From the IMG/VR virus record IMGVR_UViG_3300008262_000125, positions 1 through 39,950 of that record: DNA of 39,950 nucleotides; one strand, 5' to 3'. The notes under the pieces were generated by a model, which saw only the letters and a list, made by a program, of their open reading frames with translations, did no database searches and was not told where the DNA came from. Both the position numbers and the translations under genes were made by a program. Below are positions 1 to 39,950 of the stretch, one piece after another (position 1 is the stretch's first letter; every line of letters starts with the position of its first letter). Source of the DNA: a virus.

Positions 1-19
1 CCCCCCCCCCCCCCCCCCC
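1..19. repeat. Terminal poly-C run (C19), probable artefact
   Basis: Nineteen C residues open the window, directly inside the reading frame of the truncated minus-strand gene. Read outward from the contig this is a poly-G tail. The other end of the window also finishes in a C run and a G run. Poly-G tails are a known artefact of two-colour Illumina chemistry, so I read this as a read-end artefact carried into the assembly and not as a phage terminus. Confidence 0.75.
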
Positions 20-712
20 AGTGGGGCGCGGGGTCTTGCGCTTGGCCTGCTTCTGCCAGTCCTCAAGCCACTGCAGGGGCAGCGCCTGGCCGTCGTCGTC
101 GCGCAGGTCGCTGAGCTCGGTGCCGCTGTAGTTGTCGCCCAGGAGAACGTCCTCCATGCGGCCCTGATCCTCGGCTGGCACCACCTCGAGCAGTTCGCGG
201 ATCGCGGGGCCCGGCCGCCGCTTTGCGCCTTCGCAGACGTTGCGGAATCGGTCCCGAACCTGGCTGCTGATCGTGGCCGCCTCGCTGTCGCTGATCGCCG
301 GGCGCGGCTGGGTGAACTGGGGCCAGGGCTGCAGACCGTAGAAGGCGGCCGAGAAGTCGCCGGCATCCCAGGGGTGCCCGTCGTCATGGAGAACCGGGCG
401 GCCGCGGCTCACCACCTCCCGCAGCTTGCGGTCCTGAATCGGCCCGTAGTTCTCGGCCGCCAGGAGCTCATTCATGATCGCGAGCGCGACGAACAGCTTC
501 GGTTCAGGACCCCGCAGGCGGGCGTTTTCGAGCTGGCTCCACTGGCTGTTGAACACGTGGGCAATGTTGATCGCGCGGCCCCAGTCCTGTGGCGTGTTCT
601 GGCTCCATCCGTTGCTGATGCGCCAGCGGCGGAGGCCGGACCCGAAGGCCGCGGCGGCGGCTGCCAGCTGCTGGGTGACGCTTTCGGGGCTGTAGCGGGA
701 GAGCGGTGCCAT
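1..712 (-). CDS. Helix-turn-helix-like protein, 3' end missing
   Basis: An open frame starts at an ATG (710-712) and runs off the left end, giving about 230 residues before it dissolves into the poly-C artefact. Residues ~25-65 look like a Cro/CI-type helix-turn-helix: an LRRWRISNGWSQ start, then a WGRAINIAHVFNSQWSQLE stretch that would form the recognition region. A longer uncharacterised region follows, with several charged segments and no membrane segment. Its neighbours are the integrase and a CCTAAG/CTTAGG palindrome about 40 bp upstream of its start, so a lysogeny regulator is plausible, but this is inferred from context. There is no clear Shine-Dalgarno; the strand upstream of the start reads as C/T. 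The true C-terminus cannot be seen. Confidence 0.6.
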   Translation of the reverse strand, partial: MAPLSRYSPESVTQQLAAAAAAFGSGLRRWRISNGWSQNTPQDWGRAINIAHVFNSQWSQLENARLRGPEPKLFVALAIMNELLAAENYGPIQDRKLREVVSRGRPVLHDDGHPWDAGDFSAAFYGLQPWPQFTQPRPAISDSEAATISSQVRDRFRNVCEGAKRRPGPAIRELLEVVPAEDQGRMEDVLLGDNYSGTELSDLRDDDGQALPLQWLEDWQKQAKRKTPRPTGGGGGG

Positions 713-750
713 GGGGAGGAGGGGGGCCGACGGGATCCCCTCAACACCAA

Positions 751-763
751 CCTAAGACTTAGG
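751..763. promoter_or_regulatory. Palindromic operator candidate CCTAAG-A-CTTAGG
   Basis: A 13-bp palindrome with perfect 6-bp arms and a 1-bp centre lies between the integrase end and the start of the truncated HTH gene. The same half-site recurs upstream of the integrase (2611) and twice upstream of the rightmost early gene (39858 and 39875). A shared repressor is a reasonable inference, because all three places are promoter-proximal. Next to it, 768-780 holds a small CCCC/GGGG hairpin with a weak T tract that may be the integrase terminator. Confidence 0.45.
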
Positions 764-814
764 ACAACCCCCGAGTGGGGTAATTCCCGACTTTCTTGCG
801 GATTGCGCATACGG

Positions 815-2602
815 TCACGCCGGCCACTCCACACCGGCCCCCAGCCCGTCTGCGTCTCCGATGAAGAACTGCGCGCCGGTGACACCAGCCGCCAGGGCCT
901 GCCCCGCCAGCTCCTGATCCAGCGGCTGCCAGTCGATCGGCCCGCCCCCCAGCTGCAGGCCCAGGGCCCGGCCCTGCCCGTCCACGTGGATGCGCAGGCC
1001 CAGGCGCCGCAGGTGGCCATGCACCAGCCGCCGATCCTCCACCGTCTCGGCACCCGCAGAAAAGGTGGCGAGCAGCTGGCGGATCGTCTGCTGAGCCTCA
1101 GCGCCCAGGGCCTCGATGGATCGCTGCCCCTGCAGCTGCTGGAGCGCCAGGGTTGCCGCGGCCAGCTCCTGCTGCGCCTGCTCCTGCTGCAGGGCCGCCG
1201 CGGCCTGGCGCCGGGCGAGCACCACCAGCACGGCGGGATCGTCGAGGCTGGCCATCGCCTGCTCGCCGGCGGCCACCACGGCCTGGGCCTGCTCGAGGGC
1301 CTGGGCCGCGGCGTCACGTTGGGCGAGGGCCTGGCTGTGGGCTGTGGCGCGGCTGGCACCGCCCCGGGCCTCGAGCATCGCCAGGTAGTCGTCGGCCGCG
1401 AGCCGCGTCAGCAGGGCGGCCTGTGCCAGGCGCAGGGGCGTGAACGGCTGGCGGCAGTCGCCGCCCTTGAATCGGGCCTGGCAGCGCAGGTAGGAGGACG
1501 GCTGGCCGTTGCTGCGGGTCGAGCAGGTGGCGACGATCGCGGCGCCGCAGCTGCAGACCGTCAGGCCGCCCCCGATCCAGCGCATCAGATCCGTGCGCCC
1601 CAGCTGCTGCTGCCGCCGGCCGCGCATCGCCAGCAGCAGGGCCTCATGCTCGGCCTGGCTGAGCAGGGCGGGGTAGTAGCCCAGCTGGGGCGGTTCGTAC
1701 TGGCGCCGTGGGTGGGGCGGCTGCTGGTCGGCTGGGATCCCCTGGCGACGTGCCAGGGCGCGGGCTTCCTTCCATGCGCGCACCTCGTCGCGGTAGCCGG
1801 GCGCCAGGATCTGCCGGGCCCCGTAGATCGCCGGCTGGCCGATCAGGTTCAGCACGCTGGAGCTGCTCCACAGGCGGGGCCTGGCGGCGGCGCCGGCCCG
1901 CTGCTGCCGGGCGGCTGCCGGTGGCGGCACGCCTTCGCTGTTGAGGATGCTGGCGACCCGGCCGCCGCCGTGCTCGCGCACCAGATCGAGCACGCGGCGC
2001 ACGGTGGCGGCGTAGCTGTTGAACTGCCAGCAGCCGTCGGTCAGGCTGATCCAACAGGGGGCGCTGCCGGCGGCGGTGGGGGCGCCGGTGCGGATCCGGT
2101 CCCGCTTCACGGCATGGACGTGGGAGAGGCGGCGGGAGAGGCGGCTGCTGAATTCGTGGGCCGATCCGAGCCAGAACAGCAGCTCGTGGAGCTCCATCCC
2201 GTTCTCGCGGATCGAGGCCCGGCTGATGTCGCGGCCCTTGGCCATCACGGCGATGGTCACGCCGGCGTTCAGCATGTCGTCGATGATCACCGGCAGCACC
2301 GCCAGGGGGAAGCTGCGGGAGAAGCGATCGAGGTCCTCCACCAGCAGCGCCACCGGGCCGGGCCCGAAGCGGCCGGCGCGCAGGTCGGAGAGGAACCGCC
2401 CCAGGGCGGCCTCGAGGTTGCTGCCGTCGAACGCGCTGCGGCCAGCGTCTGAGTAGGCCTCGCCTTCCCACAGCGTCCAGCCCCGGGCGGCGCAGTAGGA
2501 CCGAGGGGCGGCCGCCTGGCGGTCGAGGCCGAGGCCGGACACCTGGCCGGCAGAGCTAATTCTGGAGTAGGGCACTCCCAGCATGGGCCTCGTCTGATCC
2601 AT
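815..2602 (-). CDS. int: Large serine recombinase (phage integrase)
   Basis: This 595-residue protein has the full plan of a large serine integrase. The N-terminal resolvase domain carries the YSRISSAGQ motif (residues 12-20; predicted nucleophile Ser16, with Arg14) and DRFSR (92-96), which holds the other active-site arginines. A recombinase domain follows (about 180-330). Next is a zinc ribbon with cysteines near 350, 352, 360, 374 and 383. A long Ala/Gln-rich region (about 400-520) is likely the coiled coil that controls directionality. Such enzymes join attP and attB by a double-strand break with a phosphoserine intermediate and need no host factor for integration. The start at 2602 is the first ATG ahead of the catalytic motif, with only a weak AAGG upstream. 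attP normally lies beside the gene, but I could not identify a core sequence. Confidence 0.93.
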   Translation of the reverse strand: MDQTRPMLGVPYSRISSAGQVSGLGLDRQAAAPRSYCAARGWTLWEGEAYSDAGRSAFDGSNLEAALGRFLSDLRAGRFGPGPVALLVEDLDRFSRSFPLAVLPVIIDDMLNAGVTIAVMAKGRDISRASIRENGMELHELLFWLGSAHEFSSRLSRRLSHVHAVKRDRIRTGAPTAAGSAPCWISLTDGCWQFNSYAATVRRVLDLVREHGGGRVASILNSEGVPPPAAARQQRAGAAARPRLWSSSSVLNLIGQPAIYGARQILAPGYRDEVRAWKEARALARRQGIPADQQPPHPRRQYEPPQLGYYPALLSQAEHEALLLAMRGRRQQQLGRTDLMRWIGGGLTVCSCGAAIVATCSTRSNGQPSSYLRCQARFKGGDCRQPFTPLRLAQAALLTRLAADDYLAMLEARGGASRATAHSQALAQRDAAAQALEQAQAVVAAGEQAMASLDDPAVLVVLARRQAAAALQQEQAQQELAAATLALQQLQGQRSIEALGAEAQQTIRQLLATFSAGAETVEDRRLVHGHLRRLGLRIHVDGQGRALGLQLGGGPIDWQPLDQELAGQALAAGVTGAQFFIGDADGLGAGVEWPA

Positions 2603-2610
2603 TGCATTGA

Positions 2611-2632
2611 CCTTAGGCGCTGCCTGAACGGA
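2611..2632. promoter_or_regulatory. CCTTAGG operator-like half-site upstream of integrase
   Basis: CCTTAGGC at 2611-2618 is followed after 3 bp by GCCTGAACGG, an imperfect inverted copy with one inserted base. It sits less than 10 bp upstream of the integrase start codon and matches the half-sites at 751-763 and 39858-39881. A repressor bound here would block the integrase promoter or translation start. This rests on repeat recurrence only. Confidence 0.35.
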
Positions 2633-2695
2633 CTCTTCTCAAAACAGCATCTCTAGTCCGACAGCCGCTACGGTATGGGGAGCCGCCACCGCCCC

Positions 2696-2911
2696 ATGCC
2701 GTCTGCCTCCCTGGAGCGTGTCCGTCGCACTCGACTGCGTCAGGCGGGCCTCCTGCCGCCGGTGCCAGTGTGCCCGCAGTGCAGCGCCCGGGCACTGCAG
2801 GCCCGCGCCGGTGGACTGTGTCAGCGCTGCTGGCGCAAGACACCAGAGGGGCGTGCAGCGGACGCAGCGCGGAAGAGGCAGGGGCGATCAGCACGCACTG
2901 TGCCGGCCTGA
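2696..2911 (+). CDS. Small zinc-ribbon protein
   Basis: This is a 71-residue basic protein with two CxxC pairs about 15 residues apart (CPQC and CQRC) followed by WRKTPEGR. That is the layout of a small treble-clef or zinc-ribbon nucleic-acid-binding protein. I recall similar short proteins from picocyanobacterial genomes, but I cannot name a family. An in-frame ATG at 2675 would add seven residues. Neither start has a good Shine-Dalgarno; I prefer 2696 because the charged helix begins there. It is the first of a row of plus-strand small genes divergent from the integrase. The 2603-2695 gap is shared promoter space in which I see no clear -35/-10 pair. Confidence 0.5.
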   Translation: MPSASLERVRRTRLRQAGLLPPVPVCPQCSARALQARAGGLCQRCWRKTPEGRAADAARKRQGRSARTVPA

Positions 2912-2923
2912 CCCCAGTACCGT

Positions 2924-2984
2924 CCGCCACGTGCTACAGTGACGGAGTCACGGGGAGGCCCGTGGCGTCCCTCGCACCTCGACA
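2924..2984 (+). promoter_or_regulatory. Promoter plus 5' hairpin/pseudoknot element, copy A
   Basis: The 15-mer CCGCCACGTGCTACA (2924-2938) is repeated exactly at 3305-3319. It contains an extended -10 (TGCTACAGT; hexamer 2935-2940) with no good -35. About 9 bp downstream lies a 6-bp hairpin, CACGGG (2949-2954), loop GAGG, CCCGTG (2959-2964), then GCACCTCGACA (2974-2984). The loop GAGG can pair with CCTC at 2977-2980, making an H-type pseudoknot. Copy B has a different but compensated stem, which supports a transcribed RNA structure. Confidence 0.55.
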
Positions 2985-2985
2985 A

Positions 2986-3165
2986 ATGAATACATCCCTG
3001 GTCGCGCTGGCCCACACGCTCAGCGCCGTCTCGGACGTCCTCGACGCGTTCGTCGCACTGCGCGACGCCTGCTCTGAGGACGACTGGGACGCGCTGAACG
3101 GCTCGGCTCCGCTGGAACGTCTCCTCGACGCTCTGACGGATCTCGAGGATGCGGCAGCGGAATGA
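2986..3165 (+). CDS. Small acidic helical protein of moron cassette A
   Basis: The 59-residue product is acidic and fully helical in appearance (SLVALAHTLSAVSDVL, then ACSEDDWDAL, ending LTDLEDAAAE), with no cysteines or membrane segment. I do not recognise the family. It lies between promoter copy A and a strong intrinsic terminator, so it forms a self-contained transcription unit, typical of a phage moron expressed from the lysogen. The ATG at 2986 has no Shine-Dalgarno. An in-frame GTG at 2962 lies at the foot of the hairpin with GGAGG only three bases before it, which would add eight residues. The hairpin conservation favours the ATG. Confidence 0.5.
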   Translation: MNTSLVALAHTLSAVSDVLDAFVALRDACSEDDWDALNGSAPLERLLDALTDLEDAAAE

Positions 3166-3171
3166 CCGCCG

Positions 3172-3192
3172 GGCCCTGCGGGGCCTTTTTTT
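3172..3192 (+). terminator. Intrinsic terminator of moron A
   Basis: GGCCC, loop TGCG, GGGCC, followed immediately by seven Ts, starts six bases after the stop codon at 3165. It is a compact rho-independent terminator in plus orientation. Confidence 0.85.
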
Positions 3193-3304
3193 GTGCCCGC
3201 CGCGGGGCGAGGATGCGGACGGGGTCGGCTCCACCCGCAAGGGCGAGCGCCGTGGCCGGGGGCGAGGCCCCGACCTGAAACGGCACCGAAGGCCCCACCA
3301 CGTT

Positions 3305-3359
3305 CCGCCACGTGCTACATTCATGGACGTGGGGGAGGCATCCCCACGGCACCTTGACA
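3305..3359 (+). promoter_or_regulatory. Promoter plus 5' hairpin/pseudoknot element, copy B
   Basis: This is an exact copy of the 15-mer of copy A (3305-3319) with -10 TACATT at 3316-3321. The hairpin is GTGGGG (3329-3334), loop GAGGCAT, CCCCAC (3342-3347), then GCACCTTGACA (3349-3359). Relative to copy A the stem bases change on both arms so that pairing is kept. The loop GAGG still pairs with CCTT (3352-3355) using one G-U pair. Transcription should begin near 3327. Confidence 0.55.
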
Positions 3360-3462
3360 TAGCGGCTTCGGCCGCAGCGGGCGGTCAGCCCGATCTCCGG
3401 TGGTGGTCCATCTCTGGCACCCCACTGACTCCGCCAGGAGTCACCACACACCGGAGATCGTC
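3360..3462 (+). promoter_or_regulatory. Structured leader that buries the ribosome binding site
   Basis: Three further hairpins follow copy B. First, GCGGC-TTCG-GCCGC at 3362-3375 is a UUCG tetraloop with a C-G closing pair. Second, a perfect 12-bp stem joins CGATCTCCGGTG (3391-3402) to CACCGGAGATCG (3449-3460), extended by GTGG/CCAC (3403-3406 with 3444-3447) past one bulged A. Third, inside it, GACTCC-GCCA-GGAGTC lies at 3427-3442. The GGAG Shine-Dalgarno of the next gene (3453-3456) is wholly inside the 12-bp stem. Translation should therefore be off unless the stem is opened. This is a candidate riboswitch, thermosensor or trans-regulated leader; nothing here shows the trigger. Confidence 0.55.
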
Positions 3463-3633
3463 ATGACTGACCAGACCCGCGCCCTCACCTCCACGGGTGA
3501 CGCTGAGATCGACGCGCTGTTCGCCGAGATCGATCAGCTCCTTGAGGAGATGGGCCGCTCTAACGAGCGGCTGCTGGCTCTCGCGCACGAGATGCGCGAC
3601 GTCAGCGCCGAACTCGAAGAGTGGTCCTGTTGA
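3463..3633 (+). CDS. Small coiled-coil protein of moron cassette B
   Basis: The 56-residue acidic product is a likely helical hairpin or coiled coil (EIDALFAEIDQLLEEMG, then NERLLALAHEMRDVSAELEEW) and ends in a single cysteine. No family is recognised. The start ATG has GGAG six bases upstream, the best ribosome binding site of this patch, but that site is sequestered in the leader hairpin. It resembles the moron A product in size and acidity, not in clear sequence. A hairpin follows the gene. The matching promoter element suggests that cassettes A and B are regulated together at transcription, with extra control of B at translation. Confidence 0.6.
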   Translation: MTDQTRALTSTGDAEIDALFAEIDQLLEEMGRSNERLLALAHEMRDVSAELEEWSC

Positions 3634-3639
3634 GGGATC

Positions 3640-3670
3640 TGCCCCGGCCACCGGGGCACTGACTTTTATT
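3640..3670 (+). terminator. Hairpin terminator of moron B
   Basis: TGCCCCGG, loop CCA, CCGGGGCA (3640-3658) is a perfect 8-bp stem seven bases after the stop codon. It is followed by CTGACTTTTATT, so the T tract is displaced by four bases. Confidence 0.6.
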
Positions 3671-3730
3671 CACCCGGTTGCAGGCGTTGAATCGCCTCCC
3701 GGATCGCGCCCGACAAGGGCAAGAGGAATC

Positions 3731-3919
3731 ATGACCATTCCCTGCATCGCCGCTTGGGCCGTCGCCCTGCTGCTGCTCCCGCTGATCATCCTGCTGTGGG
3801 CCATGGAGACCCAGCAGCAGCGGGCGCGCCGCTGGCGGTCCTACGGCTGGAGCCAGCAGCGGATCGCCGATCGGCTCGGCTGCAGCCGCTCCAGCGTCCG
3901 CCGGTTGCTGGTGGCGTGA
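3731..3919 (+). CDS. Membrane-anchored helix-turn-helix miniprotein
   Basis: In 62 residues this protein joins one transmembrane helix to one DNA-binding-like motif. Residues 3-25 are hydrophobic (IPCIAAWAVALLLLPLIILL). A Gln/Arg-rich linker follows. Residues ~36-59 read YGWSQQRIADRLGCSRSSVR, a clear resolvase/HTH_23-type helix-turn-helix with the S-Q-x-x-I-A-x-x-L-G-x-S-R-S-x-V pattern. AGAGGAA upstream is a good ribosome binding site and fixes the start. The N-in/C-in orientation would depend on the positive linker, which places the HTH in the cytoplasm. I know of no named family with this minimal plan. It could be a membrane-tethered regulator or a superinfection-exclusion peptide; both are inference. 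Confidence 0.6.
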   Translation: MTIPCIAAWAVALLLLPLIILLWAMETQQQRARRWRSYGWSQQRIADRLGCSRSSVRRLLVA

Positions 3920-3926
3920 GCGCATG

Positions 3927-3956
3927 AAAAAGCCCCGGGGCTTCTGCCTCCCGGGG
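3927..3956 (-). terminator. Intrinsic terminator, minus strand
   Basis: On the minus strand, GCCCCGGG (from 3956) and CCCGGGGC form a perfect 8-bp stem around a short loop, followed by TTTTT. It lies about 45 bases past the stop of the 4002-4280 gene. The plus strand lacks a T tract here, so it serves the minus-strand gene. Confidence 0.8.
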
Positions 3957-4001
3957 CCGGTGCGTCCCATGCGTGCTCAGGCTAGGCAGGCGCAGAGGGA
4001 A

Positions 4002-4280
4002 TCACCAGAGGCGCGGCCAGCTGATCGCCCACCAGGGCCGCGCCGGCCTGCGCTTCGGTCGGTCGGCCAGCTCCTGCTGGAGCTCCAGCGCCATGATCCG
4101 CGCCGCGGCCCGCTCGATGATCGACTGCTGCATCGCGTTCTGCCGCAGCAGGCTGGCCGCCAGGGCGGCGACGGCGTGGGGTTCCTCGGTGGCTGCGTCG
4201 GCCAGGTTCAGCTCGGCACGTCGCAGCTCGAGGTCCTGCTCGAGCGTGACGGCCGGAACCATCCATTCACCCCAGCCCAT
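4002..4280 (-). CDS. Small coiled-coil protein, unknown function
   Basis: The 92-residue product has a central helical region (LEQDLELRRAELNLADA, then LLRQNAMQQSIIERAAARI) and an unusual Trp-rich end (PWWAISWPRLW). I do not recognise it. The first ATG is at 4280. A second ATG at 4262 has GGGGTG eight bases upstream and would remove six residues, so the start is uncertain. It is divergent from the 4332 gene across a 51-bp gap holding an inverted repeat, and is followed by its own terminator, so it is a single-gene unit on the minus strand within a plus-strand patch. Confidence 0.55.
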   Translation of the reverse strand: MGWGEWMVPAVTLEQDLELRRAELNLADAATEEPHAVAALAASLLRQNAMQQSIIERAAARIMALELQQELADRPKRRPARPWWAISWPRLW

Positions 4281-4302
4281 GGCAGCACCGCGAGGATCCC
4301 GC

Positions 4303-4324
4303 CAGTCTGGGTCTGCTGAGACTG
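4303..4324. promoter_or_regulatory. CAGTCT-N10-AGACTG inverted repeat between divergent genes
   Basis: Two perfect 6-bp arms, CAGTCT (4303-4308) and AGACTG (4319-4324), lie symmetrically in the 51-bp gap between the genes starting at 4280 (minus) and 4332 (plus). AGACTG is also the core of the CAGTCTA elements found in gaps of the late operon at 7246, 8110, 16755 and 24142. This could be an operator or a pair of divergent -10 elements. Confidence 0.35.
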
Positions 4325-4331
4325 AGGCGCC

Positions 4332-4517
4332 ATGGTTGAAGTGCCCACCATCGAGGTCGTCGTCGTTGACGGCGTGGCGCTGTTCGAGGTCAGCGGCTGC
4401 CAGGTCGTGTCACGCCACCAGCAGCTGGCTCAGGCCCAAATCGCTTGGTTCATCCTGGCCTCTGCTGCTGGCTGGCGCGTGCCGGCGCCCGTGATCCTTG
4501 CCTCTGCGAAGCCGTAG
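4332..4517 (+). CDS. Small protein of unknown function
   Basis: The 61-residue product starts with a beta-rich stretch (VPTIEVVVVDGVALFEVSGCQVV) and continues with a helix (HQQLAQAQIAWFILASAAGW). The hydrophobic part is too weak to call a membrane segment. TGAGGCG upstream of the ATG is a usable ribosome binding site. I do not recognise the family. It lies 62 bp upstream of the zinc-ribbon/HNH gene on the same strand and may be cotranscribed with it. Confidence 0.45.
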   Translation: MVEVPTIEVVVVDGVALFEVSGCQVVSRHQQLAQAQIAWFILASAAGWRVPAPVILASAKP

Positions 4518-4579
4518 AATTGGGGTGCTCCAGCGGCTGGCAGGCCCTAGAGCGCGACCAACTCACTTGGGATGAGCTG

Positions 4580-5272
4580 ATGAGCGGAATCGTAGACCGC
4601 ACCGGCCAGCGGTTCGGACGGCTGGTGGTTGTCAAGCTAGCTGCACCCAGGATTCACCCCAATGGGCAGAAGGCGACACGCTGGCTTTGCCACTGCGACT
4701 GCGGGCAGGAAACAGTCGCGGCCGCGGGGAACCTGACGGCTGGCCACACTCAGAGCTGCGGATGTCTAGCCCGCGAAGTGAACAGGGCTGCCAGACTTAC
4801 GCATGGGCGGTCTAACACGCCCGAATACAGGATTTGGCGCGGGATGCTCAACCGCGGCCGGAACCCCAAGGTCGCTAGCTACGCCCTCTACGGGGGGAGA
4901 GGCGTCGCCGTTGTGGAGCGATGGCATTCTTTCAGCGCTTTCCTTGCCGACATGGGCACCCGACCCACGCCTCGTCACAGTCTCGACCGAATTGACAACG
5001 ACAGAGACTACTCACCGGAGAACTGCCGTTGGGCGACTCCAGAACAGCAGGCAAGGAACACAAGGCGAAATACCTGGGTCACATTCCAGGGGGAGCGAAT
5101 GACGTTGGCGGATGCGGCAGAACGCAGTGGCATCACTCAGTCGGTTGTAACGGCTCGGCGCAAACGCGGTTGGCCTGAACAAGACTGGTTCCTCCCTGTC
5201 GGTGCTCGCGGATTAGGGCAGTTCCCTCCTGGGTCCAATGGACGGACGCCCGCCGGGTGGTGCCCTCAGTAA
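4580..5272 (+). CDS. Zinc-ribbon plus HNH-like homing-endonuclease-type protein
   Basis: This 230-residue protein has three parts. Residues 8-65 are a GQRFGRLVV-type domain with a CHCDCG pair (37-41) and CGC at 60-62, a zinc-binding module common in phage free-standing HNH proteins. Residues ~82-165 hold the nuclease-like core with YGGRGVAV, LDRIDNDRDYSPENCRW (135-151) and the following ARN; the DRID and NCRW residues are the family signature. The end (~165-200) looks like a helix-turn-helix that could give target specificity. Codons here are visibly less GC-rich than in the neighbours, which fits recent arrival as a mobile gene. The start has GGGATGAG upstream. Its 3' end overlaps the convergent endolysin gene by seven bases. 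I see no intron around it, so it would be a free-standing endonuclease. Confidence 0.8.
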   Translation: MSGIVDRTGQRFGRLVVVKLAAPRIHPNGQKATRWLCHCDCGQETVAAAGNLTAGHTQSCGCLAREVNRAARLTHGRSNTPEYRIWRGMLNRGRNPKVASYALYGGRGVAVVERWHSFSAFLADMGTRPTPRHSLDRIDNDRDYSPENCRWATPEQQARNTRRNTWVTFQGERMTLADAAERSGITQSVVTARRKRGWPEQDWFLPVGARGLGQFPPGSNGRTPAGWCPQ

Positions 5273-6417
5273 TCCCAGACCACTCTGGGGCGGCCTCTCC
5301 TGATGCCCGTGTGCACGAACCCCTTGGGTGCGCCCTTGCCAGTGCTGTAGGGCCAAGCACGCACGCACCACTCCTGAAGTTCGTGCACACTGACTCCTTC
5401 GAGAAACCAGTCCACGGCGCCGACCCCGGGCGCATCGAATAGGTGCTCGGAGTTGCGGGCACCGCCCACCGCGGCGTTGACGGCCGGCGGCCGGTATGCG
5501 CTGGTGATGATCGCCGGCTTCCCGCCGAACGCGGCGCGGGCTTTCTCGACGAACTGGCAGAGCTCCAGGGCCGTGTCGCACTGGTGCTGGTGCTGGAACC
5601 GCCGGGCCTCCTGCCCCAGGGCCAGCTCGCCGTAGGTGATGTGGGGCGTGATCTTGAAGCTGAACGGCGCGGCCGGGGTGAACTTCACCGCCGCCGCCGC
5701 CGCCGCCACGTCTTGGGGCTTCGGCAGGCGCAGCTGGGGCAGCGTCTGGCCGGCCAGCCCGGCGCGGGCCGCCTTGAGGGCGGACTGCACCCGGCCCACC
5801 TTCGCGGTGGCGCGGTTGCCGGCGCTGTCGCCGTCGTAGACCCCGCGGCCGTTCGCCTGGGGGATGCTGGCCCATTCCTTTGCCAGGTCGAGCTGCGCGG
5901 CCTCAAGGCTGACGTCACGCCCCTGCAGGTAGTCGCGCAGGGCTGGTCGTTTGCCGCCCAGCAGCAGGGCCACCGCGAGCCAGTCCTGGGCCGCGGCGTT
6001 GAACAGGTCCGCCGACGTGAAGCCAGCCGCGGCGACCGCCATCCGCAGGGTTTCCGGGATGAACTGATACCGGCCCACGGCGAACAGGGTGCCGTCGCGC
6101 TGGAGCAGCTGCACCTGGCCGATGGTGAGCTGCTCGAGGCCGGGCCAGCCGGCGGGCGTGTCACCGGCGCGGCCCCGGTTCACGCTGGAGTAGTTGCCTT
6201 CGCCCTCGGCGATCAGGTCGAGCAGGGGCCGCACCGCGGCGAAGGGGTTCGGCGCTGCAGCGGGGCTCCCCTGCGCGCGCCAGGCGTCGGTGAACTGCTG
6301 GCGCTGCTGATCGGTCAGGCTTTCGTCGAGGGCCTGCAGGGCCGCCAGCTGGTGGGGCGTCAGGCTGCCCCGCTTCGCGGCTTCCTGCGCTGCGGCGCGC
6401 ACGCTGGCGAACGTCAT
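5266..6417 (-). CDS. Modular endolysin: lysozyme-like plus M15-type peptidase
   Basis: This 383-residue cell-wall hydrolase has two predicted catalytic parts. Residues ~60-215 resemble phage muramidase/glucosaminidase-type domains, with a likely catalytic Glu in AEGEGNYSSVNRG (71 or 73) and the GRYQFIPETL stretch near 116. An Ala/Pro linker follows (~225-250). Residues ~255-383 match M15-like LD/DD-peptidases: TSAYRPP, SEH (323-325), a conserved Asp near 336, and FVHTGI with His369 as zinc ligands. The SEH-to-Asp spacing is longer than usual. There is no signal peptide, so release would need the holin genes immediately upstream, with which it overlaps by ATGA. It is the last gene of the late operon. 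Confidence 0.82.
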   Translation of the reverse strand: MTFASVRAAAQEAAKRGSLTPHQLAALQALDESLTDQQRQQFTDAWRAQGSPAAAPNPFAAVRPLLDLIAEGEGNYSSVNRGRAGDTPAGWPGLEQLTIGQVQLLQRDGTLFAVGRYQFIPETLRMAVAAAGFTSADLFNAAAQDWLAVALLLGGKRPALRDYLQGRDVSLEAAQLDLAKEWASIPQANGRGVYDGDSAGNRATAKVGRVQSALKAARAGLAGQTLPQLRLPKPQDVAAAAAAVKFTPAAPFSFKITPHITYGELALGQEARRFQHQHQCDTALELCQFVEKARAAFGGKPAIITSAYRPPAVNAAVGGARNSEHLFDAPGVGAVDWFLEGVSVHELQEWCVRAWPYSTGKGAPKGFVHTGIRRGRPRVVWDY

Positions 6418-6698
6418 CGGCGGGCCAGCGGCACGGCGGCGGCCACCACGTCGAACAGCGCGCCGATCACCTCGGCCTCTGCCCGGGTCGGTTGAACGCC
6501 GGTGGCCTTGGTGACGGCGCCCACCAGCAGACCCTCGATCACGATCGGGGCGGCGCTGGCCGCCAGGGCCTGGGGCACCGTGGCATCGGCCTCAGCGAAC
6601 ACGGCCGCCAGCTGGCGGCGGATCGCGGGCCTCAGGCTGCGCACCAGCAGCGCACGCGCCAGGCGCAGGGCCCAGGGTTGGATGCTCGGCATTTTCAT
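6414..6698 (-). CDS. Small lysis-cassette protein, unknown function
   Basis: The 94-residue product is mostly helical, with a basic N-terminal half (LRLARALLVRSLRPAIRRQ) and a hydrophobic C-terminal half (IVIEGLLVGAVTKA, then IGALFDVVAAAVPLA). A GAGGAA site precedes ATG 6698, which I prefer over the longer upstream opening. It is wedged between a membrane protein and the endolysin with 4-bp overlaps on both sides. The position suggests an accessory lysis role, such as an antiholin or spanin-like partner, but no motif proves it. Confidence 0.6.
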   Translation of the reverse strand: MKMPSIQPWALRLARALLVRSLRPAIRRQLAAVFAEADATVPQALAASAAPIVIEGLLVGAVTKATGVQPTRAEAEVIGALFDVVAAAVPLARR

Positions 6699-6904
6699 GG
6701 GTTCCTCTGTTGGATGGCGATACCCAGCGCGGTGGTGGCAGCACCGCTCCAGGCCTGCAGGGCGTCCGACTTCGACTGCCGGCAGCCCTGGCCGCCACCG
6801 CCGGCGAGGCACAGGCCCCAGTCGACGGTGGCGACGGCGGCGCTGCCCAGCAGGGCCAGGCCGGCGAACACCAGCACACCCCCCAGCAGCTGCGCGGCCT
6901 TCAT
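6695..6904 (-). CDS. Small membrane protein, holin candidate
   Basis: This 69-residue protein has a strong N-terminal membrane helix (LLGGVLVFAGLALLGSAAVATV) and a weaker second hydrophobic stretch near the end (GAATTALGIAI). A short loop with two cysteines lies between them. Size and position just ahead of the endolysin fit a class II-type holin, which would make lesions in the inner membrane. Start ATG 6904 overlaps the stop of the upstream gene by 4 bp, indicating translational coupling. The family is not recognised by sequence, so the role is inferred from topology and context. Confidence 0.6.
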   Translation of the reverse strand: MKAAQLLGGVLVFAGLALLGSAAVATVDWGLCLAGGGGQGCRQSKSDALQAWSGAATTALGIAIQQRNP

Positions 6905-7218
6905 CGGATCAGCTCCGCGCGGCGCGTGGCGTCCTCTCGGATTTCGTGCTTCAGGTACGGCAGGGCCATGGGCATGGCGAAGCTCACCACCAGGCACAGC
7001 GCGACGCCCTGGGCCACCCGGGCCTCGAGGATGCGGAGCCGGCACTCCACCTGCTGGAGCTCCTGCCGCGGGGCGCTCTCCTGCTCGAGGTCGCCGATCC
7101 GTGAGAAGGCCTGATTCAGATCCTCGCGCTTCTGGCCCACCAGGGTGATCAAGGTCTGCACCTGTCCTTTCAACTCACCGATCTGCACCAGAATGTCGGC
7201 GTGGCTTGGCTCCGGCAT
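6901..7218 (-). CDS. Coiled-coil membrane protein of the lysis cassette
   Basis: The 105-residue product has a long heptad-like region (IGELKGQVQTLITLVGQ, then RQELQQVECRLRILEARV) followed by one transmembrane helix near residues 70-88 (GVALCLVVSFAMPMALPYL) and a short charged tail. This is the plan of XhlA-like haemolysin/holin-associated proteins found in many phage lysis cassettes. It is the first gene of the cassette and lies about 30 bp downstream of a promoter-like element at 7247-7275. The ribosome binding site is poor (AGG abuts the ATG). Confidence 0.6.
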   Translation of the reverse strand: MPEPSHADILVQIGELKGQVQTLITLVGQKREDLNQAFSRIGDLEQESAPRQELQQVECRLRILEARVAQGVALCLVVSFAMPMALPYLKHEIREDATRRAELIR

Positions 7219-7246
7219 CCTGCTGAGGGGTGGCCCTGTCGCCCTC

Positions 7247-7275
7247 AGTCTACGGAGAGGCAGAGGCTAGGCAAA
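7247..7275 (-). promoter_or_regulatory. Promoter candidate for the lysis cassette
   Basis: On the minus strand, TTTGCC (7275-7270), a 17-bp spacer and TAGACT (7252-7247) resemble a sigma-70-type promoter. The element lies in the 48-bp gap ahead of the first lysis gene. The -10 belongs to the CAGTCTA set seen in other late-operon gaps. It could give extra or delayed expression of lysis genes. Confidence 0.45.
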
Positions 7276-7665
7276 CGCTCCGAGCTCCGGCCCCACGTGG
7301 CGCAGTGTCACGGTCACGTCGTAGAACCCGCCCTGCTTGGCGTCGCCTTCCTCCGGCGGTGCGGCGTAGATCCAGCGATCCGTGTCCGGTGCCACGTCGC
7401 TGGTGCTGGTGTGCCCCAGCCAGATCACGGCCGGCAGCAGGAACGACAGGTAGCCGCCCTGCTGGCCGTAGTAGTGGTCGCGGATCAGCTGCAGGTCGTC
7501 GTCGCTCAGGCCCTCGAAGGTCAGGGTCAGGCCCATCCCCACGGGATCGGTCGCGTGATTGAAGCGGATCGCCCCGCCGCCCACGGCAGGGGCTTCCGAC
7601 ATGGCGTAGGTGCCGAAGTCCCAGGCCCTGCCGGTGGGTTCGATCTCGGGGAAGTCTGCTGGCAC
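7267..7665 (-). CDS. Minor tail protein, paralogue of the 8114-8824 product
   Basis: This 132-residue protein shares its whole plan with the N-terminal half of the gene two positions upstream. Both have a PTGR-like N-terminus, then HYYGQQGGYLSFLLP (HY-x-GQ-x-GG-x-L-x-F-x-x-P in both), then a WxYxAPP motif and a beta-rich end with V-VEL/VTVTL. The start is a GTG (7663-7665) that follows the previous stop by one base. A later ATG (M22) would cut into the conserved part. Its place after the J-like tip protein suggests a tail-tip or adsorption role. The family has no name that I can give. Confidence 0.7.
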   Translation of the reverse strand: MPADFPEIEPTGRAWDFGTYAMSEAPAVGGGAIRFNHATDPVGMGLTLTFEGLSDDDLQLIRDHYYGQQGGYLSFLLPAVIWLGHTSTSDVAPDTDRWIYAAPPEEGDAKQGGFYDVTVTLRHVGPELGAFA

Positions 7666-7666
7666 G

Positions 7667-8083
7667 TCAGTTCTGGTAGGTCAGCACGGTGTCGGCGACC
7701 ACAAAGGTGGAAGCGGTCAGGGTCACGTCGCCCCCGAAGTCGTTCACCCCTACCAATTCATCGGCCGAACTGGCCCCGCCGCGGCGCTTGTAGTAGACGG
7801 CCTTCCGGGCGGTTCCGGTGAAGCCTGTCCAGTTGACCGACTGAAACGTGACCGTTACTTGATCGGTTCCCGTGTCCTTGGCGACCACAGCGGTGCACAC
7901 CTTCCCGCCTGCGCTATAGCCGGTCGCACTGATCTCGTTCGTGATGTCGCTGCGTTTCGTGTGCGTGTCCTTGTTCTCGGTGTAGCTGCTGGTCACCAGC
8001 ATCACCCAGAATGTATCTGTATCGAAGTCGATCGCTCCCTTCGCGTTGTCCTCGATGCAGGACGTGTAAACGAAACTGGCCAC
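7667..8083 (-). CDS. Phage structural protein of the YTSCI...RSDITNEI family
   Basis: The 138-residue product is beta-rich and contains the pattern DTFWVMLVTSSYTENKDTHTKRSDITNEI followed by GYSAGG (shown here as spaced features near residues 23-62). I recognise this from many phage tail or decoration proteins of unassigned role. The start is a GTG at 8081-8083 with GCAGG upstream. The gene lies between the two paralogous minor tail genes, so it belongs to the tail-tip group. A promoter-like CAGTCTA element lies just upstream at 8110. Confidence 0.65.
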   Translation of the reverse strand: MASFVYTSCIEDNAKGAIDFDTDTFWVMLVTSSYTENKDTHTKRSDITNEISATGYSAGGKVCTAVVAKDTGTDQVTVTFQSVNWTGFTGTARKAVYYKRRGGASSADELVGVNDFGGDVTLTASTFVVADTVLTYQN

Positions 8084-8109
8084 GGCCTGCGCCTGCGAAC
8101 TGGTAGGGC

Positions 8110-8117
8110 CAGTCTAC
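8110..8117 (-). promoter_or_regulatory. CAGTCTAC element in the 8084-8113 gap
   Basis: On the minus strand this reads GTAGACTG, with the TAG serving as the stop codon of the 8114-8824 gene. It is one of four to five copies in late-operon gaps. No convincing -35 is visible at the right distance here, so promoter function is uncertain. Confidence 0.25.
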
Positions 8118-8824
8118 GAATCCTCGGGGAACAGGAACAGGGGCGGGTCGAACGCCCAGACCGGCAGCAGGTACAGGCTGTCGCTCACGGCGTTGGCGTC
8201 GTAGGCGTCGCCGGGGTTCCATGCTGTGGTGACGGTCCATGCCGCACCAGCCACCGGGCCGGCACCCGGCGTCCAACTGACGGGCACCGACCAGGCAGCG
8301 CCCGGCGCTTCGGCATAGGCGGCCCCTGGGGCCCAGCCCAGGGTGATGGCGGACCAGAACAGCGGCGCGGATGCACGGCCCGGTGCCCAGCTGATCCGCA
8401 CCGTCCACCGCTCACCGCCCACGATGGTGTTCTCCGGCGGCACTGACGCCAGCTCCACCTCGACCACGTAGCGGTTGGAGGGGCTGGCCCCGTCAATCGC
8501 CACGTCGGTAACGCGTGGCGGCGCCACGTAGACCCACCGGTGATCCGTGGGCGTGACGGTCGCAGGGGTGTTGATGCCGTCGAGCACGTCGTCGGGGATG
8601 GCGAACGCCAGGAACCCGCCCAGCTGGCCGGCGTAGTGGCTCTGCAGGCTGAGCATTTCGCTGCGGCTGAGCATGTCGAAGCGCAGCCTGAGCAGGTTCC
8701 CCACGATGGTGTTGGAGTGCCTAACGCGCACTTGGCGGCCGTTGTAGACCCCGTGGGGCGTGTGGGGGTAGACCCCCTGGGTGAGGGTGCGGCCGGTGAC
8801 GGGCAGTGCGGGGAAGGTCGCCAT
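8114..8824 (-). CDS. Minor tail protein with WTPG-type repeats
   Basis: The 236-residue product has two parts. Residues 1-140 are the domain shared with the 7267-7665 product (HYAGQLGGFLAFAIP, then WVYVAPP). Residues ~140-215 hold short degenerate repeats with the pattern W-x-V-x-x-x-WxPG/NPG (WAPGRAS, WAPGAAY, WTPGAGP, WNPGDAY), suggesting a repetitive beta structure exposed on the virion. It begins three bases after the stop of the J-like gene's frame limit and is part of the tail-tip group. The function is probably adsorption-related, by position. The paralogy with its neighbour is seen directly. Confidence 0.7.
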   Translation of the reverse strand: MATFPALPVTGRTLTQGVYPHTPHGVYNGRQVRVRHSNTIVGNLLRLRFDMLSRSEMLSLQSHYAGQLGGFLAFAIPDDVLDGINTPATVTPTDHRWVYVAPPRVTDVAIDGASPSNRYVVEVELASVPPENTIVGGERWTVRISWAPGRASAPLFWSAITLGWAPGAAYAEAPGAAWSVPVSWTPGAGPVAGAAWTVTTAWNPGDAYDANAVSDSLYLLPVWAFDPPLFLFPEDS

Positions 8825-8827
8825 GGG

Positions 8828-10936
8828 TCAGGCCGTCCGGAGCATGGAGAAGATTTCAATTTGGGGGTAGACGTCCGCCCCCGGCACAACGCACGGACTG
8901 CTAACGCCTAGGCCGCAGTATCCATTAAGCACCGAGTCGGTATAAAGCCCACCGAATCGGATCGCCCCGGCGCTGTCTTGATAGCCGGCATCGAATCCAT
9001 TGGACCCGTCGCCGTAGCCATTGCGCACGGTTATGGGTCCATAGCGACCAGCGTAGAATCCGCTGCTAGCCGCGATGGTTATGTCGGCCAGGCCAGAGAT
9101 AACAATGTTTGCACCAGTGAACCCAAGCCGCAGAAGATAGACTTCGTTCCCAGCGTTGATCGACCATTCGCTCCCGGGTGGTAGCGCGGCGATTTCGTCG
9201 TTCGTGCGGTCGATCCACTCCTGCGGCACATACGAGCCGACCCCCACCTGGGGAACGGTCGTGAGAGGGATTGGCACCTGATTGTCGAGGGAGTCCTCAC
9301 CCTCCGCCGTGCCATCCCCCGGGGATGCGCCACCACCACCGCCGCCACCACCACCGCCCCAGCCGCCGCCGCCGGGTTCTTCGGCCCCCGTGAAGTCGCC
9401 GCCGGAGAAGTCACCGCCGCCGGCCTCGAGGCTGCCCAGGCCGTAGTCGGTTTCGATGTCCACTGGGTCGAGGCTGTCCTCGTCTGGCACCGTTTCGTCG
9501 TCGTCGGCGTTCACGTCACAGGTCACGGCCTCTGCCTTGCCGGTGGGAAGAATCACGCCCCCGGCGGTGGCGGCCATCACGTCAAGGGCCACCAGGCTGC
9601 GGCCGGTGTCGTCGACTGGGAAATGCACCAGCTCGAACGCCAGCTCGCCGCTGCGGGCCTTGCTGATCCGCTCGATCTGGTACAGGTAGTTGTGCTCGCC
9701 GGCCGCGGCGGATGATGCGGTGCGGGCCAGCTGCACCTGCACCACGTCGCCCACCGCCAGGGCCTGATTCGTGGTGCTGGGCCTGGCGCGAATCCTGATG
9801 GTGTGGGTGATGTAACGGCGCCGCGCCAGGGTGTAGGCCCCAACCCTGACGGCATGGAGCTCTGACGCGCAGAACACGCTGAGGTCGTGCTGCTCGTAGG
9901 GCCCGTCGATCGCGCTGCCGGCGTAGCGCACCTCAGTGGTACGGATCAGGCCCAGATCATCATCGGGCTGCTGACGCCAGAGCATGAGGGCGCAGAACGG
10001 CCGCCGCTCGGCCAGGGGTACGTAGCTGATCTCGAAGGAGCCGGGGATGATCCGGCTTTCGTCGAACAGGGTCGCCGGGGTGATCGGGTCGACGTCGAGC
10101 AGGTCGCTGCCGTTGACCGGCAGCAGGGGCCGCAGGCCGATCCGGCCGTTGCGCTTCGACTGGCCCAGCAGGAAGTAGCGAGCAGTGCCGGCGATGAAGT
10201 CGGCCAGACTGGTGGATTCCTTCACCTCGCCGTTGAACCAGAACCCCATGGCGTCGCTGAAGGCTGCCGCGGCCTCCATGGCGGCTGTGTCGATCAGGGC
10301 CGCGGGGATCCGGCTGGAGCGTTGCAGCAGCCAGAGGATCAGGTCCGCCACGTTGTTACTGGGGCCGGTCACGCTGTCGAGCAGCCGGGTCACGTGCATC
10401 CCGCCGCGGATGAACAGGTGCACCTGTCGATCCCAGCGGGTGTCGTCGACAGGGGCGGTGATCTGGAAGCTGAACGTCGTCAGGTTCTCGTAGCTGCCGC
10501 CAGTCCCGCAGTAGTAGGGGGCCTCTGGCTTATCGAAGCTCGGCAGGTCGGTGATGAAGTTGCCGGGCTCCCAGTCGCCGGCCCTCCGCTCGAACGCCTG
10601 GGAGAAGGTGCCCACCCGGCAGCTGCGCTGGAACACGTCGCGCACCTGCACGCCGTCGAGCTCGCCCTCGCTCACCACCAGCCGGTAGTAGGCCGTTACC
10701 TCGTTGAATCCGTTGTTCGTGAATCGGGCCTCGCTGGCCCCCGGGCTCACCAGCACGCCTCCCACGTCGCCGACCCGCCGGCAGAACACGATCGGCACCG
10801 GCTCGCCGATCACAATCGCCCGCTGCTGCGTGTCCAGCTGGTCGCTGCCCTCGGCCGCCCCCGCCGACAGGGGCGTGCTGATCTGCCCCTGGCTGTAGAG
10901 CAGCAGCTCCAGTGGATCGCCGCCAACGATGCTCAT
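8828..10936 (-). CDS. Tail tip protein, lambda J-like
   Basis: This 702-residue protein is the largest of the tail-tip genes. The N-terminal ~450 residues resemble the conserved core of J-like central tail proteins: RAIVIGEPVPIVFCRRV near 40, the FQITAPVDDTRW stretch, and the long beta-rich region. Residues ~500-555 are an acidic/Gly-rich linker with ten glycines in a row, likely flexible. The last ~140 residues form a separate domain (YVPQEWIDRTNDEIAALP onward) encoded by visibly less GC-rich DNA, as expected for a swapped receptor-binding tip. It overlaps the preceding gene by ATGA. J proteins set host specificity; that role is taken from the family. Confidence 0.82.
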   Translation of the reverse strand: MSIVGGDPLELLLYSQGQISTPLSAGAAEGSDQLDTQQRAIVIGEPVPIVFCRRVGDVGGVLVSPGASEARFTNNGFNEVTAYYRLVVSEGELDGVQVRDVFQRSCRVGTFSQAFERRAGDWEPGNFITDLPSFDKPEAPYYCGTGGSYENLTTFSFQITAPVDDTRWDRQVHLFIRGGMHVTRLLDSVTGPSNNVADLILWLLQRSSRIPAALIDTAAMEAAAAFSDAMGFWFNGEVKESTSLADFIAGTARYFLLGQSKRNGRIGLRPLLPVNGSDLLDVDPITPATLFDESRIIPGSFEISYVPLAERRPFCALMLWRQQPDDDLGLIRTTEVRYAGSAIDGPYEQHDLSVFCASELHAVRVGAYTLARRRYITHTIRIRARPSTTNQALAVGDVVQVQLARTASSAAAGEHNYLYQIERISKARSGELAFELVHFPVDDTGRSLVALDVMAATAGGVILPTGKAEAVTCDVNADDDETVPDEDSLDPVDIETDYGLGSLEAGGGDFSGGDFTGAEEPGGGGWGGGGGGGGGGASPGDGTAEGEDSLDNQVPIPLTTVPQVGVGSYVPQEWIDRTNDEIAALPPGSEWSINAGNEVYLLRLGFTGANIVISGLADITIAASSGFYAGRYGPITVRNGYGDGSNGFDAGYQDSAGAIRFGGLYTDSVLNGYCGLGVSSPCVVPGADVYPQIEIFSMLRTA

Positions 10937-11397
10937 AGCCTGCAGGGCACGCCCACCAGGCGCGTGGAGAAGGTGCGTGGCGGCACTTGGGCGCCGATGG
11001 GGCTGAGGCTGCTGCCCAGCTCCAGGGTGATGGACTCGAAACCACCGCCGGCGCCCACCAGCTCGCCCACGAAACTGGCGATCAGGTCGCCGCCCACCGG
11101 CCCCACGTCGGCGCCATCGTCGAGCACGTCGAACTCATAGGTCGACACCTCCACCAGCCGGGCTTCGCGCAGGGCCGTGGTCAGTTCCTCCATCACCAGG
11201 GCCGTGGCCGGCAGGGTGATGCTCACCCCGCCCTCGTCGCCGCTGCTGCCCTCCACGTAGCCGTCGAAGTCGAACGGGAGCCAGCTCCACACGTTGCCGG
11301 CACGAATGACGCTGGAATTAACCCAGAAGTTCTGCGCCCGCAGGTAGGTGGCGCCACCGTCGAAGATTCGCAGGTACTGGGCCTGGCCGCGTGCCAT
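10933..11397 (-). CDS. Minor tail protein between tape measure and J-like protein
   Basis: The 154-residue product has a beta-rich N-terminus (YLRIFDGGATYLRAQNFW) and a central helix (LVMEELTTALREARLVEV), with TFSTRLVGVPCRL at the end. It resembles the small minor tail proteins (lambda L/M position, DUF1833-like by impression) that join the tape measure end to the tip. It is coupled to both neighbours by overlaps or a 1-bp gap. The exact family is unsure; the position in the tail module is secure. Confidence 0.7.
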   Translation of the reverse strand: MARGQAQYLRIFDGGATYLRAQNFWVNSSVIRAGNVWSWLPFDFDGYVEGSSGDEGGVSITLPATALVMEELTTALREARLVEVSTYEFDVLDDGADVGPVGGDLIASFVGELVGAGGGFESITLELGSSLSPIGAQVPPRTFSTRLVGVPCRL

Positions 11398-11398
11398 G

Positions 11399-13369
11399 TC
11401 AGCGCACCCCCGTGGCGTAGCGGCCGGCCGGCGTGCGCAGCTGGCGGATGGTCTGGCTCACGCCGTCGCGCACCAGCCGCTCCACCTCCTCGAGGCTCAC
11501 GCTGCGCTGGCCGTCGGCCGTCTGCATGATCGGGCCGGTGCTGAGGTTCACGGTCACGGGGCCAGCAGCGCCGCCGGCGGTTGACGCCCCGCCGCTGGTG
11601 GTGGGAATGGCGGCCGCCCCCCGGGCACCGGCCATGTAGTTGGCGGCGAACCCTGCAGCCTTGCCCTCGGGGATCACGTACTCGCGCCCGCCGGGGTTGT
11701 CTCCCACCATCGCCAGGGTGGGGCCGGTCACGAATCCGCCTTCTGCGAACTTCGGCACGCTCAGCAGGCCGAGCTTGTTCAGGGTGCTGCGCCCCACGGC
11801 GGATCGGACCCGGTTCAGCGCGTCGATCAGGCCGTTGATCACCTTGATCACGCCGTTGACGATGTCCACCGCAAAGCCCAGCAGGCCCCGCAGGGCGGCC
11901 TTGCCGGTGTCGATGATGAATCGCCAGGCCTTGGTGAGCGGATCCACCACGAACTTGCGGAACGTGTCGCCGATGGCAGTGAAGATCCCGCCGATCCACT
12001 TGCCGAACGATGCCCAGGCGTTCTGCAGCCAGGTCAGCAGGCTGGCGGCCACCAGCTGGAGCCCCTTCCATGCCTCCACGTAGGGGTTGATGAACACCTG
12101 ATAGAGCAGCTCGATCAGGCTGGCGAACGTCGCGCCGAACGCCTCGGTGATCCACTCGAAGAACGGCGCGGTCAGATCCATCAGGCTGCCCCACAGGTCG
12201 GCCCAGAACTGGCGGATCGGTTCGCCCATCTGCCAAACCGTGTCGATCACGCCCATGAGCATCTCGACCGCCCCCTTGAAGAAGGCGGCGATCTGATCGC
12301 GGAACACGAAAATCGCCACGCCCGCCGCCACCAGGGCAGCCACCAGCACCACCGGCCAGGTGATCAGCCCAGCCAGCACGGTGGCGAGTCCGGAGAAGAA
12401 GCCGGTCACCACCGGCAGCCAGCCGGCGATCGTCGCCAGCACGCCGCTGATGCCGCCCAGCGACAGGCCCAGGGCAGAGAACACCGAAATCGTGGCCGAG
12501 ATTGCCGGTGCCAGGGCCGCCCACCCAATCGCCAGCAGCGCGATCCCACCGATCAGCGACTGCAGCGGACCCGGCAGGGCGCCGAAGGCATTAGCCAGCG
12601 CCGTCACTGCATCAGTAAGGGTGTTAAGCAATGGCATCAGGGCCGTCCCGATCTCGACGCCGACGGCCATCAGCTTTGCCTGCAGCGCCGCCATCTTGTC
12701 GTTCAGTTCATCCGCCCCCTTGGCGAACTTCGTCGTCATCGTTGCTGACAGGCCCTCGATTGCAGCGCGCCCTCCGTTCAGCATCGGGATCATGTCGGCG
12801 CCAGCTTTGCCGAACAGGTTCATCGCCGCAGCGGTCTTGGCCGCGCCGTCGGGCATGGACTTGAACTTGTCAGCAACGCGCAGCATGATCTCATCTGCGC
12901 TCAGCATCTTGCCGCGGGCGTCTGTGGCACTGATGCCCAAAGCGAGCAGGGCGTCTTTTGCTGGACCTTTGCCCTCGGTCGCCAGCTGGCTCAGGCCCCT
13001 ATTCAGTTTCACCAGGGCTTTACCCACCGCGTCGATGTTGGTTCCCCCTGCATTGGCGGCCTGCTGAAACTTGCTCAGGTTCTCAACACTGGCTCCAGTC
13101 TTCTGCGCTAGGTCGTTCATGTTGTCGGCTGCATTGATCGCCGATCCCGCCATGGCGGACAGGCCCGCGGCCGAAAGCAACGGGGTCAGAGTGCCCATGG
13201 CACCCGCCAAGCCGCCCATCCCTGCGGCGCCGGTCAACGCCTTGAGCCCGCCGGCCGCCGCGGCGGCCTTGCTCTGCAGCCCGCCGATGCTGCGGCCCAG
13301 AGCTCCGACAGCACCCTCGCCCTGGACGTTGGCCTTGATGTTCAGCAGCGCGCTCAGCGTCGTTGCCAT
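11399..13369 (-). CDS. Tail tape measure protein
   Basis: This 656-residue protein is typical of tape measures. It has an N-terminal helical part (ALLNIKANVQGEGAVGAL), a conserved TP901-type section around residues 80-200 (MNDLAQKTGASVENLSKFQ, then KMLSADEIMLRVADKF), and a long hydrophobic region (~275-360, several potential membrane helices) that may enter the host membrane during DNA delivery. The C-terminal part is helical and ends GRYATGVR. The length implies a fairly short siphovirus tail of very roughly 100 nm, by the usual 1.5 angstrom per residue rule. It directly follows the tail chaperone genes, as expected. Confidence 0.92.
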   Translation of the reverse strand: MATTLSALLNIKANVQGEGAVGALGRSIGGLQSKAAAAAGGLKALTGAAGMGGLAGAMGTLTPLLSAAGLSAMAGSAINAADNMNDLAQKTGASVENLSKFQQAANAGGTNIDAVGKALVKLNRGLSQLATEGKGPAKDALLALGISATDARGKMLSADEIMLRVADKFKSMPDGAAKTAAAMNLFGKAGADMIPMLNGGRAAIEGLSATMTTKFAKGADELNDKMAALQAKLMAVGVEIGTALMPLLNTLTDAVTALANAFGALPGPLQSLIGGIALLAIGWAALAPAISATISVFSALGLSLGGISGVLATIAGWLPVVTGFFSGLATVLAGLITWPVVLVAALVAAGVAIFVFRDQIAAFFKGAVEMLMGVIDTVWQMGEPIRQFWADLWGSLMDLTAPFFEWITEAFGATFASLIELLYQVFINPYVEAWKGLQLVAASLLTWLQNAWASFGKWIGGIFTAIGDTFRKFVVDPLTKAWRFIIDTGKAALRGLLGFAVDIVNGVIKVINGLIDALNRVRSAVGRSTLNKLGLLSVPKFAEGGFVTGPTLAMVGDNPGGREYVIPEGKAAGFAANYMAGARGAAAIPTTSGGASTAGGAAGPVTVNLSTGPIMQTADGQRSVSLEEVERLVRDGVSQTIRQLRTPAGRYATGVR

Positions 13370-13740
13370 CAGCGGCTCCGCTCCTGCGCTGCGCGTTCGT
13401 AGGCCAGCTCCAGCGCCCGCCGCTCCATCACCTGCAGATCCTCGAGCACCTCGCGCATGTTCGACTCAGCAGGCAGATACAGGCTACCGACACTCAGCAC
13501 TGCCTGATAGTCCAGGCCGTAGACCCCGCACGGCCCCAGGGCGCTGGGTTCACCGCTGCGCCACTGCGTCGAGCAGCGCAGGAACAGCTCCACCGCCGGC
13601 CAGTTCTCAGCCCACACGGGGAAGTCCACCGGCGCCAGGGCCTCGGGCGGCAGCTCGAGGTTGTAGGCCTTGGCATCCTCTAGCAGGTCTGGGTTTGGTT
13701 GCCCCCCGCCGCCGAACCAGTGCTCGACGGCGGCTGTCAG
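13369..13740 (-). CDS. Tail chaperone extension (GT-like, DUF1799-type), made by -1 frameshift
   Basis: This frame has no proper initiator: the open frame extends to a TTG at 13776 but overlaps the end of the upstream G-like gene. It encodes ~123 residues after the shift point, starting LTAAVEHWFGGG. The middle (FPVWAENWPAVELFLRCSTQWR, then VYGLDYQAVLSV) matches the DUF1799 family that I associate with the T part of lambda G-T tail chaperones. The end is a basic helix. The fusion protein of ~252 residues would bind the tape measure while the G part recruits tail tube subunits. Its stop overlaps the tape measure start by one base. Confidence 0.85.
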   Translation of the reverse strand: MTAAVEHWFGGGGQPNPDLLEDAKAYNLELPPEALAPVDFPVWAENWPAVELFLRCSTQWRSGEPSALGPCGVYGLDYQAVLSVGSLYLPAESNMREVLEDLQVMERRALELAYERAAQERSR

Positions 13741-13746
13741 TTTTTT
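13708..13746 (-). promoter_or_regulatory. Programmed -1 ribosomal frameshift signal
   Basis: Reading the minus strand, the heptamer A-AAA-AAC (13746-13740) sits in the zero frame of the G-like gene just before its TGA. Five bases further a perfect 7-bp stem begins: GCCGCCG (13734-13728), a 13-base loop, and CGGCGGC (13714-13708). Slippery sequence, frame, spacing and stem all match canonical -1 signals. Confidence 0.9.
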
Positions 13747-14126
13747 GCCTTGGCCCCGGGGATGCTCTCGTTCCAAGCCGCCAGGATGGCGTCGGCCACG
13801 TCGCCCACGTTCAGCAGCTGGGCCAGGGTGCTCTCGCTGAATGGCACCGGGGCGGCGTCCTTTTCCTCGCTGTCGAGGATCCCGCTCCAGCCCACCACCA
13901 GCTCGGCGGCGATCTGGCGCGGGGTGAGCAGCTCGCCCTCGAGGTCGCCGGCCTCGATCCGGCCCTTTTGCACCAGCAGCTGACGGCCCAGCTGCTCGCG
14001 GCGCTCCTGGCTCACCCGGGCGAACTCCACCTCGAAGGTGTAGGACCGGAAACGGCCCCCGTCCTGGGGGACCTTGACGGTGACGGGCCAGGAGTAGGAC
14101 GGGGACTGATCGAGGATGAAGGCCAT
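13737..14126 (-). CDS. Tail assembly chaperone, lambda G-like
   Basis: The 129-residue product begins with a beta-rich half (PSYSWPVTVKVPQDGG, then YTFEVEFARVSQERREQLGRQ) and ends with a helical half (PRQIAAELVVGWSGI, then LAQLLNVGDVADAILAAWNESI). The GWSGI motif and the end in LAxLL...AIxxAW are typical of phage tail chaperone N-parts. It lies between the tail tube and tape measure genes and ends at a slippery A-AAA-AAC, so most ribosomes make this short form and some continue into the GT extension. It is not incorporated in the virion in known systems. Confidence 0.85.
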   Translation of the reverse strand: MAFILDQSPSYSWPVTVKVPQDGGRFRSYTFEVEFARVSQERREQLGRQLLVQKGRIEAGDLEGELLTPRQIAAELVVGWSGILDSEEKDAAPVPFSESTLAQLLNVGDVADAILAAWNESIPGAKAKN

Positions 14127-14148
14127 TCGGGCTGCGTAGGCGTAGGGA

Positions 14149-15093
14149 TCAGGTGAACACGAACTCGTGGTCGTCGTAGCCGTCGCTCGCGTCGGGGATC
14201 GGCAGGAACGGCAGCTTGAGCAGCTCCACGCCGTCGCCGTCGTCGTACTCAGGATCGCCCAGGCTCACGGTCGGAGCGGCAAACGAGACGATGTTCCCGG
14301 CGGTGGTGCCATGGGTCCATTCGATGTTCCCCAGGGTCTGGCCGGCCGCGGCGGTGAAGAAGTCCTTTTGGGCCATGGTCGGGGATTCGATCATGATCTC
14401 GCCCTCGGGCTTGCGCTCCGTGTCGATCCTGATCTGCTTGGTGCACCCGGCCCGCTGGTGGAACTTCGGCGACCGGCCGCTGTTGAACGTGAACGACTCC
14501 AGGCAGACCCCGTAGCTGAACGCCTCCACCGGGGTGGTGTTGTCGGCGCCCACGAACAGGGGCTCGGCCTGGCTGCTGTAGGTGAGCGACGGGTTTGATG
14601 CGTCGGTGGGCAGGGTGTAGAAGCCCAGGCCGGTGAACTTGCCCATGGGCAGGGCGCCCACCTTGAGCTCGAAACTCAGCTCGCCGCGCACGCCGGAAAG
14701 AACGTGTTTCTTGCCGCCGTGGCGCACGTCGATGGAAAGGCTTTCGTAGGAGGCCCCGATCGGCGCATAGGTCACGCTGGTGCTGGCCACGATCGTCTCG
14801 CCATAGCCCGCCGCCCTGAAGAACAGGCCGCACTTTGGCGCGGTGCCAGCGGTGCCGCTGCCCACCAGCTCAAAGCTGAACTCGATCTGGGCCAGCTTCT
14901 GGGTTACGTACCGCGGCCGGCTGCCCACGTAGGGGCCCAGGATGTCGCGCTCTGCCAGCTCCATCTGGAGCGGCGAGAGCTTGAGATCGTTCATCACCCG
15001 GATGGCGTCCGTCCCGGCCGGCGCCGGGCTCGGCACCGACCCGTAGGAGCTCTCAGCCTTCGCCAGGATCAGGCGGTTATACGTCAGCGGCAT
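14149..15093 (-). CDS. Major tail (tube) protein
   Basis: This 314-residue protein has the features of siphovirus tail tube proteins: a start in YNRLILAKAESSYGSVPSP, the stretch ELAERDILGPYVGSRPRYVTQ near residue 43, and alternating beta strands throughout with a long middle loop. It is rich in Gly, Thr and Ser and has no signal or membrane segment. Hexameric rings of this protein form the tube that the tape measure spans. Its neighbours, the G/GT chaperones downstream and a small coupled gene upstream, are the standard arrangement. Confidence 0.85.
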   Translation of the reverse strand: MPLTYNRLILAKAESSYGSVPSPAPAGTDAIRVMNDLKLSPLQMELAERDILGPYVGSRPRYVTQKLAQIEFSFELVGSGTAGTAPKCGLFFRAAGYGETIVASTSVTYAPIGASYESLSIDVRHGGKKHVLSGVRGELSFELKVGALPMGKFTGLGFYTLPTDASNPSLTYSSQAEPLFVGADNTTPVEAFSYGVCLESFTFNSGRSPKFHQRAGCTKQIRIDTERKPEGEIMIESPTMAQKDFFTAAAGQTLGNIEWTHGTTAGNIVSFAAPTVSLGDPEYDDGDGVELLKLPFLPIPDASDGYDDHEFVFT

Positions 15094-15232
15094 TGTCCTG
15101 GGCCTCGGTCAGAGGGGCGGGAGTGGGTTCGTCTGCGGCGGGTTGCCTCTCCCACCGCCCGGCCTTCGCGTCGAGCACGTAGGACCCGCCCTCACGGGGC
15201 CGCGGCGGGATCGGGGGTGGTGTCTTGCTCAC
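15077..15232 (-). CDS. Small Pro-rich protein coupled to the tail tube gene
   Basis: A GTG at 15230-15232 opens a 51-residue frame: MSKTPPPIPPRP, then REGGSYVLDAKAGRWERQ, ending in an acidic Pro/Ala tail. It overlaps the tail tube start by 17 bp. The GGSYV-D--(A/T)G short module is one that I recall from small genes beside phage tail tube genes, but the function is unknown. The frame remains open upstream to 15334, overlapping the SPRY gene's end; I chose the GTG because the conserved part starts there. It has no clear Shine-Dalgarno. Confidence 0.5.
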   Translation of the reverse strand: MSKTPPPIPPRPREGGSYVLDAKAGRWERQPAADEPTPAPLTEAQDNAADV

Positions 15233-15233
15233 G

Positions 15234-15247
15234 CTGCGCAGGCGCAG
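15234..15247. repeat. CTGCGCAGGCGCAG palindrome, copy 1
   Basis: A near-perfect 14-bp palindrome (CTGCGC-AG-GCGCAG) in the 52-bp gap between the SPRY gene and the next start. An identical copy lies at 26681-26694 in the terminase-upstream gap, and shorter versions lie at 8087, 16740 and 28929. GC-rich codon pairs can create similar strings inside genes, so its significance is modest. Confidence 0.35.
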
Positions 15248-15284
15248 AGGATGGCCCCATCGTAGCGAGGCCGCCCAGCGGGGC

Positions 15285-15929
15285 TCAGCTGTCCCACGGC
15301 TCGAAGCCAGACGGCCGATAGGCCTGGCTTTCAACGATCGTCACCGCGTCGGAGTTGTAGAACACGCGGGTCGCAACCCTGAATGACGGGGTGCCAGTCC
15401 ATGCCGATACGTTCGCCCCGGTGCCGGCGGCAGGATCCGAGCTGGTTGTCCATGATCCGTTCAGGCCAAGCCATGCCTTTTTGTTGTCGAAGTCAACGGC
15501 AACCATGTAAACGTTCGTTCCACTGCTCCAGCTGGGCAGCGTCCCCGACGTGCTGCCGCCTGCGTTGTTCACCATGCCGCGAGTGTCGGCTGTTCCGAAT
15601 CCGCTGCTGCCAGACTGCCCTGGATAGAATCCAGTATTGGCGATCACGCCGAAGAATTCATCGTCCTCGCGGTTGGCTGCCCCCGTGAAATAGGAAAGCT
15701 CCGCGTACCATTTGCCCGAACTCTTGGCGGTTGTTGTGTAAACGCTTTTCTCGGAGTTGCCCGATCCTGTCGCGGTTCGGTCGGAATTGCTGTAGGTAAT
15801 AGATCCGACGCCAGTTGTCCACTTGGCGGCGGGCAGCACGCCACGGATCCGCGTCAGAGGCAGAAGTCTCAGCCCCTGCTCTCCGTATGTCACCTCTCGG
15901 CGTGCGCTGCGGCGTGCTCCTGCAGGCAT
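15285..15929 (-). CDS. SPRY-domain virion protein
   Basis: After a basic ~35-residue start, the 214-residue product forms one SPRY/concanavalin-like domain: SGKWYAELSYFTGAA (~70-84), EFFGVIANTGFYPGQSG (~90-107), and VYMVAVDFDNKKAWLGLNGSW (spaced features ~140-160), the last two being the strongest SPRY marks. SPRY domains bind proteins or glycans and occur in phage particles as adsorption or decoration modules. DNA in the middle is less GC-rich than the flanks. A place between the tail terminator and tail tube genes is unusual for a receptor-binding protein, so it may decorate the tail tube. Confidence 0.75.
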   Translation of the reverse strand: MPAGARRSARREVTYGEQGLRLLPLTRIRGVLPAAKWTTGVGSITYSNSDRTATGSGNSEKSVYTTTAKSSGKWYAELSYFTGAANREDDEFFGVIANTGFYPGQSGSSGFGTADTRGMVNNAGGSTSGTLPSWSSGTNVYMVAVDFDNKKAWLGLNGSWTTSSDPAAGTGANVSAWTGTPSFRVATRVFYNSDAVTIVESQAYRPSGFEPWDS

Positions 15930-15932
15930 GGC

Positions 15933-16286
15933 TCAAACGTCCTTCACGCCGTGGATCTGGACCGTGACCTTTGAGGCCGTGGTGGTCACCCCTTGGATGC
16001 TGTCGTTCGTGTCCTCTAGAACGGCGCCATCGCCGGGGAACTCGAACACAAACGTCTCGAGGGCCGCCAGACTGATCTCGAGGAACTGGTTCGTCACCGC
16101 CGCCGTTCCCAGGCTGCCGGTGGAATCGGGCACCCGGTAGAGCTTCACCACCTCGGTGGTGGTGTTGGAATTGAACAGGGTCAAGCCTTTTACGAAGGTT
16201 ATCGTCGAGGCTGAATTAGCGTAAAGCGATCCCACCGTGCTGGGGATCGTCTGAATCTCGGCCAGCCGGCCGCGTGTGATTGCCAT
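15933..16286 (-). CDS. Small virion protein, unknown
   Basis: The 117-residue product is beta-rich (STITFVKGLTLFNSN, then TTEVVKLYRVPDS, then LETFVFEFPGDGAVLED) and looks like a small beta-sandwich. I recall similar proteins next to phage neck/tail genes but no assigned role. It has overlap or near-overlap with both neighbours and is transcribed with them. Decoration or head-tail completion would fit. Confidence 0.6.
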   Translation of the reverse strand: MAITRGRLAEIQTIPSTVGSLYANSASTITFVKGLTLFNSNTTTEVVKLYRVPDSTGSLGTAAVTNQFLEISLAALETFVFEFPGDGAVLEDTNDSIQGVTTTASKVTVQIHGVKDV

Positions 16287-16290
16287 AGCC

Positions 16291-16722
16291 TCAGCTCGTT
16301 AGATCGTTGACCGTGGTCCGGTAGCGCACCACGTACCGGCAGGAAGTCCAGCCGGCGGTGGCGTCGCCCTGCTCGCGCTGGTGCTGAACCGGCCCCGGCC
16401 ATGTCTCCATCGCCAGGCCACCCAGGGTGCGGTCGGCCATCAGCAGGCCGTGGAGGCTGGCGACGATCGGCGCCGCCAGCTGCTCAGGGATCGGGCCGCG
16501 GGTGTGGACGTGCACCATCACGTCGAGGCGCCAGTCGATCCTGCAGCCGCTCACGGGCGGCTCGGCCGGCACGTCGTCGCCGGGCTCGATCACGATCGCC
16601 GGGGCATCATTGCGGGCGAAGGCTTCCACCCGCGAGCGGTAGACCCGGCCGCTGACGCCTGTCGTCGTCGCCAGGGCTGAGGCCACCGCCGCCAGGATGC
16701 GCTCGCGTTTGATCGCGGTCAT
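16291..16722 (-). CDS. Tail terminator-like protein (lambda U / DUF3168 position)
   Basis: The 143-residue product has an N-terminal helix (KRERILAAVASALATTTGV), a central beta hairpin (APAIVIEPGDDVPAEPP, then CRIDWRLDVMVHVHTRG) and WTSCRYVVRYRTTVNDL at the end. This plan and the WxxDVxV...YxVxYRT strands are those of tail terminator or tail completion proteins that cap the tube. It lies upstream of the tail tube gene. The gap ahead of it holds a CAGTCTAT element (16755) and a partial CTGCGCAG palindrome. Confidence 0.68.
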   Translation of the reverse strand: MTAIKRERILAAVASALATTTGVSGRVYRSRVEAFARNDAPAIVIEPGDDVPAEPPVSGCRIDWRLDVMVHVHTRGPIPEQLAAPIVASLHGLLMADRTLGGLAMETWPGPVQHQREQGDATAGWTSCRYVVRYRTTVNDLTS

Positions 16723-16754
16723 GGGCGCGGAAATCCGTCTGCGCAGGCTGAGGG

Positions 16755-16762
16755 CAGTCTAT
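16755..16762 (-). promoter_or_regulatory. CAGTCTAT element in the 16723-16786 gap
   Basis: Minus-strand ATAGACTG lies in the 64-bp gap ahead of the tail terminator gene and is related to the CAGTCTAC elements at 7246, 8110 and 24142. No good -35 is visible, so promoter function is only suggested by recurrence. Confidence 0.25.
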
Positions 16763-16786
16763 CGGCGCCAGCCAGCGGGGCCGCCC

Positions 16787-17638
16787 TCACGGGATCGCCG
16801 CCGCGAACGCGGCCACCAGCGCCGTGACGCGGGCGTCGAGGAGAGTCAGGTTGAGCGACTCGCCGATGGAGTAGAAGGCGAGGCGGGCGTCTACCCGATC
16901 ATGCGCAAAGGTAGAGCCCTGAAATACACTTACGTTGCCGGCGTTGGGGGTCTGACTGGGCGCTGTGTAGAGCGCCGACGCGCCACCAGCCCGTCCTGCT
17001 ATTTCTGACGCACTGCTTCGTGATGCCCCGACAAAGCCAGTTGATCTGGCCACCCCAGCTGGGTAGGTACCCTGAACGAGGCCAAACTCAAACCTATTTG
17101 CTGGTGATCCTGTGGCTGATCGACTGATAAGGTAAGACCATCCGGTCGCCGTATAGGCTGAGCCCATTAAAGCAGGATTGGGTTGGTTCGTGTTTAGCTC
17201 GCTCACATAACACGCAAGGTGCCGTGAGTTTTGGGGCTCTGATCCGTGGCTCCGATTACTGCTAAGGTACTTCGTACTCCCATCCCCCACCAGCCCCGTC
17301 TTCCTGTTGTAGTCGCCACTCACAAAGTTGAAGTTCGTCGGAGCCGCCCCCACCAGTGGCACCAGCGCCCCACTCAACGTTCTGGCGCCAGCGAGGATGC
17401 ACGAGGCTTTCAGTGCCGGCCAGGTGCCGTCCGCCTTACACCCCTTGACGAAGGCATTGATCGCCATGCGGGTGGCGGTTTCGAGCGCTTGGCCGTCTGC
17501 TGCTTCGACGGCAGCGATGTAGGTCGCAGCGTCTGGGTCGTCGGGCATCTGCCAAGACGGCGTGATACGCACCGAGGCCCCAGTCGGCTTCGCCAGGCGC
17601 AGCGCAGACCCCGTGGGCTTGGCGATCCTCAGACTCAC
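16787..17638 (-). CDS. Tail fibre-type protein
   Basis: This 283-residue protein has two Lys-Pro-Thr-Gly start repeats (RIAKPTGSALRLAKPTGAS), then a helical section with YIAAVEAADGQALE and AINAFVKGCKADGTW (~40-75), GARTLSGALVPL, and a beta-rich lectin-like rest with YNRKTGLVGDGSTKYL (~110-125). I recognise this middle as a widespread phage fibre/host-recognition module. The start is GTG overlapping the previous stop. Its DNA is patchily lower in GC than its neighbours, fitting exchange of receptor-binding genes. Its location between head-tail connectors and the tail terminator is not the usual one for fibres. Confidence 0.72.
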   Translation of the reverse strand: MSLRIAKPTGSALRLAKPTGASVRITPSWQMPDDPDAATYIAAVEAADGQALETATRMAINAFVKGCKADGTWPALKASCILAGARTLSGALVPLVGAAPTNFNFVSGDYNRKTGLVGDGSTKYLSSNRSHGSEPQNSRHLACYVSELNTNQPNPALMGSAYTATGWSYLISRSATGSPANRFEFGLVQGTYPAGVARSTGFVGASRSSASEIAGRAGGASALYTAPSQTPNAGNVSVFQGSTFAHDRVDARLAFYSIGESLNLTLLDARVTALVAAFAAAIP

Positions 17639-18030
17639 GGCGCCTCCTGTGCCACGGGCCGGTCGTAGGCGAGGAGTACCGTAACGCGTTCCGGCGCCAG
17701 CAGTTCGGCGTCCACCAGCACCTGCAGGCCGGGGGCGAGGCGGGGGTCGTCGAAATTCACCAGAGGCTCGGAGAGGAGGGTGGCGAGCAAGCCGCCAACG
17801 GTGGCGTCGGTCTCGGCTGCGGCGAGGATGCCGGCGTATTCGACGGGGGTGAAGCGGGCGATGAAGGCGGCAGAGGTGATGACGCCGATCTTGTACAAGT
17901 CGGCGTAGCTTTTGCCTTGGAGCGCCAGCAGCTCCAGCGCGAGGGCTTCGGGCGTGGTGCCGTTGCGGTTGGCGGCCTCGATCAGGCCGTCCGTGGCGCG
18001 GGTGGAGGGGAGGGTGATGGTGATGGTCAT
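17635..18030 (-). CDS. Fibre-associated protein, unknown
   Basis: The 131-residue product starts MTITITLPST, followed by a helix-rich body (GLIEAANRNGTTPEALALELLALQ, spaced features) and a second part LAPGLQVLVDAELLAPERV. The first 50 residues resemble a short ribbon-helix-helix-like or connector helix, but no family is certain. I chose the ATG at 18030 over the much longer opening because it is preceded by the fibre gene's stop within 3 bp and starts the low-complexity-free part. It lies between two fibre-like genes with overlaps, so a fibre chaperone or baseplate link is plausible. Confidence 0.6.
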   Translation of the reverse strand: MTITITLPSTRATDGLIEAANRNGTTPEALALELLALQGKSYADLYKIGVITSAAFIARFTPVEYAGILAAAETDATVGGLLATLLSEPLVNFDDPRLAPGLQVLVDAELLAPERVTVLLAYDRPVAQEAP

Positions 18031-18032
18031 GG

Positions 18033-18992
18033 TCAGGATGCTCGGTAGGTGACCCAGGTGGTGGCGCCGGTTCGCCTGGAGATGAAGCGGCCCGACGTTC
18101 CGGCGGCTACCGCAGCAGCGCCGACGATGGTGTGGCTGGCGCCGGCCAGCAGCGTGGCGGCATTGGAGCCGGTGTTGATGACGCTCCAGAGCACGCCCAT
18201 GTCGGTGAAAGGCGCTGTGAAGCCGCCGTCCATGAGGGTGCCGGTGGGCAGGGTCATGTCCACGGCAGCAGCTGTGGTGGTGGTGATGATGCCGGTGAGG
18301 ATGTTGGCGATCGTCAGGGTGGCCGTGGTGTTGACGGCAGCCGGCGTGGGCTGGGTTGCCATCACCACGCCCGTGGCATTGAGGGCCCAGCGGGTGACGC
18401 CATTGAGCTGCAGATCCAGCAGCCGGCCCGCAAAGCCACTGGCCGCGTTGACGCCAAGCCCCGTGCCGCTGGTGCTCCAGGCGGTGGAGGTGGTGCCAGC
18501 CGGCTCGATCAGGAAGTGGGGCTTCGTCGTGGTGGCGGTGCCGCCGGTGAACCACGTGCCGGTAAAGACCTTGGCGGGGGAGCTGGCGAGGCTGGTGTAG
18601 CTATTGATCAGGCGGCCCGCCAGGGTGACGTTTGTGCCGTCGAAAGTGAGGGTGCTGATGCCAGCGAGGGCGCCGCCGTTGTTGTACAGCACCTGGGTGC
18701 TGGAGCCGCCGACCAGTGCCAGCGTGCCCGTGGCGTCCGGGAACGACACCGTGCGGTTGGCGGTGGGGGTGATGGTCTGGAGCGTGGTGGTGAACGAGCC
18801 GCCGTCGCTGAGCGTCAGATCACCACCGAGGCTCAGGGCGTTGGTGGTTTTGTTGTATGTGAAGTCGGCGTCACCGCCGAAGGCGCCGGCGTCGTTGAAC
18901 TGCACCTGAGTGTCAGAGCCGCTGGGGGTACCGCTGCCGCCGCCGCCCGCCTCGTCCAGCGTGCCCGTGAATGGGTTGAATTTCCAGCCCAT
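18033..18992 (-). CDS. Tail fibre-like protein with Gly-rich hinge
   Basis: This 319-residue protein begins WKFNPFTGTLDEAGGGGSG, then GSDTQVQFNDAGAFGGDADF and NKTTNALSLGGDLTL. These are the repeated beta-strand modules of trimeric phage fibres (the TQVQFND and YNKTT-LSLGG signatures). The middle is Thr/Ser-rich, and the end (GTSGRFISRRTGATTW) looks like a compact tip. Fibres with this start usually fold as intertwined trimers on the particle. It sits three bases upstream of the previous gene and is followed by the fibre-associated protein and second fibre gene. Confidence 0.72.
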   Translation of the reverse strand: MGWKFNPFTGTLDEAGGGGSGTPSGSDTQVQFNDAGAFGGDADFTYNKTTNALSLGGDLTLSDGGSFTTTLQTITPTANRTVSFPDATGTLALVGGSSTQVLYNNGGALAGISTLTFDGTNVTLAGRLINSYTSLASSPAKVFTGTWFTGGTATTTKPHFLIEPAGTTSTAWSTSGTGLGVNAASGFAGRLLDLQLNGVTRWALNATGVVMATQPTPAAVNTTATLTIANILTGIITTTTAAAVDMTLPTGTLMDGGFTAPFTDMGVLWSVINTGSNAATLLAGASHTIVGAAAVAAGTSGRFISRRTGATTWVTYRAS

Positions 18993-18995
18993 GGC

Positions 18996-19247
18996 TCAGC
19001 TCTTGGTGACGGATGCGAGGTTGTTGCTGCCGTCGTACGCCAGCGTCAAAGTAGCCACCACCGTGCCGCTGGCGCCGCCGCTCTTGTAGACCACGCCCGT
19101 CAGGTTGCTGCCGGTGTAGCTGCAGCTCAGATAGTCGTGGGCGGGGATCTCCAGCCCCGGCACCACAGGCGCGGGGAAGTAGAGGTCGTCAAGTTCGTCT
19201 GGGGTGTTTGGCTTATTGACCCGGATCGCGGGGACCAGTGTCGCCAT
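18996..19247 (-). CDS. Small virion-module protein, unknown
   Basis: The 83-residue product has a Pro-rich start (NKPNTPDELDDLYFPAPVVPG) and a beta-rich second half (LSCSYTGSNLTGVVYKSGG, then LTLAYDGSNNLASV) with the look of a small beta-hairpin repeat, as in fibre-tip or spike proteins. GGAGGATCACATC precedes ATG 19247, one of the best ribosome binding sites of the operon, suggesting high expression. The family is not recognised. Confidence 0.6.
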   Translation of the reverse strand: MATLVPAIRVNKPNTPDELDDLYFPAPVVPGLEIPAHDYLSCSYTGSNLTGVVYKSGGASGTVVATLTLAYDGSNNLASVTKS

Positions 19248-19259
19248 GATGTGATCCTC

Positions 19260-19535
19260 CTATGTTTTTTGCAGGCTCAGGGCCAGAAACACTCCGTCAT
19301 CAAGTAGCCGGCTTTCCCGCACGGTGTAGGCCACACCGCCCACGGTGATGCTCGAGCCGTAGCCCAGGCCGCCAAACTCCGAAGCCAGCACCCGCAGGGT
19401 GTAGTCCGTCGAAATCACCATGTTGTCCATGATCACCTCGCCCGGCATGTCGAGGATCCCCACGCCAGAAACGGCGCCAGCTGTGACGCTGACGCCGAAA
19501 TCGGCGAGGAACAGATCGGGATCCTCGGTGAACAT
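19260..19535 (-). CDS. Head-tail joining protein, lambda FII-like
   Basis: The 91-residue product matches the layout of FII-type connectors: a short acidic start (MFTEDPDLFLADFGVSV), then IMDNMVISTDYTLRVL, a GSSITVGGVAYTVRESR hairpin and a final strand. The ITVGG-xYxV motif is typical of this fold. FII-like proteins join the packaged head to the tail. It overlaps its upstream neighbour by ATGA and lies between capsid and tail genes, as expected. Confidence 0.7.
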   Translation of the reverse strand: MFTEDPDLFLADFGVSVTAGAVSGVGILDMPGEVIMDNMVISTDYTLRVLASEFGGLGYGSSITVGGVAYTVRESRLLDDGVFLALSLQKT

Positions 19536-19912
19536 CAGCCGTATTTCTTCAGGCCGATGCCGTTCACGATCATGGAGCTCGAGCCGGTGCCGGCGTCACT
19601 GGTGACGCTGAACCGCACGAACGCCTTCAGCGCGTCAGCGTTGAGGGTGATCACCTCCTTGGCTGCAGCGTTCCCGACCTGGGTGAAGCCGCCGCCGGTG
19701 ACGGCCGCGTAGGTGCCGCCGAGGGTGTCGCTGTGCTCGATCCGGCAATCGAACGTCGCGCCGCTGCCGGCCGCCGTCGCGTTCAGGATCAGCTGAATGT
19801 CGCCCTCGTAGTCGGAGATGTCGACGCCGGTCTGATCGCCGATCGCCGTGATGGTGGCGGCGCAGAGGGCGAAGTGCTGGAGTTTCTCCAGCGTGGCGGG
19901 ATGAATGGCCAT
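19535..19912 (-). CDS. Capsid-module protein, possible decoration protein
   Basis: The 125-residue product has a helical start (MAIHPATLEKLQHFALCAA) followed by a beta-sandwich-like body (IQLILNATAAGSGATFDCRIEHSD, spaced features) and ends GIGLKKYG. The RIEHSDTLGG--A stretch is one that I recall in uncharacterised phage head proteins. ATG 19912 is preferred because the upstream extension is low-complexity Arg/Ser. It is located two genes after the capsid gene, the usual place of decoration or connector proteins. Confidence 0.6.
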   Translation of the reverse strand: MAIHPATLEKLQHFALCAATITAIGDQTGVDISDYEGDIQLILNATAAGSGATFDCRIEHSDTLGGTYAAVTGGGFTQVGNAAAKEVITLNADALKAFVRFSVTSDAGTGSSSMIVNGIGLKKYG

Positions 19913-19916
19913 GGCC

Positions 19917-20129
19917 TCAGGTGGTGCGGGGTTTGCGGGTGCGGGCCGCCTTCGGCCCAGGGCTGGCTGGCTGCTCGAGGATCTCCACGGCCATGGGCGG
20001 CTCCTGGGCCGGCCGCGCCTTCCTGATCGCAATCAGAAAACGCGCGTCCCGCTCGGCCACCTCCAGTACCTCCCCAGCTTTCACGGGGCGGCCCTGAATC
20101 GACGTGTCGCGGAGAATCTCGAGCAGCAT
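19917..20129 (-). CDS. Small basic head-module protein
   Basis: The 70-residue product has an SH3-like start (EILRDTSIQGRPVKAGEVLEV, then RDARFLIAIRKA) and a disordered basic tail (PKAARTRKPRTT). Similar small KAGEVLEV proteins occur after capsid genes in many phages, where they may stabilise heads or act as connectors; the role is not settled. It starts 14 bp after the capsid gene's stop. Confidence 0.6.
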   Translation of the reverse strand: MLLEILRDTSIQGRPVKAGEVLEVAERDARFLIAIRKARPAQEPPMAVEILEQPASPGPKAARTRKPRTT

Positions 20130-20143
20130 CAGATCAGCTCACA

Positions 20144-21961
20144 TCACAGGGTGTTGTTGCCGCGGCAGAACGCCTCGGGGTGACGCACGGCGATGTCGAG
20201 GTCCTGGAAGGCCGTGACGCGGATGCCGCCGGACGTGTCGAGGGCGTAAGGATTGACCTGAAGATCAACGCCACTCCACATCCCGATGATCAGCTGGTTC
20301 CACACGCCGAAGAACACGTCGCCAGAGGCAACCTGATTCGAGCGGCGGGCGGGGTAGCCGTTGACGGTGCCGCCGGGCTCCAGCAGGAACTGAGCCGTAC
20401 CGCTCGCCTTCTCGGTGGTCTTGAAGCCGCCGAAGGTGGTCGAGTTGGTGAGGTAGGCCATGCTGCCGATGTCGGCGTTGTCGGCGTTGATCTTCGTCTC
20501 CATCGATACGACTTCCCCGTAGGTGGGGGCCGCGGCGCCGAAATCCTCGGTGTTGATCCCGGTGACGTTCTTCAGGCCCTGGGGCTGGTTGGTGGTGCCC
20601 AGGCCATAGAGGGCGGCACGGTCAATCTCCAGCGCGATCACGGTCGCCAGCTCGGCCCGCACCATCTGCTCCACGTCGAGGGAGCTCTGCAGCAGCAGAC
20701 GGCGGCTGAACTCGGTGTAAGCGCCCAGGGTCTTGGCCGTCATGTTCACCTGATCAACCGTGGGGTTGCTCTCGGTGAGGGTGCCCTTTTCCGCCACCCA
20801 GTAGGCGGTCGCGGCCCCGGTCTGGCGGGGGATCGCCACGGGGCCAGTCAGCCCGGTGAGCATCGTCACGCCCAGGGAATCCAGGGCCATCCGGTTGCGC
20901 AGCAGCTCGATGAACGAACCGGCGCGGAAGTCGGTCGCCACCAGATCACCAGCAGCCGAAGCGGTGCCAATGGTCAGGTCACGCTGGAGCACCTGATCGG
21001 GGACCAGATAGCCCTGGGCGCTGCGGCCGGTCTTGGCCTGCAGGGCCTCGCTCACCTCGCGCTCGAAGCTGGCGTCCTCCCATGCCTTGCGGTCGTTGGG
21101 GAAGGCCTGGGCGCGGATCGCGCGGATGAACGAGAACTCGCGCACCTGCTTATCGGAGAGGCCCAGGTCGACGGGGCCCGAAGCGATCGGCTGTGCCTGC
21201 GCAGTCGCAGGGGCTTTGGCCGTAGCAGGCTGCTTGGCACGCTTCGCCAGCTCGCCCAGCACCAGCGCCTGAGCATCGCTCACGCTGGTGCCGCGCTCGA
21301 TCAGATCCTGCGCCAGCGGCTCGACGCCATGCTCGCGGGTCAGGTTGTGGATGGTCGCCACTCGGGTGCGCTCCTCGGCCGCGGCCAGGGCCCGCACCTC
21401 CTCGAGGTTGGGGGTGTTGTCTTCCATCGGAATGGGGGAAGGGGTGGGGGTGGGGGTGGCCGTAGCCGGGGTGGGCGCCATGCTGCGCCCGATGCCCACG
21501 CTCGGGTCCGCTGGAATCGAGACGATGCTCACCTCCATCGGTTCCCATTGCGTGGCGATCACCTGGCCGTCTGCGCCTGGCTTTGCGTCGGCGATGGTGT
21601 AGCCCACGCTGACGTTGCGCAGGATCCCGTCGGCGATGTCCGACACGATCTGCTGCGCCAGGTCGTTGCGGCTAAACCGAACCCGGGCATAGCCGCGGGC
21701 CTTCTCACCGTCGAGCCAGGCACGCTCCACGACACCGATAACGGCGCCGGGATCGTGGTTCCACAGAACCGGGGCGCCGTCGTTGAGGCGGGCCAGGTTC
21801 ACAGCATCAGGCTGATGGCTGAGCACTTCCGAACCGAACCACCGCTCGACGGGCAGCTCGGAGCTGAACGGAAACTCAAGCGAACGATCTTCACCCAGCG
21901 CGCGAGCATCCACCGCCGTGAAGCGGTGTAGCTGCTGCCCGGTGAAGTCGCGCGAATCCAT
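20144..21961 (-). CDS. Fused prohead protease and HK97-fold major capsid protein
   Basis: One 605-residue frame joins two proteins. Residues ~10-165 are an HK97-type (U35) prohead protease: PVLWNHDPGAVIGVVERAW, then GILRNVSVGYTI and MEVSIVSIPADPSVGIGR. A Pro/Thr linker (~170-185) and a helical, Ala-rich scaffold-like delta region (~190-280) follow. From ~280 the HK97 capsid fold runs to the end, with GYLVPDQVLQRDL, AVAIPRQTG-type and AYTEFSRRLLLQSS strands and helices. The protease would cut itself and the delta region off during maturation. The first ATG is at 21961; an upstream TTG adds one residue. It overlaps the portal stop by one base. Confidence 0.9.
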   Translation of the reverse strand: MDSRDFTGQQLHRFTAVDARALGEDRSLEFPFSSELPVERWFGSEVLSHQPDAVNLARLNDGAPVLWNHDPGAVIGVVERAWLDGEKARGYARVRFSRNDLAQQIVSDIADGILRNVSVGYTIADAKPGADGQVIATQWEPMEVSIVSIPADPSVGIGRSMAPTPATATPTPTPSPIPMEDNTPNLEEVRALAAAEERTRVATIHNLTREHGVEPLAQDLIERGTSVSDAQALVLGELAKRAKQPATAKAPATAQAQPIASGPVDLGLSDKQVREFSFIRAIRAQAFPNDRKAWEDASFEREVSEALQAKTGRSAQGYLVPDQVLQRDLTIGTASAAGDLVATDFRAGSFIELLRNRMALDSLGVTMLTGLTGPVAIPRQTGAATAYWVAEKGTLTESNPTVDQVNMTAKTLGAYTEFSRRLLLQSSLDVEQMVRAELATVIALEIDRAALYGLGTTNQPQGLKNVTGINTEDFGAAAPTYGEVVSMETKINADNADIGSMAYLTNSTTFGGFKTTEKASGTAQFLLEPGGTVNGYPARRSNQVASGDVFFGVWNQLIIGMWSGVDLQVNPYALDTSGGIRVTAFQDLDIAVRHPEAFCRGNNTL

Positions 21962-23544
21962 CAACCTGTGGCGGGATCTGCGCCCATGCTACCGGCGTTG
22001 TCAGGCTCCGCAGGCGTAGAGGGATCGGGCGCAGCAGGCGGGGCGCTGCCGGGTGCTCCCGCATCGTGGGCGGGGTCAGTGTCGAGCACCAGGCCCAGTT
22101 CATCCAGCTCGGCCTTCTCATTGGCCAGCGTCTCGATCGTGTCGTTCCAATCGCCGCCGCGGCTCATCACCACCTCGGCTCGGGTGATGAAGCCATTCCG
22201 CACCGCGTCGCGGTAGGCCGCGCCTTCCTTCTCTGGATCAACCCATTCCCACCCGCGGGGCACCCATCGCATGGCGTCCTCGAATCGCTCCGGCGCCACG
22301 TCGTAACCGGGCAGGCTGAGCTCGCCGGCCTGCACCGCGGCCCGTAGCCAGGCGGCGAACACCGGCCGGTGGAGGTCGCGGATCAGCTGCTTCTGGAGGG
22401 CCCGCCACTGCTCGCGCTCAGCCAGCAGGCTCAGGCGGCTGCTGCTGTAGTTCGTCTGGCTGAAATCGGAACTGATGGCCTCATAGCTGACGCCCACACC
22501 CGCAGCCATGCTGCGCAGCATGAACCGGCCGAACGGCTCCAGCTGGCCGTCCGGTGCGTCGAGCTGTGGCACCTCCACCCGCTGGCCAGGGAACAGCGTT
22601 TTCCATACGCCCGGCTCGAACTGGGTCACGTATTCGCCCTCGACTTCCTCGCCCAGGGCCTCGCCTGCAGCGTCGCCATCCGTCAGCACGAAACCCATAA
22701 GGCTGCTGTTGGCGCGGGCCCGCACCACCTCGGCCTCGATGAAGCCCGCCAGCTGGTGGAGCTGCCTGATCGCTGAGGCGAACCACGTCACGCCCCGGGT
22801 CTGCCCGGGCCTGTCGGTCAGCTTGATGTGGAGCACCTGCTCGGCCGGCACCAGCACGCGCCGCGCGGCAACCGATCGCCCCTGGCTGTCGCCGGGGTGA
22901 CTCGTCAGGAAGGCGTATTCGATCGGCCGGCCCCAGTCGTTGACGTGGACGCCCAGCCGCCACTCGCCCCCGGGCAGCTGGCCAGGAACTCCCGCCCCGC
23001 TGCCGTCGACCTTCTCATCGAGCAGGTCGGCCTCGATGATCTCCAGGCCCAGGGCCGTCTGCCCACCGCCGAACGCCTGGGGCACCAGCCGCACGAACAC
23101 CTCGCCGGCTTCGGCGGTGGAGCGCATCACCAGCCGCTCGACGTCTTGCCAGGCCAGCTGCCCGGCCACGTGGCATGTGGTCGCCCGGCCCCAGCGGGCC
23201 CAGGCCGCTTCGATGCGGTCGTTCGTCGCCTGATCCAGCCGGCCCTTCCCGCGCTGCATCGGCACCTGAGCCTGCAGCTTGATGCCGGTCCCGACCACGT
23301 TCGACACGATCGCCCGCAGGGCCGCGCGGGCGTAGTCGTTATCCCGCACCAGCTGGCGGGCCCGGTCGCGCAGCCGGACCAGGCTGCTGCTGATCTCGGC
23401 GTCCGCGCTGGTGGAGCTCGTCACCCAGTCGGCCTCGAGGCGCGTCACCTTCGCTCCGGCGTAAAGCCGGCTCCCGCGCCGCGGCCGGCGCGTGGTCGGC
23501 ACGCCCTCGACGGGTTGGCCCTGGGCCTTCTTCCTGCTGGCCAT
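21961..23544 (-). CDS. Portal protein, lambda B-type
   Basis: This 527-residue protein matches lambda-type portals: RLYAGAKVTRLEADWV at the start, LVRDNDYARAALRAIVSNVVGTGI near 75, and VLHIKLTDRPGQTRGVTW near 245, the latter typical of this family. FSQTNYSSSRLSLLAEREQW near 355 is the strongest signature. Twelve copies form the ring at one capsid vertex through which DNA enters and leaves and to which the terminase docks. Its disordered Pro/Ala tail is followed at once by the protease-capsid gene. Confidence 0.93.
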   Translation of the reverse strand: MASRKKAQGQPVEGVPTTRRPRRGSRLYAGAKVTRLEADWVTSSTSADAEISSSLVRLRDRARQLVRDNDYARAALRAIVSNVVGTGIKLQAQVPMQRGKGRLDQATNDRIEAAWARWGRATTCHVAGQLAWQDVERLVMRSTAEAGEVFVRLVPQAFGGGQTALGLEIIEADLLDEKVDGSGAGVPGQLPGGEWRLGVHVNDWGRPIEYAFLTSHPGDSQGRSVAARRVLVPAEQVLHIKLTDRPGQTRGVTWFASAIRQLHQLAGFIEAEVVRARANSSLMGFVLTDGDAAGEALGEEVEGEYVTQFEPGVWKTLFPGQRVEVPQLDAPDGQLEPFGRFMLRSMAAGVGVSYEAISSDFSQTNYSSSRLSLLAEREQWRALQKQLIRDLHRPVFAAWLRAAVQAGELSLPGYDVAPERFEDAMRWVPRGWEWVDPEKEGAAYRDAVRNGFITRAEVVMSRGGDWNDTIETLANEKAELDELGLVLDTDPAHDAGAPGSAPPAAPDPSTPAEPDNAGSMGADPATG

Positions 23545-23546
23545 CG

Positions 23547-24116
23547 TCAGAACCTCACGAACAGATCACGGCTGTCACCCAGGCCGGCGGCCACACGCTC
23601 GGCCGCCTTCTCCCTGGCGACGATCGCCTTCAACTGGCTCTCCCTTGCCGTCAGCCGACCTAGGTCGAGGGCCGTATAGCTGCGGCTGCCGATCGTGTAG
23701 GCCTGGGCCCCCCTGCTGACCAGCGCGCGGATGGCGGTCTGCACCTCGGCCAGCTCCACCGCTGCAGCAGAGCGCCCGTCGAAGGCGGCCGGCGTGCCGG
23801 TGTAGCTGAGGCTCGGCAGCACCTCCACCCGCTGGGCGGCCAGCGTCGCCGCTGCAGCGCCCAGGGTGGCGCGCACCTGGCCGAACCATTCCCCGGCGTC
23901 CATGGTGGCGCTGGTGGTGGCGCTGATCTCGAACAGCCAGCCCCCGCCGTCCTGGGCCGTGCCGTTCACGGTCACGCCCTCGGCCGCTTTGTTGAAGCGG
24001 AAGAAGGCCACCGCCGCCCAGGTCGAGGATTCGATCGCCGCGCCCAGGTCGTCGACGCCTGCCGGGATCGTGAATCGCACAGTATCGCCTGCCCTAATCC
24101 TGCTAGGCAGCCCCAT
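23547..24116 (-). CDS. Head protein with gpW-like C-terminus
   Basis: The 189-residue product seems to be two units. Residues 1-115 are a beta-rich domain (GDTVRFTIPAGVDDLG, then AAVAFFRFNKAAEGVTV). Residues ~115-189 look like a lambda gpW module: VELAEVQTAIRALVSRGAQ, then YTIGSRSYTALDLGRL and a final helix. gpW joins the portal after packaging and prepares it for FII. In lambda the W gene is separate and short; fusion to the extra N-terminal domain is notable. A promoter-like element lies upstream at 24143-24172. It lies between the terminase and portal genes, as in lambda. Confidence 0.72.
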   Translation of the reverse strand: MGLPSRIRAGDTVRFTIPAGVDDLGAAIESSTWAAVAFFRFNKAAEGVTVNGTAQDGGGWLFEISATTSATMDAGEWFGQVRATLGAAAATLAAQRVEVLPSLSYTGTPAAFDGRSAAAVELAEVQTAIRALVSRGAQAYTIGSRSYTALDLGRLTARESQLKAIVAREKAAERVAAGLGDSRDLFVRF

Positions 24117-24142
24117 CGCCTCCCCTAATCCGCCGTTGTCTC

Positions 24143-24172
24143 AGTCTACGGAGGCTTACCAGCCGTTCACAA
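24143..24172 (-). promoter_or_regulatory. Promoter candidate upstream of the gpW-like gene
   Basis: On the minus strand TTGTGA (24172-24167), an 18-bp spacer and TAGACT (24148-24143) resemble a sigma-70-type promoter. The -10 region is inside a CAGTCTAC copy, in the 39-bp gap after the terminase gene. It might boost head genes relative to the terminase. Confidence 0.45.
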
Positions 24173-26048
24173 ACGACGGGCCAGCAGGCCGCGGCCTGCG
24201 CCTGGGTCGCTCCGGTTCGGCCGCTGACGGTGCTGGCCCCTGCTGCCGCCCCAGCAGCTGGGCCTCGAGCTGCTCCCAGAACCGCTGTCGGTTGTAGCGG
24301 CGCGCCACCAGCTGCAGGGCGGCGTAGGAATACACCAGGGTGTCGAGGGCCTCATTTCGATCGCCCGGTTTCTTCACCCACTGCCGCACCGGGAACCCCC
24401 GCAGGCTGCGCACCTGCACCCGCTCCGCAGTCAGCTGGCGGAAGAAGTCATCGTCTGCCGCCAGGCCGAAGTGGAGAAACCCCGGCCCCGGCGCGTTGTG
24501 GCGTAGCCGCGCCATCAGGGTCGTTTTGATCGTGTCGGTGCCGACCATGTAGAGGGTGACGCCCCGCTTCTGCACCTTCCCCCGGGCGTTCACGTCCACC
24601 GGCTTGCCCTTGCCCACCGGCACCGCCCCCCGCACGCTGCTGCCCTTGATCGCCACCACGCCCTGGGCCCGCCGCTCGCGGGCGTAGGCGTACACCTCAG
24701 CGGTCGCGTGGCCGCCAGAGTCGACGGCGGTCTGGGTGATCTTGAGCTCCACGCCATCGGCCCGCTGCCAGCTGGCCTCGAGCACGCTGTCGAGCTGCGC
24801 CCACACCTCCGGTCGGGTCGGGTCGCCGTGGATCTCCTGATGCCACACCAGCCAGGATTCCTCGCCGCGGCCCCAGCCCCACACGCTCACCGCCAGCCGC
24901 TCGCCCAGCGACCCGCCGCCCCCCTGCACGTCGACGCCACACGTCAGCAGCAGCACGCCCTCGGGGCAGGCCCCCGGTTCGTAGTCCTCCCGCCGGGCGG
25001 CCAGGGCCTCAGGCGTCTGGCTGCTGGCGTCGAGGTCCTCGAACGTCTCGCCCAAGGCCGTGTTCACGAACGTGCGCAGCTGATCGCGATCGCCTTTCAC
25101 CTCGAGGAACTCGCGGACCAGCTGCTCCCACGTGGCGTTCGGGCTGAATGAGTAGGCCGCCCACAGGTGGAAGCCCACCATGCCCGGGGCATCGGCCTGG
25201 GCTGTGGCCCTCCACTCGCCGCGCTCCACCATCCACCGCTTACGGCTGTGGGGGATCAGGGCCGCGCAGTTCTCGCACTCATAGGCCGCCGTCTCCGGCC
25301 GGTCGGGCTCCCATTTCATCTGGCCCCAGCGCAGCACCTGATGGGTCCCGCACTCGGGGCAGGGCACGAAATAGCGGCGCTGGTCCGTGCGCTCGAACCA
25401 TCGTTCAATCCGGCTGAACCCTTTCGTGGTCGGGGTGCTGGCGATCCCGATCTTTCGGTTCCAGTAATACTCCGACCGCTTGATGCCCAGCTTGATCTGA
25501 TCGCCCTCGGGAGTGCTGGCGGGGTAGCCGTCCACCTCGTCGAACAGCACCACCCGCCGGCTGACGCGGCGGAAGCCCCGGGCGCTGTTGGCCCCCACCA
25601 TGCCCAGGGTGCCGCCGGGGTAGGTCTTGGCCAGGATCGTGTTCGATCCATCCTTGGCCTTCGGGTCGCTCACCAGGGGCCGCAGCGCCGGCGTGTCGCG
25701 GATCATCGGGGCGATCTCGTCTTTGCTGTAGCCCTCGGCGTCCTCCACCGTCGGCTGGCAGACCATGATCGGGCAGGGGTCCTGATGGATGTGATACCCG
25801 ATCAGGTGGTTGAAGATCTTCGTCGCGCCCACCCGGGCGGACTTCATCCACACCACCGTGTCGATCGTGGGATCCGTGAAGGCGTCCATGATCCCCCGCT
25901 GATACGGCAGGGTCCGCCACTTCCCCGCCTCGGCCGCGCTCTCCGCTGACAGGTAGGCGTGCTGATCGGCCCACTGGCTCAGGCTCAGCTTTGGCGGTGG
26001 CCGCCAGAACGCCAGGGCCGCGGCCCTCAGCTCGCCATCAGTCGCCAT
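24156..26048 (-). CDS. Terminase large subunit, GpA type
   Basis: This 630-residue protein belongs to the lambda GpA family. The N-terminal ATPase has a deviant Walker A in MKSARVGATK (68-77) and Walker B RVVLFDEVD (165-173). A zinc-ribbon-like CPEC...CENC pair lies around 215-245, as in many GpA proteins. The C-terminal nuclease part includes LTCGVDVQGGG (~370), DSGGHATAEVYAYARE (~440) and the end KPGDRNEALDTLVYSY (~590), the last being a family hallmark. It cuts concatemers at cos and pumps DNA into proheads with the small subunit, whose frame it overlaps by 11 bp. Confidence 0.94.
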   Translation of the reverse strand: MATDGELRAAALAFWRPPPKLSLSQWADQHAYLSAESAAEAGKWRTLPYQRGIMDAFTDPTIDTVVWMKSARVGATKIFNHLIGYHIHQDPCPIMVCQPTVEDAEGYSKDEIAPMIRDTPALRPLVSDPKAKDGSNTILAKTYPGGTLGMVGANSARGFRRVSRRVVLFDEVDGYPASTPEGDQIKLGIKRSEYYWNRKIGIASTPTTKGFSRIERWFERTDQRRYFVPCPECGTHQVLRWGQMKWEPDRPETAAYECENCAALIPHSRKRWMVERGEWRATAQADAPGMVGFHLWAAYSFSPNATWEQLVREFLEVKGDRDQLRTFVNTALGETFEDLDASSQTPEALAARREDYEPGACPEGVLLLTCGVDVQGGGGSLGERLAVSVWGWGRGEESWLVWHQEIHGDPTRPEVWAQLDSVLEASWQRADGVELKITQTAVDSGGHATAEVYAYARERRAQGVVAIKGSSVRGAVPVGKGKPVDVNARGKVQKRGVTLYMVGTDTIKTTLMARLRHNAPGPGFLHFGLAADDDFFRQLTAERVQVRSLRGFPVRQWVKKPGDRNEALDTLVYSYAALQLVARRYNRQRFWEQLEAQLLGRQQGPAPSAAEPERPRRRPRPAGPSFVNGW

Positions 26049-26640
26049 CGCTGCCCCCGCCTGCCAGTTCTTCGAGGGCCTCGCGGATCAGTTCCTCCAT
26101 CGTCGCCACTTCCTCCAGCGTCAGGTGGGGCACCCGCTGCCGCACCCGCGTGGGCACGCCCAACAGCTTGGTGCGGGCGATCGTGATCGCGTTCGCCCAG
26201 ACCCGCTCCACCTGCTCGCGCGGCAGCAGCAGGCCCTCCTTTGTCTTGCGGTCGAGCTCCAGCAGGTTGGCCTTTTCGTATTCGGTGCGGGCCCGGCTGA
26301 CGTTGTAATCCGGCAGCTCGCCGTCGCCATCGCCCACCAGGCGCGTGGCCACCGCCGCCGGTGCTGGTGCTGCCACTGGGGCAGGCCGCGGGCGGGGCGT
26401 CACCGGGCCGCCCCTGGCCTTCGCCGGCCCGTGGTTCACCGCCCCCACCTGCATGGGGTCGACGTTCGCCAGGTACTCGGCCACCAGCAGCTCGCCGTCG
26501 AGCCGCAGCGGGCTGGCTGACACCACCGATTGGGCCAGCCGGCCCCGGTGGCACAGCTTCTCCAGATTCTGCCGGCTGCACTGCCGGCCCGTCGTCGCCT
26601 CGATCAGGGCAGCGCCCTGGCGGGAGTTGAGAACAGCCAT
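26038..26640 (-). CDS. Terminase small subunit, Nu1-like
   Basis: The 200-residue product starts with a winged helix-turn-helix-like module (LNSRQGAALIEATTGRQCSRQ, spaced features, then LCHRGRL), as in Nu1-type cos-binding subunits. After a Pro/Ala linker (~75-100) a helical C-terminal part (SRARTEYEKANLLELDRKTKEGLLL) would bind the large subunit. I chose ATG 26640, with GAGGG just upstream; ATG 26649 adds three residues. The upstream repeats GGTTGCG/CGCAACC may be its own binding sites. It sits before the large subunit gene, as in lambda. Confidence 0.82.
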   Translation of the reverse strand: MAVLNSRQGAALIEATTGRQCSRQNLEKLCHRGRLAQSVVSASPLRLDGELLVAEYLANVDPMQVGAVNHGPAKARGGPVTPRPRPAPVAAPAPAAVATRLVGDGDGELPDYNVSRARTEYEKANLLELDRKTKEGLLLPREQVERVWANAITIARTKLLGVPTRVRQRVPHLTLEEVATMEELIREALEELAGGGSDGD

Positions 26641-26649
26641 CGCCCTCAT

Positions 26650-26841
26650 GATGCCGCAACCGGCGGTTGCGTGGTTGCGGCTGCGCAGGCGCAGGGCGGA
26701 CGACCTTCCCCTGGGGCGGCGCCCAAGGCCCATGGGCAACCTTATTGCGACCAATTCTCAAGAGCAACGACAAGGGACGAACTATCCGCACGCGAGGATT
26801 TTTCAGAGGGACCCGCAAACTTTCGCCGAAACTTTCGCTCG
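26650..26841. other. Non-coding gap upstream of terminase: cos/promoter candidate region
   Basis: These 192 bp hold no credible gene. Contents: an inverted repeat CGCAACC-GGC-GGTTGCG (26655-26671) plus a direct copy GGTTGCGG (26673-26680); the CTGCGCAGGCGCAG palindrome (26681-26694); a relatively AT-rich middle (about 26738-26800); and two exactly tandem 12-mers, GCAAACTTTCGC (26815-26826) and CGAAACTTTCGC (26827-26838). In lambda the cos site with its repeated Nu1-binding R sequences lies just upstream of the terminase small subunit gene. By analogy this gap is the best cos candidate. The cleavage point itself cannot be read off. Confidence 0.45.
26815..26838. repeat. Two tandem 12-mers, (G/C)(C/G)AAACTTTCGC
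   Basis: GCAAACTTTCGC at 26815-26826 is followed without spacing by CGAAACTTTCGC at 26827-26838; ten of twelve bases match. They end four bases before the stop of the 26842-27588 gene and may be binding sites of the terminase small subunit. Confidence 0.6.
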
Positions 26842-27588
26842 TTATCTCTTCCGCGCTTCGTAGGCGATCTGCTCATTAACTGCGCGCTTAAACTCTTTCC
26901 TAAACGCTTGATCGAACGAGGTTCGGATGATCGTCGGCACCGGGAACCGAGGCTGGTAGCTGGGCGCTTGCTTGATGAAGTGGAACACGGGCACGATGCC
27001 GCGCTTGCCCTTGCGGGCCCAGATCGCCTTGTTCCCGTTGATCGTGGCCACGAAGTAATCGGCCTCTCGCCGCTTGCTGGTGGATCGCCGCGAGCCGCTG
27101 CGGTTGGAGAGTGAGCCGGCTTCACGCATGGCGCCCAGGCGGGAGAGGATCTGCACGTAGGCCGGGCCGCTCACGTTGCCGTAGGCGTTGAGCTTGGCCG
27201 GCGCGTTGTTGGCTGGCACGGCGTACTCATCAGAGCCCAGCAGGCCACGCGACTGCAGGCGCCGCTCGAACGGCTTGGGGGCACGCTTGCCGCCGACCAC
27301 CTGCTGCTGCAGGTACTTGGCCGCGGCGATGCCAGAACTGCTGTAGTCGCGGAAGCCCACCACCACGGCCAGGCGCTGCTCGGTCGCTGGCTTCACGAAC
27401 GTGCTGTTCAGTGTCCAGCGGGTGGGATTGTTGATGAACGAGGGTGTCTGAGCCTTGACTGCGGCCTGAGCGGTCTTGGCCGATCGGGTCATGGCGACTG
27501 CCGTCACCCGGTCGAGCTTGTTGGCAGCGGCCAGGCAGAACGCCTGCAGGGGGGCTAGCTGGCTGGCGTCAATTCGAACGTCGAGCAT
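26842..27588 (-). CDS. Phage tail-completion/neck-like protein (Z or gp10-type by impression)
   Basis: The 248-residue basic protein starts with a helical region typical of HK97 gp10/lambda Z-like neck proteins (MLDVRIDASQLAPLQAF, then VTAVAMTRSAKTAQAAV) and has a beta-rich end (AIWARKGKRGIVPVFHF, spaced features). The middle is very rich in Arg/Lys/Ser. It ends a few bases before the cos-candidate gap and would be the last gene before it. A structural gene upstream of the terminase is unusual, since such genes normally lie downstream of the portal. The assignment is based on overall look and is not secure. Confidence 0.6.
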   Translation of the reverse strand: MLDVRIDASQLAPLQAFCLAAANKLDRVTAVAMTRSAKTAQAAVKAQTPSFINNPTRWTLNSTFVKPATEQRLAVVVGFRDYSSSGIAAAKYLQQQVVGGKRAPKPFERRLQSRGLLGSDEYAVPANNAPAKLNAYGNVSGPAYVQILSRLGAMREAGSLSNRSGSRRSTSKRREADYFVATINGNKAIWARKGKRGIVPVFHFIKQAPSYQPRFPVPTIIRTSFDQAFRKEFKRAVNEQIAYEARKR

Positions 27589-27591
27589 GAC

Positions 27592-27750
27592 CTAGCGCCC
27601 CCTGCGAATAGCGATGATGCGGTCCTGTGGGTGAAGCTGACGATGAAGCCAGCCAGCGGCCCAGGCGCTGCGGGCGTTGTGGCCCACGTCCATGGTGCGG
27701 TGCTCGTCGAGTCGGATGGTGACCAGCCAGCGAGAAAGGGTGGCGTTCAT
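27592..27750 (-). CDS. Small protein, unknown, coupled to Dcm
   Basis: This 52-residue frame starts at ATG 27750, overlapping the Dcm stop by ATGA, with GAGG nine bases upstream. The product has a beta strand-rich start (LSRWLVTIRLDEHRTMDVG), then WAAGWLHRQL and a basic end (RIIAIRRGR). I do not recognise it. Its strand order resembles a very small DNA-binding or phage regulatory protein. It shares the junction GCCCTGCCATGA with two other gene pairs downstream in the sequence (28590 and 29249). Confidence 0.55.
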   Translation of the reverse strand: MNATLSRWLVTIRLDEHRTMDVGHNARSAWAAGWLHRQLHPQDRIIAIRRGR

Positions 27751-28592
27751 GGCAGGGCCTCAGCTTGTGCCAGCTGCCGAACACGGGCCAATGGGATGGC
27801 CGCCACCTGAGGCACCACGGCATTGCCCAGGGCCTTCAAGCGGTCCACCCGACCGGAAAGCCCATCATCTCCTCGACAAATGACGGGTTCAGATAGGAAG
27901 GCTCGCCAGTCTGGGTTGAGTCGCTGCGGAGCAGGTGGCCAGGCAGGCTGTCCCGCCCTCGCTGAGAAGGCGGGAGGGTGCTGTTCTTGGAGTCGTTGAC
28001 TGTTGGCGTCGGGAGCCTGCCAATCACCGTCTCGAGGTGGGGGAAGCGGTTGCCGTTGAGGTTCCCGGCACTGTTGACCGGGGCTGCCATGGCTGAGCAT
28101 GAGCGAGGGGTAGGCAACGCACCACCAGCGATTCCGGCGGTGACAGGCGCCCACAGCCGATGCCGGAATACATGCCCATTCCGCATCAAACCCTGCCTCG
28201 GCCAGCGTTCCGAGAACGGTGTCCAGCCCGTTAGCAGTGATCGCTGAGACGTTTTCCAAGATGACGAACTGGGGTCGTACCAGGCAAACGACTCGGATGA
28301 GTTCGTAGAACAGTCCTGAGCGGGTGCCTTGCTTGATGCCGGCTTGTTTGCCGGCAGTGGAGATGTCCTGGCAAGGGAATCCACCGCAAACAACGTCAGC
28401 TGAGCCGGGTTCCGGGTTGTAGGTGGTGATGTCGTCATGGATGGGGACATCGGGCCAGTGCTTGCGGAGAATGCGTTGGCAGAAGGGTTCGCGTTCCACG
28501 AACTGCACGGTGGTGAAGCCGCCGACTAGGTGCTCGGCGGCATAGGAGAAGCCACCGATGCCGGAGAAGGTGTCAAGCAGGCGCAGCGTCAT
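27747..28592 (-). CDS. dcm-like: DNA (cytosine-5) methyltransferase
   Basis: This 281-residue enzyme has the full motif order of C5 methyltransferases: I DTFSGIGGF (7-15) for AdoMet, IV GGFPCQDIS (70-78) with catalytic Cys74, VI ENV (113-115), VIII as CHRRNRW (150-156) and X ALGNAVVPQ (254-262). The target-recognition stretch between VIII and X is short (~90 residues). It would methylate a cytosine in phage DNA, probably to evade host restriction, since no cognate endonuclease gene is adjacent. A second long frame (27836-28450) with conserved-looking content lies inside it. It overlaps both neighbours by ATGA. Confidence 0.93.
   Translation of the reverse strand: MTLRLLDTFSGIGGFSYAAEHLVGGFTTVQFVEREPFCQRILRKHWPDVPIHDDITTYNPEPGSADVVCGGFPCQDISTAGKQAGIKQGTRSGLFYELIRVVCLVRPQFVILENVSAITANGLDTVLGTLAEAGFDAEWACIPASAVGACHRRNRWWCVAYPSLMLSHGSPGQQCREPQRQPLPPPRDGDWQAPDANSQRLQEQHPPAFSARAGQPAWPPAPQRLNPDWRAFLSEPVICRGDDGLSGRVDRLKALGNAVVPQVAAIPLARVRQLAQAEALP
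27836..28450 (-). CDS. Overlapping-frame protein inside dcm (WYDP/LPTPT/MGFPxGW type)
   Basis: A 204-residue frame, shifted by one base from dcm, starts at ATG 28450 and ends at 27836. Its content is not random shadow sequence: DSLARTSPLP (~24-33), SFAWYDPSSSSWKTSQRSL, FSERWPRQGLMRNGHVF, two LPTP motifs, and a final YLNPSFVEEMMGFPVGW. I recall a phage protein family with just these marks (WYDPxSSSW, SExWPRxGxMRNG, LPTPT, LNPxFVExLMGFPxGW) found next to or over Dcm genes, but its function is unknown to me. The Dcm frame is also intact through the same DNA. Translation of this frame is unproven: no good ribosome binding site precedes 28450, and the frame could also be a fossil of recombination. 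Confidence 0.5.
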   Translation of the reverse strand: MSPSMTTSPPTTRNPAQLTLFAVDSLARTSPLPANKPASSKAPAQDCSTNSSESFAWYDPSSSSWKTSQRSLLTGWTPFSERWPRQGLMRNGHVFRHRLWAPVTAGIAGGALPTPRSCSAMAAPVNSAGNLNGNRFPHLETVIGRLPTPTVNDSKNSTLPPSQRGRDSLPGHLLRSDSTQTGEPSYLNPSFVEEMMGFPVGWTA

Positions 28593-28924
28593 GGCAGGGC
28601 TTCACGCATCAGGGTGGCCCACTGCTCGGGCGTGAGCACCACGCGGTAGGTGCCGCCGCGGAACCTGACGAACGTGGCGGCATGGGTGGCCTGGGCGTTG
28701 ATGCGCTGCTGCTCGGCGCCCAGGGGCTTCTGCCTGGCGGCGGCGGCCACGTCGGCCCAGCTGGCCACCTGCACCACGGTGTCGGGGACGCCGTGAATGT
28801 CGCCGACGTCATCGGCGCGGCCGGCGCCCAGGGCCCGGCGGGCGGGGAATCCGAGCAGGTCGTGGATCAGTTCGGCCACTTCCCGCTCTGCCTTGTCGCC
28901 CTTGGCCTTCTGTGGGTTCCCCAT
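28589..28924 (-). CDS. PD-(D/E)xK-like Holliday-junction-resolvase-fold protein, degenerate active site
   Basis: The 111-residue product begins GNPQKAKGDKAEREVAELI, continues GFPARRALGAGRADDVGDIHGVP, then TVVQVASWADV and a helical end. The GDxxER-E start, the ARR...AGRADDVGD loop and the strand after it are those of phage Holliday-junction resolvase/VRR-like nucleases. In active members the strand reads (I/V)E-x-K; here it reads VQVA, so Glu and Lys are replaced. Either catalysis is lost or the site has moved. ATG 28924 is chosen because the family similarity starts there. It overlaps dcm by ATGA and shares the GCCCTGCCATGA junction. Confidence 0.65.
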   Translation of the reverse strand: MGNPQKAKGDKAEREVAELIHDLLGFPARRALGAGRADDVGDIHGVPDTVVQVASWADVAAAARQKPLGAEQQRINAQATHAATFVRFRGGTYRVVLTPEQWATLMREALP

Positions 28925-28938
28925 GCGTCTGCGCAGTC

Positions 28939-29250
28939 CTAGGGATTCTGGCCAGCCTGAGGCAGGCGCTGGATCGACGCCAGGGATGGGTGACGGTTGC
29001 GGGCGAAGGCCTCGGCCTGGCGCCAGTTCAGGGCGCGCACGGTGCAACGCATGGGCCTGGCGTTCGTGAACTCCAGCAGCATGTGGAACAGCCGGGCGGC
29101 GCCGCTGCTGGTGCGTGTGAGGCCCTCGCCTGTGGCCTGGGGCTCGGTGGCATCGAGCCAGGGCAGGGCGTAGCTGGCGTCCTTGCCGTGGCGCTGCCAG
29201 TCGTCGGGCGATTGCTGGGCCATGCGGCCAGGGCGGGTGGTGGTCGTCAT
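28939..29250 (-). CDS. Hypothetical early protein
   Basis: The 103-residue product has an uneven composition: a polar start (MTTTTRPGRMAQQSPDDWQ), a middle with LPWLDATEPQATGEG and FHMLLEFTNARPMRCTV, and a basic end (WRQAEAFARNRHP). No family is recognised. Its start overlaps the stop of the upstream gene by ATGA within the repeated GCCCTGCCATGA junction. Conservation of the spacing and the overlap support it being a real gene. Confidence 0.55.
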   Translation of the reverse strand: MTTTTRPGRMAQQSPDDWQRHGKDASYALPWLDATEPQATGEGLTRTSSGAARLFHMLLEFTNARPMRCTVRALNWRQAEAFARNRHPSLASIQRLPQAGQNP

Positions 29251-29414
29251 GGCAGGGCGTTCAGGTGGTCGAGGTAGGCGATGGCGTCAAAGGTCCCGTC
29301 GGGCTTCACGAACCGATCTGCGGCCTCGAGCAGCTGCTCGGCCGTGGTCTTGGGTTCGGGCTCGGGGTGGAACTGGCCCAGGGCGGCGAGGGCGGCCTGC
29401 TGCTCGGGAGTCAT
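29247..29414 (-). CDS. Small acidic hypothetical protein
   Basis: This 55-residue protein has two short helices: TPEQQAALAALGQF, then TTAEQLLEAADRFV, and ends DAIAYLDHLNALP. ATG 29414 has AGGTGG six bases upstream and overlaps the preceding stop by ATGA, which favours it over the longer opening. No motif or family is recognised. Confidence 0.55.
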   Translation of the reverse strand: MTPEQQAALAALGQFHPEPEPKTTAEQLLEAADRFVKPDGTFDAIAYLDHLNALP

Positions 29415-30067
29415 GCCGCCACCTCCTGCCACCTGAACCCGGCAGCCGTGTGGCACTTGCCCATGGCGGCCGTGCCGATGGCGCTGCTGCCGATGTAGTT
29501 CGCCCGGGCGGCGGCCATGCGTGAGGGGAACACTTCGCCGGTCTCGACGCAGCGCACCGGCCGGGCCCTCTCGGACAGCTGCAGGGGGCGGCGGGGGTAG
29601 CGGGCGATGATCGCGGCCACCAGGCGCTCCTGCTCCAGCAGCAGCATCAGGCGATCAGCGGCGATGCCGCCGAACTGCTCAGGGTGCTGCCGGGCGAAGG
29701 CGCGAATCCGGTCGCGCTTGAGGTAGACGAACCCGCGGCGCCCTGATCCCGGCCGGCCGGGGGGCTGGTAGGGCTGCAGGATCTCGGGCCATCGAATGGC
29801 CCAGTCGCGGGCGGTGTTGGGATGCAGGCCCAGGATGGTGGAGACACTGCCGGCGGTGACCCATGTCCCGGTGGGTGTGAGGCCACCGCCTGAGGCCTCG
29901 ACGCGCAGGCGCAGGGCGGGCTCAGTGCGGCGGGGGTAGCCGTGGGCCTTGGCCCAGCGGTTGTAGAGCAGGGGCAGCAGAGGCCATGGCACGTCACCGG
30001 CGAGGGTGAGGGCCTGCTCAATCTCTGGTGCGCTCCAGCGGTGGCGCTGGCCGGTGGAGGCGGTCAT
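29411..30067 (-). CDS. DNA-binding-like protein with HTH and NUMOD1-like C-terminus
   Basis: This 218-residue protein has a helical start (WSAPEIEQALTLAGD), a likely helix-turn-helix (VTAGSVSTILGLHPNTARDW, ~68-87), a basic middle with YLKRDRIRAFARQ, and a C-terminal NUMOD1-like domain (VRCVETGEVFPSRMAAARA, then TAAGFRWQEV, ~170-215). NUMOD1 modules are DNA-binding parts of homing endonucleases, but the nuclease part is missing here. It may be a transcription factor or a remnant. It lies directly downstream of the methyltransferase gene with a 4-bp overlap. Confidence 0.62.
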   Translation of the reverse strand: MTASTGQRHRWSAPEIEQALTLAGDVPWPLLPLLYNRWAKAHGYPRRTEPALRLRVEASGGGLTPTGTWVTAGSVSTILGLHPNTARDWAIRWPEILQPYQPPGRPGSGRRGFVYLKRDRIRAFARQHPEQFGGIAADRLMLLLEQERLVAAIIARYPRRPLQLSERARPVRCVETGEVFPSRMAAARANYIGSSAIGTAAMGKCHTAAGFRWQEVAA

Positions 30068-30945
30068 GCGACTGCCTCCATGTCAAACAGGGACGCGGCG
30101 CTGCCCTCGGCCTGCTCCAGGAACTTGGAAGCCTGCCGCGCATACTCCGGCTTGAGTTCCACCCCGAGGTAGCGGCGGCCCATCTTGACGGCTTGATAGC
30201 CGGTGCTGCCAATGCCGTTGAAGGGGTCCAGCACCAGATCGCCGGGGTTGCTGTAAAGGGTGATGCACCGCTCGATCACGTCCAGTTGCAGCGGGCAGAT
30301 GTGGCGCTCATCCTGTTGTCCCTTAGCCTGGCGGCCGTTCAGCACCTTGGTCTGGTTGACCTGCATCCACACGGGGCTGGCCAGCTCCTGCCACATGCTC
30401 ACCGGCAGATCCTCAGGATCGTGGGTGATGGGATCAGGGTTCTCCTGATCCTTGCGGAAGAACAGCATGTAATCAGGCATCCCCACCCTGCTGCGACTGG
30501 AGTCCTTCTTGAGTTGCTTGTAGAGCAACCCAAGGGCCTTGGTCCGCTGCATCTCGATGACCGGATCCTTCCAGATTGTGCAGCGGGCGTGATACACCCA
30601 TCCGGCGTCCTGATGGGCACGGACCAGATCGCCGCCGAAGTCATGCAGGCCGATGAATCCATCCTTGCCCTTACGGGCAGGCAGGTCTGAGCAGTGGACG
30701 CAGGCCACACGGCCAGGCTTGAGCACCCGGTAGAGCGCCTGCGTGAAGTAGGCATAGTGCTCCATGAACTCGGCATGGCTGCCGCAGTTGCCCATGTCGC
30801 GCTCCGAATCCGAGTAGACGAACAGATCAGAGAACGGCGGTGAGAACACGGCCAGATCAACGATGCCATCGGGCATGCCGTTCATGATCTCGATGCAGTC
30901 CGCCACATAGACGGCCCAGTTGCTGCCTTGATAGTCGGGTTTCAT
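30064..30945 (-). CDS. Beta-class DNA methyltransferase (N6-adenine or N4-cytosine)
   Basis: The 293-residue product has motif IV SPPFSD (35-40) near the start and motif I DPFNGIGSTG (240-249) near the end, the order of beta-class amino-methyltransferases. VLKPGRVACVHCSD and the KPVIEMQR-like stretch (here DPVIEMQRTKALG) are also typical. Ser-Pro-Pro is more common in N4-cytosine enzymes, but the class also includes adenine enzymes, so the base is unsure. No partner endonuclease is adjacent. It is coupled by ATGA to the helicase gene, an arrangement that I recall from other phages. A role in hiding GATC/GGATCC sites, including the iteron field, is possible. Confidence 0.85.
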   Translation of the reverse strand: MKPDYQGSNWAVYVADCIEIMNGMPDGIVDLAVFSPPFSDLFVYSDSERDMGNCGSHAEFMEHYAYFTQALYRVLKPGRVACVHCSDLPARKGKDGFIGLHDFGGDLVRAHQDAGWVYHARCTIWKDPVIEMQRTKALGLLYKQLKKDSSRSRVGMPDYMLFFRKDQENPDPITHDPEDLPVSMWQELASPVWMQVNQTKVLNGRQAKGQQDERHICPLQLDVIERCITLYSNPGDLVLDPFNGIGSTGYQAVKMGRRYLGVELKPEYARQASKFLEQAEGSAASLFDMEAVA

Positions 30946-32318
30946 TTCAGGAAGTCAGGAAGGTGGACGTTGGCGGTACGGGTGTAGGCACGCTTGCCGG
31001 CCTGTTGCTGGTAGCCGTTCATCGCTTCTGCCATGGCCCGCTTCATGCGGGCATGATCGGCAGCCTTGCGCTGGACGTTGTTCCAGATGCTGGTTTCCGT
31101 GTCGCTGATGATGACGTGACACGTCACCGGCTGCGTCTGGCCAAAGCGCCATGCCCTGCGCACGGCCTGGTAGTGCTGTTCGTAGCTGTGGCTGACGCTG
31201 GCGAAGATCACCGTATTGGCGTGCTGCCAGTTGAGCCCCAGGCCTGCCAGCTTCGGCTTGGAGACGATCACCCGCCGCTGGCCAAAGGTGAAGCTATCCA
31301 GGGCGGCGACCTTGGCATCATGATCCATGGATCCATGCACCTCGATCGCGTCGGGGATGCTGGCAGCGAGGGCAGCGGATTCGCCGTTGGTCTCACACCA
31401 GACGATCACCGAGCCGGGGGCAGCGTTGGCCAGATCGGCTGCCCGTGCCACGCGATCCTCCATCGTCAGCCGCTTCTCACGGTGGATGGTGGTGGCACTG
31501 CCATCGGGGATCCTGAACAGCATCCCGTCCGGCACGTCTTGGGTGATGTCTGCCGCGACGGTATGCAGCTCGTAGGAGAGAGGGGGCAGCACAAAGCCGT
31601 CGTCATCACCGCCTAGATCGGACGGCAACGTGGCAGTGCGGGACCAGCTGCTCACCCATCGCCAGAAGTCGCCCTGAGCGTGGCCCTTCAGTCGCCAGTT
31701 CTGGCTGGCCGTGCTGGTGTCGTTGACGAACCAACGGCACAGCATCTCCATGCTGCCCAGGTGCCCCAGGAATTCGGAGTGGTTGCCCAGCTCCATGTGG
31801 TCATTCGGTGCCGGTGTGGCGGTGGCCGCCAGCCGGTAGGGGGTGCCGGCAAACGCCTGGCACAGCAGCTGTTTGGTGGGGCCGGAAAAACTCTTGAGGA
31901 TGCTGCTCTCATCCAAGACCACACCACCAAATGCCGTGGGATCCAGCTTCGGCAGCCGCTCGTAGTTGGCGATGTTGACGCCAGACCACACGTCGGCCTG
32001 TTCACGGATCACACGGGCCTCGATGCCGATGGCCGCGCACTCCCGCTGCATCTGCCGGGCAACAGCAAGCGGGGTCAGGATCAGCGACGGTTTGCCGCTG
32101 GCATCCATGAACTCAGCGGCTGCAGCAGCCTCCACCCGGGATTTGCCGAGGCCGGTGTCAAGGAAGGCAGCGGCGCGGCCCTTCTGGCACGCGAACTCCA
32201 GGGTGGCCTGCTGATGCTTGAACAGCTCCCACTGATGGCGGGGCTGGAATCCGTGGCTGGCAGCTGCGATCCCCTTGGATGCGATGAATCTGTGGTAGCC
32301 ATCGAGAGCTGCCGTCAT
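30942..32318 (-). CDS. SF2 helicase (SNF2-like)
   Basis: This 458-residue protein has the two RecA-like domains of superfamily 2. Domain 1: Q-like region HQWELFKHQQATLEF, motif I FLDTGLGKS (52-60), motif II VVLDESS (133-139), motif III ATATPAPND. Domain 2: SVIVWCETNGES, and motif VI as QAVRRAWRFGQ (~400). DES in place of DEAD/DEAH and RAWRFGQ are typical of phage SNF2-like helicases. The start has AGGAGGTGG seven bases upstream. It probably works in phage DNA replication or recombination with the methyltransferase and exonuclease genes around it. Confidence 0.88.
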   Translation of the reverse strand: MTAALDGYHRFIASKGIAAASHGFQPRHQWELFKHQQATLEFACQKGRAAAFLDTGLGKSRVEAAAAAEFMDASGKPSLILTPLAVARQMQRECAAIGIEARVIREQADVWSGVNIANYERLPKLDPTAFGGVVLDESSILKSFSGPTKQLLCQAFAGTPYRLAATATPAPNDHMELGNHSEFLGHLGSMEMLCRWFVNDTSTASQNWRLKGHAQGDFWRWVSSWSRTATLPSDLGGDDDGFVLPPLSYELHTVAADITQDVPDGMLFRIPDGSATTIHREKRLTMEDRVARAADLANAAPGSVIVWCETNGESAALAASIPDAIEVHGSMDHDAKVAALDSFTFGQRRVIVSKPKLAGLGLNWQHANTVIFASVSHSYEQHYQAVRRAWRFGQTQPVTCHVIISDTETSIWNNVQRKAADHARMKRAMAEAMNGYQQQAGKRAYTRTANVHLPDFLK

Positions 32319-32683
32319 TCGTCCACCTCCTGGGGCTTTGCGGCCTTCGGCTTGCGCACGATCCAGAACGGTTTCGCGGGCTTGGGTGTGGCGCGGCGTG
32401 TGGCGACGGCAGCCTCGCGGGCGGCCTGCAGCTGGGCCTCGAGCTCCACCACGTCGGCGGGGTAGTCGTAGGACTGGCGACCGGCGGACCACTGGAGGGC
32501 GTAGCCGCTGGCGGTGGTCAGCTTGTCGTCGACGCGGCCCAGGTCGCGCCAGGTGGAGAGCTGATCGAGTAGGCGGCGCTTGTGGGCTTCGGCCAGCTCC
32601 AGGGCGTTGGACGCGGCGACGATCTCGGCGAGCAGCACCTCGAGGGCCGTGTCGGTCTGCTGAGTCGTAGAGGTTGCGGGCAT
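32315..32683 (-). CDS. Early protein, unknown, helical N-terminus
   Basis: The 122-residue product starts with a helix/coiled coil (LEVLLAEIVAASNALELAEA, spaced features), then WRDLGRVDDKLTTASGYAL, QWSAGRQSYDYP, another helix (VELEAQLQAAREAAVA) and a tail with KPAKPFWIVRKPKA. The QWSxGRxxxxYPxDV and GKPFWxVRxPK marks are ones that I recall in uncharacterised phage early proteins. It overlaps the helicase start by ATGA, so it may act with it. Confidence 0.6.
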   Translation of the reverse strand: MPATSTTQQTDTALEVLLAEIVAASNALELAEAHKRRLLDQLSTWRDLGRVDDKLTTASGYALQWSAGRQSYDYPADVVELEAQLQAAREAAVATRRATPKPAKPFWIVRKPKAAKPQEVDE

Positions 32684-32685
32684 GG

Positions 32686-32775
32686 TCAGCGGCCGATGTG
32701 GGAAACGATGGCGGCGGTGATGGCGAAGAAGAACAGCCAGAGGGCTGAGTCCGGATGGGCGAGAAGGCGGCGCAT
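32686..32775 (-). CDS. 29-residue single-pass membrane peptide
   Basis: A 90-bp frame starts at ATG 32775 and stops three bases before the next start. The product, MRRLLAHPDSALWLFFFAIT followed by AAIVSHIGR, has a basic start and one hydrophobic helix (~12-24). It would be an inner-membrane micropeptide. No Shine-Dalgarno is obvious. The tight packing against the next gene and the clean basic-hydrophobic-basic order are the only evidence. Confidence 0.4.
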   Translation of the reverse strand: MRRLLAHPDSALWLFFFAITAAIVSHIGR

Positions 32776-32811
32776 CAGAGGGAAGTGGCAACGGACGGAC
32801 CATACGGGTTC

Positions 32812-32834
32812 GTAGAGGGTTTGTCTACAGGCTG
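32812..32834. promoter_or_regulatory. 23-bp GTARASGGTYTGTCTACRGGYTG element, copy 1
   Basis: GTAGAGGGTTTGTCTACAG followed by GCTG matches the element at 36403-36425 at 18 of 23 bases, all differences being single substitutions. This copy overlaps the stop codon of the RecB-like gene and lies upstream of the micropeptide gene. Inside it, GTAGA and TCTAC form an inverted repeat. It is a candidate operator or promoter shared by the two edges of the replication block. Confidence 0.4.
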
Positions 32835-33535
32835 AACGGATCGACTCCGGAGGCGCAGAGAACGCCAGCAGCGCGAGCACGCGCCACGCGGCCCTCCACG
32901 CCCCTGTAGGAGGCCAGGGCGGCCTGCCAGGCCTCTCTGCACTCTGCGGCCCCGTAGACGGTCACACGGGCCCGCCCAGGCCTTGCCCAGAGGGTGGCGG
33001 CACCGTCGAAGGTGATCCCGTGCTCTGCAGCCAGGGTGATGTAGCCCCCCAGCTGGGCTCGGGTGCAATAGGCGCCGGAGTCGGCGCGGCCCTGGGTCTT
33101 GAGGTCGAACAGGATCCGATCCCAGCCGCCCCCCGGGCGCGGCGCCAGGTAGGCCCCATCGAAGGTCCCGGCCACGTCGAGCTCGAGGGAGTAGAGCCCC
33201 ATCTCGCTGGCGCAGAGCTTCACGCCCTGCCAGAGCGGGTGCGTGAGCAGGGGCCAGATCCAGTCGATCCATGGCCAGCAGGCGGGCCAGTCGTCGGGGT
33301 GCCAGCCGGGGACTGTGGCGGCCAGCTCCAGGGCCCGGTGGGTGGTGACGCCTCGCGGTTCCCAGTCGGGGCGGGTGGCCTCGATGCGCTCCATGGCGTA
33401 GGCGCCCTTCTGGCTGGCAATCACGCCGGTGACGCTCACCGGGAAGACGTGGGTGCCGAGTCGGTAGCGGTGCTCAGGGTCACGCTCCAGGCCCGGGAGC
33501 GGGTCGAGCCAGCGGTGGGGGAGGCGGTGGAGCAT
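32825..33535 (-). CDS. RecB-like PD-(D/E)xK exonuclease
   Basis: The 236-residue product carries the RecB-family core: THRALE (65-70), CASEMGLYSLELDVAGTFDG (spaced; Glu111 and Asp126) and ILFDLKTQG (141-149) with Asp144 and Lys146 as metal and catalytic residues. QLGGYITLA after it fits the QxxxY motif of RecB nucleases. Such phage enzymes resect DNA for single-strand-annealing recombination and copy-number maintenance. An annealase is not recognised in the window, although the SSB-like protein could support the reaction. The start lies directly after the iteron field and has no Shine-Dalgarno. Confidence 0.82.
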   Translation of the reverse strand: MLHRLPHRWLDPLPGLERDPEHRYRLGTHVFPVSVTGVIASQKGAYAMERIEATRPDWEPRGVTTHRALELAATVPGWHPDDWPACWPWIDWIWPLLTHPLWQGVKLCASEMGLYSLELDVAGTFDGAYLAPRPGGGWDRILFDLKTQGRADSGAYCTRAQLGGYITLAAEHGITFDGAATLWARPGRARVTVYGAAECREAWQAALASYRGVEGRVARARAAGVLCASGVDPFSL

Positions 33536-33783
33536 GAGAAAAAAACGATACGTACCCTAGATCTCTTAGATCTCTTGGATCCCACTGCACTGGAAGGGAT
33601 CTGGGGCTGTCGCCCCCCCTGGATCCCTCCTGGATCCCTTGGATCCCAGAACAGCCGTACTAGTGCGGGTGGTTCCGCGTGCGGGGAGGGATCCAAGGGA
33701 TCCAAGGGATCCATCTGGGCGGTTTTCCTGAAATCGCAGGCCCCATCTAGGGATCGCAGGGATCCAGGGGATCCAGGCCTGGA
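33536..33783. repeat. GGATCC iteron field, replication-origin candidate
   Basis: This 248-bp non-coding gap holds nine GGATCC palindromes (start positions 33577, 33621, 33632, 33641, 33689, 33698, 33707, 33760, 33769), two tandem TAGATCTCT units (33558-33575) and several half-sites. Period is mostly 9 bp. Left copies read TTGGATCCC; right copies read GGGATCCAA, so the arrays face each other around a centre at about 33650-33685. It lies directly between the primase-helicase and exonuclease genes, where phage origins are often found. GATC content also makes it a possible methylation-sensing site. Confidence 0.6.
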
Positions 33784-36096
33784 TCACAAATCGAACAGCC
33801 GCGCCACCAGATCGGCCCCGTCGTCGGTCAGTCGGTAGGTCATGAAGAAGCCGGCAGTCGTCGGGCACTTCTCCGCCACCACGACCGGCGCTAACCGTGT
33901 CGTGAGGATCCGCCCGATCCGCTTGTAGTCGGTGAGCGCCTGACCGTTGAGGTCGGACTTGCGCCGGGCATCGTCGGGGATGGCACCGATCGCCTTGCAC
34001 AGGTCGAGTAGGCCCGGCGGCTTCGGATCCCCCGCGCGATGGCAGCCCTCGAGGAAGCGAAGCGCGGCCTTGATGTCGGCGGCCTCGCCCTTGATGGCCT
34101 GCTCGAGTTCAGCCCCGGCGTTGCGCTGGGCCTCCTCCTCCTCAGCCAGGGCCTCGTAGTCGCCAACACGGTAGAAGGCGCCCGAGTCGGCGAGGAGAGA
34201 CACCACCAGATCGACGGGCGGACCTGAGCGAGCCTCACGCACCAGGCGGCGCTGCGGGCTGTCCTTCATCAGCCGCGGCCCCTTGGCCAGGTAATGCAGG
34301 GTGAGGATCGTGTTTGCCGCGCCGGCGATCGCGTTGTGGCCGCTGAGGGCCTCGGTGCCCGTGGCCTCGTTGCTCTTGTTGCAGTGGTGGATCAGCAGGA
34401 GGGTGCCGCCGGCGTCGGTGATCTGCTGCTTCAGGTCGTAGATCAGCGAGCCCATCTCTGGGTCGTTCTCCCCGAAGGCGCTGGAGCGGGTGATGGACCG
34501 GAGGCTGTCGAGCACCACGACGGCGCCCGGGTTGGCCTCGATCGCGGCCAGGAGTCGATCGATGTTGTGCTCGGTGACGCGGAAGCGCCGGGACCAGAGG
34601 AGGTCGGGGTGATCCCACAGGCCCAGGTGCTGGAGCATCTGGGCCGTGTCGCCGTCGCCCTGGTCGTCGGTCACGAGGATGACGCGGCGGCCGCCGGGGC
34701 CAGGCCCGAAGCCAAGGAAGTCGTCGCCGTTCAGCAGGGCCGCCACCAGTGCGTTGGCCAGGCGCGTCTTCCCGACCTTGGCGCGGCCGCCGATGATCGT
34801 GAGGTCGCGGCGGGGGACGCAGTTGGGCACCTCCCACTCAACGACTGGAATGGGCATGGCCTGGCGATCGGCGGCAGAGAGCGCGTCGAAGCGGTTGCCG
34901 GTGCGTTCATCCAGGTGCTCGAGGATCAGCTGGCCGATCTCCTTCTGGTTGATCGCGGTCTTCAGCTCCAGGGCGGCGTGAGCGTGGCGTACCTTGGCCA
35001 TGCGCCGAAGGCTGTTGCGCTCTGAGGCGACCAGGTTGCGGATGCAGCGGTGAAAGGCTGAGAGGCGACGCTGCAGGCCGAGGCGAATGTGGCCGCTGCG
35101 GCGCTTGCCGGGCGATGGCTGGCTGGACTGCTGCTGCCCGCTGGTGGCCCCAGGCGTTGATCCGGTGCCGGGCTGGTGCGAGCCGGGGGGCTGAGCCTGG
35201 CCGCCGAACTCCATGCGGTTGAGCGGGCGGTCAACCTTGAAGGTGGAGAACTCGCCGTGGTGCTTGCCGGTGCCGCAGAAGGCCCACCGCTGGCCGTCAA
35301 GACCGGTGATGACCTGGCCCCTGCTGAGCCCCTTGGGCGGGTGGAAGGTGCCGCCGTGGAAACAGAGCACCGTGTCGGCGGTGGCAGTGCCGCGGCAAGC
35401 GACGTGGGTGTTTCGGCCGCAGATCGGGCAGTCGTCGATGGTGTGCCAGCCGGCGGCGCTGTCGCCGGTGGCGGGTTTCTTGGCGCGGCTGTTGCCGGTG
35501 CCCTTCTCCAGGATCAGGTGCACCAGGGCCCACCATTCCGGTGGGATCTCGGCCACCTCAGCGGGCTGACCGTCCCAGGTGTAAAGCCCGCCGGAGTCGA
35601 TGTGCTCGCCGAGCACCACGACCTGTCCGACGCCGAAGTAGATCTCCAGCTGCTCGCCCTTGGCCGTGTCGGTCTTGGCCTGGGTTTCGAGCACGGCGTG
35701 GACGTGGCCGAGCAGTGGCCAGAGCTCGATCGGGACGGAGAAGACCAGCTTGAAGCGATCGGTGGCGGTGGTGCGCCCGACGCGCCAGGTTTCTGCGTCT
35801 GCTGGGTCGCAGCCGTGGGCGATGCAGAGCGCGGTGGCAGTGGCGCCATCCACGTCGATGGCCAGGAGGCCGTCTGCGTCGGGGCCGGTGCGCATCCCGA
35901 CGCAGCGAACGACGCCATTCATGGCGGCGATCTCCTCGGGGGAGAAGGCGGCGGTCGACCAGCCCGTCAGGCCGCGGCCTGTGGCTGGGTTGATCGGGAC
36001 CTTGCCACCGTCGCCCCGCTTGATGGTGCCGCAGGGGAGGAGTGGGAGGCCGCTGAGAAGCGGCAGGCGCTCGCGCCAGTTGGCTGAATCAGCCAT
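33784..36096 (-). CDS. Primase-polymerase/helicase fusion
   Basis: This 770-residue replication protein has four parts. Residues ~15-180: AEP-type primase-polymerase domain (bifunctional primase/polymerase family) with PINPATGRGLTGW, AIDVDG (Asp81, Asp83) and KLVFSVP. Residues ~218-250: zinc ribbon CPIC...CRG...CFHGG. A basic Gln/Ser/Pro linker follows. Residues ~420-640: RepA/RecA-like helicase with Walker A GGRAKVGKT (436-444), ILVTDDQ, Walker B VVVLDS (526-531) and LLLIHHCNKS. The end is a winged-helix-like region. It would prime and unwind at the adjacent iteron field. Its start overlaps the RHH gene's stop. Confidence 0.88.
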   Translation of the reverse strand: MADSANWRERLPLLSGLPLLPCGTIKRGDGGKVPINPATGRGLTGWSTAAFSPEEIAAMNGVVRCVGMRTGPDADGLLAIDVDGATATALCIAHGCDPADAETWRVGRTTATDRFKLVFSVPIELWPLLGHVHAVLETQAKTDTAKGEQLEIYFGVGQVVVLGEHIDSGGLYTWDGQPAEVAEIPPEWWALVHLILEKGTGNSRAKKPATGDSAAGWHTIDDCPICGRNTHVACRGTATADTVLCFHGGTFHPPKGLSRGQVITGLDGQRWAFCGTGKHHGEFSTFKVDRPLNRMEFGGQAQPPGSHQPGTGSTPGATSGQQQSSQPSPGKRRSGHIRLGLQRRLSAFHRCIRNLVASERNSLRRMAKVRHAHAALELKTAINQKEIGQLILEHLDERTGNRFDALSAADRQAMPIPVVEWEVPNCVPRRDLTIIGGRAKVGKTRLANALVAALLNGDDFLGFGPGPGGRRVILVTDDQGDGDTAQMLQHLGLWDHPDLLWSRRFRVTEHNIDRLLAAIEANPGAVVVLDSLRSITRSSAFGENDPEMGSLIYDLKQQITDAGGTLLLIHHCNKSNEATGTEALSGHNAIAGAANTILTLHYLAKGPRLMKDSPQRRLVREARSGPPVDLVVSLLADSGAFYRVGDYEALAEEEEAQRNAGAELEQAIKGEAADIKAALRFLEGCHRAGDPKPPGLLDLCKAIGAIPDDARRKSDLNGQALTDYKRIGRILTTRLAPVVVAEKCPTTAGFFMTYRLTDDGADLVARLFDL

Positions 36097-36376
36097 GGGC
36101 CGCCACTGCCGGCTGGTTGCGTGCGTCGACCATGGCCAGGTGCTCGTCGACGGTGCGGCCGCCGAGGAGCTCGGGCACGTCTTCCTCTCGGATGATCTGG
36201 TCGTATTGCTGCTGGCGCCTGGCGTGTGCACGGCGGCGGCGCTGGTCGCGACGCATGGCGTCAGCGACGACGTGGCGCAGGGCCTCTGACCGGCTGACGA
36301 TCGGGCCCTGAATCAGCCCGTCAAGCCAGTCGAGCTGCTCAGGGCTGAGGCGAACGGGGAGGGGCTGGAGAGCCAT
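36089..36376 (-). CDS. Ribbon-helix-helix DNA-binding protein
   Basis: The 95-residue product begins with a beta strand and two helices (LPVRLSPEQLDWLDGLI, then VSRSEALRHVVADAMRR), the CopG/Arc ribbon-helix-helix pattern (residues ~5-48). A very basic Arg/Gln-rich stretch and the tail PELLGGRTVDEHLAMV follow. It is the first gene of the replication operon, with the 23-bp element copy 2 right upstream. An autoregulatory or iteron-binding role is likely from the context. A GTG at 36397 would add seven residues. Confidence 0.7.
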   Translation of the reverse strand: MALQPLPVRLSPEQLDWLDGLIQGPIVSRSEALRHVVADAMRRDQRRRRAHARRQQQYDQIIREEDVPELLGGRTVDEHLAMVDARNQPAVAAHG

Positions 36377-36402
36377 GCGGACCCGTAGAGAACGCACCCA
36401 AG

Positions 36403-36425
36403 GTAAACGGTCTGTCTACGGGTTG
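36403..36425. promoter_or_regulatory. 23-bp GTARASGGTYTGTCTACRGGYTG element, copy 2
   Basis: GTAAACGGTCTGTCTACGG followed by GTTG lies 27 bp upstream of the RHH gene start in the divergent gap (36377-36575). It matches copy 1 (32812-32834). It is a candidate site for the RHH protein. The rest of the gap shows a lone TTGACA-like box at 36443 on the plus strand without a good -10, and CAGCAG/CTGCTG inverted triplets. Confidence 0.4.
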
Positions 36426-36575
36426 GCAGAGCTAGAGTGGTTTGACAGGGATCCGGCCCGCGTGCCACCGCGAGCCATCAGCAGATCCCCCGCCAGCAGA
36501 GAACGCCTCCACTGCTGACGGGTTCATCATCGCCGGGCCTGGCTCAGGCGTGGGGGCAGAAGCCGCACTCAGACC

Positions 36576-37247
36576 ATGCCTTGCTATTGCCTTGCCGGCC
36601 ACGTGTTCCCGACCAAGGAGAGCCTCAAGCAGCACATCCGGGCGGTTCGGGATCGGACTGCCCTGGGTGGCGTCATTGACGACCCAGTGCTCTTGCGGCT
36701 TCTGCGGCTTCACCCGCAGTGGGAGGAGAAGTCGAGGGGAATGACAGCGGTCGGGACCGCGATGGTGAAGGGATCACCTTCTGCCCCGCCGCAGAAGCAA
36801 ATCGTCTTGCTACGTGGCGACCAGGAGCCGATGGACATCAGCTGGTCGAAGCTGGTCGCGCGGCTGCAGCATGACGGCAGCCTCAAGCATCCGACCGAGG
36901 CCAGAGAAGCACTCGACGAAGTGCGGACAGCATGTCGGCAGCTGATCGAGCCGCAGCTGGCGCCGCTGCGTGAGCCGGGGTTGCACGTTGACCACGTGTT
37001 CCCCCGGACCTTCGAGCGATTGCTATTCGACTGGGTTCAGCGGATGAACAGGTCGAGGGGGCTGCGTGTTCGGGATCTGCGAGTGGCGTCAAACGATGGA
37101 TTGGTTGTTGCCCGTGGATTTCAGGATCCGATCCATGAGGTTTCCTGGGTGACCTTTCACGAGCTCCATGCTGATCTGGAGCCGGTGACGCCAGAGGAGC
37201 ACGCGACTAGGCCGGTGCTCCGGATGAACTGGGATCCACTGCTGTGA
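36576..37247 (+). CDS. DCL/DUF3223-like protein with HNH-like second half
   Basis: The 223-residue product has an N-terminal part like DUF3223: VFPTKESLKQHIRAV (10-24), LLRLHPQWEEKSRGM (~42-56), then QIVLLRGDQEPMDISWSKLV (~75-94). DUF3223 is the core of plant DCL, needed for plastid ribosomal RNA processing; bacterial and phage members have no fixed role that I know of. The second half holds HVDHVFPRTFERLLFDWV (~136-153), which looks like an HNH beta-beta-alpha nuclease finger. A phage RNA/DNA nuclease is therefore possible. It is the first gene of a short plus-strand operon divergent from the replication genes. There is no Shine-Dalgarno at the ATG. Confidence 0.72.
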   Translation: MPCYCLAGHVFPTKESLKQHIRAVRDRTALGGVIDDPVLLRLLRLHPQWEEKSRGMTAVGTAMVKGSPSAPPQKQIVLLRGDQEPMDISWSKLVARLQHDGSLKHPTEAREALDEVRTACRQLIEPQLAPLREPGLHVDHVFPRTFERLLFDWVQRMNRSRGLRVRDLRVASNDGLVVARGFQDPIHEVSWVTFHELHADLEPVTPEEHATRPVLRMNWDPLL

Positions 37248-37396
37248 TTCGATCCGCGCACTCAACAATCGAGCTCCTGCGTGAGCTGGCCTGGGAGAAC
37301 CCGGGCGCGCACGCCCACACGCTGGCCTGCCTGCTGATGGCGCGGTGGGGCGTGGAGGTCGACGGGCGCTGGGTGCGTGAACTGCTCCGACGCTGA
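37244..37396 (+). CDS. Small helical protein, unknown
   Basis: A GTG at 37244 overlaps the preceding stop and opens a 50-residue frame: STIELLRELAWENPGAHAHT, then CLLMARWGVEVDGRWVRELL. It looks like a small winged-helix or two-helix protein. The overlap with both neighbours and the ordinary composition support it. No family is recognised. Confidence 0.5.
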   Translation: MIRSAHSTIELLRELAWENPGAHAHTLACLLMARWGVEVDGRWVRELLRR

Positions 37397-37766
37397 CCTT
37401 CGCCGCTGCACCGCGGCCCAGGTGGCTCGGGTCCTCGAGGCGATGAGGGCCGAGCCGTTGCGGATCGTGCTGCACCAGCCGTGGGGGTCTGGGTTGGTGC
37501 CGGTGGAGTGGCGCCGCGTGCGGCTGTGGCTGCTGCGGCAGGGTGATGCGTGGGTGGTGTGGCGTGCTGAGCTGCCGGGGCCCCAGGGGGTGGAGCAGTG
37601 GGAGCTCGGGTGCGAGCGCGACGACTGGACGGCCGGGCCTGATTCAGTGGTCGTCGATCCGCTGCGTCTGCTGACACGTGAAAGCCGCGGCCAGCTGTTG
37701 GAGGCGCTGGCCGCGGCGGATGTGGAGCTGAGCGGGGTGGTTATTCCTGGGCCTGCGGTGGCCTAA
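37377..37766 (+). CDS. Hypothetical protein with WELG/WRR strands
   Basis: The 129-residue product starts at a GTG that overlaps the previous gene by 20 bp. It has a helix (AAQVARVLEAMR), then beta strands (LRIVLHQPWGSGLVPVEW, RLWLLRQGDAWVVWRAE, EQWELGCERDDW) and a final helix (RGQLLEALAAADVEL). This beta-sheet-with-helices pattern suggests a compact domain, but I cannot name a family. Its 3' end overlaps the convergent minus-strand gene by 26 bp. Confidence 0.55.
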   Translation: MNCSDADLRRCTAAQVARVLEAMRAEPLRIVLHQPWGSGLVPVEWRRVRLWLLRQGDAWVVWRAELPGPQGVEQWELGCERDDWTAGPDSVVVDPLRLLTRESRGQLLEALAAADVELSGVVIPGPAVA

Positions 37767-37938
37767 GCGCCCGCACCTCAGCGGTCTGGCCATGGGCCCA
37801 GCGGAGGAGCGGCACCTGCTCGAGGGCGTCGTCGAGGTCCCAATAGGGGAAGGCCTGGGCCCTGTCGTGTGACAGGGCGGGGGCGTGAAGCGGCGGGGTG
37901 GTGATCCACTGGCCGCCGCGGTAGAGGGCGAAGCTCAT
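37741..37938 (-). CDS. Small hypothetical protein
   Basis: The 65-residue product reads SFALYRGGQWITTPPLH, then FPYWDLDDALEQVPLL and WAHGQTAEVRALRPP. It is beta-rich and has no membrane segment. ATG 37938 overlaps the upstream stop by ATGA. Its end overlaps the convergent plus-strand gene. It is the last of the right-hand early operon. The family is unknown. Confidence 0.5.
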   Translation of the reverse strand: MSFALYRGGQWITTPPLHAPALSHDRAQAFPYWDLDDALEQVPLLRWAHGQTAEVRALRPPQAQE

Positions 37939-38096
37939 CGGGCCAGGGTGGCGGCCAGGTTGAGCAGGCCCAGGGTGATGGATGCCACCTGCAATAGATG
38001 GAGCGTGCGCAGGTCGGTGACGTCGACGGGCACCGCGCGCATGGGCCGCGCGACGCGCAGGCGGGGCAGGCGGCTGACGGGTGGGAGGCTGGCCAT
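37935..38096 (-). CDS. Small protein with hydrophobic C-terminal helix
   Basis: A 53-residue frame between two ATGA overlaps. It has a basic start (PPVSRLPRLRVARPMRA) followed by a hydrophobic stretch (LLQVASITLGLLNLAATLA). It may be a tail-anchored membrane protein. It is short, and its evidence is the exact coupling on both sides. Confidence 0.5.
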   Translation of the reverse strand: MASLPPVSRLPRLRVARPMRAVPVDVTDLRTLHLLQVASITLGLLNLAATLAR

Positions 38097-38746
38097 CAGA
38101 ACGCCACCTCCTCATCGAGCCATGAACGGCTGCCGGTGCTGGTGTCGGCGTCGAGGGCCTTGGCCTGCTGCTCGGCGCGCTGATCGCTGAGGAAGGCTTC
38201 CTCTGCCTTGGTGATCCAGGCGGGATCGGTGGCCTCGGCCAGTTCGATGGGGCCGTAGAACCCGACGGTCACGCCCCGGGGGATGCGATCAGCTTCGGCC
38301 TGGGTGCGGATCGCCTCGCCCTTGGGTTTGCCGGTCTGGTCGTAGCTCTGCGCTTGGTCGGTGCCGGTGATCAGCAGGTCGCCCACCTGCAGCTTCCCGC
38401 CGCGGTGGGTCTTGCGGGCCTCGATCCAGCGGCCGAAGGCCATCCCTTTGAGGATCATGCGCACCCGATCGCCCGGGGCGGGTGTGATGAAGTCGTCGCC
38501 CTGTTTCACTTGCATGGTGGTGCCGGGCAGCGCCACTGCGTGGATGACGAGCTCCTGCTTGAACTTCGGCTGGCCGTCGCGGCTGATCCCATTGGGGATC
38601 CGCTCCAGCTGGCCGGTGCCCTGATTCTTCATCAGGCGGTCCCGCTGCTCGGTCTTGATGATCGCCAGCTGTGCCAGCTCGCCGATCCGCTGGTGGCGCA
38701 GCACGGGGAAGGTGGTGCGGGTCTGGTCGTTCAGTTCGATGGCCAT
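38096..38746 (-). CDS. SSB-like early protein with acidic aromatic tail
   Basis: The 216-residue product has a beta-rich core (FKQELVIHAVALPGTTMQVK, spaced features; DRVRMILKGMAFGRWIEAR; LQVGDLLITGTDQAQ; VTVGFYGPIEL) that would fit an OB-type fold, and ends with SRSWLDEEVAF. A short acidic tail with terminal Phe is the hallmark of single-stranded DNA-binding proteins, which use it to recruit partners. It lies with replication and recombination genes. I propose an SSB or ssDNA-binding recombination protein; the fold itself is not proven. Confidence 0.55.
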   Translation of the reverse strand: MAIELNDQTRTTFPVLRHQRIGELAQLAIIKTEQRDRLMKNQGTGQLERIPNGISRDGQPKFKQELVIHAVALPGTTMQVKQGDDFITPAPGDRVRMILKGMAFGRWIEARKTHRGGKLQVGDLLITGTDQAQSYDQTGKPKGEAIRTQAEADRIPRGVTVGFYGPIELAEATDPAWITKAEEAFLSDQRAEQQAKALDADTSTGSRSWLDEEVAF

Positions 38747-38749
38747 GGG

Positions 38750-38968
38750 TCAGGTTTCGGGGTTGTCGTTGAGGATGGAAGGCAGGCCGAGGGCCTGGCG
38801 GATCAGCACGTGTGCGGCTCCTGAGACGTAGAGGCCTTGCTCAGTAGCGAAGGCGGCGAGGGCCTCAGCGGTGTCGGAGTAGATGTGCACGCCGATGGTG
38901 CGGTGGCCGCTGAACCGCTGCTGGTAGGGCACGGGCCGGGGGCCGCGGCGGCGGGGCTGATCAGCCAT
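38750..38968 (-). CDS. Small ribbon-helix-helix-like protein
   Basis: The 72-residue product has a very basic start (QPRRRGPRPVPYQQRF), then TIGVHIYSDTAEALAAFA and LYVSGAAHVLIRQAL. The strand plus two helices resemble a ribbon-helix-helix DNA-binding protein. A GTG one codon upstream is possible. It precedes the SSB-like gene by three bases and may regulate the early operon. Confidence 0.55.
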   Translation of the reverse strand: MADQPRRRGPRPVPYQQRFSGHRTIGVHIYSDTAEALAAFATEQGLYVSGAAHVLIRQALGLPSILNDNPET

Positions 38969-39173
38969 CACCGGCCACCGGCACCAGCCGGCAGGTCTGC
39001 AGGATCGTGGGCGGCACGGCCTCGCGGATGCGGGCGGCGAACAGGATCGGGTCGCGGGCCTTGAGGGCCTGGGCCTGGTGATCGGACCAGCCGCGGCCGG
39101 CGGGTTCCTCGGGGTCGATGGTGAGCCAGCAGCCAGAGCGATGCTGCAGGGCCCAGAGGGTGGTGGTGATCAT
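38961..39173 (-). CDS. Small hypothetical protein
   Basis: The 70-residue product reads TTTLWALQHRSGCWLTIDPE, then QALKARDPILFAARIREA and ILQTCRLVPVAGDG. It seems to be a mixed alpha/beta domain. It overlaps both neighbours. The family is unknown. Confidence 0.5.
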   Translation of the reverse strand: MITTTLWALQHRSGCWLTIDPEEPAGRGWSDHQAQALKARDPILFAARIREAVPPTILQTCRLVPVAGDG

Positions 39174-39820
39174 GAGTGGGAGGCGATCAGCTGCTGGAGG
39201 GTTTCGAGCCGGGCCCGGGTCGTCAGGCTGCGCACGAAAGCGACCTTGATCGGGTGGGCGGCCTTGTAGGCCTTGATGATCTCGGCCAGGGCCTCCGGCT
39301 TGTTCTGGTGGAAGTCGTCGAGCGCAGCCAGGGCGGCCTCGACTTCCTCGGGGTCGGGCGCGGCGTCCTCGGCCGGGGCCTGGGGCTCCACTGCAGGGGC
39401 CGCGGGCATGGGGCAGGCCGGCTCAGGCATGGGGCAGGCGGGCTCCTGCTGCTGGAGGGGCAGGGGCGGCGCCACGGGCGCAGGCTGCTGCGTCTGCTGA
39501 GGCGCAGAGGGCGTGAGCAGCGGAAAGCCCAGCACCAGCCGGTCCAGGAACTCCGCGAGCGGGAACACGTCGCCGGCCGTGTTGTGGATCGCGGCCAGGC
39601 CGCTGTCGAGGCTGCCGCCGTCCTTGTGCGCCAGCACGGCCCGCAGGAAGGTGGCGCCGTCGTGCTGCTCCAGCTGGTGGTAGACCGCCAGGCCGAAGGC
39701 GCCCGGGTGCACCAAAGCCTCACCGGCGGCGGCGTGCTGGTACTGGGCGAGGGCCTCGAACAGGGCCGCCTGTCGGCGGCTGATCCGCTCGAGGTCCGTG
39801 ATCTGTCCGTCGTCTGTCAT
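39170..39820 (-). CDS. First early gene, unknown, with Pro-rich repeats
   Basis: The 216-residue product has a helical N-terminal domain (ISRRQAALFEALAQYQHAA, then EQHDGATFLRAVLAHKDGG and VFPLAEFLDRLVLG), a Pro/Gln linker with two tandem PACPMP units (~125-140), and a helical acidic C-terminus (EEVEAALAALDDFHQNKPE, then TTRARLETLQQLI). It is unknown to me. As the first gene behind the operator-promoter at 39858-39887, it could be an early regulator or replication accessory. Confidence 0.55.
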   Translation of the reverse strand: MTDDGQITDLERISRRQAALFEALAQYQHAAAGEALVHPGAFGLAVYHQLEQHDGATFLRAVLAHKDGGSLDSGLAAIHNTAGDVFPLAEFLDRLVLGFPLLTPSAPQQTQQPAPVAPPLPLQQQEPACPMPEPACPMPAAPAVEPQAPAEDAAPDPEEVEAALAALDDFHQNKPEALAEIIKAYKAAHPIKVAFVRSLTTRARLETLQQLIASHS

Positions 39821-39854
39821 CGGGATTCAGGCGGGCACCATCGGCCCGCCCTGA

Positions 39855-39884
39855 AATCCTAAGGCTATGCGAATCCTTAGGCAA
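39855..39884 (-). promoter_or_regulatory. Early promoter overlapped by CCTAAGG/CCTTAGG operator
   Basis: The inverted repeat CCTAAGG (39858-39864), 10 bp, CCTTAGG (39875-39881) lies 38 bp upstream of the first early gene. On the minus strand TTGCCT (39884-39879), a 17-bp spacer and TAGGAT (39861-39856) form a promoter whose two boxes lie in the two operator arms. Binding of a repressor would block it. The half-site recurs at 751-763 and 2611-2618. Confidence 0.6.
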
Positions 39885-39927
39885 AGAACTCAGATCAGGC
39901 TGTGACAGTTGAGAGAGCGGGCGTTAG

Positions 39928-39950
39928 CCCCCCCCCCCCCCCCGGGGGGG
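39928..39950. repeat. Terminal C16-G7 run, probable artefact
   Basis: The window ends in sixteen Cs and seven Gs. Together with the C19 at the left end it looks like low-quality homopolymer read ends joined to the assembly. The 47 bases before it (39881-39927) hold no visible gene. Confidence 0.7.

Follow-up and report, generated by a model that had tools for sequence, protein, structure and literature searches.

BoxA was long regarded as a device of rRNA operons and lambdoid phages, and was later found before suhB and a few other gamma-proteobacterial genes. In the E. coli rrn operons, boxB, boxA and boxC follow promoter P2 directly and recur ahead of the 23S gene (PMC10250234). Nus factors also repress suhB and a toxin gene of Citrobacter, acting through a boxA close to the start codon (PMC5725501). 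For cyanobacteria, the published boxA of the picocyanobacterial 16S-23S spacer is GAACCTTGACAACTGCATAG, the reverse complement of primer Picocya-boxA-R (PMC9769826), while Thermoleptolyngbya has the boxA GAACCTTGAAAA and the D4 sequence CTGCATA (PMC8461337). These two papers, rather than host genomes, are the host boxA reference for all scores reported here. The current study concerns two unrelated small genes of a cyanophage, whose leaders share a hairpin and a boxA-like box behind a putative promoter. We consider rrn-type boxB-boxA antitermination leaders to be the best explanation for this module, and a probable one.

The analyzed stretch, referred to here as the window, comprises the 39,950 bases of IMGVR_UViG_3300008262_000125 and encodes a large terminase, a lambda-type portal, a capsid protein, a primase-helicase and a methyltransferase. 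The nearest relative of the terminase belongs to Synechococcus phage S-LBS1 (52.8% over 94%), and on sequence grounds the virus is a picocyanobacterial phage related to S-LBS1. When the integrase was used as a query against genome contigs, no relative was found, and protein queries with the integrase and gene A against viral contigs returned the same virus alone; plasmid searches gave no match. A run of 19 C opens the contig (positions 1-19), possibly as a sequencing or assembly artefact, and a free-standing HNH endonuclease gene (phrog_374) at 4580-5272 lies beside the module region, whose features are as follows.

815-2602, within the window: serine integrase gene.
2912-2946, plus strand: repeat copy A, a promoter region with the 15-mer at 2924-2938 and an extended -10 (TGC-TACAGT, hexamer 2935-2940); no recognisable -35.
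2947-2966, plus strand: hairpin A at the boxB position, GTCACGGG-GAGG-CCCGTGGC, with arms 2947-2954 and 2959-2966.
2974-2985, plus strand: boxA-like box A, GCACCTCGACAA, the top-scoring site of the window, directly adjoining the gene A start codon.
2986-3165, plus strand: gene A, a 59-aa acidic protein with family members on at least eight other phage contigs.
3171-3192, plus strand: intrinsic terminator after gene A.
3293-3327, plus strand: repeat copy B, a promoter region with the 15-mer at 3305-3319 and an extended -10 (TGC-TACATT, hexamer 3316-3321).
3328-3348, plus strand: hairpin B at the boxB position, CGTGGGG-GAGGCAT-CCCCACG, with arms 3328-3334 and 3342-3348.
3349-3362, plus strand: boxA-like box B, GCACCTTGACATAG, which fits GAACCTTGACA...TAG only with a 6-nt gap (ACTGCA lost).
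3463-3633, plus strand: gene B, a 56-aa protein behind the B leader.
3640-3663, plus strand: terminator-like hairpin after gene B.

The 15-mer CCGCCACGTGCTACA, which a preliminary description of this DNA had reported as identical ahead of both genes, is indeed exact at its two positions, occurs nowhere else in the window in exact form and is enclosed in a 35-nt direct repeat of 80% identity. Its designation as a promoter is plausible from the relatives, which carry TACAGT-like -10 hexamers at an equal distance from the hairpin and in some cases a clear -35 (TTGACC or TTGATC), but the window itself gave no match in a consensus sigma-70 promoter scan. Transcription would presumably start just 5' of the hairpin, thus placing the hairpin at the 5' end of the transcript. 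The leader is not an assembly artefact, since two further contigs from other samples (3300008108_000863 and 3300031963_002381) carry the same sequence; an exact search of viral contigs with the 15-mer returned these two and unrelated chance matches, and nothing else. Separate elements were encountered upstream of the promoters in other contigs. In L264, a near-identical element (GAAGAGTTGTGACA or variants) lies ahead of each small-gene module (2060, 2445, 3490 and 3810), approximately 40 nt 5' of the -10, and is likely an operator or activator site, one per module, and in L268 the sequence TTGACCACGGTTGAGGATGGTGTAGGAT is present twice.

Relatives of the leaders were found by box and core patterns, by alignment of gene B and by a covariance model built from the window leader, and most of them are contigs of uncertain completeness. 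As a protein query, gene B yielded one diverged homologue, L021, whose leader has retained GCACCTCGACATAGC as well as an extended structure reaching the ATG. Comparison of the 5' module included nine gene-A and ten short gene-B leaders, all 19 of which have the putative promoter, the hairpin and the box, while the genes behind them form two distinct families. The proposal of a common 5' leader module on two unrelated genes is borne out. In both window copies the hairpin stems differ from one another and are compensated, as had been described (the CACGGG/CCCGTG pairing noted earlier is the inner part of the hairpin A stem), and among 300 shuffles of the upstream 60 nt per copy, scores this high arose four times for A and once for B. 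Across the 19 leaders, both partners have changed at several positions of the stem, one of which shows three pair types; this argues that the hairpin is selected as an RNA structure. In L118 and L021, the hairpin beside the box is weak or further off.

These stem changes, together with the strand-fixed order of promoter, hairpin and box, also argue for RNA over a function at the DNA level, in which the repeat would be a recombination joint or an operator for module exchange. The promoter repeats are homogeneous inside one phage and different between phages, as such a function might lead one to expect; even so, we consider it very unlikely. The hairpin loops tell a different story from the stems. 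The preliminary description had proposed that the loop GAGG pairs with the downstream CCTC or CCTT in an H-type pseudoknot, which would then be the regulatory element. Although the 4-bp complementarity is seen in both window copies, these are the only 2 of the 19 leaders that have it, with 3 bp available in 7 of 19. The gene-A loops are GCGA in seven leaders, GAGA in one and GAGG in the window, so that for gene A the pairing with CCTN is possible in the window copy alone, and in one gene-B homologue CAGGA faces CATA. The H-type pseudoknot thus receives almost no credence from us. CsrA-type GGA loops were considered as well and ruled out, as the gene-A loops have no GGA.

Both hairpins are followed by GCACCTYGACA, exactly as described (GCACCTCGACA at 2974-2984 and GCACCTTGACA at 3349-3359), and a module of putative promoter, GC hairpin and box GCACCTNGA(C/A)A recurs across the leaders. 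In 26 related records, the pattern GCACCTNGAMA occurs 25 times and the reversed pattern not once; three of the 25 occurrences are within long open frames and are probably fortuitous. The identity of the box is most apparent in its full-length form. In L264 and L322 this form, GCACCTGGACAACTGCATAG, has 18 of 20 matches to the picocyanobacterial boxA-D4 sequence, the L309 box GATCCTTGAAAACTGAATA has 17 of 19 to the Thermoleptolyngbya boxA plus D4, and L268 and L309 reach 16/20 at the box. At eight of the nine loci tested, one or both of the boxA queries have their highest-scoring site in the leader box. The box scores at least 13/20 in 26 of 32 leaders, the control strings scoring 8-13. The remaining six leaders, window copy B among them, read GCACCT.GACA-TAGC with six D4 bases deleted, a form to which the ungapped boxA scan gives no score. 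Position 7 of the box, a T in rRNA, may be any base in the phage leaders, and position 2 is usually C, not A. Window copy A matches the picocyanobacterial boxA-D4 at 15/20 over 2974-2993, which is within reach of chance (null maximum of 16 in 40 kb). The case for boxA identity rests on the relatives; taken by themselves, the two copies of the window would be insufficient proof. In genome contigs, the box pattern, which represents the short-box type only and leaves hosts possible, gave 106 matches, none with a leader.

Since the box matches the published host boxA and a hairpin followed by boxA, here after a putative promoter, is the order of E. coli rrn leaders and of the cyanobacterial 16S-23S spacer (boxB, boxA and D4), we interpret the module as a ribosomal-type boxB-boxA leader. 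The phage leaders differ from those of rrn in preceding protein genes, in their free position 7, in the loss of six D4 bases in many of them and, at gene A, in a box that runs into the start codon. There are parallels to lambda nutL and nutR as well, namely a phage-borne boxA and hairpin near an early promoter and gene-A loops that are GNRA in eight of nine leaders. However, the short leaders have the hairpin before the box, whereas lambda has boxA before boxB, such that the order of a nut site is absent, and the phage box is of the cyanobacterial rRNA kind. Another account would have the hairpin act solely as a stabiliser of the mRNA 5' end, with the box left behind by captured host ribosomal DNA, either by accident or as a neutral relic. 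The presumed location of the hairpin at the transcript 5' end and its free loop sequence in the gene-B leaders are both compatible with this, but the box has been kept over diverged leaders and genes at a fixed distance from the hairpin and, for gene A, from the ATG, and this account accordingly seems unlikely.

Gene A has no match in Pfam, PHROGs or NCBIfam, and on several contigs its homologues adjoin gene B; the proteins of both genes are short and probably helical. All nine gene-A leaders have exactly 12 nt from box to ATG, and all nine lack a Shine-Dalgarno sequence (in the window, none within 20 nt of the start). The start codon is thus less than 50 nt away from this boxA, a proximity shared with E. 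coli suhB and the Citrobacter ParE-like toxin gene, although the phage box differs from these in abutting an ATG that lacks a Shine-Dalgarno and in belonging to a cyanobacterial host. Because of this abutment and the missing Shine-Dalgarno, Nus binding at gene A should control ribosome access too, and the leader fits suhB-like translation repression. One could go further and regard boxA mainly as a translational operator, upon which the Nus complex would block ribosome loading; the genes would be silent while Nus is plentiful and would come on when rRNA synthesis competes for Nus or falls. The invariant 12 nt and the published boxA repression of suhB and a toxin-antitoxin gene both favor such an operator, whereas the box of gene B lies roughly 100 nt off (105-118 nt ahead of the ATG), beyond the 50 nt of the suhB type, and is followed by a fold of its own. 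We view a mainly translational role as a possibility to be entertained with some reserve, and one which overlaps with antitermination leaders rather than excluding them.

The leader of gene B, a gene with no database match, runs on to position 3462 with a separate conserved fold that was absent from the preliminary description; the copy A leader has no comparable P2-P5 domain. Its parts are the following.

3362-3375, plus strand: P1 hairpin, GCGGC-TTCG-GCCGC, present only in short-box leaders.
3379-3391, plus strand: P2 hairpin, GGGC-GGTCA-GCCC.
3394-3457, plus strand: P3 stem, pairing 3394-3400 to 3451-3457 and 3403-3407 to 3443-3447; the Shine-Dalgarno GGAG (3453-3456) is part of the 3' strand.
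3414-3442, plus strand: P5 pseudoknot, CTGGC (3414-3418) with the loop GCCA (3433-3436), and P4 hairpin, GACTCC (3427-3432) with GGAGTC (3437-3442).

P4 and P5 lie inside P3, P5 pairs YGGC to GCCR in the loop of P4, and the Shine-Dalgarno is 9-10 nt 5' of the ATG. The B leader was found on approximately 30 viral contigs representing 22 distinct cores, in every case ahead of a gene-B homologue save for one at a contig end. P4 is paired in all 22 cores, and three of its positions vary on both sides (C-G/G-C, U-A/C-G and C-G/A-U); a P5 pair is U-A in nine and C-G in 13, and the closing pair of P3 is formed in nine cores (U-A or C-G) and disrupted in the other thirteen. Covariation was judged from these pair types and has few distinct stems behind it; block shuffles over distinct helices (P4, 424/5000; P5, 2543/5000) involve too few distinct stems for significance. 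In silico, the Shine-Dalgarno has an unpaired probability of 0.06, compared with 0.31 in shuffled leaders, and the folding energy of the gene-B leaders has a mean z of -4.1 relative to shuffled sequences. An Rfam 15 covariance-model search returned nothing at the gathering score and unrelated chance matches at permissive E-values, and a known Rfam RNA of the cyanobacterial glutamine or downstream-peptide type was thereby ruled out. The gene-B leader is thus a new folded RNA, which is predicted to sequester the Shine-Dalgarno. It resembles Shine-Dalgarno-sequestering cis-regulatory RNAs and riboswitch platforms in placing this sequence in a long conserved stem over a pseudoknotted hairpin, but it differs from them in having no Rfam match and no known ligand and in being tied to one phage gene family.

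The coding potential of the leaders was a further consideration, as the box would read CAC CTN GAC, or His-Leu-Asp, with its sole freely variable position at the wobble base. A leader peptide translated through the leader and coupled to the gene might also account for the ATGA overlaps seen in the window, where the frame ends at gene B, in the second L264 leader and, for gene A, in the leaders of both L264 and the window. However, no frame is open in all leaders, the frame shifts relative to gene B between relatives and a start codon in this frame is missing from some of the leaders. Such coupling is disfavored for want of a conserved frame, and we deem it highly improbable.

Additional conserved elements were observed in the same gene neighborhoods. 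A second leader RNA of approximately 120 nt, N4-ACACGA...CGA-N4'-AACA..GGCCTGA.TAAGCC..GCCGGTTGGCCCGGC, is found at L272:5375-5540 (minus strand), L398:3001-3114 and L399:3001-3053, with two-sided changes in its N4 stem (GCGC/GCGC, GAGC/GCTC and GATC/GATC). It occurs ahead of gene B in about ten contigs, ahead of the HTH membrane gene gp41 of the isolated phage S-CBS3 and ahead of the unrelated gp37 of S-CBS1. The small protein encoded at 3731-3919 of the window, with a membrane segment and an HTH, corresponds to S-CBS3 gp41, and many relatives have also conserved it behind gene B. A further conserved sequence, GCCACAAGCCRGATA..GCGCCCCGGATTCTCCGC..GGACA(A/C)GAGA, lies 5' of a small HTH gene or a gp37-type leader (L266:3190-3250, L264:2645-2705 and L399:2912-2970).

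If the two leaders are antitermination leaders of the rrn type, several steps can be envisaged. Each transcript would open with a GC-rich hairpin occupying the boxB position, and a picocyanobacterial boxA would come next. Host NusB-S10 (NusE) would presumably bind boxA in the nascent RNA and stay with RNA polymerase, and the bound Nus factors may then mark the small phage genes for rRNA-like transcription. At gene B, P2, P3 and P4 together with the pseudoknot P5 would hide the Shine-Dalgarno inside P3, and translation would therefore need the fold to be opened. Two outcomes are possible and not mutually exclusive, a modified polymerase resistant to terminators and a suhB-like repression of translation; antitermination and translational control are not distinguishable from sequence. 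Cyanobacteria are not known to have Rho, and without it the classical target of antitermination, and the classical reason for it, would be missing.

Tentatively, these phages may have taken the antitermination signal of host ribosomal operons, in a host group not known to have Rho. Expression of their small genes would then depend on how much Nus factor is available and, through it, on the production of host ribosomes, and one of the genes would add a further control, a new pseudoknot RNA family that hides the Shine-Dalgarno. BoxB-boxA leaders on small cyanophage genes would extend the use of boxA to another phylum. In addition, this small DNA fragment offers two concrete RNA elements, the putative boxB-boxA leader and the gene-B leader fold, and they would provide a first regulatory handle on two recurrent families of small phage proteins without an assigned function.
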